Assembly (NCBI RefSeq): GCF_018309085.1
Contig: NZ_CP070502.1
Coordinates: 682,001-746,000 of the forward strand
Reading direction: 5' to 3'
From: Sporosarcina sp. Marseille-Q4063
GTDB taxonomy: Bacteria > Bacillota > Bacilli > Bacillales_A > Planococcaceae
Length of the DNA: 64,000 bases
A program made the position numbers and the translations under genes. Of this stretch, positions 1-64,000 are shown piece after piece (positions within the stretch are counted from its first letter, which is position 1; every line of letters starts with the position of its first letter). The notes below the pieces were generated by a model. That model searched no databases. It saw nothing but the letters and a program-made list of their open reading frames with translations, and was not told where the DNA came from.

Positions 1-558
<558 letters not shown>

Positions 559-563
559 AGGAA

Positions 564-604
564 ATCCTCCCATGAATGAATTCATTCACACGGGAGGGTT
601 TTTC
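564..604. terminator. Hairpin terminator between tpl and the MDR gene
   Basis: CCTCCC (566-572) pairs with GGGAGG (592-597), with a further ATGAATGAATTCATTCA self-complementary stretch inside. It is followed by a T-run on the plus strand. It ends tpl and, from the other side, the convergent minus-strand oxidoreductase gene. Confidence 0.8.
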
Positions 605-606
605 AC

Positions 607-1590
607 TTATTCGCTTATTCGAAATGCAACCTTGCCAAAGTTTTTACTCTGTTCGAGATAATCAAACGCCTTAACTGCATCATCTAGTGTAAATGTCTTA
701 TCAACAACCGGATGTGTTTCGTATTTCTCAATATGGGCAATCATCTCACGTAACTCTTCCCTGCTTCCCATAGTAGAACCGAGTAATTGAAATTGGCTGT
801 AGAAAAAGTTTCGTAAATCCAACTCTACAGTGTCTTCCGTAGTTGCCCCGAATACAACGATTCGTCCGCCTTTTTTTAAGACTTCCAAAGAACGATTAAA
901 TGTCGCTCGACCAACACTTTCAATTACTAAATCAATAGTTTCTCCATCCAATTCTTGTTTCCAATCGCCATTCGTATCTAGCGCAATATCCGCACCTAAT
1001 TCAAGTGCATGTTGACGCTTTTCCTCGCTTCGAGATGTCACGATAACGCGGGCCCCGATATTTTTGGCAAATGAAATTAAATAAGTGGCCACGCCGCTAC
1101 CCGCACCTGGTATGAAAACTGTTTCCCCTTCTTTCAAATTTCCTTTTGTAAATAAGGCACGGTAACCCGTTAATGCGGACAAGGCCAGTACGCCAGCCTC
1201 TTCCCAAGTTAGGTGCTTCGGTTTTAATTCAACTTGCTCTGAAGAGATGACAATCTTTTGGGCAAACGTGCCATTGTCTGGCATGCCTAAAATATCAAAC
1301 CCTTCTGGCGGGGCAACACTATTAGTCTCCCATCTTAAAGCCGGATTTATAATTACTTCGTCACCAACTGCAAAGTCTGTTACACCTTCTCCAACTGAAT
1401 CGATAACGCCGGCACCGTCAGAACCTAACACGAGGGCATCTGCCTCATCCCCGCGACGATTAGGTATGTATAAATCGCGTCGATTCAAGCCTGCAGTGCG
1501 GAGTTTAACGACTACCTCCCTTTTATTTGCTACTGGTTCATTCACTTCACTAATTTTTAATTCGCCGAGTTCATGTACAAATGCTTTCAT
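607..1590 (-). CDS. Zinc-independent MDR family oxidoreductase (quinone reductase-like)
   Basis: Medium-chain dehydrogenase/reductase, 327 aa, cytosolic, expected to use NAD(P)H. The N-terminal GroES-like domain carries LNRRDL (residues 35-40) and GSDGAG (56-61); the Rossmann domain has a GAGSGV nucleotide motif at 162-167. No cysteine occurs anywhere in the protein, so neither catalytic nor structural zinc sites of classical alcohol dehydrogenases are possible. This points to the quinone-oxidoreductase/YogA-type branch. It starts 7 nt after the stop of the upstream ArsA-type gene, so the two are probably cotranscribed. The substrate is unknown. Confidence 0.8.
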   Translation of the reverse strand: MKAFVHELGELKISEVNEPVANKREVVVKLRTAGLNRRDLYIPNRRGDEADALVLGSDGAGVIDSVGEGVTDFAVGDEVIINPALRWETNSVAPPEGFDILGMPDNGTFAQKIVISSEQVELKPKHLTWEEAGVLALSALTGYRALFTKGNLKEGETVFIPGAGSGVATYLISFAKNIGARVIVTSRSEEKRQHALELGADIALDTNGDWKQELDGETIDLVIESVGRATFNRSLEVLKKGGRIVVFGATTEDTVELDLRNFFYSQFQLLGSTMGSREELREMIAHIEKYETHPVVDKTFTLDDAVKAFDYLEQSKNFGKVAFRISE

Positions 1591-1597
1591 TTTTCAA

Positions 1598-2530
1598 TCA
1601 TCCTTTTCCAAAGTATTCACTGAACAATGCCAGTTGCTTTTCACTAATAATATCTTGTGAGAATAGAGGTACAAAAATCAGTTGTTGCCTGGTAAAAGTT
1701 TCTTTAATCAATTCAATATATTGTTTCTCATGTTTTTTCCGTTCCATGATAAAATCGCCATCAGCCTCTTCAGGCAGCACTTTATTGATAATAAGCGTCG
1801 ACACGACTAACTCGTATTTATTTAAAAGTTCAATTGCTTTCTTTGTTTCCAGTATCGGTAAACGTTCCGGATTCAGAACGAAAATAAATCCTGTTTGCTT
1901 CTTATCGAGCAGTACTTCTCTCGCCTCCGAAAAACGCGATTGTCTAATACGTAAAACATCGTATATCGGATCCTCTACGGGTTCGCCGTCATTGATAAGT
2001 CTTGAATAATTTTCATTGGTCGTTCTTCGCTTGTCCAGTAATCCTTTAATCCATACGCCCATTAATTCCGGTAACGAAAGTAAGCGAATGGTGTGACCCG
2101 TTGGCGCGGTATCGAAAACGAGCTTATCGAAATTTGCGCGTTCTTCTAATATAATACTGATCAATTTATCAAATAGCGCTGCTTCATCCGCTCCTGGCGA
2201 TGCTTTGGCCGTGTCCAATTGGCGATGAACTTCTTCCATCATTCCAGATTGGACAACGCCTCGAATATTTTCTTTCACGCTTTTAATATAATTTTCCGTT
2301 TCAATTTCGGGGTCTATTTCTAATGCATATAAATTATCGGCAATTTCCTTTGTTTTTCCGCCAATTTTCGTACTGAATATATCCCCTACGTTATGCGCTG
2401 GATCCGTTGAAATGAGTAATGTTTTAAATCCTTGTTCCGCGGATTGTAGTGCGATTGCCGCAGCCGATGTAGATTTTCCTACGCCCCCCTTGCCTCCGAC
2501 AAAAACAATGTTTTTTGTTAAGACATCCAT
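1598..2530 (-). CDS. ArsA/Get3-family ATPase
   Basis: Deviant Walker-A P-loop ATPase, 310 aa. GGKGGVGKST lies at residues 12-21, the switch segment STDPAHNVGD at 41-50 and DTAPTGHT at 140-147, all typical of ArsA/Get3. The protein has no cysteine, so the metalloid-binding cysteines of true arsenite-pump ATPases are absent. It is also a single ATPase half rather than a tandem. No arsB, arsR or arsC gene is nearby. It sits between a small protein ending in Cys-Cys and an MDR oxidoreductase, downstream of cstA. I infer a chaperone or targeting-type ATPase role in this cluster rather than arsenic resistance. Confidence 0.82.
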   Translation of the reverse strand: MDVLTKNIVFVGGKGGVGKSTSAAAIALQSAEQGFKTLLISTDPAHNVGDIFSTKIGGKTKEIADNLYALEIDPEIETENYIKSVKENIRGVVQSGMMEEVHRQLDTAKASPGADEAALFDKLISIILEERANFDKLVFDTAPTGHTIRLLSLPELMGVWIKGLLDKRRTTNENYSRLINDGEPVEDPIYDVLRIRQSRFSEAREVLLDKKQTGFIFVLNPERLPILETKKAIELLNKYELVVSTLIINKVLPEEADGDFIMERKKHEKQYIELIKETFTRQQLIFVPLFSQDIISEKQLALFSEYFGKG

Positions 2531-2560
2531 CTTGATAACCCACTCCCCCTTTAATCTAAC

Positions 2561-2818
2561 TCAACAACATCGAAACCCCGATAACGGTGATTTTTCCATG
2601 CCCATCCGTAAATGCCAGTCATGAAATTTCTCCATCATATAAGGATATAATTCGAGCGTGTAATAATACGCAGGATTCGGAATCCCAATCATTTCTGAAT
2701 ATAAGAGTAATAGAAATAAATCATCTTCATCCCTCAATTCGCTCGCGACTTCTCGGCGATGCGGCATGCTTAAGACTTCTTCGTACCAATTCACAAGCGC
2801 TTTCATTTTATCGAGCAA
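2561..2818 (-). CDS. Small protein with C-terminal Arg-Cys-Cys (cory-CC-star type)
   Basis: A protein of about 85 aa whose last residues are GFRCC. The likely start is TTG at 2818, because GAGGGG lies 7 nt upstream of it; the in-frame GTG at 2827 directly abuts that ribosome-binding site, and an ATG at 2806 is another option. It is rich in aromatic residues, with no signal peptide and no clear membrane span. The Cys-Cys end matches what I know as the cory-CC-star family of Firmicutes. A similar RCC tail is found in the YbdD/YjiX partners of CstA/BtsT in enteric bacteria. Lying directly downstream of cstA, it is probably an accessory factor of the transporter. The molecular role is not known to me. 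Confidence 0.75.
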   Translation of the reverse strand: MLDKMKALVNWYEEVLSMPHRREVASELRDEDDLFLLLLYSEMIGIPNPAYYYTLELYPYMMEKFHDWHLRMGMEKSPLSGFRCC

Positions 2819-2845
2819 AAGATTCACCCCTCTTCGATAATACGT

Positions 2846-2877
2846 AAAGAAGGAATCCTGCCGAAACAGAAATCCTT
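2846..2877 (-). other. Intercistronic hairpin after cstA
   Basis: GAAGGA (2848-2853) pairs with TCCTTC (2872-2877) between the cstA stop and the small Cys-Cys protein gene. On the minus strand the hairpin is followed by only a short T-tract, so it may be a partial terminator or an RNA-processing/stability element that lowers downstream expression. Confidence 0.45.
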
Positions 2878-2888
2878 CTCCCTAGCAA

Positions 2889-4631
2889 TCACTCGTCTTC
2901 TGTTATTATCTTATCATCATATTTGCCTGAAAGTGCGGAAAATGCGGTCAGCATGATCCATATCGCGAACACGAAGATGACTGCACCAAAGATAAACAGT
3001 AACAAATTCGAATCATTCCCGAACCAGGACCATTGGAAAATTACTTGCTGGAACATCGCCCATAATGTCATAAACATGACGAAAACCATCGGAATTATGG
3101 TGACGAGATAGTTCCTGCCTAGCCGCTTCAGCCATATTGAAATGAGAAGCAAACTTATTCCAGCTAATAGCTGGTTCGCTGTTCCAAATAAAGGCCATAG
3201 CAAATACCCGCCTGAACCTAATCCTTGTGGACCTTTTGGAAGTAACACAAGTGCCGCACTTGCAAATACGGCAATTGAAGTTGCAACATGTTTTTTCTCC
3301 AAGACTGGCATTTTGTATTCGACACCTAATTCAGCGATGATATATCGCATTAAACGGAGTGACGAGTCAAGCGTAGTAGCCGCAAAGCTTACAACAATGA
3401 TCGAAACGATTGTTGTTGAAATACTTGCCGGGATACCGAGTCCAGATGCTAGATTACTAGCGCCTTTAATGAATACGCCGAGTCCCCCCGAACTTGCAGC
3501 ACCGAAACTTGAGTACGTCGCAAGAAATTCTTCTTTACTTGGGAAGAATGTAATCGCCGCGATAATCGCGATTAAAGCTAATACCCCTTCGCCTACCGCA
3601 CCCAAATATCCGACAAAACGAGCATCTGTTTCTTTATCAAGTTGTTTAGAAGAAGTTCCCGAAGAAACAAGCCCATGAAAACCTGAAATTGCTCCACACG
3701 CAATCGTTATGAACAGAAGTGGAAACCATGAAACATCGCCTACTGCTGTATTCGTTATTGGCGCTGTAATTTTAGGATTCACAAATAGCAATCCTAAATA
3801 CAAGATCCCCAATCCAACGACAAGCTGATGCGAGTTGATAAAGTCACGCGGTTGTAAAAGCTTCCAAACCGGTAAGACGGAGGCAATATAAACATAGACC
3901 ATCAATACGACAATCCAGATGAAGAAAGCTGTAGATATCGCACCAAGACCAAATAATCCAGTACCGCCTTCGCCGCCCATATACCTTACCAGGTCGATTT
4001 GAAGAAAACTGTATTGGCTCGAGAATACGGCTGCAATATACATGACTGCGAGTGCAATAAGTGATGGCACAAGCATTTTTTGTTTCTTTTTATAAACGAT
4101 ATGACCTATCCATATGGCCAATGGAATCTGTATAAATACCGGGAATACACTTGCTGGGAATTGAATAAACAAATTCGAAATAACCCATGCAAAAACAGCG
4201 TTGACCATCAACACTAGTATTAAAATGATAAATAAGAATAATATTTTGGCACGCTGACCTATCAATCTATGCGCTAAAGTACCGACAGATTGTCCTTTAT
4301 TTCGAACGGATAATACGAGGGTTCCAAAATCATGGACCCCTGCCGCAAATACTGTTCCTAAAATAACCCACAGGAACGCTGGGAGCCATCCCCAATAAAC
4401 TGCGATTGCCGGACCGACGATAGGAGCAGCGCCCGCGACGGATGTAAAGTGGTGTCCCCATAATACAAATTTATTTGTTGGAACAAAGTCCACATCGTCT
4501 TTATACCGATGTGCTGGCGTAATGTAATTCGGATCGAGACGGAAGATTTTTTCTGCAACAAACTTTGAATAGTAACGGTAACCTAACCCTAAAATAATCA
4601 TTCCGATTAGTGCTAGTACAATTGCATTCAT
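2889..4631 (-). CDS. cstA: CstA-family carbon starvation / pyruvate-type transporter
   Basis: Polytopic membrane protein of 580 aa, shorter than the roughly 700-aa E. coli CstA and BtsT. It has many hydrophobic segments from residue 1 on. The family signatures are WGHHFTSVAGAAPIVGPA near residues 58-75 and GFHGLVSSGTSSKQL in the middle. E. coli CstA is a pyruvate uptake system induced on starvation; related proteins import peptides or pyruvate. The start is an ATG behind GGGGGAGGAG. It is the first gene of a minus-strand cluster with a Cys-Cys-tailed small protein, an ArsA-type ATPase and an oxidoreductase. The substrate cannot be read from sequence alone. Confidence 0.9.
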   Translation of the reverse strand: MNAIVLALIGMIILGLGYRYYSKFVAEKIFRLDPNYITPAHRYKDDVDFVPTNKFVLWGHHFTSVAGAAPIVGPAIAVYWGWLPAFLWVILGTVFAAGVHDFGTLVLSVRNKGQSVGTLAHRLIGQRAKILFLFIILILVLMVNAVFAWVISNLFIQFPASVFPVFIQIPLAIWIGHIVYKKKQKMLVPSLIALAVMYIAAVFSSQYSFLQIDLVRYMGGEGGTGLFGLGAISTAFFIWIVVLMVYVYIASVLPVWKLLQPRDFINSHQLVVGLGILYLGLLFVNPKITAPITNTAVGDVSWFPLLFITIACGAISGFHGLVSSGTSSKQLDKETDARFVGYLGAVGEGVLALIAIIAAITFFPSKEEFLATYSSFGAASSGGLGVFIKGASNLASGLGIPASISTTIVSIIVVSFAATTLDSSLRLMRYIIAELGVEYKMPVLEKKHVATSIAVFASAALVLLPKGPQGLGSGGYLLWPLFGTANQLLAGISLLLISIWLKRLGRNYLVTIIPMVFVMFMTLWAMFQQVIFQWSWFGNDSNLLLFIFGAVIFVFAIWIMLTAFSALSGKYDDKIITEDE

Positions 4632-4865
4632 AAACTTTTCTCCTCCCCCATTAATTTATCATCCCCATTAGCTCAAACTCTGCTGTTCACAACACCTCCA
4701 TCTTATTTCAGTTGTCCATCCATCATATGAAAAACTATTGTCAAGAAGAATGGAATCAGAGATTGCAATTTCACCTCTTGGAATCTGATTATACATGTAA
4801 TTCCGAATTAAATATACACTACCATTGGATTATGTCGAATTTTTAATTAATTTGACATAGAAAAA
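4632..4865 (-). promoter_or_regulatory. cstA upstream region
   Basis: About 230 bases without a gene. Reading toward cstA, a TCGACA-N16-TATATT pair near 4812-4838 is a possible promoter. An inverted repeat, AATCAGA (4750-4756) with TCTGATT (4784-4791) separated by about 25 nt, lies between it and the gene and could form a leader hairpin. No confident catabolite-repression box was seen. Confidence 0.35.
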
Positions 4866-4897
4866 AGCATTAACTTGTCTAACAAACAAGTTAATGC
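4866..4897 (-). terminator. Terminator of the metallophosphoesterase gene
   Basis: GCATTAACTTGT (4868-4879) pairs with ACAAGTTAATGC (4885-4896), followed on the minus strand by a T-run. A near-perfect stem just after the stop at 4902. Confidence 0.85.
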
Positions 4898-4901
4898 CTC
4901 T

Positions 4902-5738
4902 TCAATAATTTTTCTTTAAAGTCACCACAACGATTTCAGGTTTGTTGAATACTCGAACCGGGAAAAGGCTATTTCCAATTCCGCGGCTGACTACTAGTTG
5001 GCTTCCATCTTTTTCATGAATTCCCGATGTCAATTTCGGAAATATTCCTTGCCCAGGTGAAATGAGCCCGCCAATACCCGGAATTCGAACTTGCCCACCG
5101 TGCGCATGGCCACTAAAAGTTACATCAATGCCATTTCGAACATATACATCAAAATGTTCAGGACGATGCGACAGCAATATTTTAAACATCTCTTGTGGAA
5201 CGCCATCAAAAGCTTTCTCCACAGCTCTTTCAACTGTAACTTGTTCATCTCCCAGACTGCTAAGCGGATCTTCAATTCCCCCGATTAAGATTTTTTCACC
5301 TTCGGGAGAAGAAAGTATTTCTCTCTCATCTGTTAGAACATGTACACCTAATTCTTGTAGTGAACTCTTAATTCGATCAACATCATTTATGGATATTTCA
5401 TGATTACCAGTTACATAATAAATTGGTGCCACATCTTTAATCGCCTCAACAAGAAGCAAACTTTGTTCCAAGTCATAACGATTTCTATCAATGAAGTCAC
5501 CAGTTATATAGATAGCATCAGGAGCAATCTTCACGACTTCATTCACGATATCCGCATGCTTTTCACCAAACACCGCGTCATGCAAATCGGATAACTGGAC
5601 TATTTTATAACCGTCAAAACTAGCTGGCAGCCGTTTCGAACTAAGCGTATAATTTGTAGTTCCAACTGTTGTATTCCCTTTATAGATAATGAATCCGAGG
5701 ATTCCAATGACTATGACGGCTAAAAGTAATTTGCGCAT
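4902..5738 (-). CDS. Membrane-anchored metallophosphoesterase (YkuE/YkoQ-like)
   Basis: Calcineurin-like phosphoesterase, 278 aa, with one N-terminal hydrophobic segment (about residues 3-19) that anchors it outside the membrane. The complete metal-binding series is visible: QLSDLHD, ITGDFIDR, YYVTGNHE, LLSHRPEH and SGHAHGGQ. These correspond to D-x-H, GD, GNHE, SH and GHxHGGQ. The family hydrolyses phosphomonoesters or diesters; some Bacillus members act on cell-envelope phospholipid or teichoic-acid-linked substrates. It lies 23 nt downstream of the dUTPase gene and may share its transcript. The exact substrate is unknown. Confidence 0.85.
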   Translation of the reverse strand: MRKLLLAVIVIGILGFIIYKGNTTVGTTNYTLSSKRLPASFDGYKIVQLSDLHDAVFGEKHADIVNEVVKIAPDAIYITGDFIDRNRYDLEQSLLLVEAIKDVAPIYYVTGNHEISINDVDRIKSSLQELGVHVLTDEREILSSPEGEKILIGGIEDPLSSLGDEQVTVERAVEKAFDGVPQEMFKILLSHRPEHFDVYVRNGIDVTFSGHAHGGQVRIPGIGGLISPGQGIFPKLTSGIHEKDGSQLVVSRGIGNSLFPVRVFNKPEIVVVTLKKNY

Positions 5739-5761
5739 TTACTTTTCCTTTCTACAGGCTA

Positions 5762-6247
5762 TTAATAGCCTACTTTTTGACGTGTATAATTTTCTTCGTT
5801 CTTCAAGATATAAGCTTCGATAATTGCATCATGTGAAAACTCTAGTTTCTCCGCAATCGAACCGTAGTGAATCCACACATTCGCATAAGACTCCATCGTT
5901 AAATCTTTTAAAAAGTATGTAATCGATTCTGTCGTTTTCAAGAATAATTCAGTTAGTTCGCCTTCGACTTTTCCTTCGGGCCAATTGGTCATCGTTTCGA
6001 ATCCAAGTTCGATGCCGAGCGATAATATGAAATGAATTGAATCGACGTATTCTTCAAGTATAACTTCAATTTCAGATGGACCCTTTGAACTCCAAAATTT
6101 AAAACTTCTCGTTTCATTTGCCAATTCTGCAAGTTCAACAAGAAGTGCAAGCCCTTTTGCTTGAAAGACATCCTCGTTTGTAGTCCTCTGTTTTTGTATA
6201 AAAGCGTCTAATTCTGTCTGCATCTCAAATAATTTTGTCAGCTTCAT
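5762..6247 (-). CDS. Dimeric (all-alpha) dUTPase
   Basis: 161 aa protein of the dUTPase-2/MazG-like all-alpha NTP pyrophosphatase group, expected to convert dUTP to dUMP and PPi in the cytosol. The metal-binding pattern E-x2-E ... E-x2-D is seen as ELAELANE near residues 37-44 and EEYVDSIH about 27 residues later; SFKFW follows the first motif as in other dimeric dUTPases. The start ATG has a GGAGG site 8 nt upstream. It is not the trimeric beta-barrel dUTPase. Its role is to keep uracil out of DNA and supply dUMP for thymidylate synthesis. Confidence 0.85.
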   Translation of the reverse strand: MKLTKLFEMQTELDAFIQKQRTTNEDVFQAKGLALLVELAELANETRSFKFWSSKGPSEIEVILEEYVDSIHFILSLGIELGFETMTNWPEGKVEGELTELFLKTTESITYFLKDLTMESYANVWIHYGSIAEKLEFSHDAIIEAYILKNEENYTRQKVGY

Positions 6248-6277
6248 GAAATAACCTCCGATTTATTTTTATTAAAG

Positions 6278-6303
6278 TGAAACCTTTTGCAAAGTTAATC
6301 GTA
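6278..6303 (+). promoter_or_regulatory. Sigma-W-type promoter of ysdB
   Basis: TGAAAC (6278-6283), a 16-nt spacer and CGTA (6300-6303), an exact match to the extracytoplasmic-function sigma-W consensus. It lies 35 nt upstream of the ysdB start codon, in the right orientation. The B. subtilis orthologue is known as a sigma-W pathway gene, so both sequence and family knowledge agree. Confidence 0.85.
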
Positions 6304-6338
6304 TAGAAGAGAAGTATATTTAGTTAAGGGGGATCTTT

Positions 6339-6716
6339 ATGGGACTCGTGATCCGCTTTGTGATCATTGCATTTATTATTTATTTATTTTACAGAGGGAT
6401 TCGTTACTTATTCGACCCGAAGCGTAAACTTGATGATGCTTATGAAGAGGAACGTTATTATTTCTATGATGATGTAAGAAATGTGCGTAAAAACTTCTTC
6501 ATTACGTATAAAGGTGCAATGTTTGAAGGAGAAAAATACTTGGGCACGACTGAAACCTCATTTGATGTTGTCTCTATTTTCGTTTGGGTGAAAAACGAAG
6601 CGAAACTCCAAGGATTCACCAAAGATGATTTTTATTTCCTTCAATCTGAAATTCTATCAAATTATCCGACCGCAAAAATTAGTTGGAAAAATCCAATCGA
6701 AAAATTAATGAACTAA
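6339..6716 (+). CDS. ysdB: Sigma-W pathway protein YsdB
   Basis: 125 aa, one N-terminal transmembrane segment (about residues 3-20, with aromatic edge LFYRGIRYLF) followed by a charged cytosolic part. It matches YsdB of Bacillus in length, membrane topology and position next to ysdA and rplT. The function is unknown beyond membership in the envelope-stress regulon. It has its own exact sigma-W promoter and its own terminator, and is the only plus-strand gene between 0.6 and 35 kb. The start has a GGGGGATC site upstream. Confidence 0.85.
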   Translation: MGLVIRFVIIAFIIYLFYRGIRYLFDPKRKLDDAYEEERYYFYDDVRNVRKNFFITYKGAMFEGEKYLGTTETSFDVVSIFVWVKNEAKLQGFTKDDFYFLQSEILSNYPTAKISWKNPIEKLMN

Positions 6717-6718
6717 TC

Positions 6719-6759
6719 GAACTGTCAGGAATGCCACCCGCATTCTTTGACAGTTTTTT
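6719..6759 (+). terminator. ysdB terminator
   Basis: AACTGTCA-GGAATGC pairs with GCATTC-TTTGACAGTT across a short CACC loop and is followed by seven T residues. It also borders the 3' end of the convergent ysdA gene. Confidence 0.85.
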
Positions 6760-7050
6760 TCATGCAAATGAATTCGTAGGCAGCGTCACGCCAAATAAAT
6801 AAAAAATTAACACCCCATAAAGAATCGCTAACATAAGAAAGCCGATACGAAATGATGTGTGCCTAGTTTTATGACGGAACAGTTGCATACCAAAATATGC
6901 GCCGATTCCCCCGCCAAGCATCGCTAGATACCATAAGTTTTTTTCAGGAACTCTCTGCCCTTTTACCTTCGATTGACGTTTATCATAGCCCATTGTCGCG
7001 AACGCCCAAACCGACATGATTGCAATCCAAATAAGTACCACTGTTTGCAT
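6760..7050 (-). CDS. ysdA: DUF1294 membrane protein YsdA
   Basis: 96 aa small integral membrane protein. The chosen ATG at 7050 has GGGGGAA 6 nt upstream; a GTG two codons earlier is less well placed. The first hydrophobic segment is at the N-terminus, and the DUF1294 signature follows: YDKRQSK, RVPEKNLW, LGGGIGAYFGMQLFRHKT, then a last hydrophobic segment. The function is unknown. Its place beside ysdB and rplT is as in Bacillus. Confidence 0.85.
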   Translation of the reverse strand: MQTVVLIWIAIMSVWAFATMGYDKRQSKVKGQRVPEKNLWYLAMLGGGIGAYFGMQLFRHKTRHTSFRIGFLMLAILYGVLIFYLFGVTLPTNSFA

Positions 7051-7111
7051 TCGCACTTCCCCCTTTATTATAGTTTACACTTTAATTATCCCATTTGGGA
7101 AATTATTTAAC

Positions 7112-7236
7112 AAAAGCGGAAGGCGCCCGTTCAGCCCAGACAGGCATAAGCCAATCAAGCTAAGAAGAATTGAACTGCATTCTTCCCAGCTTGATTGGCT
7201 TATGACCCGAGGGGCTGGCGCCTGGAGCTGGACGTG
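7112..7236. repeat. Long intergenic palindrome with GGCGCC ends
   Basis: A roughly 125-bp hairpin-forming element in the 300-base gap between ysdA and rplT. Outer arms are GGCGCC (7121-7126 and 7209-7214) with CAGCC/GGCTG next to them. The inner arms CATAAGCCAATCAAGCT and AGCTTGATTGGCTTATG are perfect complements, as are AGAAGAAT and ATTCTT further in. A short related piece (GGGCGCCTGGAGCTAG) is at 61377-61392. It looks like a dispersed non-coding repeat; nothing else was seen in this gap except the rplT terminator. Confidence 0.75.
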
Positions 7237-7296
7237 AAATCTCTAGGTTGGAAGATAGCCACAGTTAGTATTTTTGTAGTTTCTTAAGTAACAATA

Positions 7297-7345
7297 AAAA
7301 AACCGCCATCACTTGAATTTCTCCAAGCGATAAGACGGTTTCATT
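7297..7345 (-). terminator. Terminator of the infC-rpmI-rplT operon
   Basis: On the minus strand AAACCGTC and CTTG pair with CAAG and GGCGGTTT, followed by seven T residues. It starts directly after the rplT stop. Confidence 0.8.
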
Positions 7346-7353
7346 TTCATTGA

Positions 7354-7713
7354 TTATTTCGCAACTGCTTTTTTCGCTGCATCTGCAAGTTGTGTGAACG
7401 CTTGTGCGTCAGACACTGCAAGGTCAGCAAGCATTTTACGGTTGATGTCAATTCCAGCTACTTTCAAGCCGTGCATCATATTGCTGTATGAAAGACCATT
7501 CATACGAGCTGCCGCATTAATACGTGTAATCCATAGTTTACGGAAATCACGTTTTCTTTGACGACGGTCTCTGTATGCATAGTTAAATGATCTCATTACT
7601 TGTTCGTTTGCTGTTCTATAAAGTCTATGTTTAGAACCATAGTAACCTTTTGCTAATTTTAAAACGCGATTACGGCGTTTACGTCTTTCTACTCCACTCT
7701 TTACACGTGGCAT
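7354..7713 (-). CDS. rplT: Ribosomal protein L20
   Basis: 119 aa, normal length for bL20. Begins [19 protein letters not shown], a very basic N-terminal extension that binds 23S rRNA, and keeps the [12 protein letters not shown] and [18 protein letters not shown] blocks. It is an early-assembly protein of the large subunit. It also serves as autoregulator: in Bacillus, L20 binds the operon leader and promotes termination, and the matching leader is seen at 8573-8742. Last gene of infC-rpmI-rplT. Confidence 0.98.
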
Positions 7714-7755
7714 AGTAATAACCTCCTGCTTTTCTGTTCGAATTTAGTATTTTTA

Positions 7756-7956
7756 TTATTTTAGGTATGTGATCATTTCACGAATGCGTTTGTAGTCTCC
7801 TGAAGAAACAAGTGAAGCTTTACGTAGGTGACGTTTAGCTTTTGTCGTTTTGTTTGCAAAAAGGTGACTTGTGTAAGCACGGCCACGTTTTACTTTTCCA
7901 GTGCCTGTCTTTTTGAAACGTTTCGCTGATCCCTTATGTGTTTTCATCTTAGCCAT
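7756..7956 (-). CDS. rpmI: Ribosomal protein L35
   Basis: 66 aa, strongly basic, with the bL35 signature [21 protein letters not shown] at the start (residues 3 on) and KAKRHLRKA in the middle. Part of the 50S subunit. It lies 31 nt downstream of infC and 42 nt upstream of rplT in the same operon; the start ATG follows AGGAGGAAC. Confidence 0.98.
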
Positions 7957-7987
7957 GAATGGTTCCTCCTAAATCTTTCATTGTACC

Positions 7988-8503
7988 TTATTTCTCGACA
8001 GTCGGTGCTAACACTAAGAACATGCTGCGACCTTCCATCTTCGGTCTCTGTTCAATTGTTGCTAATTCTTTACATTCTTCAGCAAACCGGTCAAGTACTC
8101 GTTGTCCGATTTCCTTATGCGTAATCGCACGTCCTCTAAAACGAATCGATGCTTTTACTTTGTCGCCATTCTGCAGGAAACGAATTGCGTTACGAAGTTT
8201 TGTTTGAAAGTCATGTTCATCAATAGTCGGGCTTAATCGCACTTCTTTGAGAAGGATAACTTTCTGGTTTCTTCGAACTTCACGTTCTCTCTTTTGTTGC
8301 TCAAACTTGAATTTTCCATAGTCCATAATTCGAGCAACTGGCGGTTTTGCCTTTGGTGCAACAAGAACTAAGTCCAAGTTAGCACGTGTTGCAATTTCCA
8401 ATGCTTCGTTACGAGTTTTGATTCCAAGCTGTTCGCCGTTATGATCAATCAAGCGAACCTCGCGGGCACGTATGCCCTGGTTTACGTTCATGTCTTTGCT
8501 AAT
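7988..8503 (-). CDS. infC: Translation initiation factor IF-3, AUU start
   Basis: 171 aa. IF-3 binds the 30S subunit, checks the start codon and prevents premature 50S joining. The N-terminal domain has [18 protein letters not shown], the linker is lysine/arginine-rich, and the C-terminal domain has [10 protein letters not shown] and [10 protein letters not shown]. The first in-frame ATG (8491) lacks a ribosome-binding site. Four codons upstream is ATT (8501-8503), preceded 7 nt earlier by GGAGGTG, giving [15 protein letters not shown], which matches the Bacillus IF-3 N-terminus. An AUU start is the classic means by which IF-3 limits its own translation. The upstream leader adds control by L20. 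Confidence 0.96.
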
Positions 8504-8572
8504 AGTAATCCACCTCCGGGTAAACTTGTCTTAAGAATAAATAGTTTGGATATAACCAACTGTATAGGAAAT

Positions 8573-8742
8573 AAAAAAGCGAGTAGACAAATTGGATTTG
8601 TCTACCCGCATATGTGTACGCACATCAACATGTACGATACTTCATAAATGTGCTGACCTGCTAACAACGAATTCGCGTCAATCAGGTGAGAAGCGGGTAG
8701 CCTCTTCTTATACCACAAACTATATTCAATAATTAACTTACC
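8573..8742 (-). ncRNA. L20-type attenuator leader of infC-rpmI-rplT
   Basis: The infC leader holds a strong terminator: GCGGGTAGACAAAT (8596-8609) pairs with ATTTGTCTACTCGC (8579-8592), followed by a T-run (8573-8578). Upstream, GGCTACCCGC (8693-8702) is complementary to the 5' arm GCGGGTAG of that terminator and can form an antiterminator. This is the layout of the Firmicutes L20 leader, in which L20 binding favours the terminator. No other gene lies in the 289 bases between infC and thrS. Confidence 0.88.
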
Positions 8743-8748
8743 TTTATT

Positions 8749-8777
8749 ATCTTACCATCCTAAACAACGAATGTCAA
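8749..8777 (-). promoter_or_regulatory. Promoter of the infC operon
   Basis: TTGACA (8772-8777), a 17-nt spacer and TAAGAT (8749-8754) on the minus strand, placing transcription start near 8742, just before the attenuator leader. Confidence 0.75.
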
Positions 8778-8792
8778 CCATTACATTCAAGA

Positions 8793-10724
8793 TTACTTAG
8801 TTACTTCTTCTGAAACTTGATTAATAAAGTCTTCAAATTTCATGCTTTCTGATTTCTGTTCTCCGTATTTACGAACGTTTACTTCACCAGATTCAATTTC
8901 TTTGTCTCCAAGAACGAGCATATACGGTACCTTTTGCATTTGCGCTTCACGAATTTTGTAACCAATTTTTTCGTCGCGCTCATCAAGTGACACCCGGAAT
9001 CCAGCTTCTACAAGTTTTTCGCGAACATCATTTGCGTAGTCAAAATGTGCATTTGGTGAAACTGGAATGACTTGAACTTGAACTGGTGCGAGCCATGTCG
9101 GGAATGCACCTTTATATTCTTCAATCAGGTATGCAACGAAACGCTCCATCGTGCCGACAACCCCGCGGTGAATGACGACAGGTCGATGGTGTTTTCCGTC
9201 CTCGCCGATATAAGTTAAATCAAAACGCTCAGGTAAAAGGAAATCGAGTTGAACTGTGGAAAGTGTTTCTTCCATACCAATCGCTGTTTTCACTTGAACA
9301 TCCAATTTCGGACCGTAAAATGCTGCTTCGCCTTCAACTTCGATATAGTCCACATCAAGTTCATCCATCGCTTCTTTTAACATTGCCTGCGCGCGTTCCC
9401 ACATGGCATCGTCATCGAAATACTTCTCAGTATCTTCCGGGTCACGATAAGAAACTCGGAATGAGTAATCTGTAATATTAAAGTCTTTATAAACATCGAT
9501 AATTAGCTGAACAACTTTTTTAAACTCGTCTTGGATTTGATCCGGACGAACAAATAGATGCGCATCATTCAGTGTCATTCCGCGTACACGCTGCAATCCC
9601 GAAAGCGCACCCGACATTTCGTAACGGTGCATTGTTCCGAGCTCCGCGATTCGAAGCGGCAGGTTTCGGTAGGAATGAATCCCATTTTTATAAATCATCA
9701 TATGATGCGGGCAGTTCATCGGGCGAAGAACCAGATCTTCATTGTCCATGCTCATGACCGGGAACATGTCGTCTTGGTAATGATCCCAGTGACCACTTGT
9801 TTTATACAGTTCTGAACTTCCTAGAACTGGCGTATAGACGTGATCATAACCAAGTCTTTCCTCTTTATCTACGATATAACGTTCGATAATACGACGGACA
9901 GTCGCGCCTTTCGGTAACCACATCGGAAGTCCTTGCCCGACTTTTTGCGAGTTCATGAATAGATCGAGTTCTCTACCTATTCTTCGGTGATCCCGTTCTC
10001 TCGCTTCTTCAAGCATTTTCAAATGCGCTTTAAGCTCATCTTTTTTGAAAAATGCAGTTCCATAAATACGCTGAAGCATTTTGTTATCTGAATCTCCTCG
10101 CCAGTATGCTCCCGCAATGCTAAGCAGCTTGAATTCTTTTAGTTTTGCAGTAGATGGAACGTGTACACCGCGACATAGATCAACGAAATCGCCTTGTTCA
10201 TAAATCGATACTTGTTCATCTTCAGGTATCGCTTCAATCAACTCTAATTTGTATTCATCGCCAATTTCTTTAAATAACTCAATTGCTTCATCACGCGAAA
10301 CATCGCGACGCACAATTTCAATATTTTCGTTGACGATTTTCTTCATTTCTTTTTCGATTTCAGGCAAGTCATCTGCAGTGATTGGCACCGATGAATCGAT
10401 ATCATAATAAAATCCATTTTCAATGACTGGACCAACACCGAATTTAGCATCTTTAAATAGACGTTTTACTGCTTGTGCAAGTACATGAGCCGAGCTATGA
10501 CGTAAAATTTCAAGTGCTTCTGGTGAATCAGGTGTAATAATCGCAATTTCTCCGTCAGTTGAAATTGGTGTTTTAAAATCAATCAATGTACCATCTAATT
10601 TTCCCGCTAGCGCATTTCTGCGAAGCCCCGGACTAATGGATGCCGCGACATCTTCTGTAGTCGTGCCTTTTGGAAACTCCTTTACTGCGCCATCCGGGAA
10701 TTGTAGTTTAATTTCATTCGACAT
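8793..10724 (-). CDS. thrS: Threonyl-tRNA synthetase
   Basis: 643 aa class II synthetase, full length. TGS domain at the N-terminus, then the editing domain with [13 protein letters not shown] and a CRGVHVPST block, then the catalytic core with motif 2 region [11 protein letters not shown] (zinc Cys/His) and [20 protein letters not shown], and a C-terminal anticodon-binding domain. It charges tRNA-Thr. ATG at 10724 is chosen because AGGAG lies 9 nt upstream; a TTG two codons earlier is too close to it. Expression is controlled by the T-box upstream. Confidence 0.97.
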
Positions 10725-10756
10725 TTGCAAACACTCCTTTTAAATTTAAAAAACAA

Positions 10757-11045
10757 AAAAAGCCCCATCCCTGGAAAGGGACGAAGCTATAGCTCGTGGT
10801 TCCACCCTTCTTCTCTTAATGCACAAGTCATTAAAGAAGCTCTGCTTCGGCTAACGGGCCGGATCCGTCATTGGTTACTAGAATGTTCGCCAATGCTGCT
10901 CAAAGGTGGTAAATTGCGCGTCATTCCTACAGGGCTTCCAGCCAATTGGGAAAGATACAATTCAATCTTTCCCTCAATGTCCCCGTTCTCTGGCGGTCGA
11001 CTAAACAATTATTGTCCTTATCAATGCATTTAATTTCTTATTAGA
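10757..11045 (-). ncRNA. T-box leader of thrS
   Basis: The conserved T-box sequence AGGGTGGAACCACGAG is on the minus strand at 10793-10808. A terminator follows: GCTTCGTCCCTTT with AGGGATGGGGC and a long T-run (10757-10790). The 5' part contains an AGAGAACGGGGAC internal-loop segment typical of Stem I. ACC at 10908-10910, in ATTTACCACCTTTGAG, is a candidate Thr specifier; this assignment was made by eye without folding. Uncharged tRNA-Thr should stabilise the antiterminator and switch on thrS. Confidence 0.92.
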
Positions 11046-11049
11046 GTTG

Positions 11050-11078
11050 AGTATACGCCGTATCAAAATGAATTGCAA
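11050..11078 (-). promoter_or_regulatory. Promoter of the thrS T-box transcript
   Basis: TTGCAA (11073-11078), 17-nt spacer, TATACT (11050-11055) on the minus strand, immediately upstream of the T-box leader. Confidence 0.75.
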
Positions 11079-11094
11079 GTATATTCCTTGAATT

Positions 11095-11994
11095 TTAATC
11101 TACATCGAATTCAAGAATTGTTGTAACGTTGTTCACATGGTGTGCTTTTACAGTATACTTTCCTTTTTTATCAGGTATAAATGTAGTATATGCATTCATA
11201 GTATCGCCTGATTGCAAATTGAATTTACGATTCACATCTTCGCATGGACCATAGGTTTCAGGTAATTCAATGACCTCATTATCTACAGTCACTTTAAACT
11301 CAATATCAAGTTGGCAACTATTTTCATTGAGACTAATGTAATTATCACCCATATTGGAAAGTGCGCTAGAAATATAAACAGGCGCTCCCATTTCGAATTT
11401 ACTTTCCGCAACTACGTTAAGTTGAAGCGATCCTAGGTTAGAAGATTCTTCTTTCACATCAAAATTCGCGGCGGTTCCAACTGTAACGACCTTCTTCACT
11501 AACGGCATATTTGCAAAGTAGGCGGAAACAATATATTTCCCATCTTTCTCTGCAGTGAATTGCGCCTTAGTATCAAGTGAATCGCCTACCAAAACCTCGA
11601 TATCTTTTGTTAAATCTGTACACGCTGGCGGCGATTGGTCTTCTTGATATTCTTCAAATGGCGTTAAAACCAAAGTTACTTCTTCAGTACATTTACTGCC
11701 TGCCTTTAATGTGACCGGCCCGTTGTATGTATTTTTCAAAGATGCATCAACTTCAAATGGCTTTCCAGCCTCCACTAAATCATCGACTTCCATCGTTAAT
11801 GTAAAAGGCTCAAACGTGAATGAATCTGATTTGGCATTCTCATTATCTGTTTCCTTGGAATTAGTTTCTTCATTATTATTGGTTTCAGTAGTCGTTTTTT
11901 CAGGTTCGTTAGACTGGTCTTGGTTTTTGAATAGAAACGTTCCCAATACAATCAGTACAATTACAGTACCTAAAATGGCTATTAACTTCTTCAA
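11095..11994 (-). CDS. Secreted membrane-anchored protein with two Ig-like repeats
   Basis: 299 aa. TTG start at 11994 behind GGGGG. N-terminal transmembrane anchor (about residues 4-21) with no lipobox cysteine, then a low-complexity linker rich in Glu, Thr and Asn (25-57). Two related beta-rich domains follow, roughly 60-172 and 185-299. Each has two cysteines with nearly equal spacing (102/125 and 227/251) and the parallel endings KDGKYIVSAYF and KKGKYTVKAHH, so each domain probably holds one disulphide. I do not recognise the family. It lies 24 nt after dnaI and could be read through from nrdR-dnaB-dnaI. In B. subtilis the slot between dnaI and thrS is, as I recall, occupied by ytxC. Confidence 0.7.
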   Translation of the reverse strand: MKKLIAILGTVIVLIVLGTFLFKNQDQSNEPEKTTTETNNNEETNSKETDNENAKSDSFTFEPFTLTMEVDDLVEAGKPFEVDASLKNTYNGPVTLKAGSKCTEEVTLVLTPFEEYQEDQSPPACTDLTKDIEVLVGDSLDTKAQFTAEKDGKYIVSAYFANMPLVKKVVTVGTAANFDVKEESSNLGSLQLNVVAESKFEMGAPVYISSALSNMGDNYISLNENSCQLDIEFKVTVDNEVIELPETYGPCEDVNRKFNLQSGDTMNAYTTFIPDKKGKYTVKAHHVNNVTTILEFDVD

Positions 11995-12018
11995 AAAAAT
12001 CCCCCATTACCAAATTAA

Positions 12019-12966
12019 TTATTTCCGCCTATTTTCTCCGCTTAACTTTATATCAGTCGAAACCATTCTAATACGTTCCATGATACGCCTTGCTTTCACA
12101 ACGTCTTTATCGCCGCGTTGCGTATACGTTAAGTGATTCTCCAATTCGTCGAAACTTAAATTCGACGTAAAAAAGGTTGGAAGTTGCTCAGCCATGCGAT
12201 ATTGCAATATCGTTCCGAGCACTTCATCACGCGTCCAGGCTGACATTGCCTCTGCTCCGAAATCGTCTAACATCAGTACTTGCGCTTTTTTAACAAAATC
12301 TATTTTTTCATTTAGTGTTTGATCTTGTATCGATTGTTTAATTTCACGTAAAAACTCTGGAACATACACGACAATTGTTTTAACGCCGCGATTTGCTAGT
12401 TCATTTGCCAATGCACCAAGAATGAATGATTTCCCGATTCCAAAAGGTCCGTAAATATACACGCCTCGTTTAGGTAATTCTCCATTTTGATCATAGCTGG
12501 CTAAAAACGCATCTGTAGCTTCTACAACTGAAATCCTGCTTACATCCGAGTTTTCATTCAAATCGATATCATGTAATCGTGCTTCCATCACATCTTTTGG
12601 CATATGCATACTTTCAATCATGCTAGCCGTTTTCCTGCGGTTTTCATCTGTCAGTTTTGATGGACACTTCACATATTCAATTTCAATAAGGTCGCGTTTA
12701 ATGACTAGTTTCGGTTCAAATCCATTCATGATATTTTTACAGTTCGATAAATCAGTGCACTTATCGCAACCATGAGAAGCAGTAGAATATTCATAAAGGT
12801 TTCCTAAACTCCGATCAATCATCTGTTCATTGACTTCTGTTGAATGTTCGGACAAAAACTTTTGAATACCTGGATTCCCCATGATTTCAATCCGCAAATC
12901 ATCATAGCGCGCCGCAAAGTTTGGCGCATTGACCACACGTTTTAATGCATCTCCAAGTGGTTCCAT
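12019..12966 (-). CDS. dnaI: Primosomal helicase loader DnaI
   Basis: 315 aa AAA+ ATPase that loads the replicative helicase DnaC onto DNA. The N-terminal helicase-binding domain has a zinc-type cysteine cluster CDKCTDLSNC (about residues 84-93). The C-terminal AAA+ domain has Walker A GPFGIGKSF and Walker B VLMLDDFGAE, followed by a sensor region TFFTSNLSFDEL. Its ATG lies one base after the dnaB stop, so translation is coupled. Third gene of nrdR-dnaB-dnaI. Confidence 0.96.
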   Translation of the reverse strand: MEPLGDALKRVVNAPNFAARYDDLRIEIMGNPGIQKFLSEHSTEVNEQMIDRSLGNLYEYSTASHGCDKCTDLSNCKNIMNGFEPKLVIKRDLIEIEYVKCPSKLTDENRRKTASMIESMHMPKDVMEARLHDIDLNENSDVSRISVVEATDAFLASYDQNGELPKRGVYIYGPFGIGKSFILGALANELANRGVKTIVVYVPEFLREIKQSIQDQTLNEKIDFVKKAQVLMLDDFGAEAMSAWTRDEVLGTILQYRMAEQLPTFFTSNLSFDELENHLTYTQRGDKDVVKARRIMERIRMVSTDIKLSGENRRK

Positions 12967-12967
12967 T

Positions 12968-14332
12968 TTACTTCACCTCTGTTCTTCTTGCGTTCAGATT
13001 TTCAAGCAATCTACGTCGACGTTCTTCCACGTCTGGATCCATCTTTTTAGGTTGTTCTTTTTTCTCATCTTTTTTGAAAAACCATTCAGGAACCATTGCC
13101 TCGCGACCAGTTCCCCGTCTATTATTGGAAGCCGGTTTTTGGCCTTCATTTTTCCACTGCATGTATTTGTCATGTTCTTTTCGAGAAAATTCCAAAGCTT
13201 CTTTCGCAGTGCTAACTTTTTTATTCATCCAATGCGAAGCGATTCGTTCAACATAGTTATTTGTTATTTTCCCATCGTTACGAATGTGCACATATTGTAG
13301 GAGGACGTTTACAACGCCTATTGGCAAGTCATGCGTATTAATAAGCCGTTCCGCTAATTGAACATCCACAGAAAGTGGTTCTTTATCATTAAGGTCACGT
13401 AACATGTCGACAGGCGGCGTGTTTTCAAGATAATGAAGCAATTCATCCTCACGGGAAAGCTTTTCGTTTTGAATTGTTTCTTGCTGCGGTTGCCGTTTTG
13501 CATACACCTTTTGCAATACGGGCGCTTCCTTTGAAATGCTCATTTTATAATAATCCGCGGCAGCGCGGCGAAGCCTGGCATCGGGTAATTCCAAATCCTC
13601 ATCCAACGCCATCATAATCACTTTCTGCATATCAAGCGGCGATAATGAATATAGAAATGCTAATTTTGAAATCGTTTCCTTCGGGACAGACGCCAGGGCT
13701 GCTTGCGGCACCATTTGTTCTGATAATCCAGACTTCAAGAGATTGAAATCAAAATCATAATTGACGAATGGGACGCCTTCAGATTGATTCCTTTCAATAA
13801 TTTCAGTACCTTCATCTACACTTGAACCGTTGTTAACTGGTTTGTAAACATCCAGAAACGTTCGTGAGACTTCTTTAAAGGTTTCATCTTCTGTCGTTCC
13901 AGCTGCAAAACGCGCTCTTAAATTTCTGTATGGTTGTTCGCCAATTTTACTAAATAAAAATGTAGATAGTAAAGGGTCATTAAAAAAATCTTTTGCACCA
14001 AGCGGTGAGTATAATTTATATATAAATGACCTCGCATCACCATCTCTTTTCACATATGTACGCAATAGACCAATTGCTTCGAGTGAAATCCGAGCTTCAA
14101 AAATCGGGTCCAGTGGCATCGATAATAGATTCATAAGATAATAGTGCGTATATTCCCTGTCGTCATCATGTTCCACGTCAGCCCAAAGTGTCATAAACAA
14201 ACTCATTGCATCCGACCCGATTAACGGTTGGTAAAATAATGTTAGAAGTTGCCGGTCATAGTCCGAAATTGGGTGCGACAACTGTATTTTGAATGAATCC
14301 ACTGGTTGTAATTCTTTATAGAGCGCCACCAT
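12968..14332 (-). CDS. dnaB: Replication initiation and membrane attachment protein DnaB (Bacillus type)
   Basis: 454 aa, the Firmicutes DnaB that acts with DnaD in helicase loading and attaches the origin to the membrane; it is not the replicative helicase. The C-terminal DnaB/DnaD-like region carries a YxxxI-type helix near ITNNYVERIASHWM, then a basic low-complexity tail. Located 18 nt after nrdR and directly before dnaI, the canonical order. No catalytic residues are expected. Confidence 0.95.
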   Translation of the reverse strand: MVALYKELQPVDSFKIQLSHPISDYDRQLLTLFYQPLIGSDAMSLFMTLWADVEHDDDREYTHYYLMNLLSMPLDPIFEARISLEAIGLLRTYVKRDGDARSFIYKLYSPLGAKDFFNDPLLSTFLFSKIGEQPYRNLRARFAAGTTEDETFKEVSRTFLDVYKPVNNGSSVDEGTEIIERNQSEGVPFVNYDFDFNLLKSGLSEQMVPQAALASVPKETISKLAFLYSLSPLDMQKVIMMALDEDLELPDARLRRAAADYYKMSISKEAPVLQKVYAKRQPQQETIQNEKLSREDELLHYLENTPPVDMLRDLNDKEPLSVDVQLAERLINTHDLPIGVVNVLLQYVHIRNDGKITNNYVERIASHWMNKKVSTAKEALEFSRKEHDKYMQWKNEGQKPASNNRRGTGREAMVPEWFFKKDEKKEQPKKMDPDVEERRRRLLENLNARRTEVK

Positions 14333-14350
14333 TTAAACCTACACCTTCCA

Positions 14351-14815
14351 TTAATTCTCTTCCGATTTAGTTTGAAGATTTTTCAGTTCATCAATAAATA
14401 CGGTAATATCCTGATAATCACGGTAAACAGATGCAAATCGAACATATGCAACTTCATCAACGTCTGCTAGTCTTTCCAAAACCAACTCGCCCAAATCACC
14501 TGAATTCACTTCCGCAATACCAGAACTTCTCAAATCTTTCTCAATTTCATAAACAATATCTTTTAAATCATCAAGGTTTACAGGACGTTTCACACATGCA
14601 CGAATAAGTCCGCGAAGGATTTTATCGCCGTCGAATTCATCGCGCGACCCATCTTTTTTCACGACAATCAGGGGTGCTTCTTCAATTTTTTCGAACGTTG
14701 TAAAACGAAAAGCGCATGATTCGCATTCCCTTCGTCGCCGAATTGACCTGTTGCTGTCAGCAGGTCGAGAATCAACAACTTTTGATCCATTAAATTGGCA
14801 TGCCGGGCATTTCAT
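14351..14815 (-). CDS. nrdR: Transcriptional repressor NrdR
   Basis: 154 aa, ATP-cone repressor of ribonucleotide reductase genes, sensing ATP/dATP. ATG at 14815 gives the family start MKCPACQ with the zinc ribbon CPAC...CESC at residues 3-6 and about 31-34. GGAGG lies 8 nt upstream; a 25-codon upstream extension in frame has no support. The ATP cone follows ([20 protein letters not shown]). First gene of the nrdR-dnaB-dnaI cluster. Confidence 0.96.
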
Positions 14816-15334
14816 AAGATAATCCTCCACTTTTCCCTTTAATAGTATATTGATTATAACAGAAAAAGTCGATAAACAGAACAAAAGCATGGAAAAGCGT
14901 GGATTGTGGAAGATTTACTGGCAAATGAAAAAGTATTAAAGGCGTACTAGGAACTTTCATTTTACACGCTTCGGCGCTGGTGGATGCTTCCCGCGATAAG
15001 CCTGATAGAAAACCACTATCAGTCTTATCGCTCCAGCTACCACTGGCAAGGCGCCTTCGCTGGTTTGTTTTTGGTAGATTTTTGTCGTTTCGTTTCTTCG
15101 GTAGTGGATTTTATATAAAACTATATACTATCTCGTTTAAATATTGAATAAAGTGGTGAATTTCAAGAAATGAAGTGAAAGCCAACTAGAATGGGCGGTT
15201 TTTAAATGGCAAGGATTTTGAAAGATAAAAAAGCCTAAACCCTCCTTACCTTGAACGGGGAATTAGACTAATGAATTTCAACAATCGTGCAAGAAAGTGA
15301 GAGAGCCAAATACATTCTTGTTTATTTCTCATAA
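14816..15334. other. 519-base gap upstream of nrdR
   Basis: Contains the nrdR ribosome-binding site, a TATAAT box on the minus strand at 14853-14858 with only a weak -35 match, the palindromic repeat described separately (14955-15068), and an AT-rich tail with a short AGCCTAAACCCTCC segment at 15230-15245. No credible ORF was seen. Confidence 0.6.
14955..15068. repeat. Dispersed palindromic repeat, copy 1
   Basis: Structured GC-rich block with self-complementary parts (AAGCCTGATAG with CTATCAGTCTT; GCGCTGGTGG with CCACTGGC). Its reverse complement aligns with 45935-46100: both share AAACCAGCG, CAGTGGTAGC, GATAAGACTGA and the CAGGCTTAT-GCGGGA-GCATCCAC series. Copy 2 has about 60 extra bases in the middle. 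Likely a mobile or regulatory non-coding repeat family. Confidence 0.75.
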
Positions 15335-16072
15335 TTAGTCACTAGGAAACTTACTCGTTATGATGTATTCTCGAACCAGTTGCAACATCTTTTCCTGCAT
15401 TTTTTCATCATTCTTTTCTGTATCGATTAAATAGCCTATGTGATAAATGTGCCCGTCGTAGTATGCATAAAATTCATTAGCGGCAGTTCCTACGGTAGCT
15501 ACACCTTTTTCATTTTCATCATAATACCGGTATAGCAACGCACCATTGGTTGAAAGTACCTGCTGGTAAATAGGCAAATTTTCTGTCAGGTCCTCTTTTT
15601 TTAATTTGTTTCCTACCGTGTCAAATTCATCAGTCTTATCATATAATTCCAGAGGATTTTCATCGGATTCTGTCACTGAAATGATGAAAAAGTGATCAGT
15701 TTGTTCATACTCATCCTTACTAAGATAGCTTAATTGTATCTGGTTCTGTACTTTTCCATCTTTATCTTTCGATGTCACTAGAAAGGCTTTCGCCTCGTCT
15801 ACCTTGAACGGTAACTTGTTTGGATCGAGATTGTTCATAGTATTTTTAACTTGATCTGGCAAAGAAGATTCTGCTTCATTTATTAGAAAAGGCTTGTAGT
15901 ATGCTACATTCTTTCTTTCATCTAAATAATCGTAGGCCTTGAAATACTCGCTATAAGTCAAATCGGTACCTTTAACTTTAACAAGTTTAGATTTATCGAT
16001 TGAACATCCAAACAATATGGAACCAATAAATATCAGTAAAAATAAGAAGCTTGATAATTTTTCAGGTGTCAT
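15335..16072 (-). CDS. Putative lipoprotein, unknown function
   Basis: 245 aa. Signal peptide with lipobox ILFGC ending at Cys about residue 23, so it should be lipid-anchored outside the membrane. The mature part is acidic and lysine-rich, with no domain I recognise. The start ATG has GGAGAG 5 nt upstream. It is the last gene (in transcription direction) of the variable island between gapB and nrdR. Confidence 0.75.
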   Translation of the reverse strand: MTPEKLSSFLFLLIFIGSILFGCSIDKSKLVKVKGTDLTYSEYFKAYDYLDERKNVAYYKPFLINEAESSLPDQVKNTMNNLDPNKLPFKVDEAKAFLVTSKDKDGKVQNQIQLSYLSKDEYEQTDHFFIISVTESDENPLELYDKTDEFDTVGNKLKKEDLTENLPIYQQVLSTNGALLYRYYDENEKGVATVGTAANEFYAYYDGHIYHIGYLIDTEKNDEKMQEKMLQLVREYIITSKFPSD

Positions 16073-16299
16073 TATAACTCTCCTTTATTTGTCCGCTATG
16101 GAGATCATGCATAATTCTTATTATAGAATCGCGCCCGATCGCGGCATAATTCAAAGTAATATCACTGTATACTTTTATTCAAACTCTCAGCTAACCACTT
16201 TGTAAAGACACCCATGAGTTTTGTAACAGAGTCAGGAAGATGCGGGTTTACAACGCCAATTCCATTTTCCTGACGTTACCCTTTTATGCGATTGATATT

Positions 16300-17007
16300 T
16301 TATTCCCATTCATTAGATTTTTGAAATCTTATTCTATCCTTATTTGTTGGAATCCCATTATTTATTTTTTCCCATATGCCATTCTTAAATACTTCGTATT
16401 GTTCAAAAGCAACAGGCAATCCTTTTGCAATAGCTATGTCATTATTATCCATAAGTTGAAAATGCAAATGCGGAGCAAAAGAATTGCCTGAATGACCAAC
16501 TCTACCAATTACATCACCTTTTTTTACATGCTGGCCAACCGAAACCCGAATTGAACCTGTTTGAAGATGGACTAATCCAGCATATACATTATCGGCACAC
16601 TCTATAATGATGTAGTTACCAGCAACTGATTGTATATCGTCTTTTTTCGGGTCGAAATGCTGAGCGTTTTTATAAGCGTTAGACATATCTGACAGCAATT
16701 TTGTTCTTGCTCGTTCTTTATAACCATCCTTTGCTTGGACAATAATCCCATTGCAAGGTGCATATACGTCTTGCCCCCAACAATAATATTCATCTAAAGG
16801 AACTCCAAAAAGTAAATATTGCGCCAAACTAGTACGATAAGCGGGCCAACCCTTTCTTTCCCAATCCACTTGAATAAAGTCATAAGCATATCTTGATCCT
16901 AATTGGTTTGTGCCGTGACTCGGAATTTTTGTCCCTGGCGTGTTAGGAGAGTACCATTCACCTCTCAAAGGAAACTCCACAATTATCGGCTCACGTGCGT
17001 CAATCAT
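16300..17007 (-). CDS. M23 family metallopeptidase-like protein
   Basis: 235 aa. ATG at 17007 chosen because GGAGGG lies just upstream. Carries the LytM/M23 C-terminal signature: GLVHLQ with His147 and HLHF with His180/His182, plus GDVIGRVGHSGNS, and an early Asp43 in RYAYDF. The usual first zinc ligand four residues before this Asp is Arg here; His31 in PSHGT may substitute or the site may be altered. M23 enzymes cut peptidoglycan cross-bridges. No signal peptide is visible with this start, which is odd for a cell-wall hydrolase. It lies in the variable island. Confidence 0.75.
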   Translation of the reverse strand: MIDAREPIIVEFPLRGEWYSPNTPGTKIPSHGTNQLGSRYAYDFIQVDWERKGWPAYRTSLAQYLLFGVPLDEYYCWGQDVYAPCNGIIVQAKDGYKERARTKLLSDMSNAYKNAQHFDPKKDDIQSVAGNYIIIECADNVYAGLVHLQTGSIRVSVGQHVKKGDVIGRVGHSGNSFAPHLHFQLMDNNDIAIAKGLPVAFEQYEVFKNGIWEKINNGIPTNKDRIRFQKSNEWE

Positions 17008-17234
17008 CTCATATCCCTCCTCCGTTGATTCTTTACCTACATTATTGAAAAAGGATGGATTACAAAAGCAGAAAAAAGTCGAGTAGTCCATCTCACATGT
17101 AAAGGCTAAAGAAAAACCCCAATTCACTTTTCAACATCAGAGAAATCGGGATTTATTGTGACACAATATGGCCAGTTTGTTTAATACAGTCTTTTATAAA
17201 AATGAATTACATCATTCCTCTAACTCACAACATT

Positions 17235-17465
17235 TTACATATAAACGGAAAACGATTGCACGACTAAAAAAATACTTACTAGCCCCCAAACTGTAGCCCC
17301 CACTATCCACCAAACAACATGCTTAGCTGAAATCTGTTTACTTTCCATGCTTTCCTTACTTTCTATTATTAAAGCGACTTTCCTTTCCATACCTTTTTTC
17401 ATAGAAACAAGAACAATAAATCCTATTACGATGAAACCAACAGTTACCCAAAGTAACAAACCCAT
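17235..17465 (-). CDS. Small two-span membrane protein
   Basis: 76 aa, two predicted membrane segments (about residues 4-21 and 50-70) separated by a charged, Lys/Glu-rich loop. ATG with GGGGTG 5 nt upstream. No family recognised. One of several tiny membrane proteins of the island, each separated by the repeat core. Confidence 0.6.
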   Translation of the reverse strand: MGLLLWVTVGFIVIGFIVLVSMKKGMERKVALIIESKESMESKQISAKHVVWWIVGATVWGLVSIFLVVQSFSVYM

Positions 17466-17702
17466 TTTTACACCCCATTTTTATGAATTACTTTCCTAGC
17501 TGGCCGACGATATTGTCAAAGTAAAATCTGAAGCAATTATTAATACTTCTGGATAAACCTCCAATTTAGAAGTTCCGTTATCGCCGCTACCTACAAAAAA
17601 ATAATATTCTGCTAAATGGCCTGTTTGCTAGATATGGACACAATTGCTTATTAAGCAATCGCGCCCGATTGCAGAAGTTCGTTGCAAATACCGAAGGATT
17701 GT

Positions 17703-17951
17703 TTACGTTCCTTTTTTTACTGGGTTACGAGACTTCTTGTAAAAAAGCACAGCTAACAACAAAAGAATCAGAGGCATGTACCCAATGTAAGATACAAACG
17801 GCTCTCCACTCAAAGCATATAAAGAAAAGGGTAAAACTGTGAAGAAACATAATACCATAGCAACCCAAGAACGTTTAAAGATTCCATACAAGAAAATGAT
17901 AGGCGATATAATCGCAGAGATCCAAAATAATACTGCATACAATACAGCCAT
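17703..17951 (-). CDS. Small hydrophobic membrane protein
   Basis: 82 aa with start ATG at 17951 behind GGGAGGGG. Three hydrophobic stretches (about 2-20, 24-45, 51-72) and a basic tail KKSRNPVKKGT. A longer upstream reading would run into the repeat region and has no ribosome-binding site. Function unknown. Confidence 0.65.
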   Translation of the reverse strand: MAVLYAVLFWISAIISPIIFLYGIFKRSWVAMVLCFFTVLPFSLYALSGEPFVSYIGYMPLILLLLAVLFYKKSRNPVKKGT

Positions 17952-18010
17952 TTTAACCCCTCCCGTTTCATTGTTTCCCAAAATGAATGCACAAGTCCTT
18001 CGCAATATGG

Positions 18011-18453
18011 CCCGATTGCGATACAGACACAATCGTTTATAAAGCAATCGTGCCCATTAATTTAATAAAGTAAATTAAATTTCGCGAATACGATAAGAGC
18101 TGCCAATAAAATAAAAGTCTCGGTTAAAGTCAAAATAAACTGTTTTAGATACTTAGAATACTTCCACTCAAAAAACGCCCTAATTAGCATACGTATGAAT
18201 GTGAAAACCAGGACAGTAACAATGAACAGGTTATAAGATTCAGGAAAATATACAAGGTCCACTACAAGGGAGAATCCTCACTTACTTTCTCAATGTTGAA
18301 AATCCTTCGCACAAGGGATTTTGCTGTAGACATCTAAATAAAAATTACCACAAAAATTAAAGCGACCCTTAAAAAAACCAAATCATAGCATATCCCCTTC
18401 TTGCATTCTATCCCGATTCAGGCACTGTGCTTCTTCAACAACTGCGCCCGATT
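18011..18453 (-). repeat. Duplicated unit A (degenerate copy)
   Basis: Shares near-identity with 19913-20438, beginning at CCGATTGCG and ending exactly after GCGCCCGATT. Compared with the other copy it lacks about 82 bases (equivalent of 20171-20252) inside the gene. Confidence 0.85.
18062..18386 (-). pseudogene. Broken copy of the DUF4181-like membrane protein gene
   Basis: Corresponds to the intact gene at 19964-20371. The C-terminal 65 residues are almost identical, but an 82-bp internal deletion shifts the frame, and the start region (ATG at 18386) reaches a TAA after five codons because of small indels. A 66-codon 3' fragment remains open but lacks the N-terminal membrane segment and a proper start. 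Confidence 0.85.
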
Positions 18454-18482
18454 ATTGGGAGAACATTACCCTTTCTCAGCCA

Positions 18483-18773
18483 CTAATGCTGAATGTCTTC
18501 TAAAACCCGAAGATTATCTCCTTTTTTTGAATACAAGGCGAAATACTCTTTATCTTCCTCGATAAGGTTCCAAACCATCTTTTCTTGTATCATTATCTTA
18601 AATGCTTCTTCTTTGTTTTGATTGTACGGGTCATATGCCTTAATCCAATATTCTTTGTTGTTGCTTGACTGACCTTTTTCAATCACCATCAACGTTGAGG
18701 CAGTTGATACTCCCCCACAAGAAGCAAGTATTAATGTGAAAAGGATAATGAATAACCCAAAAGTTTTTTTCAT
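18483..18773 (-). CDS. Small putative lipoprotein
   Basis: 96 aa with ATG at 18773, GGGAGG 7 nt upstream. Signal peptide MKKTFGLF... with lipobox LASCGG (Cys about residue 19). Mature part is charged, with no recognised family. It occupies the position between units A and B; in the second A-B pair a different gene is found there. Confidence 0.7.
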   Translation of the reverse strand: MKKTFGLFIILFTLILASCGGVSTASTLMVIEKGQSSNNKEYWIKAYDPYNQNKEEAFKIMIQEKMVWNLIEEDKEYFALYSKKGDNLRVLEDIQH

Positions 18774-18820
18774 AAATCTTCCTCCCACGATTAAATAATG
18801 CTTTTTTAGTCTCAACAATC

Positions 18821-19204
18821 TGGCCCGATTCTGGCACGAATTTTATTCAGCTAAAGCCCTAATTGAGGAAATCTATTATTGGATAATTCCTTGCCTAAAA
18901 TCCACATAAACTTTACAAATACCAATGCTCATTTGTTTTTGTCCTTGTACATTTTATAAACCCTTCCAATTATCGGCAGAATTATTAGGAAAGGAAAAAG
19001 AATATTAAACCATAGGGGTTTATCAAAAGAACTAACACTATAAATAATTACAACGAATGCAATCCCAAGAATAATGTCAGCTATTAAATTATGTTTTTCA
19101 GATTTAAACATTGAAACCACTTCTGTATCCTTTGTTTCCATCACTCATAGTGTCTAAACTCCTATTAAACCTCCGAAGGGTTATTCAATTAAATGGCCCG
19201 ATTG
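18821..19204 (-). repeat. Duplicated unit B, copy 1
   Basis: About 384 bp nearly identical to 21036-21420 (a handful of substitutions and a 1-nt indel). Identity starts at TGGCCCGATT and stops just after the next TGGCCCGATT, so the duplicated unit is one gene plus one repeat core. Confidence 0.88.
18929..19144 (-). CDS. Small membrane protein, unit B copy 1
   Basis: Up to 71 aa, with two hydrophobic segments (about 22-38 and 42-62 of the longest form) and a basic end YKMYKDKNK. Start uncertain: GTG at 19144 has no well-placed ribosome-binding site. A 14-codon ORF starting at an ATG with AGGAG 10 nt upstream overlaps an internal ATG (MFKSEK, 61 aa), so coupled translation is possible. Paralogue at 21145-21360 differs at only a few residues. 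Unknown function. Confidence 0.6.
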   Translation of the reverse strand: MMETKDTEVVSMFKSEKHNLIADIILGIAFVVIIYSVSSFDKPLWFNILFPFLIILPIIGRVYKMYKDKNK

Positions 19205-19247
19205 CAGAATGGGCGAAGATCCATCTTCAAGAATTGCGCCCGTTTGC

Positions 19248-19616
19248 TTAAATTACATTAAAAAAATCTGTTACCCTATAAATCACCAATCCTAAAATGA
19301 ATAAGACACAAGTTATAGCACTTAGGAGATATGTTTTACTTTCTCTTGTGAAAATCGATTTCATTATGGTACGAAAAGCAAACACAGCAGCCATACTTAC
19401 AAAAATCAATATTCTAAGGCGTGGAAATTCATTTATTGCTATAATCATCACAATAAAACTAGCCCAGTAGAGTATTCTTTCACCATATTTATGTAGTTTG
19501 TTTACGTATTTTACATCTAATTCAGATTCCTCTATATTCAATTTTGTTATTAGCTTTCGATTGATAAATTGATCTAAAATTAGAATGGCAATTAGAATAG
19601 TAATAATGGCTATCAT
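19248..19616 (-). CDS. DUF4181-like membrane protein
   Basis: 122 aa; ATG at 19616 chosen for GGGGG 6 nt upstream. Four hydrophobic segments. The block KYVNKLHKYGERI followed later by FAFRTIMKSIFTRESKTYLLS resembles the DUF4181 pattern I know from Bacillus; the protein from 19964-20371 has a similar NYVKQLH and FIRMLIRAFFEWKYSK. The two are thus distant paralogues in the same island. Function unknown. Confidence 0.65.
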   Translation of the reverse strand: MIAIITILIAILILDQFINRKLITKLNIEESELDVKYVNKLHKYGERILYWASFIVMIIAINEFPRLRILIFVSMAAVFAFRTIMKSIFTRESKTYLLSAITCVLFILGLVIYRVTDFFNVI

Positions 19617-19695
19617 TTTAATCCCCCTATTAGACATCATCCTACTTCATTGGCATTAATGGCGATCTTATTGTTCCAGAATAGCGCCAGATTGA

Positions 19696-19875
19696 TTAAT
19701 AATTTTTGCTATTTGTTAAAGCCAAAAAGTATATGTTAACTCCTGTTAATCCACCACCAATAATCGCCATTAATGTTCCGATTATTACCCAAGCCGTAGT
19801 CAAAAGAGTAGACAAATATATACCAGCCATAAGCAATGCTAAACCAACGAACAATAACACAATGTTTGTTTTCAT
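19696..19875 (-). CDS. Small two-span membrane protein
   Basis: 59 aa with ATG at 19875 behind AGAGGTGGAGG. Two hydrophobic segments (about 4-20 and 26-50) with a glycine-rich IIGGGLTG. No family recognised. Flanked on both sides by repeat cores. Confidence 0.6.
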   Translation of the reverse strand: MKTNIVLLFVGLALLMAGIYLSTLLTTAWVIIGTLMAIIGGGLTGVNIYFLALTNSKNY

Positions 19876-19912
19876 ACCTCCACCTCTTATGCCTTCCTTT
19901 TCCGTTAAATGT

Positions 19913-20438
19913 ACCGATTGCGATACAGACACAATCGCTAATATAGCAATCGCGCCCATTAGTTTAATAAAGTAAATTAAATTTCGCGACTACGATAACA
20001 GCTGCCAATAAAATAACAATCTCGGTTAAAGTTAAAAAAAACTGTTTTGGATACTTAGAATACTTCCACTCAAAAAACGCCCTAATTAGCATACGTATGA
20101 ATGTGAAAACCAGGACAGTAACAATGAACAGGTTATAAGATTCAGGAAAATATACAAGGTCTACTACAAGAACAACAAATAAGATAACCAAAGAATAGTT
20201 TATAAATGGTTTATCTACTTCCTGATGTAATTGTTTTACATAATTGCGAGAGGGAGAATCCTCACTTACTTTCTCAATATTAAAAATCCTTCGTGCAAGG
20301 GATTTTGCTGTAGACATCAAAATAAAAATAACCACAAAAATTAAAGCGATCCTTAGAAAAAACCAAATCATAGCATATCCCCTCCTTACATTCTAGCCCG
20401 ATTCAGGCACAGCGCTTCTTCAACAACTGCGCCCGATT
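19913..20438 (-). repeat. Duplicated unit A, intact copy
   Basis: Matches 18011-18453; the homology begins inside one repeat core (CCGATTGCG) and ends with the next core GCGCCCGATT. Holds the complete membrane-protein gene 19964-20371. Confidence 0.85.
19964..20371 (-). CDS. DUF4181-like membrane protein, intact unit A gene
   Basis: 135 aa with four hydrophobic segments; NYVKQLHQEVDKPF in the first cytosolic loop and RMLIRAFFEWKYSKYPKQF before the last segment suggest the DUF4181 group. ATG with GGGGATATGC upstream. A broken paralogue lies at 18062-18386. Function unknown; other DUF4181 proteins occur in multi-copy clusters in Bacilli. Confidence 0.7.
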   Translation of the reverse strand: MIWFFLRIALIFVVIFILMSTAKSLARRIFNIEKVSEDSPSRNYVKQLHQEVDKPFINYSLVILFVVLVVDLVYFPESYNLFIVTVLVFTFIRMLIRAFFEWKYSKYPKQFFLTLTEIVILLAAVIVVAKFNLLY

Positions 20439-20541
20439 CTGGCATAACGTTGTACGAAAATTGCGGCGGCTTAATGAATCCAATCGTAAGTTTGGATGTA
20501 GCTGAAAAGTCAGGTCAAGCCTTCTTGGATAAAGAATATTT

Positions 20542-20859
20542 TTATTTTATCCTATTTTTTTTAAATCGATCTCCCAAATTAGAATACAGTAAGCTAAATA
20601 TAATAACAGCTACAAATAATATCAAACCAATAATGAATAATACATTGTTTTGTAGTATGTCGCTTAATAACCAAAATACCATACTTGCTGATAAAGCCAG
20701 AATGGTTTTTCCGTAGAATTTACCCAACGCTAGTTTATCGTATTTTGCTTTTTCCCCTCTAGGCAGCGTGTTAAATCCTGCAATAAGAAATGTTCCTTTT
20801 CCACTCAACAGAAATACACCGAAAACAGTAAATGAAAAAATACCAACACTTAATAACAT
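20542..20859 (-). CDS. DUF3784-like small membrane protein
   Basis: 104 aa; ATG at 20859 with GGAGGTG 6 nt upstream. N-terminal hydrophobic segment, then GKGTFLIAGFNTLPRGEKAKYDKLALGKFYGK, which fits the DUF3784 pattern (xIAGYNT-x-xxEKxKYD), then two further membrane segments and a basic end. Unknown function; found among small membrane proteins in Firmicutes. It sits between intact A and second B copy, where the first A-B pair has a lipoprotein gene. Confidence 0.7.
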   Translation of the reverse strand: MLLSVGIFSFTVFGVFLLSGKGTFLIAGFNTLPRGEKAKYDKLALGKFYGKTILALSASMVFWLLSDILQNNVLFIIGLILFVAVIIFSLLYSNLGDRFKKNRIK

Positions 20860-21035
20860 GGTAACACCTCCATAAAGTAGAGTGCTTAATAACACATACG
20901 AATGAATGTTAATAAAAGTTCAGGGTTGAAAGTAATATAAATAGCAATAGGTAAATCAACATGATTTATTGCTTTTAATACCATTTCTTGTTCATTGTAT
21001 TTAGCTGGTTTCGTTCAATAAGGTTTCTCTATAAA

Positions 21036-21420
21036 ATGGCCCGATTCTGGCACGAATTTTATTCAGCTAAAGCCCTGATTGAGGAAATCTATTATTGGAT
21101 AATTCCTTGTCTAAAATCCACATAAACTCTACAAATACCAATGCTCATTTGTTTTTGTCCTTGTACATTTTATAAACCCTTCCAATTATCGGCAGAATTA
21201 TTAGTAAAGGAAAAAGAATATTAAACCATAGGGGTTTATCAAAAGAACTAACACGATAAATAATTACAATGAATGCAATCCCAAGAATAATGTCAGCTAT
21301 TAAATTATGTTTTTCAGATTTAAACATTGAAACCACTTCTGTATCCTTTGTTTCTATCACTCATAGTGTCTACACTCCTATTAAACCTCTGAAGGGTTAT
21401 TCAATTAAATGGCCCGATTG
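21036..21420 (-). repeat. Duplicated unit B, copy 2
   Basis: Second copy of the 18821-19204 unit, bounded at both ends by TGGCCCGATT. Confidence 0.88.
21145..21360 (-). CDS. Small membrane protein, unit B copy 2
   Basis: 71 aa from a GTG start or 61 aa from the internal ATG; the ATG that follows the GTG in copy 1 is ATA here. The same 14-codon upstream ORF with an AGGAG site overlaps the internal start. Two membrane segments and basic C-terminus as in copy 1. The proteins differ at only four or so positions, so the duplication is recent. Confidence 0.6.
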   Translation of the reverse strand: MIETKDTEVVSMFKSEKHNLIADIILGIAFIVIIYRVSSFDKPLWFNILFPLLIILPIIGRVYKMYKDKNK

Positions 21421-21535
21421 TCTTATACTATAATGCGGCTTGATTGCCTGAAGAAATTCTATTCAATAATCTTTTCCCGATAGTTATGTGGCATAGCGTT
21501 GTACGACAATTACGCCCTATTCTAGCCGACTGTTG

Positions 21536-21676
21536 CTATTTTAAGGAGTCCATTATTTCTTTTGCATCCAATAAAAACAAGTCGAATTTCTTTTTCAGCG
21601 ATTTAACGGTATTACTTCAGTCAAATTTCACAAAATCTATTAATACATTTTCCTCTGAACCGATATATCTTTTTTC
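21536..21676 (-). pseudogene. Possible degraded coding remnant
   Basis: One minus-strand frame reads as a lysine-rich, gene-like C-terminus (VKSLKKKFDLFLLDAKEI and stop at 21536) interrupted by a single TGA about 26 codons earlier, with gene-like sequence before it. Repeat-like GTTGTACGA motifs flank it (21499 and 20450). The rest of the 505-base gap 21361-21865 holds the sigma-W-type promoter and the gapB terminator. Confidence 0.3.
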
Positions 21677-21718
21677 TTAATATGTGAAAGAAGTAGCACC
21701 ATTCCATAGTCTATTTAT

Positions 21719-21746
21719 TATACGGATAACAAATCAAAACGTTTCA
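21719..21746 (-). promoter_or_regulatory. Sigma-W-type promoter at the upstream side of the island
   Basis: TGAAAC (21741-21746), 16-nt spacer, CGTATA (21719-21724) on the minus strand: exact sigma-W consensus with the same spacing as before ysdB and sppA. It points into the small-membrane-protein array and has no intact gene immediately downstream other than those of the array. Confidence 0.72.
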
Positions 21747-21807
21747 CTATCTGTCCTGGTTGTTGAATACATCCGTTGTCAAAGGATTTACTCTTAATTC
21801 ATGTAAA

Positions 21808-21850
21808 CAAAAAAAGTATGAGAAGGAAAGTACTTTTCCCCTCATACTCT
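21808..21850 (-). terminator. gapB terminator
   Basis: AGTATGAG (21815-21822) pairs with CTCATACT (21841-21848), followed by a T-run on the minus strand. It isolates gapB from the island. Confidence 0.85.
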
Positions 21851-21865
21851 TAAACTTTTAATTAA

Positions 21866-22888
21866 TTATGCACTTAATTTCAAACTTAAAGCATAGCCAA
21901 CTCTCTTCGCCAAATCAACAACGCGTGCAGAATAGCCCCACTCATTGTCATACCAAGCAAGCACCTTAACTTTTCTAGTCCCCATGACAATCGTCGAAAG
22001 CCCATCAACAATTGCAGACTCCGTAGTTGTATTCAAATCTACAGAAACCACAGGATCTGTTGTATAAGCAAGAATCCCTGACATGTTTGATTTTGCCGCC
22101 TTTTTGAATGCATCATTCACCATTTCCACCGTCACATCTTGTTTAAGATCAACAACAAGGTCAACAAGTGAAACGTTCGGCGTCGGTATGCGCAGTGCCA
22201 TACCATGAATTTTACCTTCCAATTCCGGCAAGACCAATGACAGCGCTTTCGCAGCACCTGTCGAAGTCGGAATGATGGACTGCGCACATGCGCGTGCTCG
22301 ACGTAAGTCTTTATGCGGATTATCTAAATTATTTTGATCTGTCGTAAATGCATGAACAGTCGTCATCAAGCCGTTCTCAATTCCAAAAGCATCATTCAGC
22401 ACTTTTGCAACTGGCGCAAGACAGTTCGTCGTACAACTAGCATTCGAAATAACCTCATGTTTATCAATATCAAGTTTTTCATCATTCACGCCAAGGACAA
22501 TCGTGATATCTTCATTTTTACCCGGTGCTGTCAAAATTACCTTTTTAGCACCAGCTTTCAAATGAAGGGCCGCCTTGTCACGCTCGTTAAATTTACCTGT
22601 CGCTTCTATAACGATATCGACACCTAGCTCTTTCCAAGGAAGTTTGACTGGATCTCTTTCCGATACAAGCTTCACTCGTTTACCATTTACAACAAGCGCA
22701 TCTTTTTCGGCAATGATTTCACCATTAAACGTTCCGTGATTTGTGTCATACTTAATCAAATGAGCGAGTGTTTCCGATGGATATGACGCATTTACCGCAA
22801 CAATCCTTACATCATCCTCCAAAATCATCTGACGGAAAACCATTCGTCCAATTCTTCCGAACCCGTTAATCGCAATAGAAGTAGTCAT
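21866..22888 (-). CDS. gapB: Glyceraldehyde-3-phosphate dehydrogenase, gluconeogenic GapB type
   Basis: 340 aa. NAD(P)-binding GFGRIGR at 8-14 and catalytic Cys in SNASCTTNC at about 148-156. After the second strand the sequence is NASYPSETLAHL rather than the NDLTD type of glycolytic NAD-dependent GapA, a pattern shared with NADP-preferring B. subtilis GapB, which works in gluconeogenesis. The promoter carries two CcpN-type boxes, which fits repression on glucose. Lies downstream of coaE with its own promoter and terminator. Confidence 0.92.
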   Translation of the reverse strand: MTTSIAINGFGRIGRMVFRQMILEDDVRIVAVNASYPSETLAHLIKYDTNHGTFNGEIIAEKDALVVNGKRVKLVSERDPVKLPWKELGVDIVIEATGKFNERDKAALHLKAGAKKVILTAPGKNEDITIVLGVNDEKLDIDKHEVISNASCTTNCLAPVAKVLNDAFGIENGLMTTVHAFTTDQNNLDNPHKDLRRARACAQSIIPTSTGAAKALSLVLPELEGKIHGMALRIPTPNVSLVDLVVDLKQDVTVEMVNDAFKKAAKSNMSGILAYTTDPVVSVDLNTTTESAIVDGLSTIVMGTRKVKVLAWYDNEWGYSARVVDLAKRVGYALSLKLSA

Positions 22889-22907
22889 AGATAAATCCTC
22901 CTGTAAG

Positions 22908-22968
22908 TATGTTATACTTTATGCACTCAATTCGTCTATTAGTATAACACATAACTTATGAGGATAAC
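22908..22968 (-). promoter_or_regulatory. gapB promoter with two CcpN-type boxes
   Basis: Promoter GTTATC (22963-22968), 16-nt spacer, TATACT (22941-22946). TGTGTTATACT on the minus strand (22941-22951) overlaps the -10 box and TATGTTATACT on the plus strand (22908-22918) lies downstream; both fit TRTGHYATAYW, the CcpN consensus as I recall it. CcpN represses gapB and pckA in glucose-grown B. subtilis. Confidence 0.75.
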
Positions 22969-23013
22969 ACGATAAAAATGTAAAAATCCGCAATTCCAAT
23001 TTTCAGAAAAGAG

Positions 23014-23610
23014 CTACGCTTTCAAGCCCCATTTTTCCAATAAGGATTCCAACTGCATTTTTGTTTCTGTAATGGTACCGTTGTTATCAATGACCGCGTC
23101 CGCACCGGCCTCTTTCTCAACCATTGGAAGTTGAGAGTTAATACGTTCAACGGCCTCTTGTTCATTCAGTTTATTTCTAGCCATCAGTCGTTCTTTTTGA
23201 ACCTCGGGTGTCACTGAAACAACAATGATTTTCTCAACAAAAGATTGCAATTTGCTTTCGAATAAAAGCGGGATATCCATAATGACCGTTCTAGCTCCCT
23301 TTGAAATCCATTGTTCTTTTTGCCGGATCATTTCATTTCGAATAGCGGGATGAATAATAGCATTTAGTTTATTACGCTCATCTTCATTCTTAAATATTCG
23401 TTCGCCAAGTTTCTCGCGATTCAATGACCCATCTTCATTCAAAACACCATCACCAAAGTGTTCGCTGATTTCCTGAATCACCGAAGTTCCCGGTTCGACG
23501 ACTTGACGAGCAATTTTATCAGCATCCACAATTGGAAATCCTTTCTCCTGAAGCATTTCGGATACAGTACTTTTTCCGCTGGCAATACTGCCTGTAAGAC
23601 CAACGATCAT
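23014..23610 (-). CDS. coaE: Dephospho-CoA kinase
   Basis: 198 aa from ATG at 23610 (GGAGG 5 nt upstream; a GTG four codons earlier is less likely). P-loop GLTGSIASGKST at residues 4-15, DADKIARQVVEPG and the lid region follow. Last step of coenzyme A synthesis, ATP-dependent 3'-phosphorylation of dephospho-CoA. Directly downstream of mutM in the polA-mutM-coaE order. Confidence 0.95.
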   Translation of the reverse strand: MIVGLTGSIASGKSTVSEMLQEKGFPIVDADKIARQVVEPGTSVIQEISEHFGDGVLNEDGSLNREKLGERIFKNEDERNKLNAIIHPAIRNEMIRQKEQWISKGARTVIMDIPLLFESKLQSFVEKIIVVSVTPEVQKERLMARNKLNEQEAVERINSQLPMVEKEAGADAVIDNNGTITETKMQLESLLEKWGLKA

Positions 23611-23643
23611 AAGAACCTCCACCTCCTTCCTTAAATCGAATAA

Positions 23644-24516
23644 TCATCTTTGACATTTTGGGCAATAAACCGAAGTTCTGCCCGCAATCCTTACACTTTT
23701 CGTATCCGTTTCGCAATTGAGGCATACTTTTCTACCGTACATTTTCAAGCGATTCTGCATGTCTCCTGATTCTCCATTTATATTTCGGTAATCAGAAATC
23801 GTGCTCCCGCCTGCATCAATGCTTTCTTGCAATATCTTGACGATGACATAAAACAACTCCGTCTTTCGCTTTAAACTTATTCGTCTAGCTTTTCTCGTTG
23901 GATGTATGTTCATTTTAAAGAGCGCTTCCGTTGCATAAATATTGCCGCAACCAGAAATGACTTGTCCGTCCATGATGACTTCTTTTATTGGTTTTTCGGC
24001 ATATTTGGGAAGCCGAGCCAAATCCAGAAAGTGGCTGCATGCCAATCCATCAAATGGCTCCGGCGCCATTTTCAGTAGCGGCGGATGATCCGCTTCCACA
24101 TTTAGTAACCGCAGTTCGCCGAAACGGCGGATGTCGGAATAGACAAGCAGCCCGCCGTCCTCCATCGTAAAGATCACATGAATATGTCTTCGAAACTTTA
24201 GTTCCGAAATTTCATCAATCGAATTGACAACGAACCACGCTCCCGACATGCCAAGATGGCTGACGAGGAGGTAGTCGTTATTCCCTTTTTGCAAGTCCAT
24301 GTAAATATATTTACTACGCCTAGTCACATTTACAATCGACATTTGCTTCATTTGTTGGATAAAATCATCGGTGGACATTCCTTTAATAATTGCTTCTCTT
24401 CCCTGCTTTTTCGATTCAATCACAACATCAGAAACAGTTACATCTTTTATCGTTCGTCCGATCGCCTCTGGTGCAAATGCACGAACTACGCCTTCAACTT
24501 CAGGTAATTCAGGCAT
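23644..24516 (-). CDS. mutM: Formamidopyrimidine-DNA glycosylase
   Basis: 290 aa. Mature N-terminus PELPEVE with catalytic Pro2 and Glu3; the beta-lyase/helix-two-turn-helix region has GCGNIYATEALF; the C-terminal zinc finger is CLNC ... CPKC. It removes 8-oxoguanine and other oxidised purines. ATG lies 14 nt after polA stop, so it is cotranscribed with polA and functionally related to it in base-excision repair. Confidence 0.96.
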   Translation of the reverse strand: MPELPEVEGVVRAFAPEAIGRTIKDVTVSDVVIESKKQGREAIIKGMSTDDFIQQMKQMSIVNVTRRSKYIYMDLQKGNNDYLLVSHLGMSGAWFVVNSIDEISELKFRRHIHVIFTMEDGGLLVYSDIRRFGELRLLNVEADHPPLLKMAPEPFDGLACSHFLDLARLPKYAEKPIKEVIMDGQVISGCGNIYATEALFKMNIHPTRKARRISLKRKTELFYVIVKILQESIDAGGSTISDYRNINGESGDMQNRLKMYGRKVCLNCETDTKSVRIAGRTSVYCPKCQR

Positions 24517-24530
24517 CTATTTATTTCCCC

Positions 24531-27161
24531 TCACTTCATATCATACCAAGAATCTCCGTATGCAGACTCGACTTTTAATGGCACGTCGAGCTTAAATGCG
24601 GATTCCATAACTTCAGGTACAATTTTCTTTAATAATTCAATTTCATCGGCAGGTGCCTCGAAAATCAGCTCATCATGCACTTGAAGTAACATGCGTGTTT
24701 GTAAACCTTCCGCTTCAAGACGCACCGCCATGTCAATCATCGCTTGTTTGATGATATCCGCCGCGCTGCCTTGGATTGGCGTATTCATTGCAGTACGCTC
24801 GGCAAAACTACGTATATTGAAATTAGAGCTTTTTATTTCAGGTAAGTAACGTCTTCTATTCATTAAGGTCGTTACATACCCATTAACTTTCGCTTCCGCT
24901 ACTGAATCGTCCATGTATTGTTTCACGCCCGGGAAACTCGCTAAATACGTTTCAATAAATTTAGCCGCTTCTTTTCGAGTAATATTTAAATTCTGCGAAA
25001 GTCCATAGTCGCTAATACCGTAAATAATTCCGAAGTTAACCGCTTTTGCAGCATCTCGCATCGAAGAAGTTACTTCATCGATGGATACGCCAAAAACATC
25101 GGCAGCCGTCTTTGTATGAATGTCTTCTCCTTGGTGGAATGCTTCCATCAATTTTTCATCCTGAGACATATGTGCAAGCACTCTCAATTCGATTTGAGAG
25201 TAGTCTGCCGCAAATAATAACCATTCTGGTTCTGACGGTACGAATGCTGCTCTAATTTTGCGTCCTTCTTCAAGACGAACGGGAATGTTTTGCAGATTTG
25301 GATTAATGGAACTTAATCTTCCAGTTGTCGTCAGCGCCTGTTGGAAACGCGTATGAATTTTACCATCCTCGTGAATTTCTCTTAATAAACCTTCAATATA
25401 CGTCGAATTAAGTTTAGCCAGTTGACGATACTGTAAAATTTCACCGATGATTTCATGTTCACTTTCCAATTTCTCGAGTACATCGGCCGCTGTAGAGTAG
25501 CCTGTCTTCGTCTTTTTAATTGGTGTTAAGCCGATTTTCTCAAACAAAATAACGCCGAGTTGTTTCGGGGAGTTGACATTGAACTTTTCCCCGGCCATTT
25601 CATAAATTGACGTTTCAAGTTCTTTTATTTTCACGGATAATTGTGTTCCAATTTCCGCCAAGGCTTGTTTATCCGTTTTAACGCCTGTCGACTCCATCTT
25701 TCCAAGAATCGTGGCAAGTGGCAACTCCAACTCATGGTACAAATCGAATTGCTCGTTTTCTTTTAATTTCTCTTCAATTGTCGAACGTAGTGTCCAGACT
25801 GCAAGTGCACTGCGGCTAGCATGTTCCGCGACAATTTCATCAGATGGAGCCGCCTTTTTCGCACCTTTTCCATAGATCAATTCATTTTGTTTAACATCTG
25901 TATAACCGAACTGTTTTACAATAGAAGCGATATCCGTATAGGAAGTGGATGGACTCACTATGTATGCGCCGAGAAGTAAGTCAAATTCAATTCCTTTAAG
26001 TTCAATTCCGTATCTCGCCAAAGATGCAAGCGCTGCTTTCGAATCTGAACAATATTTCTTTTTAGTTTCATCTTGAAGCCATGTTATAAATAAATCCGAA
26101 GACTTCACAACCGAAAAAGGCAGATAGATCGTACGGTTTTCATCTGCTAATGCGATTCCGAGAATGTCCGCATTTAAATAGTTTTCGTCCATCATTTCAA
26201 CGTGAAGCGCCATCGCATCCGACAAATGTTCTTCTGTTAATTCTTTTACGATCGTAACGTCGATATCTTCTTGCGGCACAACGCTAGCACCCGGGGAGAT
26301 TTTTTCAAGTAGCGTATTGAAATTCAATTGTTGAAAAATACTAGTGAGCGCTTCATTATCCGGCCCATCGTAGGAAAGTTCATCGATTTTCACGGTTATC
26401 GGCGCATCAACGACAATCGTCGCTAAGTCGCGGCTCATATAAGCGATTTCTTCATTCGCCGTTAAATTTTCATTGAGTTTTTTTGCGGTTATTTTATCAA
26501 GTGATTTATACACATTTTCAATTGAACCATATTCTTTCAATAGTTTAATCGCAGTCTTTTCCCCGACTCCTGGAACGCCCGGGATATTATCGGATGGATC
26601 TCCCATGAGCCCCATCATATCAATCATCTGGGAAGCTGTAATTCCGTATTTTTCTATAATATGTTCAGGCGTGTATTTCTCTGTGTCCGTTATTCCTCTA
26701 CGCGTAATAAGCACTGTCGTATGTTCAGTCGCAAGTTGAGTCAAATCTTTATCACCCGAAAACACAACAACTTCAACGCCGGCTTCATTACCTTCGCGGC
26801 TCAATGTACCAATGATATCATCCGCTTCGAATTGATCGAGTTCATATTGTTTTATATTATAGGCATCAAGCAGTTTTCGAATATAAGGAAATTGCTCCGA
26901 CAACTCGGATGGGGTTTTCTGACGTCCTCCTTTATATTCTTCAAATGTTTTATGTCTAAAAGTTGTTTTTCCTGCATCCCACGCCACGAGCATATGGGTC
27001 GGTTTTTCTTCTTGCAAAATATTTTGAAGCATCATTGTAAATCCATATACTGCGTTTGTATGAATCCCGTGATCGTTCGTTAATAAAGGCAAAGCAAAAA
27101 ACGCTCTGTATGCAAGGCTATTTCCATCAATAAGAATTATTTTCTTTTTTGTCAAGTACAT
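24531..27161 (-). CDS. polA: DNA polymerase I
   Basis: 876 aa. N-terminal 5'-nuclease domain (DGNSLAYRAFFALP, VVFSGDKDLTQL, GDPSDNIPGVPGVGEKTA), a 3'-5' exonuclease-like middle domain without the complete acidic motif set, as in Bacillus Pol I, and the polymerase domain with DYSQIELRVLAH, a RNFGIIYGIS-type O-helix (KAVNFGIIYG) and VHDELI. Fills gaps in repair and removes RNA primers. Start: ATG at 27161 has AGGAG only 3 nt upstream; TTG two codons later is better spaced and matches the Bacillus N-terminus, so the true start may be 27155. Confidence 0.96.
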   Translation of the reverse strand: MYLTKKKIILIDGNSLAYRAFFALPLLTNDHGIHTNAVYGFTMMLQNILQEEKPTHMLVAWDAGKTTFRHKTFEEYKGGRQKTPSELSEQFPYIRKLLDAYNIKQYELDQFEADDIIGTLSREGNEAGVEVVVFSGDKDLTQLATEHTTVLITRRGITDTEKYTPEHIIEKYGITASQMIDMMGLMGDPSDNIPGVPGVGEKTAIKLLKEYGSIENVYKSLDKITAKKLNENLTANEEIAYMSRDLATIVVDAPITVKIDELSYDGPDNEALTSIFQQLNFNTLLEKISPGASVVPQEDIDVTIVKELTEEHLSDAMALHVEMMDENYLNADILGIALADENRTIYLPFSVVKSSDLFITWLQDETKKKYCSDSKAALASLARYGIELKGIEFDLLLGAYIVSPSTSYTDIASIVKQFGYTDVKQNELIYGKGAKKAAPSDEIVAEHASRSALAVWTLRSTIEEKLKENEQFDLYHELELPLATILGKMESTGVKTDKQALAEIGTQLSVKIKELETSIYEMAGEKFNVNSPKQLGVILFEKIGLTPIKKTKTGYSTAADVLEKLESEHEIIGEILQYRQLAKLNSTYIEGLLREIHEDGKIHTRFQQALTTTGRLSSINPNLQNIPVRLEEGRKIRAAFVPSEPEWLLFAADYSQIELRVLAHMSQDEKLMEAFHQGEDIHTKTAADVFGVSIDEVTSSMRDAAKAVNFGIIYGISDYGLSQNLNITRKEAAKFIETYLASFPGVKQYMDDSVAEAKVNGYVTTLMNRRRYLPEIKSSNFNIRSFAERTAMNTPIQGSAADIIKQAMIDMAVRLEAEGLQTRMLLQVHDELIFEAPADEIELLKKIVPEVMESAFKLDVPLKVESAYGDSWYDMK

Positions 27162-27197
27162 CCGCTCCTGTTCATAATAAAAAACGTCATAATAAAA

Positions 27198-27252
27198 CCG
27201 TCATCTTCATCTATCTTACCACGTGGGCTAGGATAATTGAAAATGACGGGTA
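27198..27252 (-). terminator. Terminator after hflC
   Basis: CCGTCAT and ATGACGG (27198-27204 / 27243-27249) form the stem around a long loop, followed by TTTTATT on the minus strand. A looser candidate than the others here because of loop length. Confidence 0.5.
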
Positions 27253-27277
27253 TCTAAAACACTTTCTGTTTACTGTC

Positions 27278-28276
27278 CTATTCGAAATAACCAGTTAAAG
27301 TTTTCGCGTACGGTGAATCTGCCGGGATAATGATCATCGTATCTTCGCCAATAGTTTTCGTGTAGGATTGTAGTGTCCGGTATAAGCTATAAAACTCAGG
27401 GTCTTTTGAAAAAGTATCATTGTAAATTTTTGCGGCTTCAGATTCGCCTTCAGCGTGAATAATCGCGGCTTTTTTACTTGCCCCCGCTAACATTTCAGTC
27501 ACTTCACGGTCTGTTTCCGCCTCAATTCTACTTTTATCTGCATCCCCTTCAGATAAATACGTCTGTGCAGTTGATTCGCGTTCAGAAATCATTCTCGTGT
27601 AGATTGATTGCTCGTTTTCTTCAGGCAAGTCAATTCGTTTCATACGAACATCGACAATTTCAATTCCGAAATTCCCATGATCTAAAAATTCATTAACACG
27701 TTCGGTAACTCTGTCGTTCAATGAACCCCGTTCGGAATTTTCATCATTCACGACATCCACGTAGTCAAGCTGCCCAAGTTCAGTACGGACAACAGAATAG
27801 ATGAATTCAGACATGCGCATTTCCGCATTAACAATGTTTCGTGCATTTGAAATCATTTCTCTAGGATCTGTTATTTTCCAAACTGCATAATTATCAATCA
27901 TAATTCGTTTTTTATCTTTCGTGTTAATCTCAGCTTCAGAGACATTATAAGTCATTTGGCTTTTCGGCAGTGTCATGACGCTTTGAATGAAAGGCACTTT
28001 AATATTGATACCCGGTTCCCAAATAACCCTCTTAATTTCCCCAAACTGAGTGACAACCCGATACTCATTCTCTTTAACTATGAAAACATTAGCGATTAAG
28101 ATGACAATTATCGCAAAAATAGACGTCAAAATCAGCGTTAATTTAACATACTTTTTAACTTCAATTGGCGACGCTGGACTTCCCGGCTTTTTGGGACCGC
28201 CTTTAGATTTTTGTTTTTGTTGCTTTTCAAATAGTCTTTCTTCAAAACTTTTGAACGGATTTTTATCGTTTGTCAT
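27278..28276 (-). CDS. hflC: Membrane protease modulator HflC
   Basis: 332 aa, SPFH/band-7 family. A charged N-terminal segment of about 45 residues precedes the single transmembrane span (about 49-69), then ENEYRVVTQFGEI opens the band-7 domain and a coiled-coil, Ala/Glu-rich region follows (AEGESEAAKIY). HflK and HflC form a cage complex around FtsH and modulate its proteolysis. The ATG overlaps the hflK stop in TAATG, indicating translational coupling. The pair is not at this locus in B. subtilis as I know it. Confidence 0.88.
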   Translation of the reverse strand: MTNDKNPFKSFEERLFEKQQKQKSKGGPKKPGSPASPIEVKKYVKLTLILTSIFAIIVILIANVFIVKENEYRVVTQFGEIKRVIWEPGINIKVPFIQSVMTLPKSQMTYNVSEAEINTKDKKRIMIDNYAVWKITDPREMISNARNIVNAEMRMSEFIYSVVRTELGQLDYVDVVNDENSERGSLNDRVTERVNEFLDHGNFGIEIVDVRMKRIDLPEENEQSIYTRMISERESTAQTYLSEGDADKSRIEAETDREVTEMLAGASKKAAIIHAEGESEAAKIYNDTFSKDPEFYSLYRTLQSYTKTIGEDTMIIIPADSPYAKTLTGYFE

Positions 28277-29241
28277 TACTCTTCATCCTCCTCTTCGTCT
28301 TTAGTCGAGACTGGAGGTGAAGTGTTCTCCAATTGTTGCAACGGTAAATATTTCACTGTTTCACCGTTGTCATTCATAATGTATATTTTAGCCTTCGGTA
28401 ACACTTGTTCAAGCGTTTCCAAGATTAAACGTTCACGCGTTATTTCTTTATTGCCTTTGTATTCTGCATGTAATTTATTGAAAAGAGATACGTCACCATG
28501 CGCTTGTTCAATACGGGCTGTTTTTTGACCGGTTGCACGGGAAATGATTGCATCACGTTCTCCGATTGCTTCACTGCTTTTTTGGTTTTCGTATTTTCTG
28601 GCTTCGTTAATTTTCGTGTTTTTCGTTTCACGAGCATCCGTAACTGCTGTAAATGCAGCTCGAACTTCAGAGTTTGGAAGTTCTACGTCTTGAAGTTTCA
28701 CGCCTTGAATAACGATGCCGATATCATACTTATCTACTAAAGTCGCCAGGAGTTCCCTTGTCTCTGCCTCTATTTCCGCTTTTCCATCCGTTAATGCAGC
28801 GTCAATCGTTGAGCTACCAATAATTGACCGGATTGAAGCAGACGTTGCATCATGTAAAATTTCTTCAGGATTCTCGGCATGAAATAAAAACTTGGTTGGT
28901 TCAGTAATTTTCCATTGGACAACCAAATCGGTTAAGACGATATATTCATCTCCCGTAATCATTTTCGTTTCAGGATCATAGTCGACAACTTCTCCGTCTT
29001 CTTGCTTATAACCGAATTTCAAACTGAAAGTCTCTTTCGACAAAACTTCAACATGCTGAATTGGCCAAGGAAGTTTAAAATGCAATCCCGAATTTGTAAC
29101 TTCCGTGTTTGCTTTACCGAATGTAATCACAACTGCCTGTTCCGATTCATCCACTGTGTACCAGGTTGTAAAACCAACTATGAGGAGCATAATTCCCAAA
29201 ATCCCCATCCCAATCATCATTAATATTCGTTTAACACTCAT
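28276..29241 (-). CDS. hflK: Membrane protease modulator HflK
   Basis: 321 aa, SPFH/band-7 family. N-terminal transmembrane span (about 6-28), then DESEQAVVITFGK, the usual band-7 opening, a coiled-coil region rich in Glu/Ala/Lys and an acidic tail ending DEEEDEE. Partner of HflC, coupled by overlapping stop and start. It starts 49 nt after phoR, in the same direction, between phoR and polA. Confidence 0.88.
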   Translation of the reverse strand: MSVKRILMMIGMGILGIMLLIVGFTTWYTVDESEQAVVITFGKANTEVTNSGLHFKLPWPIQHVEVLSKETFSLKFGYKQEDGEVVDYDPETKMITGDEYIVLTDLVVQWKITEPTKFLFHAENPEEILHDATSASIRSIIGSSTIDAALTDGKAEIEAETRELLATLVDKYDIGIVIQGVKLQDVELPNSEVRAAFTAVTDARETKNTKINEARKYENQKSSEAIGERDAIISRATGQKTARIEQAHGDVSLFNKLHAEYKGNKEITRERLILETLEQVLPKAKIYIMNDNGETVKYLPLQQLENTSPPVSTKDEEEDEE

Positions 29242-29290
29242 TGATAATCCCCCTTACGATTTCCATCATCTCTCTATACGGACTTGGCAG

Positions 29291-30712
29291 TTAATAGTTT
29301 CGTTTCCGCCTAGGAATCCTTAAACTGAAACTAGTACCGACATTTGATTTACTTTCAACTTGTATCGTTCCGCCGTGGACTTCGATTAAATGTTTAACAA
29401 TCGCTAGCCCAAGTCCCGTGCCGCCTGAATCGCGACTTCTAGCACGGTCGACTCGATAAAACCTTTCAAAAAGCCGTTCTAATTCCGATTCTTTAATTCC
29501 AATCCCTTCGTCTTTAACGATAATGACTACGTCGTCTTCAATTTCCTTAACTTCTATCGTTATCGTCGTGTCTTTCATTGAATAAATGATTGCATTCGAC
29601 AACAGATTTACCATCACTTGAATTAAGCGGCCTTCATCGCCGTCAATCACAATTTCATTTGGCATATCAAAGCTAACAACCATATCTTTCTCTTCAATGC
29701 GACCACTGACAACTTGTATTGCCTCATAAATCATTTTCTTCAAGCCGACTTCACTGTATTGAAGCGTGAAGCCTTCCCTTTCAACATCTGACAATACTAA
29801 TAATTCATCGATTAATCGCTTCAGTCGATTGCTTTCTTTTTGAATAATTTCAAGAAATTCTTTCATGACTGTTTGATCATTCATTGCACCGTCGAGTAAA
29901 GTTTCTGCAAATCCTTTAATCGATGTCACTGGGGTTCTTAGTTCATGAGAAACATTCGCTACAAAATCTTTTCGAATTTTTTCAAGCCTTACTAATTCAG
30001 TGATATCATGTATGACAACGACAATCCCTAACCAATTGCCGTAATTGCCGATGACTGGAGCACCATATACATTCACGGAAGATGACACGCCATTAACTTG
30101 TAAATTCAATTGGGTTTCGCAAGATTGTTCAGTCATATAGACATCTTCAATAAGACTCTCAAGCTCTCCAGGCAGTTCAAGGGAATTCACGGTTTTTCCA
30201 ATTAACTTTTCATCATCCTTAAAACCGAATGTCGTTCTAAAAACACCATTAACGAGATTAAGCGTCCCCCCACGTCCGAACATTAAAAGGCCGCTCCCCA
30301 TGCTTTCAATAAGCGTATTTAAACGTTCTTTTTCCATTTCTCGTTCCGTTGAAATTTCTTGCATCGTTTGTGAAATCGAATAAATTGCTGATGAAAGATC
30401 ATTTTTTCGTTCTTTTTCAATCATTGCAGTATGTACAGAATAATCCCCTTCCGCGAGCTTAATCGCATTGGAAGTTACTTCATCAATCGGTTTAATATAT
30501 TGCAATAGTAAACGTGTAATTATATAGAGCGAAACAAATAATGCTGTCAGTAAAACAATCAAAAGAAACAGTAAATAATCACGTTTTATAATAGGATCCG
30601 CGCCTTGATTGAACAAGGGAAAAAACTGGCCCAGTACAATTCCCAGGCCAGTTAATAGAACCGATAAAAATAATATATTTGCAAGAACGAGACGGCCGTA
30701 TAGACCCTTCAT
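29291..30712 (-). CDS. phoR: Phosphate-sensing histidine kinase PhoR (short extracytoplasmic loop)
   Basis: 473 aa. Two membrane spans (about 8-29 and 47-70) with a loop of only about 17 residues between, then HAMP (70-120), PAS (about 128-235), HisKA with FVANVSHELRTPVTSIKG (His is the phosphorylated residue) and a HATPase domain with N, G1 (DEGIGI), F and G2 (GGTGLGL) boxes. B. subtilis PhoR is about 100 residues longer, with an external domain that is missing here. ATG at 30712 overlaps the phoP stop (TGATG). It should phosphorylate PhoP under phosphate limitation. Confidence 0.92.
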   Translation of the reverse strand: MKGLYGRLVLANILFLSVLLTGLGIVLGQFFPLFNQGADPIIKRDYLLFLLIVLLTALFVSLYIITRLLLQYIKPIDEVTSNAIKLAEGDYSVHTAMIEKERKNDLSSAIYSISQTMQEISTEREMEKERLNTLIESMGSGLLMFGRGGTLNLVNGVFRTTFGFKDDEKLIGKTVNSLELPGELESLIEDVYMTEQSCETQLNLQVNGVSSSVNVYGAPVIGNYGNWLGIVVVIHDITELVRLEKIRKDFVANVSHELRTPVTSIKGFAETLLDGAMNDQTVMKEFLEIIQKESNRLKRLIDELLVLSDVEREGFTLQYSEVGLKKMIYEAIQVVSGRIEEKDMVVSFDMPNEIVIDGDEGRLIQVMVNLLSNAIIYSMKDTTITIEVKEIEDDVVIIVKDEGIGIKESELERLFERFYRVDRARSRDSGGTGLGLAIVKHLIEVHGGTIQVESKSNVGTSFSLRIPRRKRNY

Positions 30713-31410
30713 CACAGATCCAGCTCCTCGAATTTATAACCAATTCCTCTTACGGTTTTTATAAATTGTGGTTTTCTTGTATCTTCTTCCACTTTTTCTC
30801 TTAAATGACTTACATGAACATCGACAATTCGCGTATCACCCGCAAAATCATAATTCCATACAGCACTGAGCAATAAGTCGCGAGAAAGGACACGATTCTT
30901 ATTTTGAATGAAATAAGCAAGTAGTTCAAATTCCTTCGGTGTAAACTCCAGTTTTTCTCCGTGAAGATACACTTCATACCGGTCCAAATAAACTTTGAGC
31001 GGACCTGATTGTAAAGTCTCTTCAACCGCTGAATTATCTACCTCTGTCTTACTTCGTCTAAGAACGGCTTTGATGCGCGCAACAACTTCTCTTGGACTAA
31101 ACGGCTTTGTCATGTAATCATCGGCGCCGATTTCCAAACCATGAACTTTATCAAATTCATCGCCTTTTGCGGTAAGCATGATGATCGGAATGTTACTCCC
31201 TTGCGAACGAAGTCTTTTACATACTTCGATTCCGTCTAACTTGGGCAACATTAAATCAAGGACAATTAAATCTGGCTGCTCACTTTGCACCAATTCAATG
31301 GCCGCTTCTCCATCGGCTGCACTAATCGTTTCGTAACCAGATAGTTTTAAGTTATACTCAAGTAATTTACGAATCGGTTGTTCATCTTCAACGATAAGTA
31401 TTCTTTGCAT
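30712..31410 (-). CDS. phoP: Phosphate regulon response regulator PhoP
   Basis: 232 aa OmpR/PhoB-type regulator. Receiver domain with acidic pocket EDE, phospho-acceptor Asp in VLDLMLPKLDG (about residue 53) and Lys in MTKPFSPRE; C-terminal winged helix ends VRGIGYKFEE. ATG at 31410 is preferred (GGTGAG 7 nt upstream) over a GTG four codons earlier. Overlaps phoR, forming the phoPR two-component system for phosphate starvation. Confidence 0.94.
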   Translation of the reverse strand: MQRILIVEDEQPIRKLLEYNLKLSGYETISAADGEAAIELVQSEQPDLIVLDLMLPKLDGIEVCKRLRSQGSNIPIIMLTAKGDEFDKVHGLEIGADDYMTKPFSPREVVARIKAVLRRSKTEVDNSAVEETLQSGPLKVYLDRYEVYLHGEKLEFTPKEFELLAYFIQNKNRVLSRDLLLSAVWNYDFAGDTRIVDVHVSHLREKVEEDTRKPQFIKTVRGIGYKFEELDL

Positions 31411-31430
31411 TAACGCACTCACCCATCCAG

Positions 31431-31907
31431 TTAGAAATTTTCCATAGCCCCTGAAATAAGTCGATCTTCCACAATAGGAGGTGTTACTTTCACTTTTCCA
31501 GAAACTACAACAGCCAGATCTCCATCTAGCGCTTCCACTTTAACGATTATTTTGTTAGCCGACTTATCGACGTTGATAACTTCCAACAGGAAATCTACCG
31601 TCGCATAATGATATACGGGCTTAGGAAATTCGAGATGTTGTTCAACAATATGTGAACCTGGTCCCGGTAGATATTTTGAAATAGCCGAAGAAATAATGCC
31701 CGTCAACATGATTGTTGGAACAATCGGATTTTCATATGGCGTTTGCGATGCATAATCGTGTTGAATGTAGAGTGGATTCCCGTCATTTGTTAGCCCAAGA
31801 TATAAAAGTAAATCTTTGTCTTCTATTTTTTCCGTGAGCTTTAATTTTTCCCCCACTGTTATCTCTTCGATTTTTCTGCCAAGCCTTCTTTTCTTACCTA
31901 GAATCAA
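31431..31907 (-). CDS. MaoC-like hot-dog protein with altered hydratase motif
   Basis: 158 aa. TTG start at 31907, with GGGGAGG 7 nt upstream. Hot-dog fold protein of the R-hydratase/MaoC type: YLGLTNDGNPLYIQHDYA corresponds to the hydratase-2 motif, in which D-x-N-P-x-H is usual. Asp42 and Asn44-Pro45 are kept but the catalytic His is Tyr47. It may therefore not hydrate enoyl-CoA by the standard mechanism. Located between mdh and phoP; its role is unknown. Confidence 0.75.
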   Translation of the reverse strand: MILGKKRRLGRKIEEITVGEKLKLTEKIEDKDLLLYLGLTNDGNPLYIQHDYASQTPYENPIVPTIMLTGIISSAISKYLPGPGSHIVEQHLEFPKPVYHYATVDFLLEVINVDKSANKIIVKVEALDGDLAVVVSGKVKVTPPIVEDRLISGAMENF

Positions 31908-31938
31908 CTGAATTCCTCCCCTAAATATCATTATAAGT

Positions 31939-31966
31939 TAAAAAACGAGCAGCTTTCGCTACCCGT
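31939..31966 (-). terminator. Terminator of citZ-icd-mdh
   Basis: ACGGGTAGC and GCTGCTCGT form an imperfect stem over GAAA, followed by TTTTTT on the minus strand, just after mdh. Confidence 0.7.
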
Positions 31967-31973
31967 GTGTAAT

Positions 31974-32912
31974 TTATGCTAATACTTTCATTACAGCCCT
32001 AACTGAATCTGCAGATTTGGAAAGAGCCACTTTTTCGTCTTCAGTTAAATCAAGTTCAATAATCTTTTCAATTCCCTTAGCACCGAGAACAGTCGGCACA
32101 CCCAGGTAAATTCCGTCAAGATCATATTCACCTTCTAAAAAAGCAATTGCAGGAAGAACGCGTTTCTGGTCTTTTAAGATTGCTTCGGCCATTTCGACTA
32201 ATGATGCTGCAGGCGCGTAATATGCAGAACCATTGCCTAACAGATTTACAATTTCCGCTCCGCCGTTACGCGTACGATCAACGATTTCTTCAAGTCGTTC
32301 TGGTGAAATTAAAGTTTCTAATGGAATTCCACCTGCATAAGAATAACGTACAAGAGGAACCATGTCATCCCCATGCCCACCCAGAACGAATCCTGTTACA
32401 TCTTTCACAGAGAGGTTAAGCTCCTGCGCTACAAACGTACGGAAACGTGCAGTATCCAATACACCCGATTGTCCGATTACACGTTCTTTCGGGAAACCAG
32501 ATGCTTGATAAACTGTATATGTCATCGCATCAACTGGATTTGTTAAAACGATAATTGTTGAATTTGGAGAATACTTCACAATTTCACTTGTTACGGCCTT
32601 CATGATCTTTTGGTTAGTCTGTACTAAATCATCACGGCTCATGCCTGGTTTTCGTGCAATACCCGCTGTAATGATCACAATATCAGAATCCTGGGTATAC
32701 GAGTAGTTTGAAGTCCCAATAATGTTTGCGTCAAACCCTTGAACCGGACCTGCTTCAAGCATATCAAGTGCTTTCCCTTTTGTTGGATTCTCCATTTGAG
32801 GAATATCTACAAGAACAATGTCAGCTAATTCTTTTTGCGCTAAAAGAAATGCAGTCGTTGCGCCAGTGAAGCCGGAACCGATAACCGATACTTTCTTGCG
32901 TGTCATTGTCAT
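31974..32912 (-). CDS. mdh: Malate dehydrogenase
   Basis: 312 aa, LDH-like malate dehydrogenase. NAD motif GSGFTG at about 12-17, substrate-specificity loop [11 protein letters not shown] (Arg residues bind malate rather than lactate), and the catalytic His in [10 protein letters not shown]. Oxidises malate to oxaloacetate with NAD. GGAGAG site 7 nt before the ATG. Last gene of the citZ-icd-mdh operon. Confidence 0.96.
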
Positions 32913-32941
32913 GAGGTTACTCTCCTTTTATTCATATGTAA

Positions 32942-32960
32942 AGGGGGAACAAGTCCCCCT
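32942..32960 (-). other. Hairpin between icd and mdh
   Basis: AGGGGGA and TCCCCCT form a short GC-rich stem (32942-32960) with no long T-run on the minus strand. Probably an RNA-processing or stability element inside the operon rather than a full terminator. Confidence 0.45.
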
Positions 32961-32970
32961 CTTTATTATA

Positions 32971-34239
32971 TTATAGATTTTTGATTAATTCGTCTGCAAA
33001 CTCGGAAGTTTTAACTTTAGTAGAACCTTCCATTAGTCGTGCAAAGTCATATGTTACAACTTTAGAAGCAATTGTCTTTTCAATCGATTCTTCGATCATT
33101 TTAGCTGCTTCATTCCAACCAAGGTGTTGAAGCATTAGAACACCTGATAGAAGGACTGATGATGGGTTAACAACGTCAAGTCCAGCATATTTCGGTGCAG
33201 TACCGTGAGTTGCTTCGAAGATTGCGTGACCCGTTACATAGTTAATATTCGCTCCTGGTGCAATTCCGATTCCGCCAACTTGTGCAGCAAGTGCATCAGA
33301 AATATAGTCACCGTTTAGGTTCATTGTCGCAACAACATCATACTCTTTCGGACGAGTTAGGATTAACTGTAAGAAGATATCAGCGATTGCTTCTTTAATG
33401 ATGATTTTACCTGAAGCTTCAGCGTCTTCTTGTGCTTTGTTTGCAGCGTCAGTACCTTCTGCGTCTTTAATCTTGTCGTACTGTCTCCATGTGAATACTT
33501 TGTCTGCGAATTCTTCTTCAGCAACTTCATAGCCCCAAGTTGCGAACGCGCCTTCAGTGAACTTCATGATGTTTCCTTTATGAACAAGCGTCACTGATTT
33601 ACGTCCTTCATCAAGTGCGTAATTGATCGCAGCGCGAACTAGACGTTTTGTTCCATCTTCTGAAACCGGCTTAATACCGATACCTGAAGTTTCTGGGAAA
33701 CGGATGTTTTTAACGCCCATTTCATCTTGTAAGAAGTTAACTAGCTTTTTAACTTCGTCTGTTCCTTTTTCATACTCGATACCTGCATAAATATCTTCAG
33801 TGTTTTCACGGAAGATAACCATGTCGCAATCTTCAGGACGTTTAACTGGTGAAGGAACGCCTTCAAAGTAACGAACTGGACGAATGCATGTGTATAGATC
33901 TAGTTCTTGACGAAGTGCAACGTTTAGTGAACGGAAACCTCCGCCGATTGGTGTTGTAAGTGGCCCTTTAATAGCGATCAAATACTCTTCGATCGTATCT
34001 AGTGTTTCTTGCGGGAGCCATTCGCCTGTTTCATTGAATGCTTTCTCTCCTGCTAGCACTTCTTTCCATACGAGTTCTTTCTCGCCGTTATAAGCTTTTT
34101 CAACTGCTGCTTCTAGAACGCGTGAAGCTGCATTCCAAATATCAGGACCTGTACCGTCACCGATAATAAATGGGATTACTGGATTGTTTGGAACGTTCAA
34201 AACACCATTTGATACTGTTACTTTTTCACCGTTTGTCAT
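32971..34239 (-). CDS. icd: Isocitrate dehydrogenase (NADP)
   Basis: 422 aa. [12 protein letters not shown] near the N-terminus, the [13 protein letters not shown] block with the phospho-site region, [14 protein letters not shown] and [11 protein letters not shown], all typical of the homodimeric bacterial NADP enzyme. Converts isocitrate to 2-oxoglutarate and CO2. AGGAGG site upstream; 64 nt after citZ in the TCA operon. Confidence 0.97.
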
Positions 34240-34303
34240 TAAAAAATTCCTCCTAAAAATTCAAAATCATAGGGCTAGCTCATAAATAAGCCGCCAAGTT
34301 ATT

Positions 34304-35419
34304 TTAGCGTTCGCTAATCGGAACATACTTTTGCATGCCTGGACCAGTATAATCCGCACGTGGGCGAATTAAACGGTTGTTTGCATATTGCTCGCGAATA
34401 TGCGCAATCCAACCTGAGACACGCGAAACTGCAAAAATCGGCGTGAACAAATCATGATCAATGCCAAGAGAATGGTAGACTGACGCAGAATAGAAATCTA
34501 CGTTTGGTGGTAGATTCTTTTCAGCAGTAAAGACTTCTTCAATCTTAACAGACATCTCGTACCACTTCTCTTCGCCGCGTAATGCCGTAAGTTTCTTGGA
34601 CATGTCACGAAGATGTTTCGCACGTGGATCACCTTGACGGTAAACACGGTGGCCGAATCCCATAATCTTTTCTTTATTTGCAAGTTTATCTTTAATATAA
34701 GCTTCTGCTTTATCTACCGAACCGATTTCCGCAAGCATTTTCATAACTTGCTCGTTCGCTCCGCCGTGTAAAGGTCCTTTGAGTGCACCGATCGCCGCTG
34801 TGACGCCCGAGTACATATCCGAAAGTGTCGCTACGCAAACTCGTGCTGTGAATGTCGATGCATTCAATTCATGGTCTGCATGAAGAACGAGTGCTTTGTC
34901 GAACGCTTCAACTTCAATCGCATCAGGCTCATTTCCAGATAACATGTATAAGAAGTTTGCAGCATAACCTAATTCTGCATTTGGAGCGACTGGTTCTAAC
35001 CCTTTACGGATTCGACCGAATGCTGTTACCAAAGTAACAATTTTCGCTTGGATTTTAATCGCTTTTTCATAGTTTGCTTCATCGGACATATCTTCTGATT
35101 TTTCATCGTATAATCCGAGAAGGGAAACTGCGGTGCGCAAAGCTGACATAGGATGTACTTTGTCAATTGGATACATTTTAAAGTGATCGTATACTTCCTG
35201 AGGAACTGTCATGTTTGAAATAAGTTGCTGTTTAAGTTCAGCAAGCTCGTCCTCTTTTGGTAATCGCTGATGCCATAGAAGATAGATAACTTCTTCAAAA
35301 CTGGCATTATTAGCGAGGTCGTCAATGTCATATCCGACATATGTAAGAGTATCATCAATAATTGAACTGATGGCAGACTGTGTCGCGACGACTCCTTCTA
35401 ATCCCTTGGTTGATGTCAT
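34304..35419 (-). CDS. citZ: Citrate synthase
   Basis: 371 aa, small Gram-positive type. The substrate-binding region has LHADHELNAST, GPLHGGANE and GFGHRVY, with the catalytic His residues in these motifs and an Asp in the C-terminal segment. Condenses acetyl-CoA with oxaloacetate. First gene of citZ-icd-mdh; the promoter has a CRE-like site, in line with known CcpA/CcpC control of citZ in Bacillus. Confidence 0.96.
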   Translation of the reverse strand: MTSTKGLEGVVATQSAISSIIDDTLTYVGYDIDDLANNASFEEVIYLLWHQRLPKEDELAELKQQLISNMTVPQEVYDHFKMYPIDKVHPMSALRTAVSLLGLYDEKSEDMSDEANYEKAIKIQAKIVTLVTAFGRIRKGLEPVAPNAELGYAANFLYMLSGNEPDAIEVEAFDKALVLHADHELNASTFTARVCVATLSDMYSGVTAAIGALKGPLHGGANEQVMKMLAEIGSVDKAEAYIKDKLANKEKIMGFGHRVYRQGDPRAKHLRDMSKKLTALRGEEKWYEMSVKIEEVFTAEKNLPPNVDFYSASVYHSLGIDHDLFTPIFAVSRVSGWIAHIREQYANNRLIRPRADYTGPGMQKYVPISER

Positions 35420-35528
35420 GTAAATCGCTCCTTTTGTTTATGGGGCCATACTTCGCACAATCATAACTAAAGTGGTGTAGCGGCCTTTCAACTTTTATCT
35501 TCTTATTCTTTTTTTGCTTACATAATTC

Positions 35529-35571
35529 ATTATAAGCAACTTTGTCATCTTTGTGAATGAAAACGCTTATT
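35529..35571 (-). promoter_or_regulatory. citZ promoter and CRE-like site
   Basis: TTCACA (35552-35557), 17-nt spacer, TATAAT (35529-35534) on the minus strand. TGAAAACGCTTATT (35558-35571) matches 12 of 14 positions of the catabolite-response element and abuts the -35 box, where CcpA could block transcription. The divergent gene ytvI starts at 35601, so the site may affect both. Confidence 0.6.
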
Positions 35572-35600
35572 TTTATAATAATTAGTAAAAGGAGACCAAG

Positions 35601-36575
35601 ATGTCTATTCATAATAAAAATCAAAAAATCGCTAGAATATTGTTTATAAAATGGCTGCCAATCATTCTAACGATTATTGTTATTTTTATGTTTCCGCCTG
35701 TGGCATTTGCGGTTATCGCAGCTTATTTTACCGCGCCTCTTCTTACAGCAGTTCATTCTTTGACAAAACTACCACTAACTATTGCAACTATTTTTGTTAT
35801 TCTTATTCTTTTCTTTCTTACCTGTTCGTTTATTTACGTTGGCATTCATGGAATAATGGATCTTGTTCCGGCCATAGAGCGTCACTTGACGCCACTAACT
35901 TTAAATACAGATATAATTAGCAAGGTGCTGTCTTTTCTCGAAAGCAAAATTATTCAATATGGACAGGCAATTCTTGAATATACGCTTATGATTATCCAAA
36001 CATTGTTCCAACGTCTTTTCAGTTTTTTCATTTTCCTTTTGGCTTACTTTTTTGCATTACGAGAGTCCGGAAAAAATCGTTTTTGGTTTCTCGTTTACTT
36101 TCCTGTAGAAATGCGCAAGCAAGCAAAAAAATCACTGTCAGAAGCAAGTAAAGTAATCGGCACCTTTGTATCCGTTGAAGCACGGTTAATTTTTTTAACA
36201 TTTATCATTTTATCAATTGGGTTTTCACTTTTACACTTCAAATCTCCGTTTGGAATCGCATTCCTAATTTCGCTTGTTGACGGATTGCCTTTTCTAGGAA
36301 TAGGAATCTTCTTGATCCCGATGATCGTTTTTTTCATCCACACCGGTAATTTATTCGTTGGCGTATCGCTTATTTTTCTTTACTTATTGACAATAACGAC
36401 GCGACAATTTACCGAGTCCTATATGTGGGCCTCAACCTTTCAACTAAAACCGGTTCATGCATTTTTAATCATGGCTTGCTCCATTTATCTATTTGGTTTT
36501 GTAGGCATTCTATTATCGCCTTTTCTGCTATTTGCTGCCTATAAAATTAAACAACATCCGCTATTCACCGAATAA
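35601..36575 (+). CDS. ytvI: AI-2E family transporter / YtvI-like membrane protein
   Basis: 324 aa polytopic membrane protein with seven or eight hydrophobic segments and the family's conserved tail (LLSPFLLFAAYKI). Orthologue of Bacillus YtvI by position next to citZ; the B. subtilis protein is somewhat longer. The family includes putative autoinducer-2 exporters and Na+/H+ antiporters, and YtvI has been linked to sporulation. AAAGGAG lies 7 nt before the ATG. Its 3' end overlaps that of fxsA by 11 nt. Confidence 0.82.
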   Translation: MSIHNKNQKIARILFIKWLPIILTIIVIFMFPPVAFAVIAAYFTAPLLTAVHSLTKLPLTIATIFVILILFFLTCSFIYVGIHGIMDLVPAIERHLTPLTLNTDIISKVLSFLESKIIQYGQAILEYTLMIIQTLFQRLFSFFIFLLAYFFALRESGKNRFWFLVYFPVEMRKQAKKSLSEASKVIGTFVSVEARLIFLTFIILSIGFSLLHFKSPFGIAFLISLVDGLPFLGIGIFLIPMIVFFIHTGNLFVGVSLIFLYLLTITTRQFTESYMWASTFQLKPVHAFLIMACSIYLFGFVGILLSPFLLFAAYKIKQHPLFTE

Positions 36576-36948
36576 CAATTCGACCGCTTTTCATTTTTTT
36601 AGCCAACCAACTAATAATAAAAGGTCTTAATAGATTTCTTGGACCTTGAAACAGCAAAATCAGGCCGAGCGCATCCGTGATAAATCCCGGGATGAGTAAC
36701 ATGATTCCGCCAAAAAAGATGCAGACGCCGTCTATTAATGCAGTTCCTGGAGTCTCCATCGTAGTCATTTTAAGTCTAAATTCATTCCATGCTTTCGTTC
36801 CTTGCCTCTTCGCTAAGTAGCCGCCGCCAATTCCAGTGAGTAAAATAATCCCGATTGTCGGTAGTAAACCTAATGTATTACCCGAGTAAATAAGTAACGC
36901 CAACTCCGCTGTTGGAACGACGATAAATAAAAGGATGAGCCATCTCAT
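36565..36948 (-). CDS. fxsA: FxsA family membrane protein
   Basis: 127 aa. N-terminal membrane spans, GLLPTIGIILLTGIGGGYLAKRQG and the central block FFGGIMLLIPGFITDALGLILL that marks FxsA, then a basic tail. E. coli FxsA affects phage T7 exclusion by the F plasmid; its cell role is unclear. TAGGGGGGG precedes the ATG. Convergent with ytvI, overlapping by 11 nt. Confidence 0.85.
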   Translation of the reverse strand: MRWLILLFIVVPTAELALLIYSGNTLGLLPTIGIILLTGIGGGYLAKRQGTKAWNEFRLKMTTMETPGTALIDGVCIFFGGIMLLIPGFITDALGLILLFQGPRNLLRPFIISWLAKKMKSGRIVIR

Positions 36949-36965
36949 ATATGCAAACCCCCCCT

Positions 36966-37002
36966 AAAAAAGGCTGCTTACCGATGATTCGGAAGCAGCC
37001 AT
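36966..37002 (-). terminator. pyk terminator
   Basis: GGCTGCTTACCGA and TCGGAAGCAGCC (36972-37000) form a strong stem-loop, followed by TTTTTT on the minus strand. Ends the pfkA-pyk transcript. Confidence 0.9.
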
Positions 37003-37009
37003 GATTTTT

Positions 37010-38770
37010 TTAAAGTACGCTAGCGTGACCTTTATAAATTACGCCGGATTCAGCATCCATCGTAATGTCTTGCCCGTCTTCAATTACAGCCGTTGCGTTT
37101 TCAACACCGACTATAACCGGAATGCCCAAGCTAAGCCCCACAACTGCAGCATGGCTTGTTAATCCGCTTTCTTCCGTGATTAGCCCTGCACATTTCTCAA
37201 TCGCCGGCATCATATCGCGGTCAGATCCTGTCGTCACAATAATCGCGCCTTCAGTATCTTGTTTCAAAGCTTCTTCAGCATTTTTAACGACAACTGCGCG
37301 TCCGTGAGCAACTGTTCGCCCAATACCTTGACCGCGTGTTAGTAAATCGCCGATAACATGTATTTTCATTAGGTTCGTTGTGCCAACTTCACCGACTGGA
37401 ACACCAGCAGTGATAATGACAACATCTCCGTGAGTAACGTATTGATGTTTAACACTTTCCTCGACAGACTCTTGAAGGATTTCATCAATCGATTTCACGT
37501 CTTTTCCGATAATCGGATAGATTCCCCAAACGAGTGAAAGTTTTCTAGAACTTTTCTCTGACGAAGTCAAAGCAATTACCGGACAACCTGGACGATATTT
37601 CGCAATCATTTTCGCAGTATGTCCGCTTCTAGTCGGAGCGAGAACTGCTTTAACATTAAGATTTAAAGCGGTATAAGCTGCGGATTGACCAATCGCCTCT
37701 GTCAAGTTGCCTTGTTTTTCACGTCTACGCGTTGAAACGAGTGAACGATAATCAACAGCCTCTTCCGTATGAAGCGCGATTTTGACCATAGTTTGTACTG
37801 ATTCTACTGGATACATGCCGGCAGCAGTTTCACCAGACAACATGATTGCATCTGAACCATCCAATATTGCGTTTGCTACGTCACTCGCTTCTGCACGAGT
37901 CGGTCGCGGATTATGTTGCATAGAGTCCAACATTTGCGTAGCCGTAATAACAGGCTTTCCTGCTTGATTACATTTTTCGATAAGCTTTTTCTGAATTAAT
38001 GGCACTTCTTCTGATGGAATTTCAACACCCAAATCACCGCGTGCAACCATCAGGCCATCAGAGACCATAATGATTTCATCGATATTATCGACACCTTCTT
38101 GGTTCTCGATTTTCGGTATGATTTGAAGGTCTGCTCCATCATTTTCTTCAAGAAGACTTCGAATTTCCATAACATCTGAAGCACGTCGAACAAATGATGC
38201 CGCTATAAAATCGACACCTTCTTTGATTCCAAATAAAATGTCGTTTGCATCTTTCTCAGTCATTCCAGGCAATTGAACTTGAACACCCGGGACGTTTACG
38301 CCTTTTTTGTCTTTCAGGACACCTGAGTTAATAACAAGCGTTTTAATTAAGCCATTTTCTTCATCTAGTCCAATAACTTCAAGTTGGATTAAGCCATCAT
38401 CAAGAAGAATGGTTGATCCTACCTCTATATCTTCTATTAGCTTATCGTATGTAACCGAAAATACATCGCTATTTCCTTCGACTTCAGTCATAGAAATACT
38501 TATATACTGTCCTGTAACAAGGTCAACACGTCCATCTTTCATTGAGTGTGTCCGAATTTCAGGGCCTCTTGTGTCAAGTAAAATCCCGACAACTTTCCCT
38601 TTTTTACTAGCTGCCTCGTGGATTCTTTCAATTCTTGCTTTATGCTCAGCATGATCTCCATGGGAGAAGTTTAATCTGGCGACGTTCATCCCTGCATCTA
38701 TAAGTTCTTCAAGTATTTCCGGTGATTCGCTAGCCGGACCTATCGTACAAACAATTTTCGTTTTTCTCAT
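37010..38770 (-). CDS. pyk: Pyruvate kinase with C-terminal PEP-utiliser domain
   Basis: 586 aa. Standard core: [13 protein letters not shown] at the start, LDTRGPEIR, the phosphate/Mg region [26 protein letters not shown] and [10 protein letters not shown]. An extra domain of about 110 residues after residue 475 contains the [21 protein letters not shown] segment of PEP-utilising phosphohistidine domains, as in other Bacilli. Converts PEP and ADP to pyruvate and ATP. 44 nt downstream of pfkA in one operon. Confidence 0.97.
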
Positions 38771-38814
38771 GTAGTTTCTCCCTTTATGAATAAAATAGTG
38801 TCAGTACTGTACTT

Positions 38815-39831
<1,017 letters not shown>

Positions 39832-39841
39832 TCAACGCAAT

Positions 39842-39864
39842 CAAGCACACCAATAGTGTGCTTG
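39842..39864. other. Perfect hairpin between accA and pfkA
   Basis: CAAGCACAC (39842-39850) and GTGTGCTTG (39856-39864) pair perfectly over five bases. No T-run follows on either strand, so it is more likely a processing/stability hairpin or protein-binding site than a terminator. Confidence 0.55.
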
Positions 39865-39911
39865 TATTAATCCTATGGTATTCGTTAAACAGCGTAAAGT
39901 TTATTGTTTAT

Positions 39912-40865
39912 TTACTCTCCAAATATACCAATTTCACGGAACTTTTCATATCGCCCCGCTATAACTTCCTCTTGACTCAGCAAAGTTAACGCTTCTAAAG
40001 AGGTACGTATTGCATCACCAATGTATACAGCTTGTTTCTTTAAATCACGATGCGCTCCGCCTAAGATTTCAGGAATGATTTCATCAATAATTCCAATCTC
40101 CTTTAAATCAGGTGCCGTGATTTTCATGGCTTCTGCCGCTTGTTTAGATAAGCTTGCATCCTTCCATAAAATTGAAGCAGCACCTTCAGGGGAAATAACC
40201 GAATAGGTAGAGTGCTCTAACATATGAATATGGTTAGCTACACCAAGTGCCAAAGCGCCGCCACTTCCACCTTCGCCAATGACAATTGAAATCACCGGTA
40301 CTGTTAACCCAGCCATTTCAACTAGATTACGCGCAATTGCTTCACTTTGTCCACGTTCTTCAGCCGCTTTACCAGGGTACGCACCCTTTGTATCTATAAA
40401 ACAAATGATTGGTCGGTTGAACTTCTCCGCTTGCTTCATTAAACGAAGCGCTTTTCGATAACCTTCCGGATGTGGCATCCCGAAATTCCGTCGAACGTTT
40501 TCTTTTGTATCTTTCCCACGTTGGTGGCCGATTATAGTTATCGGTCTCGAATCGAATGATGCAATTCCGCCGACGATAGCTTCATCATCGCCGTAACTAC
40601 GATCCCCATGCAGCTGGATGAAATCTTCAAAGAGCTGTGCGATATAATCCAATGTCGTTGGGCGGTGCGGATGTCTTGCAACTTGCACACGGTCCCAAGC
40701 TTCCATATTACCATAGATATCTTCTTCTAGATTCTTCAGACGCACTTTCAGTGTTTCAATTTCTTCTGATAAATTCACGTCCGAGTCAATCGTAAACTGT
40801 TCAAGTTCCTCAATCTTTTCACGAAGCCTAACGATTGGCTCTTCAAATGCTAATGTTTTACCCAA
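39912..40865 (-). CDS. accA: Acetyl-CoA carboxylase carboxyltransferase subunit alpha
   Basis: 317 aa. TTG start at 40865, one base after the accD stop, with GGAGG 9 nt upstream inside accD. Crotonase-fold carboxyltransferase with [41 protein letters not shown] and [10 protein letters not shown]. Forms an alpha2beta2 complex with AccD to make malonyl-CoA, the first step of fatty-acid synthesis. Confidence 0.96.
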
Positions 40866-40866
40866 T

Positions 40867-41727
40867 TCAGTTGGCCTCCTTTACGTGAAGTCTTACGATT
40901 TTAGAAAGTACATCCTTCATATGTGAGCGATGAACAACCGCATCGAGCTGACCATGGTCGAGAAGGAATTCGGCCGTCTGGAAGTCTTCAGGCAGTTTTT
41001 CTCTTACAGTTTGCTCAATTACGCGTCTACCCGCAAAACCAATGAGTGCTTTTGGCTCAGCAATATTAATGTCGCCTACTGATGCAAAGCTTGCTGAAAC
41101 GCCGCCTGTTGTTGGATAGGTCATAATTGAAATATAAAGTAAACCTTGCTGGGAATGACGATTTAACGCCACACTCGTTTTCGCCATTTGCATGAGGGAA
41201 AGAACCCCTTCTTGCATTCTTGCGCCGCCGCTCGCAGTAAAAATAAGCATCGGGATTTTTCGTTCTGTGGCCATTTCAATTGCACGTGTTATTTTTTCAC
41301 CTACGACAGAGCCCATAGACCCCATTCTAAAGTGTGAATCCATAATTGCAACTGCGACCTCGTGTCCGTCAATCTTCCCGGTTCCCGTTAACACAGCTTC
41401 ATTCAATCCCGTCTTTTTTGCATCTTCTTCAACCTTTTCTGTATAGGCAGGGAAATTTAACGGGTTTAAGGTTTTTAGATGATCATCAATTGATTTAAAA
41501 CTGTCCTCATCAAAAAGGATAGCCGCTCTTTCTGCAGCCGTCATTCTAAAGTGATGATCACAATTAGGGCATACCTTTAATGCATTTATGAGTTCTTTCG
41601 TCATAGTGACTTTTTTACATTCCGGGCACTTTGTCATAATTCCTTCTGGAACATCATTTTTATTATTGTTGGAAGGTATTGTTGACTCTTGTTGCTTCCG
41701 GTTTCTTTTAAAAATGTCGCGAATCAT
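40867..41727 (-). CDS. accD: Acetyl-CoA carboxylase carboxyltransferase subunit beta
   Basis: 286 aa from ATG at 41727 (MIRDIFKRN); AAGGGAAG upstream. N-terminal zinc ribbon CPEC ... CPNC and carboxyltransferase blocks [12 protein letters not shown] and [11 protein letters not shown]. Partner of AccA. Its start lies within the last 20 nt of the upstream GntR-type regulator, so it is translationally linked to that gene. Confidence 0.95.
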
Positions 41728-42382
41728 TACTTTCTTCCCTTCTTTCTCTTTCAACTACATCAATCCATTTCTTATATGCCGCTAGTGCCGCATTCTCATT
41801 TCCCGAGCGGACTGCTTGTAGCACGTCTTTTACTAATGAGTTTTCCATTCCGTGTGTCATGGCATCGAATCGAACCATGCTGTATTGCTTTAATAAAAAC
41901 CAAATCTTTAATGAAAGCCGATTTTCAGTCGCAACGATCATTTCTCTGATTAGATCTTCACGGAGTATTTCCCCATTGTGTTCAATTTTCGCGAGTAAGC
42001 TTTCCCATACTGGCAATTCTCGAAAAATGCTATTTCGGCTAACTGCTTTAATTGCGCTGATCTCATGAATTCTTCTGGTTTCATGTACATCAATGAATGA
42101 ATCTGGCTGTTGCATGATGAAATCTGCTAGCACTTCGACGAATTGATGTTTTTGAAAATCGGCTAGAAAAGTTCCCTCGCCGCGCTTCGTCTCGATGAGT
42201 CCAAGAAGTTCTAAGCTGCGGAGCGCTTCGCGAACGGTCGATCTGCCTACTTGCAGTCGTTCGGCCAATACGCGTTCTGAAGGGAGTTTTCCGCCTGTTT
42301 TAATACCTTCATTTTTAATAATGTCTCGTAGTTCATGAACGATATCTAAATACATTTTTGATGGCGCTTTATGAATTTCCAC
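41708..42382 (-). CDS. GntR/FadR-subfamily transcriptional regulator
   Basis: 224 aa. GTG start with GGAG 7 nt upstream. Winged helix at residues 15-75 with [30 protein letters not shown] and a C-terminal all-alpha FCD-type ligand domain. A perfect 13-bp palindrome of the type these proteins bind lies 33 nt upstream, suggesting autoregulation. The gene overlaps accD and could control fatty-acid initiation genes or a malate/organic acid function; the ligand is unknown. In B. subtilis a malic enzyme gene (ytsJ) follows in this area; here insertion sequences are found instead. Confidence 0.85.
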
Positions 42383-42414
42383 TTCTGTGCTCCTCTGGAA
42401 ACAACAATTTTTCG

Positions 42415-42467
42415 GTGGTCAGACCACTGCTGCCTTTAAGCATACAGAAAAGATTGCTACACGTAAA
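42415..42467 (-). promoter_or_regulatory. Promoter and GntR operator
   Basis: TTTACG (42462-42467), 17-nt spacer, TATGCT (42439-42444) on the minus strand. GTGGTC-A-GACCAC (42415-42427), a perfect palindrome with the TGGTC/GACCA half-sites favoured by FadR-type GntR proteins, sits at about +5 to +17, where a bound repressor would block transcription. Confidence 0.7.
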
Positions 42468-42706
42468 GTGAAAGTGGGAAAAGGTAAAAATTCAAACTTT
42501 TGTACTATATATTAACATGAACTTGATTAATAGCAGTCGACTGTAGGTGCTTGAATAACGCACCATTCTTCACCATTCAAGTGAATGTTATATTCGAACC
42601 GTTGATTTCCGTTGCGGGCGGACGCGTTCCACGGGGCTCCTCGGTCGCTGGTGCGCTGCCCCCCTAATATTGGACACGCCATCTAATATTAGGAGGCCCA
42701 AAAAGA

Positions 42707-43225
42707 ATGTCCAAGTATACAAAAGAATTTAAACTTCTAGTAGCCAAACGTTATGAACATGAAAATATTAGTTACCGAGACCTGGCAGAAAAGGTCGGAG
42801 TCGACAACTCTGTAATTCGTTACTGGGTGCTACTGTTTCGACATCATGGTGATAATGCATTCGATTTTCCCTATACAAACTATCCAGGAGCCTTTAAACT
42901 AAGGGTAATTCAATTTATCAATGAAACGGATTACTCTATTCGAGAGGCATCGGCTATTTTCCATATCCCGGATCCTAGTATGGTTCGTAGGTGGAAGAAA
43001 AGGTGGGAGACAGCTGGTGAAGGTGCCCTTGAAATAAAAGAAAAGGGGCCTTCTACAATGAAATCTCGCAATCAAAAGAAAAGCACTTCCAAAGATCTTG
43101 TCGACCAATCAAGAGAAGCCATGGAAAAAGAACTCGAATATCTTCGTATGGAGAATGCCTATCTAAAAAAGCTGGAAGCCTTAGTTCAGGAAGAAAGATC
43201 ACCAAAAAGATTAAAACGAAAGTAA
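42707..43225 (+). CDS. IS3-family OrfA, DNA-binding subunit
   Basis: 172 aa with two helix-turn-helix units, YRDLAEKVGVDNSVIRYW at about residues 23-40 and SIREASAIFHIPDPSMVRRW at about 77-96, followed by a coiled-coil ending in MEKELEYLRMENAYLKKLEAL, the leucine-zipper seen in IS150-type OrfA. AGGAGG upstream of ATG. An A-rich slippery stretch at 43204-43209 just before the stop allows -1 frameshifting into orfB to make OrfAB transposase. Confidence 0.9.
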   Translation: MSKYTKEFKLLVAKRYEHENISYRDLAEKVGVDNSVIRYWVLLFRHHGDNAFDFPYTNYPGAFKLRVIQFINETDYSIREASAIFHIPDPSMVRRWKKRWETAGEGALEIKEKGPSTMKSRNQKKSTSKDLVDQSREAMEKELEYLRMENAYLKKLEALVQEERSPKRLKRK

Positions 43226-43251
43226 TATTTCTACTAAGGCATGAATTCCCA

Positions 43252-44064
43252 GTGAACAAGATGGTAAAGATAGCCGGTATTGCAAGAAGCACCTACTACA
43301 ACATCGTAAATAGTTTCAAGCAGCCAGACCCCGACCGGAAGTGGAAGAGAAGAATCAACTTCATCTACCACCGACACAAAGGGCGCCTTGGGTATCGACG
43401 CATCACCGACGTCCTGAACGAAAAAGGACACACGATAAACAAGAAGAAAGTTCTTCGGATTATGCGAGACCTGGGGCTTCAATGTATTGTCCGAATGAAG
43501 AAGTACAAATCCTATAAAGGTGCATTCGGGAAAGCAGTCCCAAATATCTTGAACCGCAATTTCAAAGCGGAAAAACCCAACGAAAAATGGGTTACAGACG
43601 TTACAGAATTTAAATTATTTGGACAGAAATTATATCTCTCTCCTATTTTAGACCTGTTCAACGGCGAAATCATTACCTATACGCTTCAATCGAGGCCTAC
43701 GTTTGATTTAGTGGAAACAATGTTAAAGCAGTCACTTGAATACGTAAAAGAAGACGATGAGCTCTTGATCCACTCAGATCAAGGCTGGCATTATCGAATG
43801 CCACAATATTGTCAGATACTAAAGGAATACAACATCACACAGAGCATGTCGCGAAAAGGAAACTGTTACGACAATGCCGTCATCGAGAACTTTTTCGGAA
43901 TCCTTAAATATGAATTCCTGTTCCTGCAGGAGTTCGATGATCTTGAACACTTTAAAGAGGAACTAGAACAGTATATCTATTATTATAATCATTTAAGAAT
44001 CAAGTCCAGATTAGAGCGGAAAAGCCCAATGGGCTATCGGAAAAAATACGAACTCGCTGCTTAG
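43252..44064 (+). CDS. IS3-family OrfB, DDE transposase
   Basis: 270 aa from GTG; the same frame is open upstream through 43201 and reads KTKVIFLLRHEFPV, overlapping the end of orfA, as expected for a programmed -1 fusion. HTH_21-type region, then the rve integrase core with the DDE triad: TDVTEF (D), LIHSDQGWHY (D) and NAVIENFFG (E), ending with the WYNxxR-type tail YNHLRIKSRL. No disabling mutation seen. Confidence 0.9.
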   Translation: MNKMVKIAGIARSTYYNIVNSFKQPDPDRKWKRRINFIYHRHKGRLGYRRITDVLNEKGHTINKKKVLRIMRDLGLQCIVRMKKYKSYKGAFGKAVPNILNRNFKAEKPNEKWVTDVTEFKLFGQKLYLSPILDLFNGEIITYTLQSRPTFDLVETMLKQSLEYVKEDDELLIHSDQGWHYRMPQYCQILKEYNITQSMSRKGNCYDNAVIENFFGILKYEFLFLQEFDDLEHFKEELEQYIYYYNHLRIKSRLERKSPMGYRKKYELAA

Positions 44065-44153
44065 AAAAATAGTGTCCAATTTTAAGGGTCCAGTGCATGA
44101 CGCTCCACTGCGGGGTCTCCCCTGTCCCGCTAATCCCTTTGGAGTCGCCGCCC

Positions 44154-45780
44154 CATATACGTCAACTTAAGCTTTAAACCAGCTCTTCATCATCAAATTT
44201 TCAATAAAACACAATGTTTCGCCGAAAAATGTTTACCTTATTCGTCTAAAGGGAATCGTTCAGTAAATGCTTAAGATTGTTGGCATTACTAAATAAGACA
44301 CACCCCATTCTCTTTTAAAAATTTGATTGTTTTATTTTTGTTGTTGGTCAGTTCTTGGTTTTATTTTCTTTATATTTTTACGACCGAGCCTGGCCAACCC
44401 TTTTATTAATTCGTTGATAAGATTTTCCCACTCCAATTGATCCCTTGCTTGCCAAATTTTCCAAATCCTCTTACTAACCTCACACATTGTGATTTGTTCG
44501 CTTAGAATGATATCTCTTTCTTCTTTAAAATAAACCCGAAGCTGATAAGTAATTAATAAGCTAAGGAGTAAAAGAATTAATTCCGCATAAAAGTGACACT
44601 CCCATCGCTCTTTTTTCATATTTCGATAGAAATCAACCTCCATATCTGATTTCCATGACTTAAAAACAAGCTCAACTTGCCAACGATACCGATATAATTG
44701 AGGGACCTCTTCTGCCGGCACTTTTTGTGGAAGATTCGTTACATAGACCGAGATACTTGATACATCATAAGATTTTTTCTTGATTTTACCTGGTTTCGTT
44801 TGTCCACGTCTTTTAATCCGTTCTTCTTGTCTTTGCTCTTGTTCATGGGTCATTCGATAAATTACCAGTCGAGTCGGATATTTTGCTTGTTTTCCCAAAT
44901 AGACCTTCGGATATTCCCGTATTGTTCCACGTTTCATTGTCTTTAATTCTTCCTCGAGATAAAGCCGTTCATAGGCATACATTTTCATGATCTTGCCATC
45001 TTTATGATACCGAGGATTTGGATGGTCTACGTAAAACATTGTATCTGCCGGAGCGCGTGACACATAAAAAGCTTGCTTTCCATCTACCTTTTCAAATATC
45101 TTATATTGAAAATAACCAAGGTCTTGAAGAATTAAATCATTTTTCTGAAGTGATTCTAGCCGCTTGATTCCCGAAGCACTATCTCCCGCTTTTCCAGCTT
45201 GAATTTCCATATATATAAACCTTCCTGTTAGATAATCAAACTCGATTTGGCACTTAGCTCCTGCATCTACAGTCCCTGGATAAAAAAACTGGAGTTTTTT
45301 GGTGAGCTTAATTGACGTTCCATCTAAAATCCGAACCGTATTAAAGTCGATTGTGCTATTAATAGTTGTTTTATCTATAGATAGCTTCATTTGTATCGTA
45401 AACAACGCAAGAAAAACTGCTTTCAAAAACGCGACTGAATTCTCATTAAACTTTTTATCAAAACCTTGTTTGGACATAGTTACACCGACGTGAGATAGAC
45501 CTAAACATAGTTCAGTTAAAGATTTTTTTGCGATATTTCCGGGTTCAGCAAAAAGAATTTCAAGAAATTTGATGACACTCAATTGACGATTTCTTTGTAT
45601 GAATTTCGTATCCTTGGCAATTTTAGAAAGTTCGATTGGGCGACAGAAAATCAAACAGTTGTTTCAATGTGAAAACGGAATGTTTGTTTTTCATAATTGA
45701 ATCCTCCTTTTTATAAATGGTAAATATCTATACCATCTTTAGAGGAATATTAATCATTTTTTCTTAAGTTGACGTATATG
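44154..45780 (-). mobile_element. IS4-family insertion sequence with 10-bp target duplication
   Basis: 1627 bp with perfect 18-bp inverted repeats: CATATACGTCAACTTAAG (44154-44171) and CTTAAGTTGACGTATATG (45763-45780). Flanked by a 10-bp direct repeat GTCGCCGCCC (44144-44153 and 45781-45790), a target duplication size usual for IS231-like IS4 elements. Contains a single transposase gene on the minus strand. Confidence 0.95.
44332..45654 (-). CDS. IS4-family transposase
   Basis: 440 aa DDE transposase. First Asp region VRILDGTSIKL, second Asp LILQDLGYF, and the YREK-type signature YRYRWQVELVFKSWKS carrying the catalytic Glu, typical of IS4/IS231. Full length with a lysine-rich C-terminus. Lies centrally in an element with perfect ends and a target duplication, so the insertion is recent and possibly active. 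Confidence 0.92.
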   Translation of the reverse strand: MIFCRPIELSKIAKDTKFIQRNRQLSVIKFLEILFAEPGNIAKKSLTELCLGLSHVGVTMSKQGFDKKFNENSVAFLKAVFLALFTIQMKLSIDKTTINSTIDFNTVRILDGTSIKLTKKLQFFYPGTVDAGAKCQIEFDYLTGRFIYMEIQAGKAGDSASGIKRLESLQKNDLILQDLGYFQYKIFEKVDGKQAFYVSRAPADTMFYVDHPNPRYHKDGKIMKMYAYERLYLEEELKTMKRGTIREYPKVYLGKQAKYPTRLVIYRMTHEQEQRQEERIKRRGQTKPGKIKKKSYDVSSISVYVTNLPQKVPAEEVPQLYRYRWQVELVFKSWKSDMEVDFYRNMKKERWECHFYAELILLLLSLLITYQLRVYFKEERDIILSEQITMCEVSKRIWKIWQARDQLEWENLINELIKGLARLGRKNIKKIKPRTDQQQK

Positions 45781-45934
45781 GTCGCCGCCCTCCACTCCAA
45801 TCAACTACTTTCATTGTATAAAGAAAGCTGTTAGTCAGAAGCCTTGTTCCATCCTTGGAATTCCTTGTGTATTTATCTATAACTATCATGCACCTACAAA
45901 AGAAACGTCAACAACCTATCAAAATTAAACCAGC

Positions 45935-46100
45935 GTAGGCGCGCCTTATCAGTGGTAGCCAACCGAACAGCAAAGGGTTCGGTTTGTAAAATTTCTGTGC
46001 ACTTTACAGAAATTATACAGGTTTTGATAAGACTGACAGTAGTTTTCTGTCAGGCTTATAGCGGGAGGCATCCACAAAGTGCGAAAAGATACAGCTCAAT
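45935..46100. repeat. Dispersed palindromic repeat, copy 2
   Basis: Aligned with the reverse complement of 14955-15068 (shared AAACCAGCG, CAGTGGTAGC, GATAAGACTGA, AGGCTTAT, GCATCCAC). A middle insert of about 60 bases has its own hairpins (CCGAAC/GTTCGG and AATTTCTGT/ACAGAAATT). The remaining part of the 524-base gap 45655-46178 holds the end of the IS4 element, the outer arm of the GC-rich element and no recognisable gene. Confidence 0.75.
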
Positions 46101-46178
46101 CTCTCCCTAGCGCAGAAGCGTTTTTAAATCATAGTACTGACTATATACTTTGAACTATTACTCTCATTATAATTCCAA

Positions 46179-49100
46179 TCAAATCTTAAAAGCCTTTTGG
46201 ACAAGTATTTGTGGCTTGCCTCTTCTTGTTTCTACCGTTCCTTCTACTCTTATCATGGCCATTTCGGTTAGTAATGGGTTTGATTCGGCATAGTTTCTTG
46301 GGAAGAATGTGCAGGATACTGTTCCTGTTTCGTCTTGGACTGAAACGAATGCCATTGACTCACCTTTTTTCGTGCGGATGCGTTTGACTTCTGTTATTAG
46401 GCCGATGATGATCATATGCTCTCTGTCTCGCATGGTGGAAATTGACGATGCATTCATGAATTTTCCTTCGTAGTCTTTTTTAAGTTGTAGCGCGGGGTGT
46501 TCGGATAGGTAGAAGCCGAGTACTTCCCGTTCGTATTCTAACATGATCATTCGCGGCATTTTTCCGCCGTCCGTATATTTGGGATTGGCGATTGATGGTA
46601 TAATAGAAGTGAGTAAGTCTTCGCTATCATTCGGTCCTATGAACATTGCGTGTGAAATGGCAGCATCTATAGAAGCTAAAAGTGTGGCACGTGTTTCTCC
46701 AAACTCGTCAAATGCCCCTGCTTTAATAAGAGGGCTAATAACCTTTTCATTGAAAACATCGCTGCCCAGATTAGCGGCGACATCAAACATCGTTTTCCAG
46801 GTCGCTCCGTTATTCCTTGCTTTGAATAATTCAGTATAAAAGTTTTGTGTTACCCCTCGGATAGAACCAAGCCCAATTCGAACTGCACTTTTTTCAACAG
46901 TGAAAAAGTACTCGCTCCTTTTGATAGAGGGCGGTAATATCTGAATTCCATAGGCTTTTGCTTCTTCGATTAACTCAATCGTTTTTTCATTACTCCCCAT
47001 CATTGACGACAGAAGTGCAGCATAAAAATATGCTGGTTCATTCGCTTTTAAATAAGCGAGTCGATAAGAAATGAGTGAATACGCCACAGCGTGACTTTTC
47101 GGAAATCCATAATCGGCAAATTTTACGATTAATTCATAAATAGAAACTGCATCTTGTTTGGGTACGCCATGATTCATCGCGCTCTGTGTAAATTTCTCTC
47201 TCTCATGTTGCAATACTTCGCGATTTTTCTTGCTGACTGCACGTCTGAGAAGATCTGCTTCTCCCATCGTATAGCCTGCAAATTTCACTGCGATTTGCAT
47301 GATTTGCTCCTGATAGACGATAACGCCATAGGTTTCTTTCAAAATCGGTTCAAGGGATGGATGAATGTAAGTGATTTTTTCTTTTCCATGTTTTCTATTG
47401 TTATACAAAGGAATATTATCCATTGGTCCTGGACGATATAAAGCATTAATCGCGAAGATATCTTCAAAACGATTCGGTTGAATCAATCGTAAAGTATCTC
47501 TCATGCCATCCGATTCAAACTGAAATACACCACTCGTGTCGCCTCTTTTAAACACTTCAAATGTTTTTATGTCATTGAGTGGAATCTTTTCAAAATCAAT
47601 TATAACCCCTTTGTCTTTGCGAATGAGTCTTCTGATTCGATCCAGCAATGTCAGATTTCGCAAACCAAGAAAGTCCATTTTTAATAGACCTTGTTCCTCG
47701 ACATCGTTCATCGGCCACTGTGTTAAGTAGATTCCATCTCCCCCGTCTTGAAGCGGCACTGTTTCAACAAGAGGTTTTGGCGATAAGACGACGCCAGCAG
47801 CATGCGTGGATGCGTTTCGTGGCAAACCTTCCAGGGAATTCGCAGCATCAAACCATTGACGTCGGAATAGATCCATCGCAATCCAATCCCGAAGATTCGA
47901 GGATTCTTCAAATGCTCTTTCAAGCGTCATTTTAGAACGATTCGGGATGACACTCGATAAATATGCCATTTCTTCAGTCGAAAAGCCAAAAACGCGCGCG
48001 ACGTTCCGGGCTACCGATCTAGCTGATAGTGTTCCAAATGTTATGATTTGCGCCACAAAGTTTTTGCCGTATTTTTCGGTGACATAATGCAAAACTTCCA
48101 TTCGACGATTATCTGCAAAGTCAATATCGATATCGGGCATTGATTTTCTTTCTGGATTTAAAAAACGTTCAAATATAAGGCCATACCTTATAGGGTCGAC
48201 ATCTGTAATATGCAGGGCAAAAGCGACTAGAGAACCCGCGGAAGATCCACGCCCAGGTCCAGTCAAAATATTGTTTTCAGCCGAAAATCGTATAAAATCT
48301 TCAACGATTAAAAAGTAGTCAGTAAAACCCATCTCTTTAATAATTGTTAATTCATAATCAAGTCGTTCTAAATAACTTTGATCAACTTTGTCTAATCTTT
48401 CGTTTAAACCTTCTAAACATTTTTCGCGTAAGTACATTTTTGAGTCTTGATTCTGCGGCACAGGAAAAACAGGCATTAATGATTTTTCTTTCGTCACTTC
48501 AACATTGCATGACTGAAGGAATGAAGCCGTATTATGCAGCCAATGTTCTTTTCCGGTAAACCATTGATGCAGCTCTTCTTCCGTCGGCATAAAGGCAAAT
48601 TTATATAGTTCTTCCTTCTGCGCAGTTACTTCGCTCATTTTCTCGCCGGTTCGAATAGCCGTGGCAACCTCATAAGCAAATGAATCTTCCGGTCGAATAA
48701 AACGCGATTCGTAAACCGCTGTAATGGATATTGAAGTTGTTTCAGCAATATTCTCAATTGCATTTTCCTCAGCATGTATTTGGCCGCCTGGTCGTGCAAC
48801 GCCAATAAAAACGTTGGACTGCTTGCACTGCTCTTTTATTAAACGAATGGATTCATCGTTGCGTAATCCACCCCACGAAGTATCTGTCATCGGACAAATA
48901 ATGCTGCAGCCGGCGCCGTATGCTTTAAGCCATTGCAGAGGCAGAATTTCAGTCTCTCCCACTGAAATCGCACTGCTGATTTTCATGAGGTTATGATAAC
49001 CGATGTCGTTTTGCGCATAAATGTAAACTAAAACATTCCGTTCTTCTCCGATGTTCAAGTTGACGGACAAGCCAATAACTGGTTGAATGCCATGGCGTTT

Positions 49101-49259
49101 CAAAACTTTAGAAAATGTGCGAACACCGTATAATTTCGAGTTTACGATGGACGCAACTGTAGCCCCTCTACTTTTCAGTAACGGGGCTAGTTCGTTTAAT
49201 TTAATAATTCCTCGTAATAGGTCTGCACCCGTTACTAATTGCGGATAGACTAGTGTCAC
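46179..49259 (-). CDS. dnaE: DNA polymerase III alpha subunit DnaE
   Basis: 1026 aa; GTG start at 49259 with GGGGGG 6 nt upstream, better than the TTG six codons earlier. C-family replicative polymerase that extends RNA primers before PolC takes over in Bacilli. Polymerase catalytic Asp pair in MPDIDIDFADNRR; GRGSSAGSLVAFAL, helix-hairpin-helix and a C-terminal OB fold (IIGLITEVKRIRTKKG). The N-terminal PHP domain has lost the metal-binding His motif: the usual H-x-H-S-x-Y region reads YPQLVTGADL. Somewhat shorter than the B. subtilis protein. Confidence 0.95.
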   Translation of the reverse strand: MTLVYPQLVTGADLLRGIIKLNELAPLLKSRGATVASIVNSKLYGVRTFSKVLKRHGIQPVIGLSVNLNIGEERNVLVYIYAQNDIGYHNLMKISSAISVGETEILPLQWLKAYGAGCSIICPMTDTSWGGLRNDESIRLIKEQCKQSNVFIGVARPGGQIHAEENAIENIAETTSISITAVYESRFIRPEDSFAYEVATAIRTGEKMSEVTAQKEELYKFAFMPTEEELHQWFTGKEHWLHNTASFLQSCNVEVTKEKSLMPVFPVPQNQDSKMYLREKCLEGLNERLDKVDQSYLERLDYELTIIKEMGFTDYFLIVEDFIRFSAENNILTGPGRGSSAGSLVAFALHITDVDPIRYGLIFERFLNPERKSMPDIDIDFADNRRMEVLHYVTEKYGKNFVAQIITFGTLSARSVARNVARVFGFSTEEMAYLSSVIPNRSKMTLERAFEESSNLRDWIAMDLFRRQWFDAANSLEGLPRNASTHAAGVVLSPKPLVETVPLQDGGDGIYLTQWPMNDVEEQGLLKMDFLGLRNLTLLDRIRRLIRKDKGVIIDFEKIPLNDIKTFEVFKRGDTSGVFQFESDGMRDTLRLIQPNRFEDIFAINALYRPGPMDNIPLYNNRKHGKEKITYIHPSLEPILKETYGVIVYQEQIMQIAVKFAGYTMGEADLLRRAVSKKNREVLQHEREKFTQSAMNHGVPKQDAVSIYELIVKFADYGFPKSHAVAYSLISYRLAYLKANEPAYFYAALLSSMMGSNEKTIELIEEAKAYGIQILPPSIKRSEYFFTVEKSAVRIGLGSIRGVTQNFYTELFKARNNGATWKTMFDVAANLGSDVFNEKVISPLIKAGAFDEFGETRATLLASIDAAISHAMFIGPNDSEDLLTSIIPSIANPKYTDGGKMPRMIMLEYEREVLGFYLSEHPALQLKKDYEGKFMNASSISTMRDREHMIIIGLITEVKRIRTKKGESMAFVSVQDETGTVSCTFFPRNYAESNPLLTEMAMIRVEGTVETRRGKPQILVQKAFKI

Positions 49260-49281
49260 TGAATTCCCCCCGCTCAATTTT

Positions 49282-50217
49282 TCATTTGCACAGTTGTTGC
49301 AGTTTGCCGATTAATACGTCCGCTTCTTCCCAAGAGTAAACAGAAGCTCCCGAAGCTAGCGGATGCCCCCCGCCGTTAAATTGTGCCGCAAGCGTATTAA
49401 TAATAGGTCCTTTAGAGCGTAATCGTACACGAATTTGATTTTCTTCTTCAATTAATATTGCCCATGCACGAATACCTTTCACTTCTCCCAATGAACCGCC
49501 GAGTTGTGATGTTTCAATCGGTGTAACATTAAACTTTTCAAGCGTCGCTTTATCAAGTTTGATAAAAGCGGCACCGTTTTCGTCAATTTCGAAATTTTGA
49601 TAAATATAGCCTTGAAGATGAAGAATTTTACGATCGACTTCATACATTCCAGCAAAAAGATCTTCTCGACTAAATTCGTATTTAATAAGTTCACTTGCCA
49701 TATCAAATGTTTTGACGGTTGCGCTTGGAAACATAAACCGACCCGTATCTCCGACAATACCCGCAAAAAGTAATCTCGCTGATGTAACCGGCAATGTCCA
49801 GTTGTTCTTTTTCTTTGCGTATTCAAATAATGATGCAATCATTTCTGAAGTCGAACTCGCACTTGTATCTACCCATTTAATATCCCCATATGGATCTGCA
49901 TCCGGGTGATGATCAATTTTCATAAGAAGCGCGCCTTCTGTGTAAAACTCCCCGTCGATTCTTTCTGTGTTCCCGGTATCCGTAACAATAACAAGCGCAT
50001 CCTTATACAATGAACGAGCCACAACGTCCGGAACAGCCAGGTATGTAAGCGATTCTTCATGTTCCCCGGCAGCAAAAACTTTTTTATCAGGATAATTTTC
50101 TAAAATAAGTTCTTTCAAGCCAATTTGCGAGCCATAAGCATCCGGATCCGGCCGAATATGACGGTGAATAATGATTGTTTCGTACTTCTCAATTGTGTCT
50201 ATGATTTGTCTTTTCAT
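49282..50217 (-). CDS. nrnA: Bifunctional oligoribonuclease / pAp phosphatase NrnA
   Basis: 311 aa DHH/DHHA1 phosphoesterase. N-terminal HRHIRPDPDAYGS, central DTGNTER and DHHPDADPYGD metal-binding motifs, and the C-terminal DHHA1 motif GGGHPLASGAS. Degrades nanoRNA and dephosphorylates 3'-phosphoadenosine 5'-phosphate. Located next to dnaE as in Bacillus (ytqI). GGAGG precedes the ATG. Confidence 0.95.
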   Translation of the reverse strand: MKRQIIDTIEKYETIIIHRHIRPDPDAYGSQIGLKELILENYPDKKVFAAGEHEESLTYLAVPDVVARSLYKDALVIVTDTGNTERIDGEFYTEGALLMKIDHHPDADPYGDIKWVDTSASSTSEMIASLFEYAKKKNNWTLPVTSARLLFAGIVGDTGRFMFPSATVKTFDMASELIKYEFSREDLFAGMYEVDRKILHLQGYIYQNFEIDENGAAFIKLDKATLEKFNVTPIETSQLGGSLGEVKGIRAWAILIEEENQIRVRLRSKGPIINTLAAQFNGGGHPLASGASVYSWEEADVLIGKLQQLCK

Positions 50218-50313
50218 CCTAAATTCCTCCGAGTAAAATATATTCCAGTCGCATTCCGTTCCAAAAGTCGATACAATAAGAGTTAAGTTTTTAGTTATGG
50301 AGGGCGGACTTAC

Positions 50314-50631
50314 ATGTTAAATTACATACTTGTATTTTTAATTATTGTTTCTGTTGTTTATTACATCTATTTTAAGATGCGGCAATTCAGAACATCGCAT
50401 ATGCATCCAATCCGAAAAAAAATGTATGCGAGCATGGCTGGAGCCTCACTTGGAGGATTTCTTTTGTTTTTCGGAATAAACCAAGTCATCTTATTTGATA
50501 AGGTTGCAAACTATATTGTTGCCGCAATTTTTATTGCACTCGGCTTATATGTATTAATCGTGAATTATCGCGGTTATGCACATTATAAAAAGTTCGTTAT
50601 TGAAGAAGAAGAAATAAATCCGATTAACTAG
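50314..50631 (+). CDS. ytpI: YtpI-like membrane protein
   Basis: 105 aa with three hydrophobic segments (about 3-20, 42-60, 66-85) and a short acidic tail EEEEINPIN. Matches YtpI by length, topology and place between nrnA and ytoI. Function unknown. GGAGGG 8 nt upstream of ATG; divergent from nrnA. Confidence 0.82.
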   Translation: MLNYILVFLIIVSVVYYIYFKMRQFRTSHMHPIRKKMYASMAGASLGGFLLFFGINQVILFDKVANYIVAAIFIALGLYVLIVNYRGYAHYKKFVIEEEEINPIN

Positions 50632-50657
50632 TGCATTCATCATGCATTAGTTTTTTT
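50628..50657 (+). terminator. ytpI terminator
   Basis: CTAGTGCAT (50628-50636) and ATGCATTAG (50642-50650) pair, followed by seven T residues. Confidence 0.85.
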
Positions 50658-50675
50658 GTTCGAAAAATTGAAATC

Positions 50676-51983
50676 TTATCTTTCGAATAATTGATACATG
50701 ACCATCGCCTTGGCAACCAGTTCATCATCTGCAAATACATCAAAATCCACTTTAACAAATCGTCGACTCATTTGTAGTATTCTAGGATACACGCTCACGA
50801 CAGTACCGAGTTGAACAGGTTGAATAAAATATAAGGAAACATTTTCTGCGATTCCTTCTCCGCGTTTCTGCATTTTAATCGCCCGATTTCCCGCTTCTGT
50901 CAGTAAAGTCATCATGGCACCGCTTGATAACGATCCAAACTGATTCGTCAACTGAGGAATAACTGTAAATTCAATTGAAGGGATATCACCTTTGACGACT
51001 TTTATTTGTTTTTTAACAATGTCATCGATGGTTTCACCTTGGTGGGGTTGTCGTTGTGCAGTTTGAAACGATTTTAGAACATCTTCGCGAGAAACGATTC
51101 CGATGAACTCACCCATTTCATTTACAACGGGCAGTAAATCTATCCCTTCCCAAATCATACTATGCGCCGCAGCAGCTACACTTGTATTTTCAGTGACTGT
51201 TATCGGATCACGTGTCATGACCTTTTCAATTTTTTCTTCATCAGCTTTTCCAATGGTGTCCCTCGAGGTAACAATACCGACTAATTTATCTTTAAGATTA
51301 ATAACAGGATACCCTAAATGCCCTGTATTTTTATTGCGATTATTAAAATCCTTTACTGTATCTTTAATCGACAATACGACTGTTTCAGATAAAGGTGTTA
51401 ATATATCAACCGCTAGCAGGATTTCTTTTTCAATCAACTGATCATAGATAGCGCGATTCAGCATCGTTGCCACTGTAAATGAATCATAACTAGACGAGAT
51501 AATCGGGAGTTCCAATTCATCCGCCAACTTTTTCACTTCATCTGTTGCGTCAAAGCCGCCAGTTACAAGTACCGCTGCCCCGGCCATCAGCGCAATTTCA
51601 TGGGCTTTCATTCGGTTTCCGACAATCAAGAGACTTCCCGCTTCAATGTAGCGCATCATATCCCCTAATTGCATAGCCCCGATAACGAATTTTGTAAGTG
51701 TTTTATGTAAACCCGCACGTCCGCCGAGCACTTGTCCATCTACGATATTCAACACTTCTGCAAATGTTAAACGTTCTATGCTTTCTCTTTTTTTCTTTTC
51801 AATTCGGATTGTTCCAACGCGTTCAATCGTATTGACTAATTTGCGATTTTCTGCCTCTTTGATTGCGCGATAGGCAGTTCCATCACTAACAGACAATTCC
51901 TTCGCAACTTGGCGAACAGATATTTTTTCTCCAACTGCAAGGCCTTTTATATACCGTAATATTAATTCATGTTTAGTCGACAT
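50676..51983 (-). CDS. ytoI: YtoI-like regulator: HTH, DRTGG, CBS pair and hot-dog domain
   Basis: 435 aa. N-terminal helix-turn-helix (ISVRQVAKELSVSDGTAYRAI), DRTGG domain (about 70-180), two CBS domains (about 190-310, ending VVNEMGEFIGIVSREDVLKSF) and a C-terminal thioesterase-like hot-dog domain. CBS domains generally bind adenosine nucleotides and the combination suggests a nucleotide- or acyl-sensing regulator. Function unproven. Alone on its strand next to ytkL. Confidence 0.88.
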   Translation of the reverse strand: MSTKHELILRYIKGLAVGEKISVRQVAKELSVSDGTAYRAIKEAENRKLVNTIERVGTIRIEKKKRESIERLTFAEVLNIVDGQVLGGRAGLHKTLTKFVIGAMQLGDMMRYIEAGSLLIVGNRMKAHEIALMAGAAVLVTGGFDATDEVKKLADELELPIISSSYDSFTVATMLNRAIYDQLIEKEILLAVDILTPLSETVVLSIKDTVKDFNNRNKNTGHLGYPVINLKDKLVGIVTSRDTIGKADEEKIEKVMTRDPITVTENTSVAAAAHSMIWEGIDLLPVVNEMGEFIGIVSREDVLKSFQTAQRQPHQGETIDDIVKKQIKVVKGDIPSIEFTVIPQLTNQFGSLSSGAMMTLLTEAGNRAIKMQKRGEGIAENVSLYFIQPVQLGTVVSVYPRILQMSRRFVKVDFDVFADDELVAKAMVMYQLFER

Positions 51984-52036
51984 TTCTTCACCTTTTCTTT
52001 GGTGGTATCTACTGTCTATTCTACCACAAATTAAAA

Positions 52037-52075
52037 TAAAAACGATCCGGCCACTTAAAGATAAGGGCCGGACCG
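52037..52075 (-). terminator. ytkL terminator
   Basis: GGTCCGGCC and GGCCGGATC (52044-52074) form the stem, followed by TTTTTA on the minus strand. Confidence 0.85.
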
Positions 52076-52080
52076 TGAAT

Positions 52081-52761
52081 TTAGCATTCGAACATGTCGC
52101 CCGCCGCCATTATCTTCACTTCATGCCTTAGCACAAGTGCTTTAAAGACTTCGGGATCTTGTTCAATTGGCGGAAATGTATTGAAATGTACCGGAATTGT
52201 TAATTTTGGATTTAATAGTTTAACCGCATAGGCTGCATCTTCAGGACCCATCGTAAAGTTATCGCCAATTGGCAGAAATGCAACGTCGATAGGATGCCGC
52301 TTTCCGATTAACTCCATATCTCCAAAAACTGCCGTGTCCCCGGCGTGATATACTGTTTTCCCTTCAGCTGTGAATAAAATCCCTGCAGGCATTCCTGTGT
52401 AAATAAACTCATTATCTTCTGTTTGATAGGACGAACTATGAAATGCTTGTGTGAATTTCACAGTTCCAAATTCGAACTCTTTCGCGCCGCCCAAATTCAT
52501 GCCGTGCGTCCGAAGACCTTGTAAGCCCATATAAACTGCTAACTCATTCGGTGCCACAACAAGTGCATCGCTCGCTTTCGCAATTTCCACAGTGTCGCCG
52601 ACGTGATCATTATGTCCATGAGTTAGCAGAATGACATCGGGTTTCTCGTCTTCAACGACAAGATCCGTTAACTTATTCCCATTAATGAATGGATCTATTA
52701 ATATCGTAAATTCACCCGTTTTTATTTTGACAACTGAATGACCATGATATGAAATTTGCAT
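52081..52761 (-). CDS. ytkL: Metal-dependent hydrolase YtkL (UPF0173)
   Basis: 226 aa metallo-beta-lactamase fold protein. HGHSVVKI at the N-terminus, metal motif [11 protein letters not shown] (HxHxDH), then [11 protein letters not shown] and a distal His in IPVHFNTF. The UPF0173 group has unknown physiological substrates. The 3' end is marked by a strong terminator. Confidence 0.9.
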
Positions 52762-52822
52762 TTAAATTCCCTCCATTTAATAATTCGAGATAAATTGCTT
52801 CACTCTCTTACCTTCTATACAC

Positions 52823-52851
52823 TGTCGTAAATACCTCTTTTTTGGTATGAT
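52823..52851 (+). promoter_or_regulatory. Promoter of the M24 peptidase gene
   Basis: TGTCGT (52823-52828), 17 nt, TATGAT (52846-52851) with an extended -10 TGG directly before. The ATG at 52847 that could be taken as a start codon is part of this -10 box. Confidence 0.55.
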
Positions 52852-52879
52852 TAAGCTAGAACATAAGGAGGCTACTACA

Positions 52880-53980
52880 TTGACTAACGTAACAGAAATT
52901 CAAAAGTTTTTACAAGAACAAGACATTGACGCGGCTTTTATTACGACACCTGATAATGTTTTTTACATATCCGGATTCGACAGCACGCCACATGAAAGGC
53001 TTTTAGGTGTCATGCTATTTAAAGACGCAGACCCTTTTCTCATCTGTCCATTAATGGAAGTTCCAGATGTGAAAGCAACGGGATGGTCACATGAAGTTGT
53101 CGGTCATGTCGACACTGAGGATGCATGGGATGTTGTGTTAAAAGCAGTTAAGCAACGTGGTTCGACTCCTGCATCAGTCGCCATTGAAAAATCCCATTTG
53201 ACGGTTGAAAGATTGGAGCGCATGACGGATTTATTCCAAGGTGCTACATTCCATCGACTCGATGAAAAGCTAAACAGCATGAGAGTCATTAAAAACGAAG
53301 AAGAACTTGCAAACCTGCGGATAGCGGCTGAACTTGCTGATTATGCAATTGAAGTTGGCTGTCGTGAAATTGCGGAAGGTAAAACAGAGCTTGAAATTTT
53401 GATGGCGATTGAATTTGAAATGAAGAAAAAAGGCGTACAAAAAATGTCGTTTGAAACGATGGTGCTTTCTGGTCCAAAAACCGCCTCTCCTCATGGTGTT
53501 CCTGGAGATCGTAAAATTGAGCAAGGCGATTTCATACTGTTCGATCTGGGCGTTGTTTACAACGGCTATTGTTCCGATATCACAAGAACTGTCGCATTCG
53601 GCGAACCGACTGCAGCAAAACGAGAAATTTATGAAACGGTCAAAAAAGCAGAACAAGCAGCTGTCGATTTAGTTCGACCTGGCGTTAAAGCAAAAGAAAT
53701 CGACAAAGCGGCGCGAAACATTATCGATGATGCCGGATTTGGCGAATATTTCACGCACCGGATCGGACACGGCCTTGGCATTTCCGTTCATGAATATCCT
53801 TCAATAACTGGCGCAAATGAAATGAAGTTAGAAGAAGGCATGGTCTTTACAATCGAACCTGGAATCTACAAATCAGATGTAACTGGCGTTCGTATTGAAG
53901 ATGATGTTGTTGTTACAGCTGACGGAGTCGAGGTTCTTACTAAGTTTCCAAAAGAACTTCAAATTATTGAACCGAAGTAA
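52880..53980 (+). CDS. Xaa-Pro peptidase (M24 family)
   Basis: 366 aa. TTG start at 52880 with GGAGG 8 nt upstream. N-terminal creatinase-like domain, then the pita-bread metallopeptidase domain with ligands Asp in FDLGVVYNGYCSDITRT, His in HRIGHGLGISVHE and Glu in EPGIY and RIEDDV. Expected to be a cytosolic aminopeptidase or dipeptidase cleaving before proline, like B. subtilis YqhT/YkvY; which one cannot be decided. Confidence 0.9.
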   Translation: MTNVTEIQKFLQEQDIDAAFITTPDNVFYISGFDSTPHERLLGVMLFKDADPFLICPLMEVPDVKATGWSHEVVGHVDTEDAWDVVLKAVKQRGSTPASVAIEKSHLTVERLERMTDLFQGATFHRLDEKLNSMRVIKNEEELANLRIAAELADYAIEVGCREIAEGKTELEILMAIEFEMKKKGVQKMSFETMVLSGPKTASPHGVPGDRKIEQGDFILFDLGVVYNGYCSDITRTVAFGEPTAAKREIYETVKKAEQAAVDLVRPGVKAKEIDKAARNIIDDAGFGEYFTHRIGHGLGISVHEYPSITGANEMKLEEGMVFTIEPGIYKSDVTGVRIEDDVVVTADGVEVLTKFPKELQIIEPK

Positions 53981-53995
53981 TAAGTAGAAATCTTA

Positions 53996-54038
53996 CCGGG
54001 TGCTTGAATGGTTTATTGTTCAAGCACTCGGTTTTTTT
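53996..54038 (+). terminator. Terminator of the M24 peptidase gene
   Basis: CCGGGTGCTTGAA and TTCAAGCACTCGG pair over TGGTTTATTG, followed by seven T residues. Confidence 0.9.
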
Positions 54039-54047
54039 GTAGTTAAT

Positions 54048-54164
54048 TTTGCTTGCACTCTGATGGGGTTTGCTTGCACTTAGGAGTGATTTACTTGCAC
54101 ACTTCTGACAGTTACTTGCACTTGAGTGTAGTTTGCTTGCACTCAAAAAATTTTGCTTGCAAGT
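54048..54164. repeat. Tandem repeat with 21-bp period
   Basis: Six copies of TTTRCTTGCACTY start at 54048, 54069, 54090, 54111, 54132 and 54152 (spacing 21, 21, 21, 21, 20), with variable 8-bp spacers between. Lies between two convergent terminators. Read on the other strand it would give a seven-residue repeat SASKxxx, but the frame has no gene-like start or other support. Confidence 0.85.
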
Positions 54165-54221
54165 CAGGACCTTCTACCCGCACGAAAACCATTGTGATGT
54201 CCGCGGAAAGTCTTCGTCCAA

Positions 54222-54251
54222 AATTAAAAAAGCTGCCAGTTGGCGGCAGCC
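54222..54251 (-). terminator. ald terminator
   Basis: GCTGCC and GGCAGC (54232-54250) form the stem with AGTTGGC loop; a T-run follows on the minus strand. Confidence 0.85.
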
Positions 54252-54256
54252 TTTGT

Positions 54257-55375
54257 TTATTCTGTTAATAATGATTCTACCGGAACATATTCAAGATCTT
54301 GGGCTTCTGCTACTGCTTGATACGTTACGAAGCCATTGTATGTGTTGATCCCCTTTTGCAGCGCTAGATTGTCAAGACTAGCTTGCTTGATGCCTTTGTT
54401 GGCAATTTGCAGGGCGTATTGTACAGTGTTGTTTGTTAAACCAAGCGTCGATGTTCTTGGAACAGCCCCGGGCATGTTTGCAACTGCATAATGGACAACA
54501 CCGTGTTTGACATAAGTTGGCTCATCATGTGTCGTAACCCGGTCGGAAGTTTCAAATATACCGCCTTGGTCTATCGCGATGTCAACGAGGACCGAACCAG
54601 GACTCATCGATTTAACCATTTCCTCAGAAACTAGTTTAGGTGCTCTAGCGCCCGGGATTAGAACTGCCCCTATTACAAGATCTGCTTCTTTCACTGCCTC
54701 AGCAATCGTAAATGGATTGGAAACGAGTGTTTGAATATCATTCCCGAACATTTCCTCTAACTGGCGAAGCCGCTCGACTGAGAGGTCAAGAATGGTTACT
54801 TGAGCACCCATTCCGACTGCGACTCGTGCTGCAGTCGTGCCTGCCATGCCTCCCCCGATTATGGTTACTTTAGCGCGGGAGACTCCTGGAATTCCTCCCA
54901 GAAGAATACCCTTGCCGCCATTTGTTTTCTGGAGAAACTGCGAACCGATTTGGGTTGCCATACGTCCGGCGACTTCACTCATCGGTGCAAGTAATGGCAG
55001 TGAATTATTTGGAAGTTGTACCGTTTCATAGGCAATTCCAGTTACTTTTTTATCAATTAATTCTTTTGTCAATTCAGCTTCTTGTGCAAGGTGAAAATAT
55101 GTGAAAATAATTTGACCTTCACGGAAATAATCATATTCAACTTTCTTTGGCTCTTTTACTTTCATGATCAATTCTGCATCCCATGCTTCTTTAGCTGTAG
55201 AGACGATAGTTGCGCCAACCTCAGCATAATCCTCGTCTGTAAAGTTTGACCCGAGGCCAGCACCTGTTTCAATGAACACTTCATGACCAGCTGTTTTTAA
55301 TGTGAAAGCGCCGGCTGGAGTCATAGCTACGCGGTTTTCATTATTTAGTATTTCTTTCGGAACTCCAATTCGCAT
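54257..55375 (-). CDS. ald: Alanine dehydrogenase
   Basis: 372 aa from ATG at 55375 (GGAGGG upstream). [20 protein letters not shown] is the family start; NAD-binding [18 protein letters not shown], catalytic Lys/His region VKVKEPK and VDIAIDQGG. Interconverts alanine and pyruvate plus ammonia with NAD, used in alanine catabolism. A 20-codon upstream extension in frame has no support. Confidence 0.97.
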
Positions 55376-55553
55376 TTCGTACCCTCCTATGAAGAATAAC
55401 TTACTGTCTTTCCTATGTAGACAACTGCTTTTCATATTAACAGAAATAATCTAATAATGCTTGTTTCATACTAATTCTTATGCAAATTCGATAATATCTT
55501 ATGTCATTCACAAATTTGTCATGATTTGACGAAAAATTTTATTGGTAAAAAGG

Positions 55554-55579
55554 GTTTTATATTTCTTTATAGAAGGTAT
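55554..55579 (+). promoter_or_regulatory. Possible sigma-B-type promoter of the UspA gene
   Basis: GTTTTA (55554-55559), 14-nt spacer, AGGTAT (55574-55579), each one mismatch from GTTTAA and GGGTAT. It is 30 nt upstream of the start codon of a stress-protein gene. AT-rich surroundings make an alternative sigma-A promoter possible. Confidence 0.4.
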
Positions 55580-55609
55580 ATATAGTATAAGGGAATGGAG
55601 GAATTAGAA

Positions 55610-56065
55610 ATGACATTACAATATAACCAAATCATTGTTGCTGTTGATGGTTCAAAGGAATCCGAGTGGGCGTTTAAAAAGTCAGTCGGTATCGCTGGCA
55701 GAAACAATGCGACATTAAATCTAGTGAACATTATTGACACACGTTCTTACGCAGCCGTAGAGGCATATGATCGTTCAATCGCTGAACGTGCACAATCATT
55801 TGCGACTGAGTTACTGGAAGAATATAGATTAAAGGCTTTGGCAACTGGACTAGAAAATGTAAACATCATTGTTGAATACGGTTCTCCTAAAACAATGATA
55901 TCGAAAGATTTATCTAAAAAAATTCAAGCAGATTTAATTATCTGTGGCGCGACCGGACTTAATGCAGTTGAGCGCTTCCTAATTGGTAGTGTTTCTGAAA
56001 ACATTGTTCGTTCTGCTAAATGTGACGTGTTAGTCATACGAACACCAGAAGAAGAATTGAAATAA
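55610..56065 (+). CDS. Universal stress protein, UspA family
   Basis: 151 aa from ATG at 55610, with GGAGG 8 nt upstream. Rossmann-like USP fold beginning IIVAVDGSKES and ending GATGLNAVERFLIGSVSENIVRSAKCDVLVIR, which contains the ATP-binding G-x2-G-x9-G-S motif. An ATP-binding type USP, likely a stress or energy-state sensor. Divergent from ald, convergent with ackA. Confidence 0.88.
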   Translation: MTLQYNQIIVAVDGSKESEWAFKKSVGIAGRNNATLNLVNIIDTRSYAAVEAYDRSIAERAQSFATELLEEYRLKALATGLENVNIIVEYGSPKTMISKDLSKKIQADLIICGATGLNAVERFLIGSVSENIVRSAKCDVLVIRTPEEELK

Positions 56066-56068
56066 TAA

Positions 56069-56106
56069 TAAAACGAGTTGTTCCGTTTTTGGAACAACTC
56101 GTTTTC
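56069..56106. terminator. Bidirectional terminator between the UspA gene and ackA
   Basis: AACGAGTTGTTCC and GGAACAACTCGTT pair perfectly over GTTTTT, with T/A-rich flanks on both sides. Confidence 0.85.
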
Positions 56107-56122
56107 ATTAATATTGAGCGAT

Positions 56123-57313
56123 TTACAATCCCGCAACGCGCATGGTATCCCGTGCAAGCATTACTTCTTCGTTTGTTGGAATGACCAGGACTTTTACTGG
56201 TGAATATGGGTGGCTGATATATACTTCTTCTCCACGGATATTGTTCAAATCCGGGTCGCAGTATACGCCCATGAATTCCAAGCCCTCGATTACTTTTGCC
56301 CGAATTGTATCTGAATTTTCACCAATGCCGGCTGTAAAGATGATTGCATCGACGCCGCCCATTCGTGCAGCATAAGAACCGATATATTTGTGAATGCGAT
56401 CTGCAAATACATCGAGTGCAAGTTGAGCACGCTTATTGCCTTTGTTGGCTTCGATTTCGATGTCACGAAGATCACTTGAGAATCCGGACATGGCAAGCAT
56501 ACCCGATTCTTTATTTAACACATTAAGTACTTCTTCTACCGATTTCCCCGTTTGTTCCATAATATAAGGAATTAACGCTGGGTCGATATTCCCGGACCGC
56601 GTACCCATAGTTACTCCTGCAAGCGGCGTGAAACCCATTGATGTGTCTAATGATTCCCCGCCTTGAACTGCGGCGATACTTGCGCCATTTCCAAGGTGAC
56701 ATGAAATAAGACGTGTTGTTTCAAGTGGACGATTTAAAATTTCAGCCGCCCGCTCAGTCACATACTTATGGCTTGTTCCGTGAAAGCCGTATTTACGAAT
56801 CCCATACTTTTCATAGTATTCGTATGGCAAAGGATAAAGAAACGAACTTTCTGGCATTGTCTGATGAAACGCTGTATCAAAAATTGCAACGGCTGGTACC
56901 GAAGGCAATGCCTTTTTAAATTCTTTAATACCAACCATATTCGCCGGATTATGTAACGGCGCTAAATGAGATAATGTTTCAAGTTTTTCTAGAATCTCAT
57001 CGGTAATTAAGACTGAATCGCTAAACACTTCCCCACCATGAACGACACGGTGTCCCACACCATCAATTTCATCATATGATTTTACAATACCCTCTTTTAT
57101 CAACATATCTAAAAGTAAGTTTACTGCTTCCGCGTGGTCTTTAATATTTTGTTCTGTCTCCGTTTTTCCAAGTTCAGATTTAATTGAAAACGTTGAATCA
57201 GTCATACCTATTCGTTCAATTTGGCCTTTCGCAGTTACTACCTCAGATGGCATATCTAGAAGTTGGAATTTTAAAGATGAACTCCCTGCGTTGATTGCTA
57301 AAATAATTGGCAT
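56123..57313 (-). CDS. ackA: Acetate kinase
   Basis: 396 aa ASKHA-fold kinase. [13 protein letters not shown] at the start, [27 protein letters not shown] and FTAGIGENS, the full set of substrate and ATP motifs. Acetyl phosphate plus ADP to acetate plus ATP, for overflow metabolism. 38 nt downstream of ytxK and in the same direction as tpx-ytxK. Confidence 0.97.
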
Positions 57314-57351
57314 AAAAAACGACTCCTTAATTGTTACTAAACTTTTTAAAT

Positions 57352-58263
57352 TTAACCTTTTTCAGCCCATTCATCAATCTCTTGAAGAAAACGAGCCATT
57401 GCATTTTTATCTGACATGTTTGGCACTTGCGCTAATAAGACGTCTGTTAAGGGTTTTGTTTCAAGAAATGGCTTCTGTAGAATTAAGATGCTTTTTTCAT
57501 GGGCAACATTTTTAAATAATGTCGCGGGCAGTTGAATGAGCGCACGAATAATCGCTTTTTGTTTTAAAAACGGATGGAGTTTAGCGGCTTGTTCAGATTC
57601 GAATAAATTCGCAGGAATGACGAAAATTCCGTAGCCCCCAGGTTTTGTATGATTCATGGACTGTTCAATAAACAAATGGTGCGAAAACGCATGTCCTTCT
57701 TCAGCCATAAGCTCAAAGTTCAAAGCATTGTCATCGTCTGGATAATAACCGACAGGCAAGTCGCTAATCGCAATATCTACCGGATCGATTAAAAGCGGTC
57801 GTAAAGCATCTTGAACTAAGTATATCACTGGATGTTCAAGTAATTCAGCAAGTACAGCTGAAAGTCTCACAAGCAATTCATCAATTTCTACCGCGCTCGC
57901 CGAGACATTCTTATCCATAGTATTCATGACCGAAAAAAGTAAGTTGCCCGTTCCGACCGCGGGTTCCAATAATGTGATGTTTTCTTTATCGCCTACTAGT
58001 TTGCTCGTAATATGCCCGATTAATAACCCAATCGAATCTGGCGTCATTTGATGGTTCGGTTGAGCGCTTTGCTTCATGCCTTTTAATACGGCTAATTGTA
58101 TTCCTCGCCTAATTTCTTCCTTCGACACGTCGGCCGTTAAAGTTGGCGCTTCACTACCCTCAATCCAATCATTGCATGCTTCTATGATTGCTTCCAAATA
58201 GAGCGAATCCGTTTTTTCGGCATATTGATCAATAAAATTAAATATATTTTCTGTGTTCGTCAT
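57352..58263 (-). CDS. ytxK: Class I SAM-dependent methyltransferase YtxK
   Basis: 303 aa. SAM motif [15 protein letters not shown] in the middle; the N6-adenine-type catalytic motif region reads [10 protein letters not shown] where D/N-PP-Y/F is usual for DNA adenine methylases. YtxK of B. subtilis lies at the same place before ackA. The specific target is unknown; the altered motif makes DNA adenine methylation uncertain. Confidence 0.85.
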
Positions 58264-58282
58264 TTGCTATCCCTCGACTTAC

Positions 58283-58309
58283 AAAACCCACCCGTTTCCG
58301 AGTGGGTTC
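58283..58309 (-). terminator. tpx terminator
   Basis: AACCCACTCG and CGGGTGGGTT pair across GAAA, followed by TTGT on the minus strand. Confidence 0.65.
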
Positions 58310-58314
58310 GTTAA

Positions 58315-58821
58315 TTATTTTGTAGCGGCTTTTACTGCTTCAAGTGCTTTTTCGTAATCCGGATGATCAGTTACTTCTGGTACGTACTCAACATAAGTTA
58401 CTTTATCATCTTGATCGACTACGAAGATTGAACGTGCTAGTAGCCTAAGTTCCTCAATACCAACACCATAAGCTTCGCCGAATGAAAAGTCTCGGTGGTC
58501 GGAAAGCATTTGTAATGTATCAATTCCTCCTGCTTCGCTCCAACGTTTTTGTGCAAATGGCAGGTCCACTGAAATTGTTAGTACGCGAACATCTTCTCCG
58601 AGTGATGAAGCTTCTTCATTAAATTTTTGTGTTTGTTTTGAACAGACACCTGTATCAATTGAAGGAACAACACTTATAAGTCGTACCTTTCCTTTGGTGT
58701 CAGCTAGTGAGACTGGTTTTAGATCGGTTGTCAACACTGTAAAGTCTGGTGCGCTGTCACCAACTTTAACCTCATTTCCGATCAATGTAACAGGATCGTT
58801 CCCAAATGTAACTTTTACCAT
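58315..58821 (-). CDS. tpx: Thiol peroxidase Tpx without resolving cysteine
   Basis: 168 aa from ATG at 58821 (GGGAGG 9 nt upstream; a GTG eight codons earlier is less likely). Atypical 2-Cys peroxiredoxin family by sequence: peroxidatic Cys60 in PSIDTGVC. The resolving Cys expected in [10 protein letters not shown] is Ser95 (codon AGC, 58537-58539), and no other cysteine exists in the protein. It may thus work as a 1-Cys enzyme or need an external thiol. Reduces H2O2/alkyl hydroperoxides. Length and remaining motifs are normal. Confidence 0.93.
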
Positions 58822-58853
58822 TAATAAACGCCTCCCTTTCTTCACTTATCTTA

Positions 58854-59444
58854 CTAAATGACAGTCCCGCCTGGCAACTGTTCGCCCCTATTTTTCATCA
58901 GGTTGTGTAAATGCTTCTTCTCATAAGCATCTTCATGAACCACATGCGTATCTGCGAAGATGTCATGCAAGGCTTCTTTTTTGGGAGTGAACGCCACAAG
59001 CAAGTAAGGAATGACTAACAGTTTCGAGATAAATCTTCCAATCAGTTCACGAAAGATGATCGTATTCCATGTTAGTTGTGAATCATCATTCGATACAACT
59101 TTAATCCCCATGATTATTTTCCCAACCGTTTGCTGTAAATACTTTGTCATTAATGCAAAGTACAGAAGTAGCACGATAAGTATTGTCGCTTTATAAGTTG
59201 TGAAAAATAAAAATGATGGATTTTCGATAGGCAAGTTAAACACTCTGAAAACAGGTTTTATTAAAATACCGCTTATGGCATACAGAACTATGATATCAAT
59301 CGTATACGCCCAAAACCGTGTCCAAAACCCTGCTAATTTTTGATGATACTCGCTATTTTCTATTGTCAATTCTTTTTCCGGCGCGAATTCATTTAATGGG
59401 GATTCGACAACCGGATTAGTTTCAAACTCATTTTGTTCCGACAT
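58854..59444 (-). CDS. yteJ: RDD family membrane protein (YteJ-like)
   Basis: 196 aa. Acidic N-terminus, then GFWTRFWAYTIDIIVLYA, the RDD signature with R and D residues at the membrane edge, three to four transmembrane spans and a cytosolic tail. In B. subtilis yteJ follows sppA and is sigma-W dependent; here it starts 12 nt after sppA behind AGGAGGG. YteJ is reported to inhibit SppA there. Confidence 0.85.
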   Translation of the reverse strand: MSEQNEFETNPVVESPLNEFAPEKELTIENSEYHQKLAGFWTRFWAYTIDIIVLYAISGILIKPVFRVFNLPIENPSFLFFTTYKATILIVLLLYFALMTKYLQQTVGKIIMGIKVVSNDDSQLTWNTIIFRELIGRFISKLLVIPYLLVAFTPKKEALHDIFADTHVVHEDAYEKKHLHNLMKNRGEQLPGGTVI

Positions 59445-59456
59445 GCCTAGCCCTCC

Positions 59457-60464
59457 TTATTTTTCACCATATAAATACATCATTCTCGGTGCATTGTAAT
59501 CGGACAATAATTTGCCAATCAGTTCCGATTCAAGGTTTCCGCCGAAGAACGATTTCGCTTTAAGTCCGAATAATGAACTCCAGCTATCATTCATCGTGTA
59601 TTCAAAAACAGTTGCTTTTTCAAGTTTATGATCTTCTTGCAGAGCAGCAATAACATCGCTAGCTTTGCCGTACTCATCCGCTAGGCCGGTTTCAATTGCT
59701 TGACGACCATTCATAATCCGGCCATCCGCTACTTTTTTTACTTCCGCTTTACTCATGCTGCGACCATCTACGATTATGTCTACAAACCTTTCATATGAGT
59801 CATTAATCATTTCCTGAAGCATTTCATGTTCTTCAGCAGTCATTTTACGCGAACCACTCATAATATCTTTATAAGGTCCCGTTTTAATTGTATTGAATTC
59901 AATACCGTACTTCTCGGCTAGCCCAGCATAGTTCACGCTTTCCATAATGACGCCGATTGAACCGGTAATCGTTTCATGATTCACGAATATTTTATCCGCG
60001 GGTGCAGCTACATAATAGCCCCCTGATGCTGCCATTCCCCCCATAGATACATAAACAGGTATTTCGCGATTTTCTTGGATTGTACGAATGGCATCGTAAA
60101 TTTCTGCTGATTCGACAACTCCGCCGCCTGGCGAATTCACTTTCAGGACCACGCCTTTAATTGAAGGGTCTTCATTGATTTCGAATAATTGATTCATAAA
60201 GAATTGGTGATTGTAACCATCCATAAAAAATGGAGATGCGTTTCCGGTATCTTGAATAACACCATCCAATGAAAGAACAGCGATTTGATCCTTACCGCCT
60301 TCCTCAATAATCAGTTGACCATAGCCCGCAGAAGACGGCGCAGCCAATTCCTCAAATAATCCCGCTACATCTTTCGAAAAAATGTACGATAATGTGTTGA
60401 TGCCGATTGAAACAAATAAAAGTGCTGATGCGACGATGATTGCAACCCATCGTTTTGTTGTCAT
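59457..60464 (-). CDS. sppA: Signal peptide peptidase SppA
   Basis: 335 aa, membrane-anchored S49 protease. One N-terminal span (about 9-28). Catalytic Ser in AASGGYYVA and general-base Lys in TGPYKDIMSG, the Bacillus SppA dyad; SPGGGVVESAEIYDAI precedes. Degrades remnant signal peptides and helps resistance to envelope-active peptides. Exact sigma-W promoter upstream. Confidence 0.95.
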   Translation of the reverse strand: MTTKRWVAIIVASALLFVSIGINTLSYIFSKDVAGLFEELAAPSSAGYGQLIIEEGGKDQIAVLSLDGVIQDTGNASPFFMDGYNHQFFMNQLFEINEDPSIKGVVLKVNSPGGGVVESAEIYDAIRTIQENREIPVYVSMGGMAASGGYYVAAPADKIFVNHETITGSIGVIMESVNYAGLAEKYGIEFNTIKTGPYKDIMSGSRKMTAEEHEMLQEMINDSYERFVDIIVDGRSMSKAEVKKVADGRIMNGRQAIETGLADEYGKASDVIAALQEDHKLEKATVFEYTMNDSWSSLFGLKAKSFFGGNLESELIGKLLSDYNAPRMMYLYGEK

Positions 60465-60492
60465 TTAAATTTCCCCCTTATTTTTACCTAAA

Positions 60493-60518
60493 TACGTGTT
60501 TGTACGCAAAATGTTTCA
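60493..60518 (-). promoter_or_regulatory. Sigma-W-type promoter of sppA
   Basis: TGAAAC (60513-60518), 16-nt spacer, CGTA (60493-60496) on the minus strand, 29 nt before the sppA ATG. Exact consensus; sppA-yteJ is a known sigma-W operon in B. subtilis. Confidence 0.88.
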
Positions 60519-60563
60519 TTCATGCTAGAATAATCATAGCTTAAACAAAAGGAGTTGTACAAG

Positions 60564-61364
60564 GTGACAAACAGAATGAATGTTTATATTTATAGTAAAC
60601 ATGATAAAGACTCACGTAGTAAAAAATCAATGGTGGAAGATTCCCTTACACATGAAGGTTTCACAATAACTGATGATTTTAACTCCGCTAATATTATCAT
60701 TAGTATTGGTGGCGATGGTTCTTTCCTACAAGCGGTACGTAAAACTGGTTTTAGACAAGATTGCCTTTATGCAGGAATTTCAACTAGCGGGAAGCATAGT
60801 TTGTACTGCGATTTCCATTATAATAACCTGTATGAAATGACACAGGCCATCCGAGATTCAAAACTTGAAGTCAGACGATACCCATTGATTGAAGTGACAA
60901 TTGACGAACACCGTCAATTTTATTGTTTAAATGAGTTTAGTATACGTTCAAATATTATCCGGACATTTGTCCTGGATGTCATTATTGACGATAAACTTTT
61001 TGAAACATTCCTTGGCGACGGACTAATTATTTCGACTCCAACGGGGAGTACCGCTTACAATAAATCCGTCAAAGGGGCTGTCGTGGACCCATTATTAAAT
61101 TGTTTTCAAGTGACTGAACTCGCTTCAGTGAATAATAATAAGTACCGGACACTTGGATCACCGTTTATCCTAAGTGGTGAACGAAAATTGAAACTGCATG
61201 TTCATCAAGATGGAAATGACTTCCCGCTTATGGCAGCAGATAATGAAGCGCTCGGTGTTCGAAAAGTTGAGAACCTGAAAATTGAATTAAGCGATAAAAC
61301 CATTAAAACGGTTAAATTAAAAGACAATTCATTTTGGGAAAAAGTACAGCGTATCCACTTATAG
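60564..61364 (+). CDS. nadK: NAD kinase (second Bacillus type, YtdI-like)
   Basis: 266 aa; GTG start at 60564 with AGGAG 9 nt upstream. Phosphorylates NAD to NADP. GGDGSFLQAVR contains the catalytic GGDG motif; the substrate segments FLGDGLIISTPTGSTAYNKS and SIRSN are present. Its position between sppA and the acyl-CoA synthetase corresponds to YtdI (PpnKB), the form linked in B. subtilis to a minor NAD kinase role. Confidence 0.92.
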   Translation: MTNRMNVYIYSKHDKDSRSKKSMVEDSLTHEGFTITDDFNSANIIISIGGDGSFLQAVRKTGFRQDCLYAGISTSGKHSLYCDFHYNNLYEMTQAIRDSKLEVRRYPLIEVTIDEHRQFYCLNEFSIRSNIIRTFVLDVIIDDKLFETFLGDGLIISTPTGSTAYNKSVKGAVVDPLLNCFQVTELASVNNNKYRTLGSPFILSGERKLKLHVHQDGNDFPLMAADNEALGVRKVENLKIELSDKTIKTVKLKDNSFWEKVQRIHL

Positions 61365-61368
61365 AACA

Positions 61369-61429
61369 AAAGTGCTGGGCGCCTGGAGCTAGATAAGAAA
61401 AAGCCGTCCATTCATATGGCGGCTTTTTT
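61369..61429. repeat. Short repeat piece and nadK terminator
   Basis: GGGCGCCTGGAGCTAG (61377-61392) is a fragment of the GGCGCC-type palindrome found at 7112-7236. Directly after it AAGCCGTC and GGCGGCTT (61401-61424) form a hairpin followed by a T-run on the plus strand, ending nadK. Confidence 0.6.
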
Positions 61430-62317
61430 CATCTTCAACATTTCAATTACTTTCGAATATGTGAACACTATTAGTCCTATCCAGATGAATATAAATGAAA
61501 TTAAGTCAACTTGCCCAAAGCTTTCTTTATAAATAATCACGCCGAGAAACAACATCATGGTTGGCGCGATAAATTGTAGAAATCCTACCATATATAAGGG
61601 TATTCTCTGCGCACCTTTCGCAAATAATACGAGTGGAAGCGCTGTTGCTACACCTGTAAATATGAGTAATGTATCTGTTTTTATGTCCGAATGCAGAAAG
61701 ACTGCTTGGTTATCTATGAATAACCAAATGTAAAAAACTAAAGCAAGTGGTGTAATAAAGAACGTTTCAATCGTCAATCCGCGCAATGCGTCCAATTTAA
61801 TTTGTTTTTTCAGGAGCCCGTACACAGCAAAACTTATCGCGAGCACGAAAGAAAGCCATGGAAACTGACCGTATGAGAATGTAAGGATGAAAACGCCAAT
61901 CGTTGCTAGGATAAAAGCAGCTTTTTGTGCGTACGATAGCTTTTCTTTCAAGAAAAAGACGCCAAGCAAAACTGAAATTAATGGGTTTATATAATAACCA
62001 AGGCTTGTTTGAACAAGGTAGCCGTTATTAACGGCCCATATGTAAAGGAACCAATTCCCTGATATTAGGACTGAGGCAAGAAATAGCAACCAAAAGTTAA
62101 GTTGGGATTTCCAAAGCCTTTTTATGTCTTCAAATAAGTATCGACCGTTTTTCAAAAGTAATATGAGCAATAGCGTTGAAATGAAAGCCCAAACAATACG
62201 GCTAAGTAGTATTTCCGCACTTGGTACGTTATCGATGCTTTTCCAATACACCGGCAATATCCCCCATATTAAATAAGAAGAAATAGCCAATAGGACGCCA
62301 CTTTTTTCTTTTCCCAA
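61412..62317 (-). CDS. rarD: RarD/EamA-family transporter
   Basis: 301 aa; TTG start at 62317 with GAGGTG 9 nt upstream (a GTG four codons earlier directly abuts the site). Ten hydrophobic segments in two EamA halves and the RarD-specific opening SGVLLAISSYLIWGILPVYWK. Members of the family export metabolites; RarD in E. coli was named for chloramphenicol sensitivity. Substrate unknown. Confidence 0.85.
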   Translation of the reverse strand: MGKEKSGVLLAISSYLIWGILPVYWKSIDNVPSAEILLSRIVWAFISTLLLILLLKNGRYLFEDIKRLWKSQLNFWLLFLASVLISGNWFLYIWAVNNGYLVQTSLGYYINPLISVLLGVFFLKEKLSYAQKAAFILATIGVFILTFSYGQFPWLSFVLAISFAVYGLLKKQIKLDALRGLTIETFFITPLALVFYIWLFIDNQAVFLHSDIKTDTLLIFTGVATALPLVLFAKGAQRIPLYMVGFLQFIAPTMMLFLGVIIYKESFGQVDLISFIFIWIGLIVFTYSKVIEMLKMKKAAI

Positions 62318-62354
62318 TTGACCATTCACCTCGCGTTATGAAATTCAAGAAAAA

Positions 62355-62451
62355 CTTTTGGGGCTTCTACATAAATGAGAAATCTTTGACACGGATCCGT
62401 TGATTTCCCAAAAATAATCGTAAAAACTCCTCACCTAAAAAGCCCCAAAAG
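62355..62451. repeat. 12-bp inverted repeat bounding a 97-bp segment
   Basis: CTTTTGGGGCTT (62355-62366) and AAGCCCCAAAAG (62440-62451) are perfect complements 73 bp apart, followed by TTTTTC on the minus strand after the left arm. It could be a terminator of the acyl-CoA synthetase gene with a long loop, or a small transposon-like remnant. No other signal was seen in this gap. Confidence 0.45.
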
Positions 62452-62461
62452 CAAAAAAGAT

Positions 62462-64000
62462 TTATTGTTCTTTTTTACGTAGTTCAACACGCATGATTTT
62501 ACCTGATGCTGTTTTTGGCATTTCGTCGATGAATTCGATTTTACGCGGGTATTTGTATGGTGCTGTTAGTGATTTTACATGGTCTTGAATTTCTTTTGCC
62601 AAGCCCTCTTCATTTTTTCTGCTTGGATCGCGAAGTACGATAAAGGCTTTTACGATATTTCCGCGGGTTGCGTCCGGGCTTGCTACAACTGCGCATTCTT
62701 TAATTGCCTTGTGTTGCAGCAATGCTTCTTCAACCTCGAATGGCCCTATTGTGTAACCGGAGCTTATGATGATGTCGTCGCCGCGTCCTTCAAACCAAAA
62801 GTAGCCATCTTCGTCCATTTTTGCTCGGTCGCCGGTTACGTAGTAATCGCCGCGAAATTGCATGCTCGTTCTTTCAGGATCGTTTAAATATTCTTTGAAC
62901 AAAGCGGGTGTCGATACATGAACCGCGATGTCGCCGACTTCTCCTGCTGACGCTGGTTTTCCTTGGTCATTAATGATTTCCACACGATTTCCTGGTGTTG
63001 GTTTACCCATCGATCCTGCTCTAGCTTCCATACCAACCATCGTGCCTACGAGTAATGTATTTTCAGTTTGCCCGTAGCCATCTCTTACTTCTAATGAAAA
63101 ACTTTCTTGGAAAGTAGTAACAACTTCTTGATTAAGCGGTTCACCGGCAGACACAGCACTTCGAATCGATGATAAATCATGGTCTTGAAGATTTTCTACA
63201 ATGGCCATGAAGCGATATTCAGTCGGTGTGCAACATAAAACATTTACATTGTTTTCTTTAATTAAATTAAAATACGTTTCTGCGTCGAACTTGCCGTCGT
63301 AAACCAGTCCCGTTGCACCGCTGCCAAGAACAGATAGAAATGGTGTCCAAATCCATTTTTGCCATCCAGGTGCCGCAGTAGCCCATACGACATCATTCTC
63401 TTCAATACCAAGCCAGTTTGCCCCAGTAGTTCTTAAATGAGCGTATGCCCAAGCGTGCGTATGTACAACTCCCTTTGGTGACCCTGTTGTTCCTGAAGTA
63501 TACGATAGAAATGCCATATCTGAACTTTTTGTTTCAGGTCCTGCAAAATCAGTTGAAGCATGCGCCAATAAATCAGTCAACGATTTTTCATCGTTTTTTG
63601 CTTTTCCAATAACGAAATGTTGAACACCTTCCATATTTTTCACGTCATTAAATTGACTTGAAAAGGCGTCAAACGAAACGATTGCTTTCGCATTACTATG
63701 GACCAAACGATAATCAATATCCGAAGGTCTGAGCATTTCAGAACTTGGTATGACAACTAGACCCGCTTTTAGTGCGCCAATATAGGTGACGTATGCTTCG
63801 ATTAACCGAGGCACCATAACCAACACGACATCACCTTTGTTTAACCCATTCTCCGTAAAAACGTTTGCAGCTTGATTGGACAAATTAATAAGCTCTTCAT
63901 AAGTAATTTCTTTCTTTTCACCTTTTGAGTTTATGTATATAAGTGCCTTTAAACTTTTATTGTTAGCATACTTTTCAAACTCACTAACAAGGTTATATTG
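62462..64000 (-). CDS. Medium/branched-chain acyl-CoA synthetase, 5' end outside window
   Basis: 512 codons visible; the frame is open to the window end (codons of the last 117 bases read QYNLVSEFEKYANNK..., so the start lies beyond 64000). AMP-forming ANL-superfamily enzyme with P-loop YTSGTTGSPKGVVHTHA, GYGQTE, YVTGDRA and the C-terminal lysine motif PKTASGKIMR. Near YtcI/MbcS of Bacillus in sequence type and place. Likely activates medium- or branched-chain fatty acids as CoA thioesters. Confidence 0.9.
   Translation of the reverse strand, partial: QYNLVSEFEKYANNKSLKALIYINSKGEKKEITYEELINLSNQAANVFTENGLNKGDVVLVMVPRLIEAYVTYIGALKAGLVVIPSSEMLRPSDIDYRLVHSNAKAIVSFDAFSSQFNDVKNMEGVQHFVIGKAKNDEKSLTDLLAHASTDFAGPETKSSDMAFLSYTSGTTGSPKGVVHTHAWAYAHLRTTGANWLGIEENDVVWATAAPGWQKWIWTPFLSVLGSGATGLVYDGKFDAETYFNLIKENNVNVLCCTPTEYRFMAIVENLQDHDLSSIRSAVSAGEPLNQEVVTTFQESFSLEVRDGYGQTENTLLVGTMVGMEARAGSMGKPTPGNRVEIINDQGKPASAGEVGDIAVHVSTPALFKEYLNDPERTSMQFRGDYYVTGDRAKMDEDGYFWFEGRGDDIIISSGYTIGPFEVEEALLQHKAIKECAVVASPDATRGNIVKAFIVLRDPSRKNEEGLAKEIQDHVKSLTAPYKYPRKIEFIDEMPKTASGKIMRVELRKKEQ

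Follow-up and report, generated by a model that had tools for sequence, protein, structure and literature searches.

Integrons and dif modules are among the described systems closest to the locus analyzed here. Integrons, including the remnants known as CALIN, are defined by the integrase IntI, an attI site next to its gene, and attC cassettes; an attC site has one inverted pair of core boxes and recombines as a folded strand. In the dif modules of Acinetobacter, the host recombinases XerC and XerD act on dif-like sites; a dif site has two arms, and these differ from each other. The length of dif is given as 28 bp (PMC6449649). Integrons are described as very rare in Firmicutes, and the corresponding passages report that IntegronFinder 2.0 recovered one complete Firmicutes integron (Limnochorda pilosa) and a few CALIN (PMC9024848).

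The window, i.e., the whole stretch of 64,000 nucleotides of Sporosarcina sp. Marseille-Q4063 that was analyzed, contains an island between two core genes, gapB (21866..22888; ORF) and nrdR (14351..14824), both named after the earlier note. Based on sequence comparison, this island is very likely (probability about 0.83) a cassette array that lacks an integrase and belongs to an integron-like system of Bacilli, whose enzyme and sites differ from those of integrons. A literature search, with preprints and most subscription papers outside its scope, returned no description of such a system.

The earlier note had described a 10-bp core, YGGCCCGATT, between the genes. This core is a real repeat, but sequence logos place it as only the center of a 30-bp inverted-repeat site with 12-bp arms and a 6-bp spacer. 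Two site types are distinguished by their spacers. The LH site, TATTCAACAATC-GGGYGC-GATTGTTGAATA, is a 30-bp inverted repeat, from which the RH site differs by its spacer GGGCCA; on the gene strand, the cores read AAWCGGGYGC (LH) and CAATCGGGCCA (RH). The logos of 225 LH and 166 RH sites are mirror-symmetric. Both simple sites are palindromic, their spacers are directly oriented relative to each other, and the arms may also fit the integron boxes RYYYAAC/GTTRRRY. Sites are often paired, 33–45 bp apart with a hairpin in between, and a clear RH partner was found for 143 of 247 LH matches, nearly always 34–35 or 40–45 bp on. The matrix used for scoring was trained on the same 225 LH and 166 RH sites, of which those of the window are a small part.

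According to the ORF listing, the gapB-nrdR interval holds 11 intact genes and one broken gene, all on the minus strand, and 10 of the 11 intact genes lie inside 16100..21520. The broken gene had been recognized before, and the earlier count of eight small genes was too low. All features below are on the minus strand unless noted. At the gapB end, the array has a weak RH-like site (21739..21769; score 15.1) and an LH site with a weak hairpin (21499..21529; score 17.4 and fold). These are followed by a duplicated unit (21037-21420), whose boundaries are two RH sites (21397..21427 and 21025..21055; matrix score and alignment) and which contains a 71-aa cassette gene without Pfam match at E ≤ 1 (21145..21360; ORF and alignment). 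Next are a DUF3784 membrane protein gene (20542..20862; PF12650), a paired LH-hairpin-RH site (20381..20447; fold, logo, and matrix score), a DUF4181 membrane protein gene (19964..20371; PF13789), another paired LH-hairpin-RH site (19897..19969; fold and matrix score), a small membrane protein gene with an uncertain start (19696..19959; 87 aa or shorter; ORF), an LH site (19671..19701; matrix score), and a second DUF4181 gene (19248..19640; PF13789). A third paired LH-hairpin-RH site (19181..19253; fold and matrix score) and an RH site (18809..18839; matrix score) flank the other copy of the 71-aa gene (18929..19144; alignment), which belongs to the unit 18821-19204. Further toward nrdR lie a lipoprotein-like gene (18483..18773; ORF and a lipobox recognized by eye, with LPAM_1 below the cut-off), a paired site with a weak RH partner (18397..18461; matrix score, 13.7 for the partner), and the broken DUF4181-like gene (18062..18382; repeat families D2, D3, and D5 and alignment), a copy of the unit at 19964-20371. 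The remaining part consists of a paired LH-hairpin-RH site (17995..18067; fold and matrix score), an 83-aa membrane protein gene without Pfam match at E ≤ 1 (17703..17954), the paired LH-hairpin-RH site with the strongest hairpin (17605..17679; z = -5.48; fold and matrix score), a 76-aa membrane protein gene without Pfam match over the cut-off (17235..17465), an RH-type site scoring on both strands (17157..17187; 27.3 on plus and 23.6 on minus), an M23 peptidase gene (16300..17007; PF01551), an LH site with a hairpin (16119..16149; fold and matrix score), and the last gene of the array, which encodes a 245-aa lipoprotein-like product (15335..16072; ORF and lipobox by eye).

A Pfam scan of nine island genes gave two DUF4181, one DUF3784, and one M23 peptidase past the cut-off. 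Two pairs of units within the island are duplicated core to core according to alignment; units 18821-19204 and 21037-21420 are identical at 375 of 384 positions and diverge just beyond the cores. The island has short matches to plasmids (22 records) and no match to phages, and Rfam gave no match up to E = 1 for 14–23 kb of the window. As stated earlier, no integrase was found in the island; profile and homology searches likewise found no member of the array-linked family described below in the genome.

The sites are concentrated in the island. A matrix scan found 19 sites with scores ≥15 there (16134-21754) and none in the remaining 57.4 kb of the window. The observation that nearly every gap has a core copy was borne out, with such sites in 12 of 13 gaps and a weak one (15290, score 12.5) in the gap before nrdR. 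The related claim that no core lies within a gene holds for the spacers (0 inside genes), but 4 of the 19 sites overlap the 3' end of a gene. In the genome-wide search that had been proposed, YGGCCCGATT occurred 25 times vs seven times for a backwards control. The hairpin model R1, built from an alignment of nine island LH sites, had 18 matches in the genome at E ≤ 1, including nine in the island, four in a second array (624–629 kb), and five alone. A second model, R2, was built from 89 matches.

When the pairs were folded as RNA, as had also been proposed, the sense strand had a lower energy than the other strand in seven of nine hairpins, with sense-strand z-scores from -5.5 to 0.0. In the R2 alignment, itself fitted to the model, both-side changes are seen in 13 of 15 base pairs vs 7.3 in shuffles, and the score falls when the pairing partner is slid; G-U accounts for about 30% of the paired cells (295 of about 991). 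Among the first nine sites, both-side covariation was not significant (78 of 500 shuffles). The hairpin may also act in RNA. With regard to recombination of a folded strand vs double-stranded DNA, the arm-complementarity z-scores are mixed: 3.9 for LH arm 2/RH arm 1, 3.0 for the two LH arms, 1.6 for the two RH arms, and 1.3 for LH arm 1/RH arm 2, with some sites counted on both strands.

For gene exchange, 61 stretches were compared all against all, using one genome per species; related genomes do not count as independent. The blocks considered were 150–2500 bp long with ≥85% identity and duplicates merged, and their ends lay ≥60 bp from the end of a stretch and ≤1500 bp from a site. Among the 182 homology ends (71 locus pairs), 54 are within 8 bp of a site center in both copies, as compared with expected values of 0.28 under independent shifts and 1.06 under equal shifts (maximum 6 in 200 shuffles), and the other 128 are away from sites in one or both copies. 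For blocks with ≥93% identity, 24 of 52 ends are at a site in both copies; with the first core list, 14 of 156 ends were exact in both. These ends and the two core-to-core duplications support the earlier suggestion that gene gain, loss, or swapping involves repeat-bounded units.

Several cassettes are more similar between distant species than gapB is. A cassette in the second array of Sporosarcina sp. Marseille-Q4063 shares 97.9% identity over 858 bp with a cassette of genome G248, vs 75.8% for gapB. For single cassettes vs gapB, the DNA identities are 91.5 vs 73.8% (G012-G244), 93.7 vs 73.0% (G017-G019), 89.3 vs 71.6% (G012-G006), and 86.2 vs 73.5% (G019-G008). However, nine core-bounded blocks shared between genomes could be compared with gapB, and four of these, all from near relatives, are less alike than gapB, so recent transfer is not true of all blocks. 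A scan for clean insertions found five candidates, one of which is site-bounded. The gapB-nrdR locus, for which an alignment of many strains had been proposed, was compared across relatives. Of 22 such loci, 21 of them with gapB identified, two have sites, namely the window and its sister G012, and no cassette common to these two loci was found in the comparison. In G003 (locus L204), gapB and nrdR are 471 bp apart, and the intergenic flanks are too diverged to place an insertion point.

Relatives of this strain carry a Xer-like tyrosine recombinase of 283–293 aa within or beside such arrays. Among the 12 array-rich relatives searched, this family is intact in G003, G017, and G248, interrupted by a stop in G244, and broken in G009 and G012; a relative with 39% identity is present in G002. 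The alignment keeps the columns of R, K, H, R, H, and Y, which are the catalytic residues of tyrosine recombinases. The solved structures most closely related to it are those of an XerC-like protein (4a8e) and XerD (1a0p), and the integrase is about 30% identical to the XerC and XerD of the genus and falls below the cut-offs for both. NF040815, a broad model whose title mentions integron integrase and which the strain's own XerC and XerD pass, gave 218.2, 204.2, and 228.1 for three integrase proteins (cut-off 220); the G002 relative is the one that passes. Assignment to integrons by the integrase was rejected, given TIGR02249 scores of 108.5, 95.0, and 105.9 bits against a cut-off of 265.

This family was matched in 87 of 261 genomes of the order (E ≤ 1e-50) and in 32 of 398 genomes of the class (E ≤ 1e-60). 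A site (E ≤ 0.05) lies within 1.5 kb at 18 of 30 integrase loci (28 of clade A and two of clade B, with L161, L162, and L164 left out as repeats) vs 0 of 32 control recombinase loci. In named genomes, 19 integrase loci were counted, with L243 (27% identity) left out, and 16 of them have a site at E ≤ 0.01; the four viral-contig loci had no site match. Sites are present in 27 of the 28 genomes with a clade A integrase vs 134 of the other 233; eight of the 87 integrase-match genomes have no site. With regard to a possible counterpart of attI beside the integrase gene, an LH site is located 144–208 bp upstream of the integrase start at 17 of 52 loci, two of which are the same place, and the half-site GATTGTTGAATAA, with at most one mismatch, occurs upstream at 11 of 28 loci hand-picked from the 52. 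The clade A integrase has the same direction as the sites of its array in most loci seen. Fourteen loci of clade B have 60–63% identity; at these loci, 83 of 86 sites with scores ≥12 are opposite to the integrase, and R2 matches occur in seven. In a logo of 45 clade B sites selected by the pattern AACGGG[TCG]GC, T at -4 (0.91) and A at +9 (0.96) replace the A (0.72) and T (0.87) of A-type LH sites; these arm changes fall at mirror positions, outside those fixed by the selecting pattern.

The sites themselves have a wider distribution. R2 matches were found in 40 of 41 genomes of the genus (E ≤ 0.05), 161 of 261 genomes of the order, and 44 of 398 genomes of the class, representing 28 of 145 genera (E ≤ 0.001). 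The 375 intervals between sites have a median length of 482 bp, and the longest ORF is in the sense direction in 322, antisense in 36, and absent in 17. One sense ORF of at least 60 aa is present in 266 of 358 intervals, which is a tandem single-ORF cassette layout. The earlier description of nearly all products as located at or outside the membrane does not extend to cassettes in general, given that 192 of 322 cassette products have a hydrophobic segment. Among 112 cassette proteins picked by hand from cassette positions, 60 Pfam families were matched, and seven proteins have the acetyltransferase domain PF00583.

The earlier note had also considered plain recombination between terminator-like repeats. 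In a broader form of this hypothesis, the repeats act as terminator-like or RNA-processing elements, and the genes are shuffled between them by ordinary homologous or illegitimate recombination. Covariation in the hairpin and its folding chiefly on the sense strand would be expected of an RNA element, and a T run follows some site copies. However, the homology at the junctions is about 10 bp, which is short for homologous recombination, and it stops in the inverted-repeat site, away from the hairpin. A hairpin is lacking from the RH sites themselves. Moreover, the presence of an integrase family adjoining such arrays in other genomes, left unexplained by this hypothesis, counts against it, making it unlikely. 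It is even less probable that the sites represent small mobile repeats of a non-autonomous kind, inserted next to genes that do not themselves travel as cassettes. The lone sites in the genome (5 of 18 matches) would fit such elements, but gene-bearing units are duplicated core to core and are common to several species.

Two other hypotheses differ in the enzyme involved. Action of the host XerC and XerD, as in dif modules, would agree with the dif-like layout of two arms and a 6-bp spacer, with the full-length tyrosine recombinases of this genome being XerC, XerD, and two ICE-like integrases (a PF00589 search added one fragment), and with the 82 genomes that have sites and no integrase match. 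Nevertheless, both arms are alike at these sites, the control set of 32 includes XerC and XerD loci, none of which has a nearby site, and the sites are linked to a separate integrase family; this explanation is very improbable. A true integron remnant (CALIN) would be laid out in the same way, as single-gene cassettes that all face one direction, in arrays of which some have an integrase and others lack one. Yet the integrase, at 108.5 bits, scores below the strain's own XerC (118.5) and XerD (152.7) on the integron integrase model, and the LH and RH spacers are direct, unlike attC core sites, such that a CALIN is hardly to be expected here.

The preferred reading remains an integrase-less cassette array, and the array-linked integrase probably does the exchange. 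A cassette would usually consist of one gene of about 0.3–1 kb, read along the site direction, and a junction would often be composed of LH and RH simple sites with a short hairpin between them. Strand exchange probably takes place in the spacer, with the Xer-like integrase bound to the arms, which would let cassettes leave or enter between like spacers, presumably through a circular intermediate. The array of Sporosarcina sp. Marseille-Q4063 may have been built by an integrase that was since lost or that acts in trans. We lean toward the broader view that Bacilli have their own equivalent of integrons, common in Sporosarcina and its family, in which a dedicated family of Xer-like integrases, split into two or more clades that each have their own site type, moves single-gene cassettes between species by paired palindromic hairpin-joined sites, and which arose apart from IntI/attC. 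If true, such a system would explain the gain and swap of small accessory genes across Bacilli, give access to a large store of uncharted cassette genes, and offer a second case for the study of cassette-system origins.

Taken together, the comparison with known systems reveals both likeness and difference. According to PMC8618304, integrons and CALIN consist of single-gene cassettes lined up in tandem and facing one way, their junctions include a hairpin element, some arrays adjoin a tyrosine recombinase gene whereas many do not, and cassettes are common to several species; all of these features are also seen here. In contrast, the array-linked integrase is outside the IntI model, the Bacilli junction combines a pair of simple sites, both palindromic, whose GGG spacers are direct, and the clade A integrase mostly reads along the sites of its array. 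In Acinetobacter dif modules (pdif), genes likewise lie between short recombinase sites that combine two arms with a 6-bp spacer, and the host range is confined to one lineage, whereas the Bacilli sites are 30 bp long, have alike arms, are paired with a hairpin, and come with an integrase family of their own. Finally, this integrase shares its fold family with XerA, XerC, and XerD and comes close to the NF040815 cut-off (218.2 vs 220), but it misses the XerC and XerD cut-offs and is linked to cassette sites.

Another array of the same kind as that between gapB and nrdR lies at 618–634 kb of the source genome (locus L047), and one of its cassettes is common to this genome and Sporosarcina ureilytica. 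Within the gapB–nrdR island itself, two short stretches resemble plasmid sequences. Window positions 16231–16288 (58 bp) share about 86% identity with a stretch of small Bacillus plasmids, and a query spanning positions 16200–16300 matched 104 plasmid records, chiefly from Enterococcus, Bacillus, and Listeria. Positions 17042–17106 (65 bp) are 92% identical to a Brevibacillus laterosporus plasmid.

Among the matches to the array-linked Xer-like integrase family in genomes of the order, several copies carry stops or are of partial length, as if integrase genes were frequently gained and lost. Several tyrosine recombinase genes occur in tandem in three array-rich relatives (G018, contig 19; G006, contig 55; G019, contigs 23 and 34). 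Sporosarcina psychrophila and Peribacillus simplex have plasmids that encode integrases resembling clade B, the second clade of this family (integrase loci including L248 and L249), and relatives with 54–57% identity occur on IMG/VR viral contigs.
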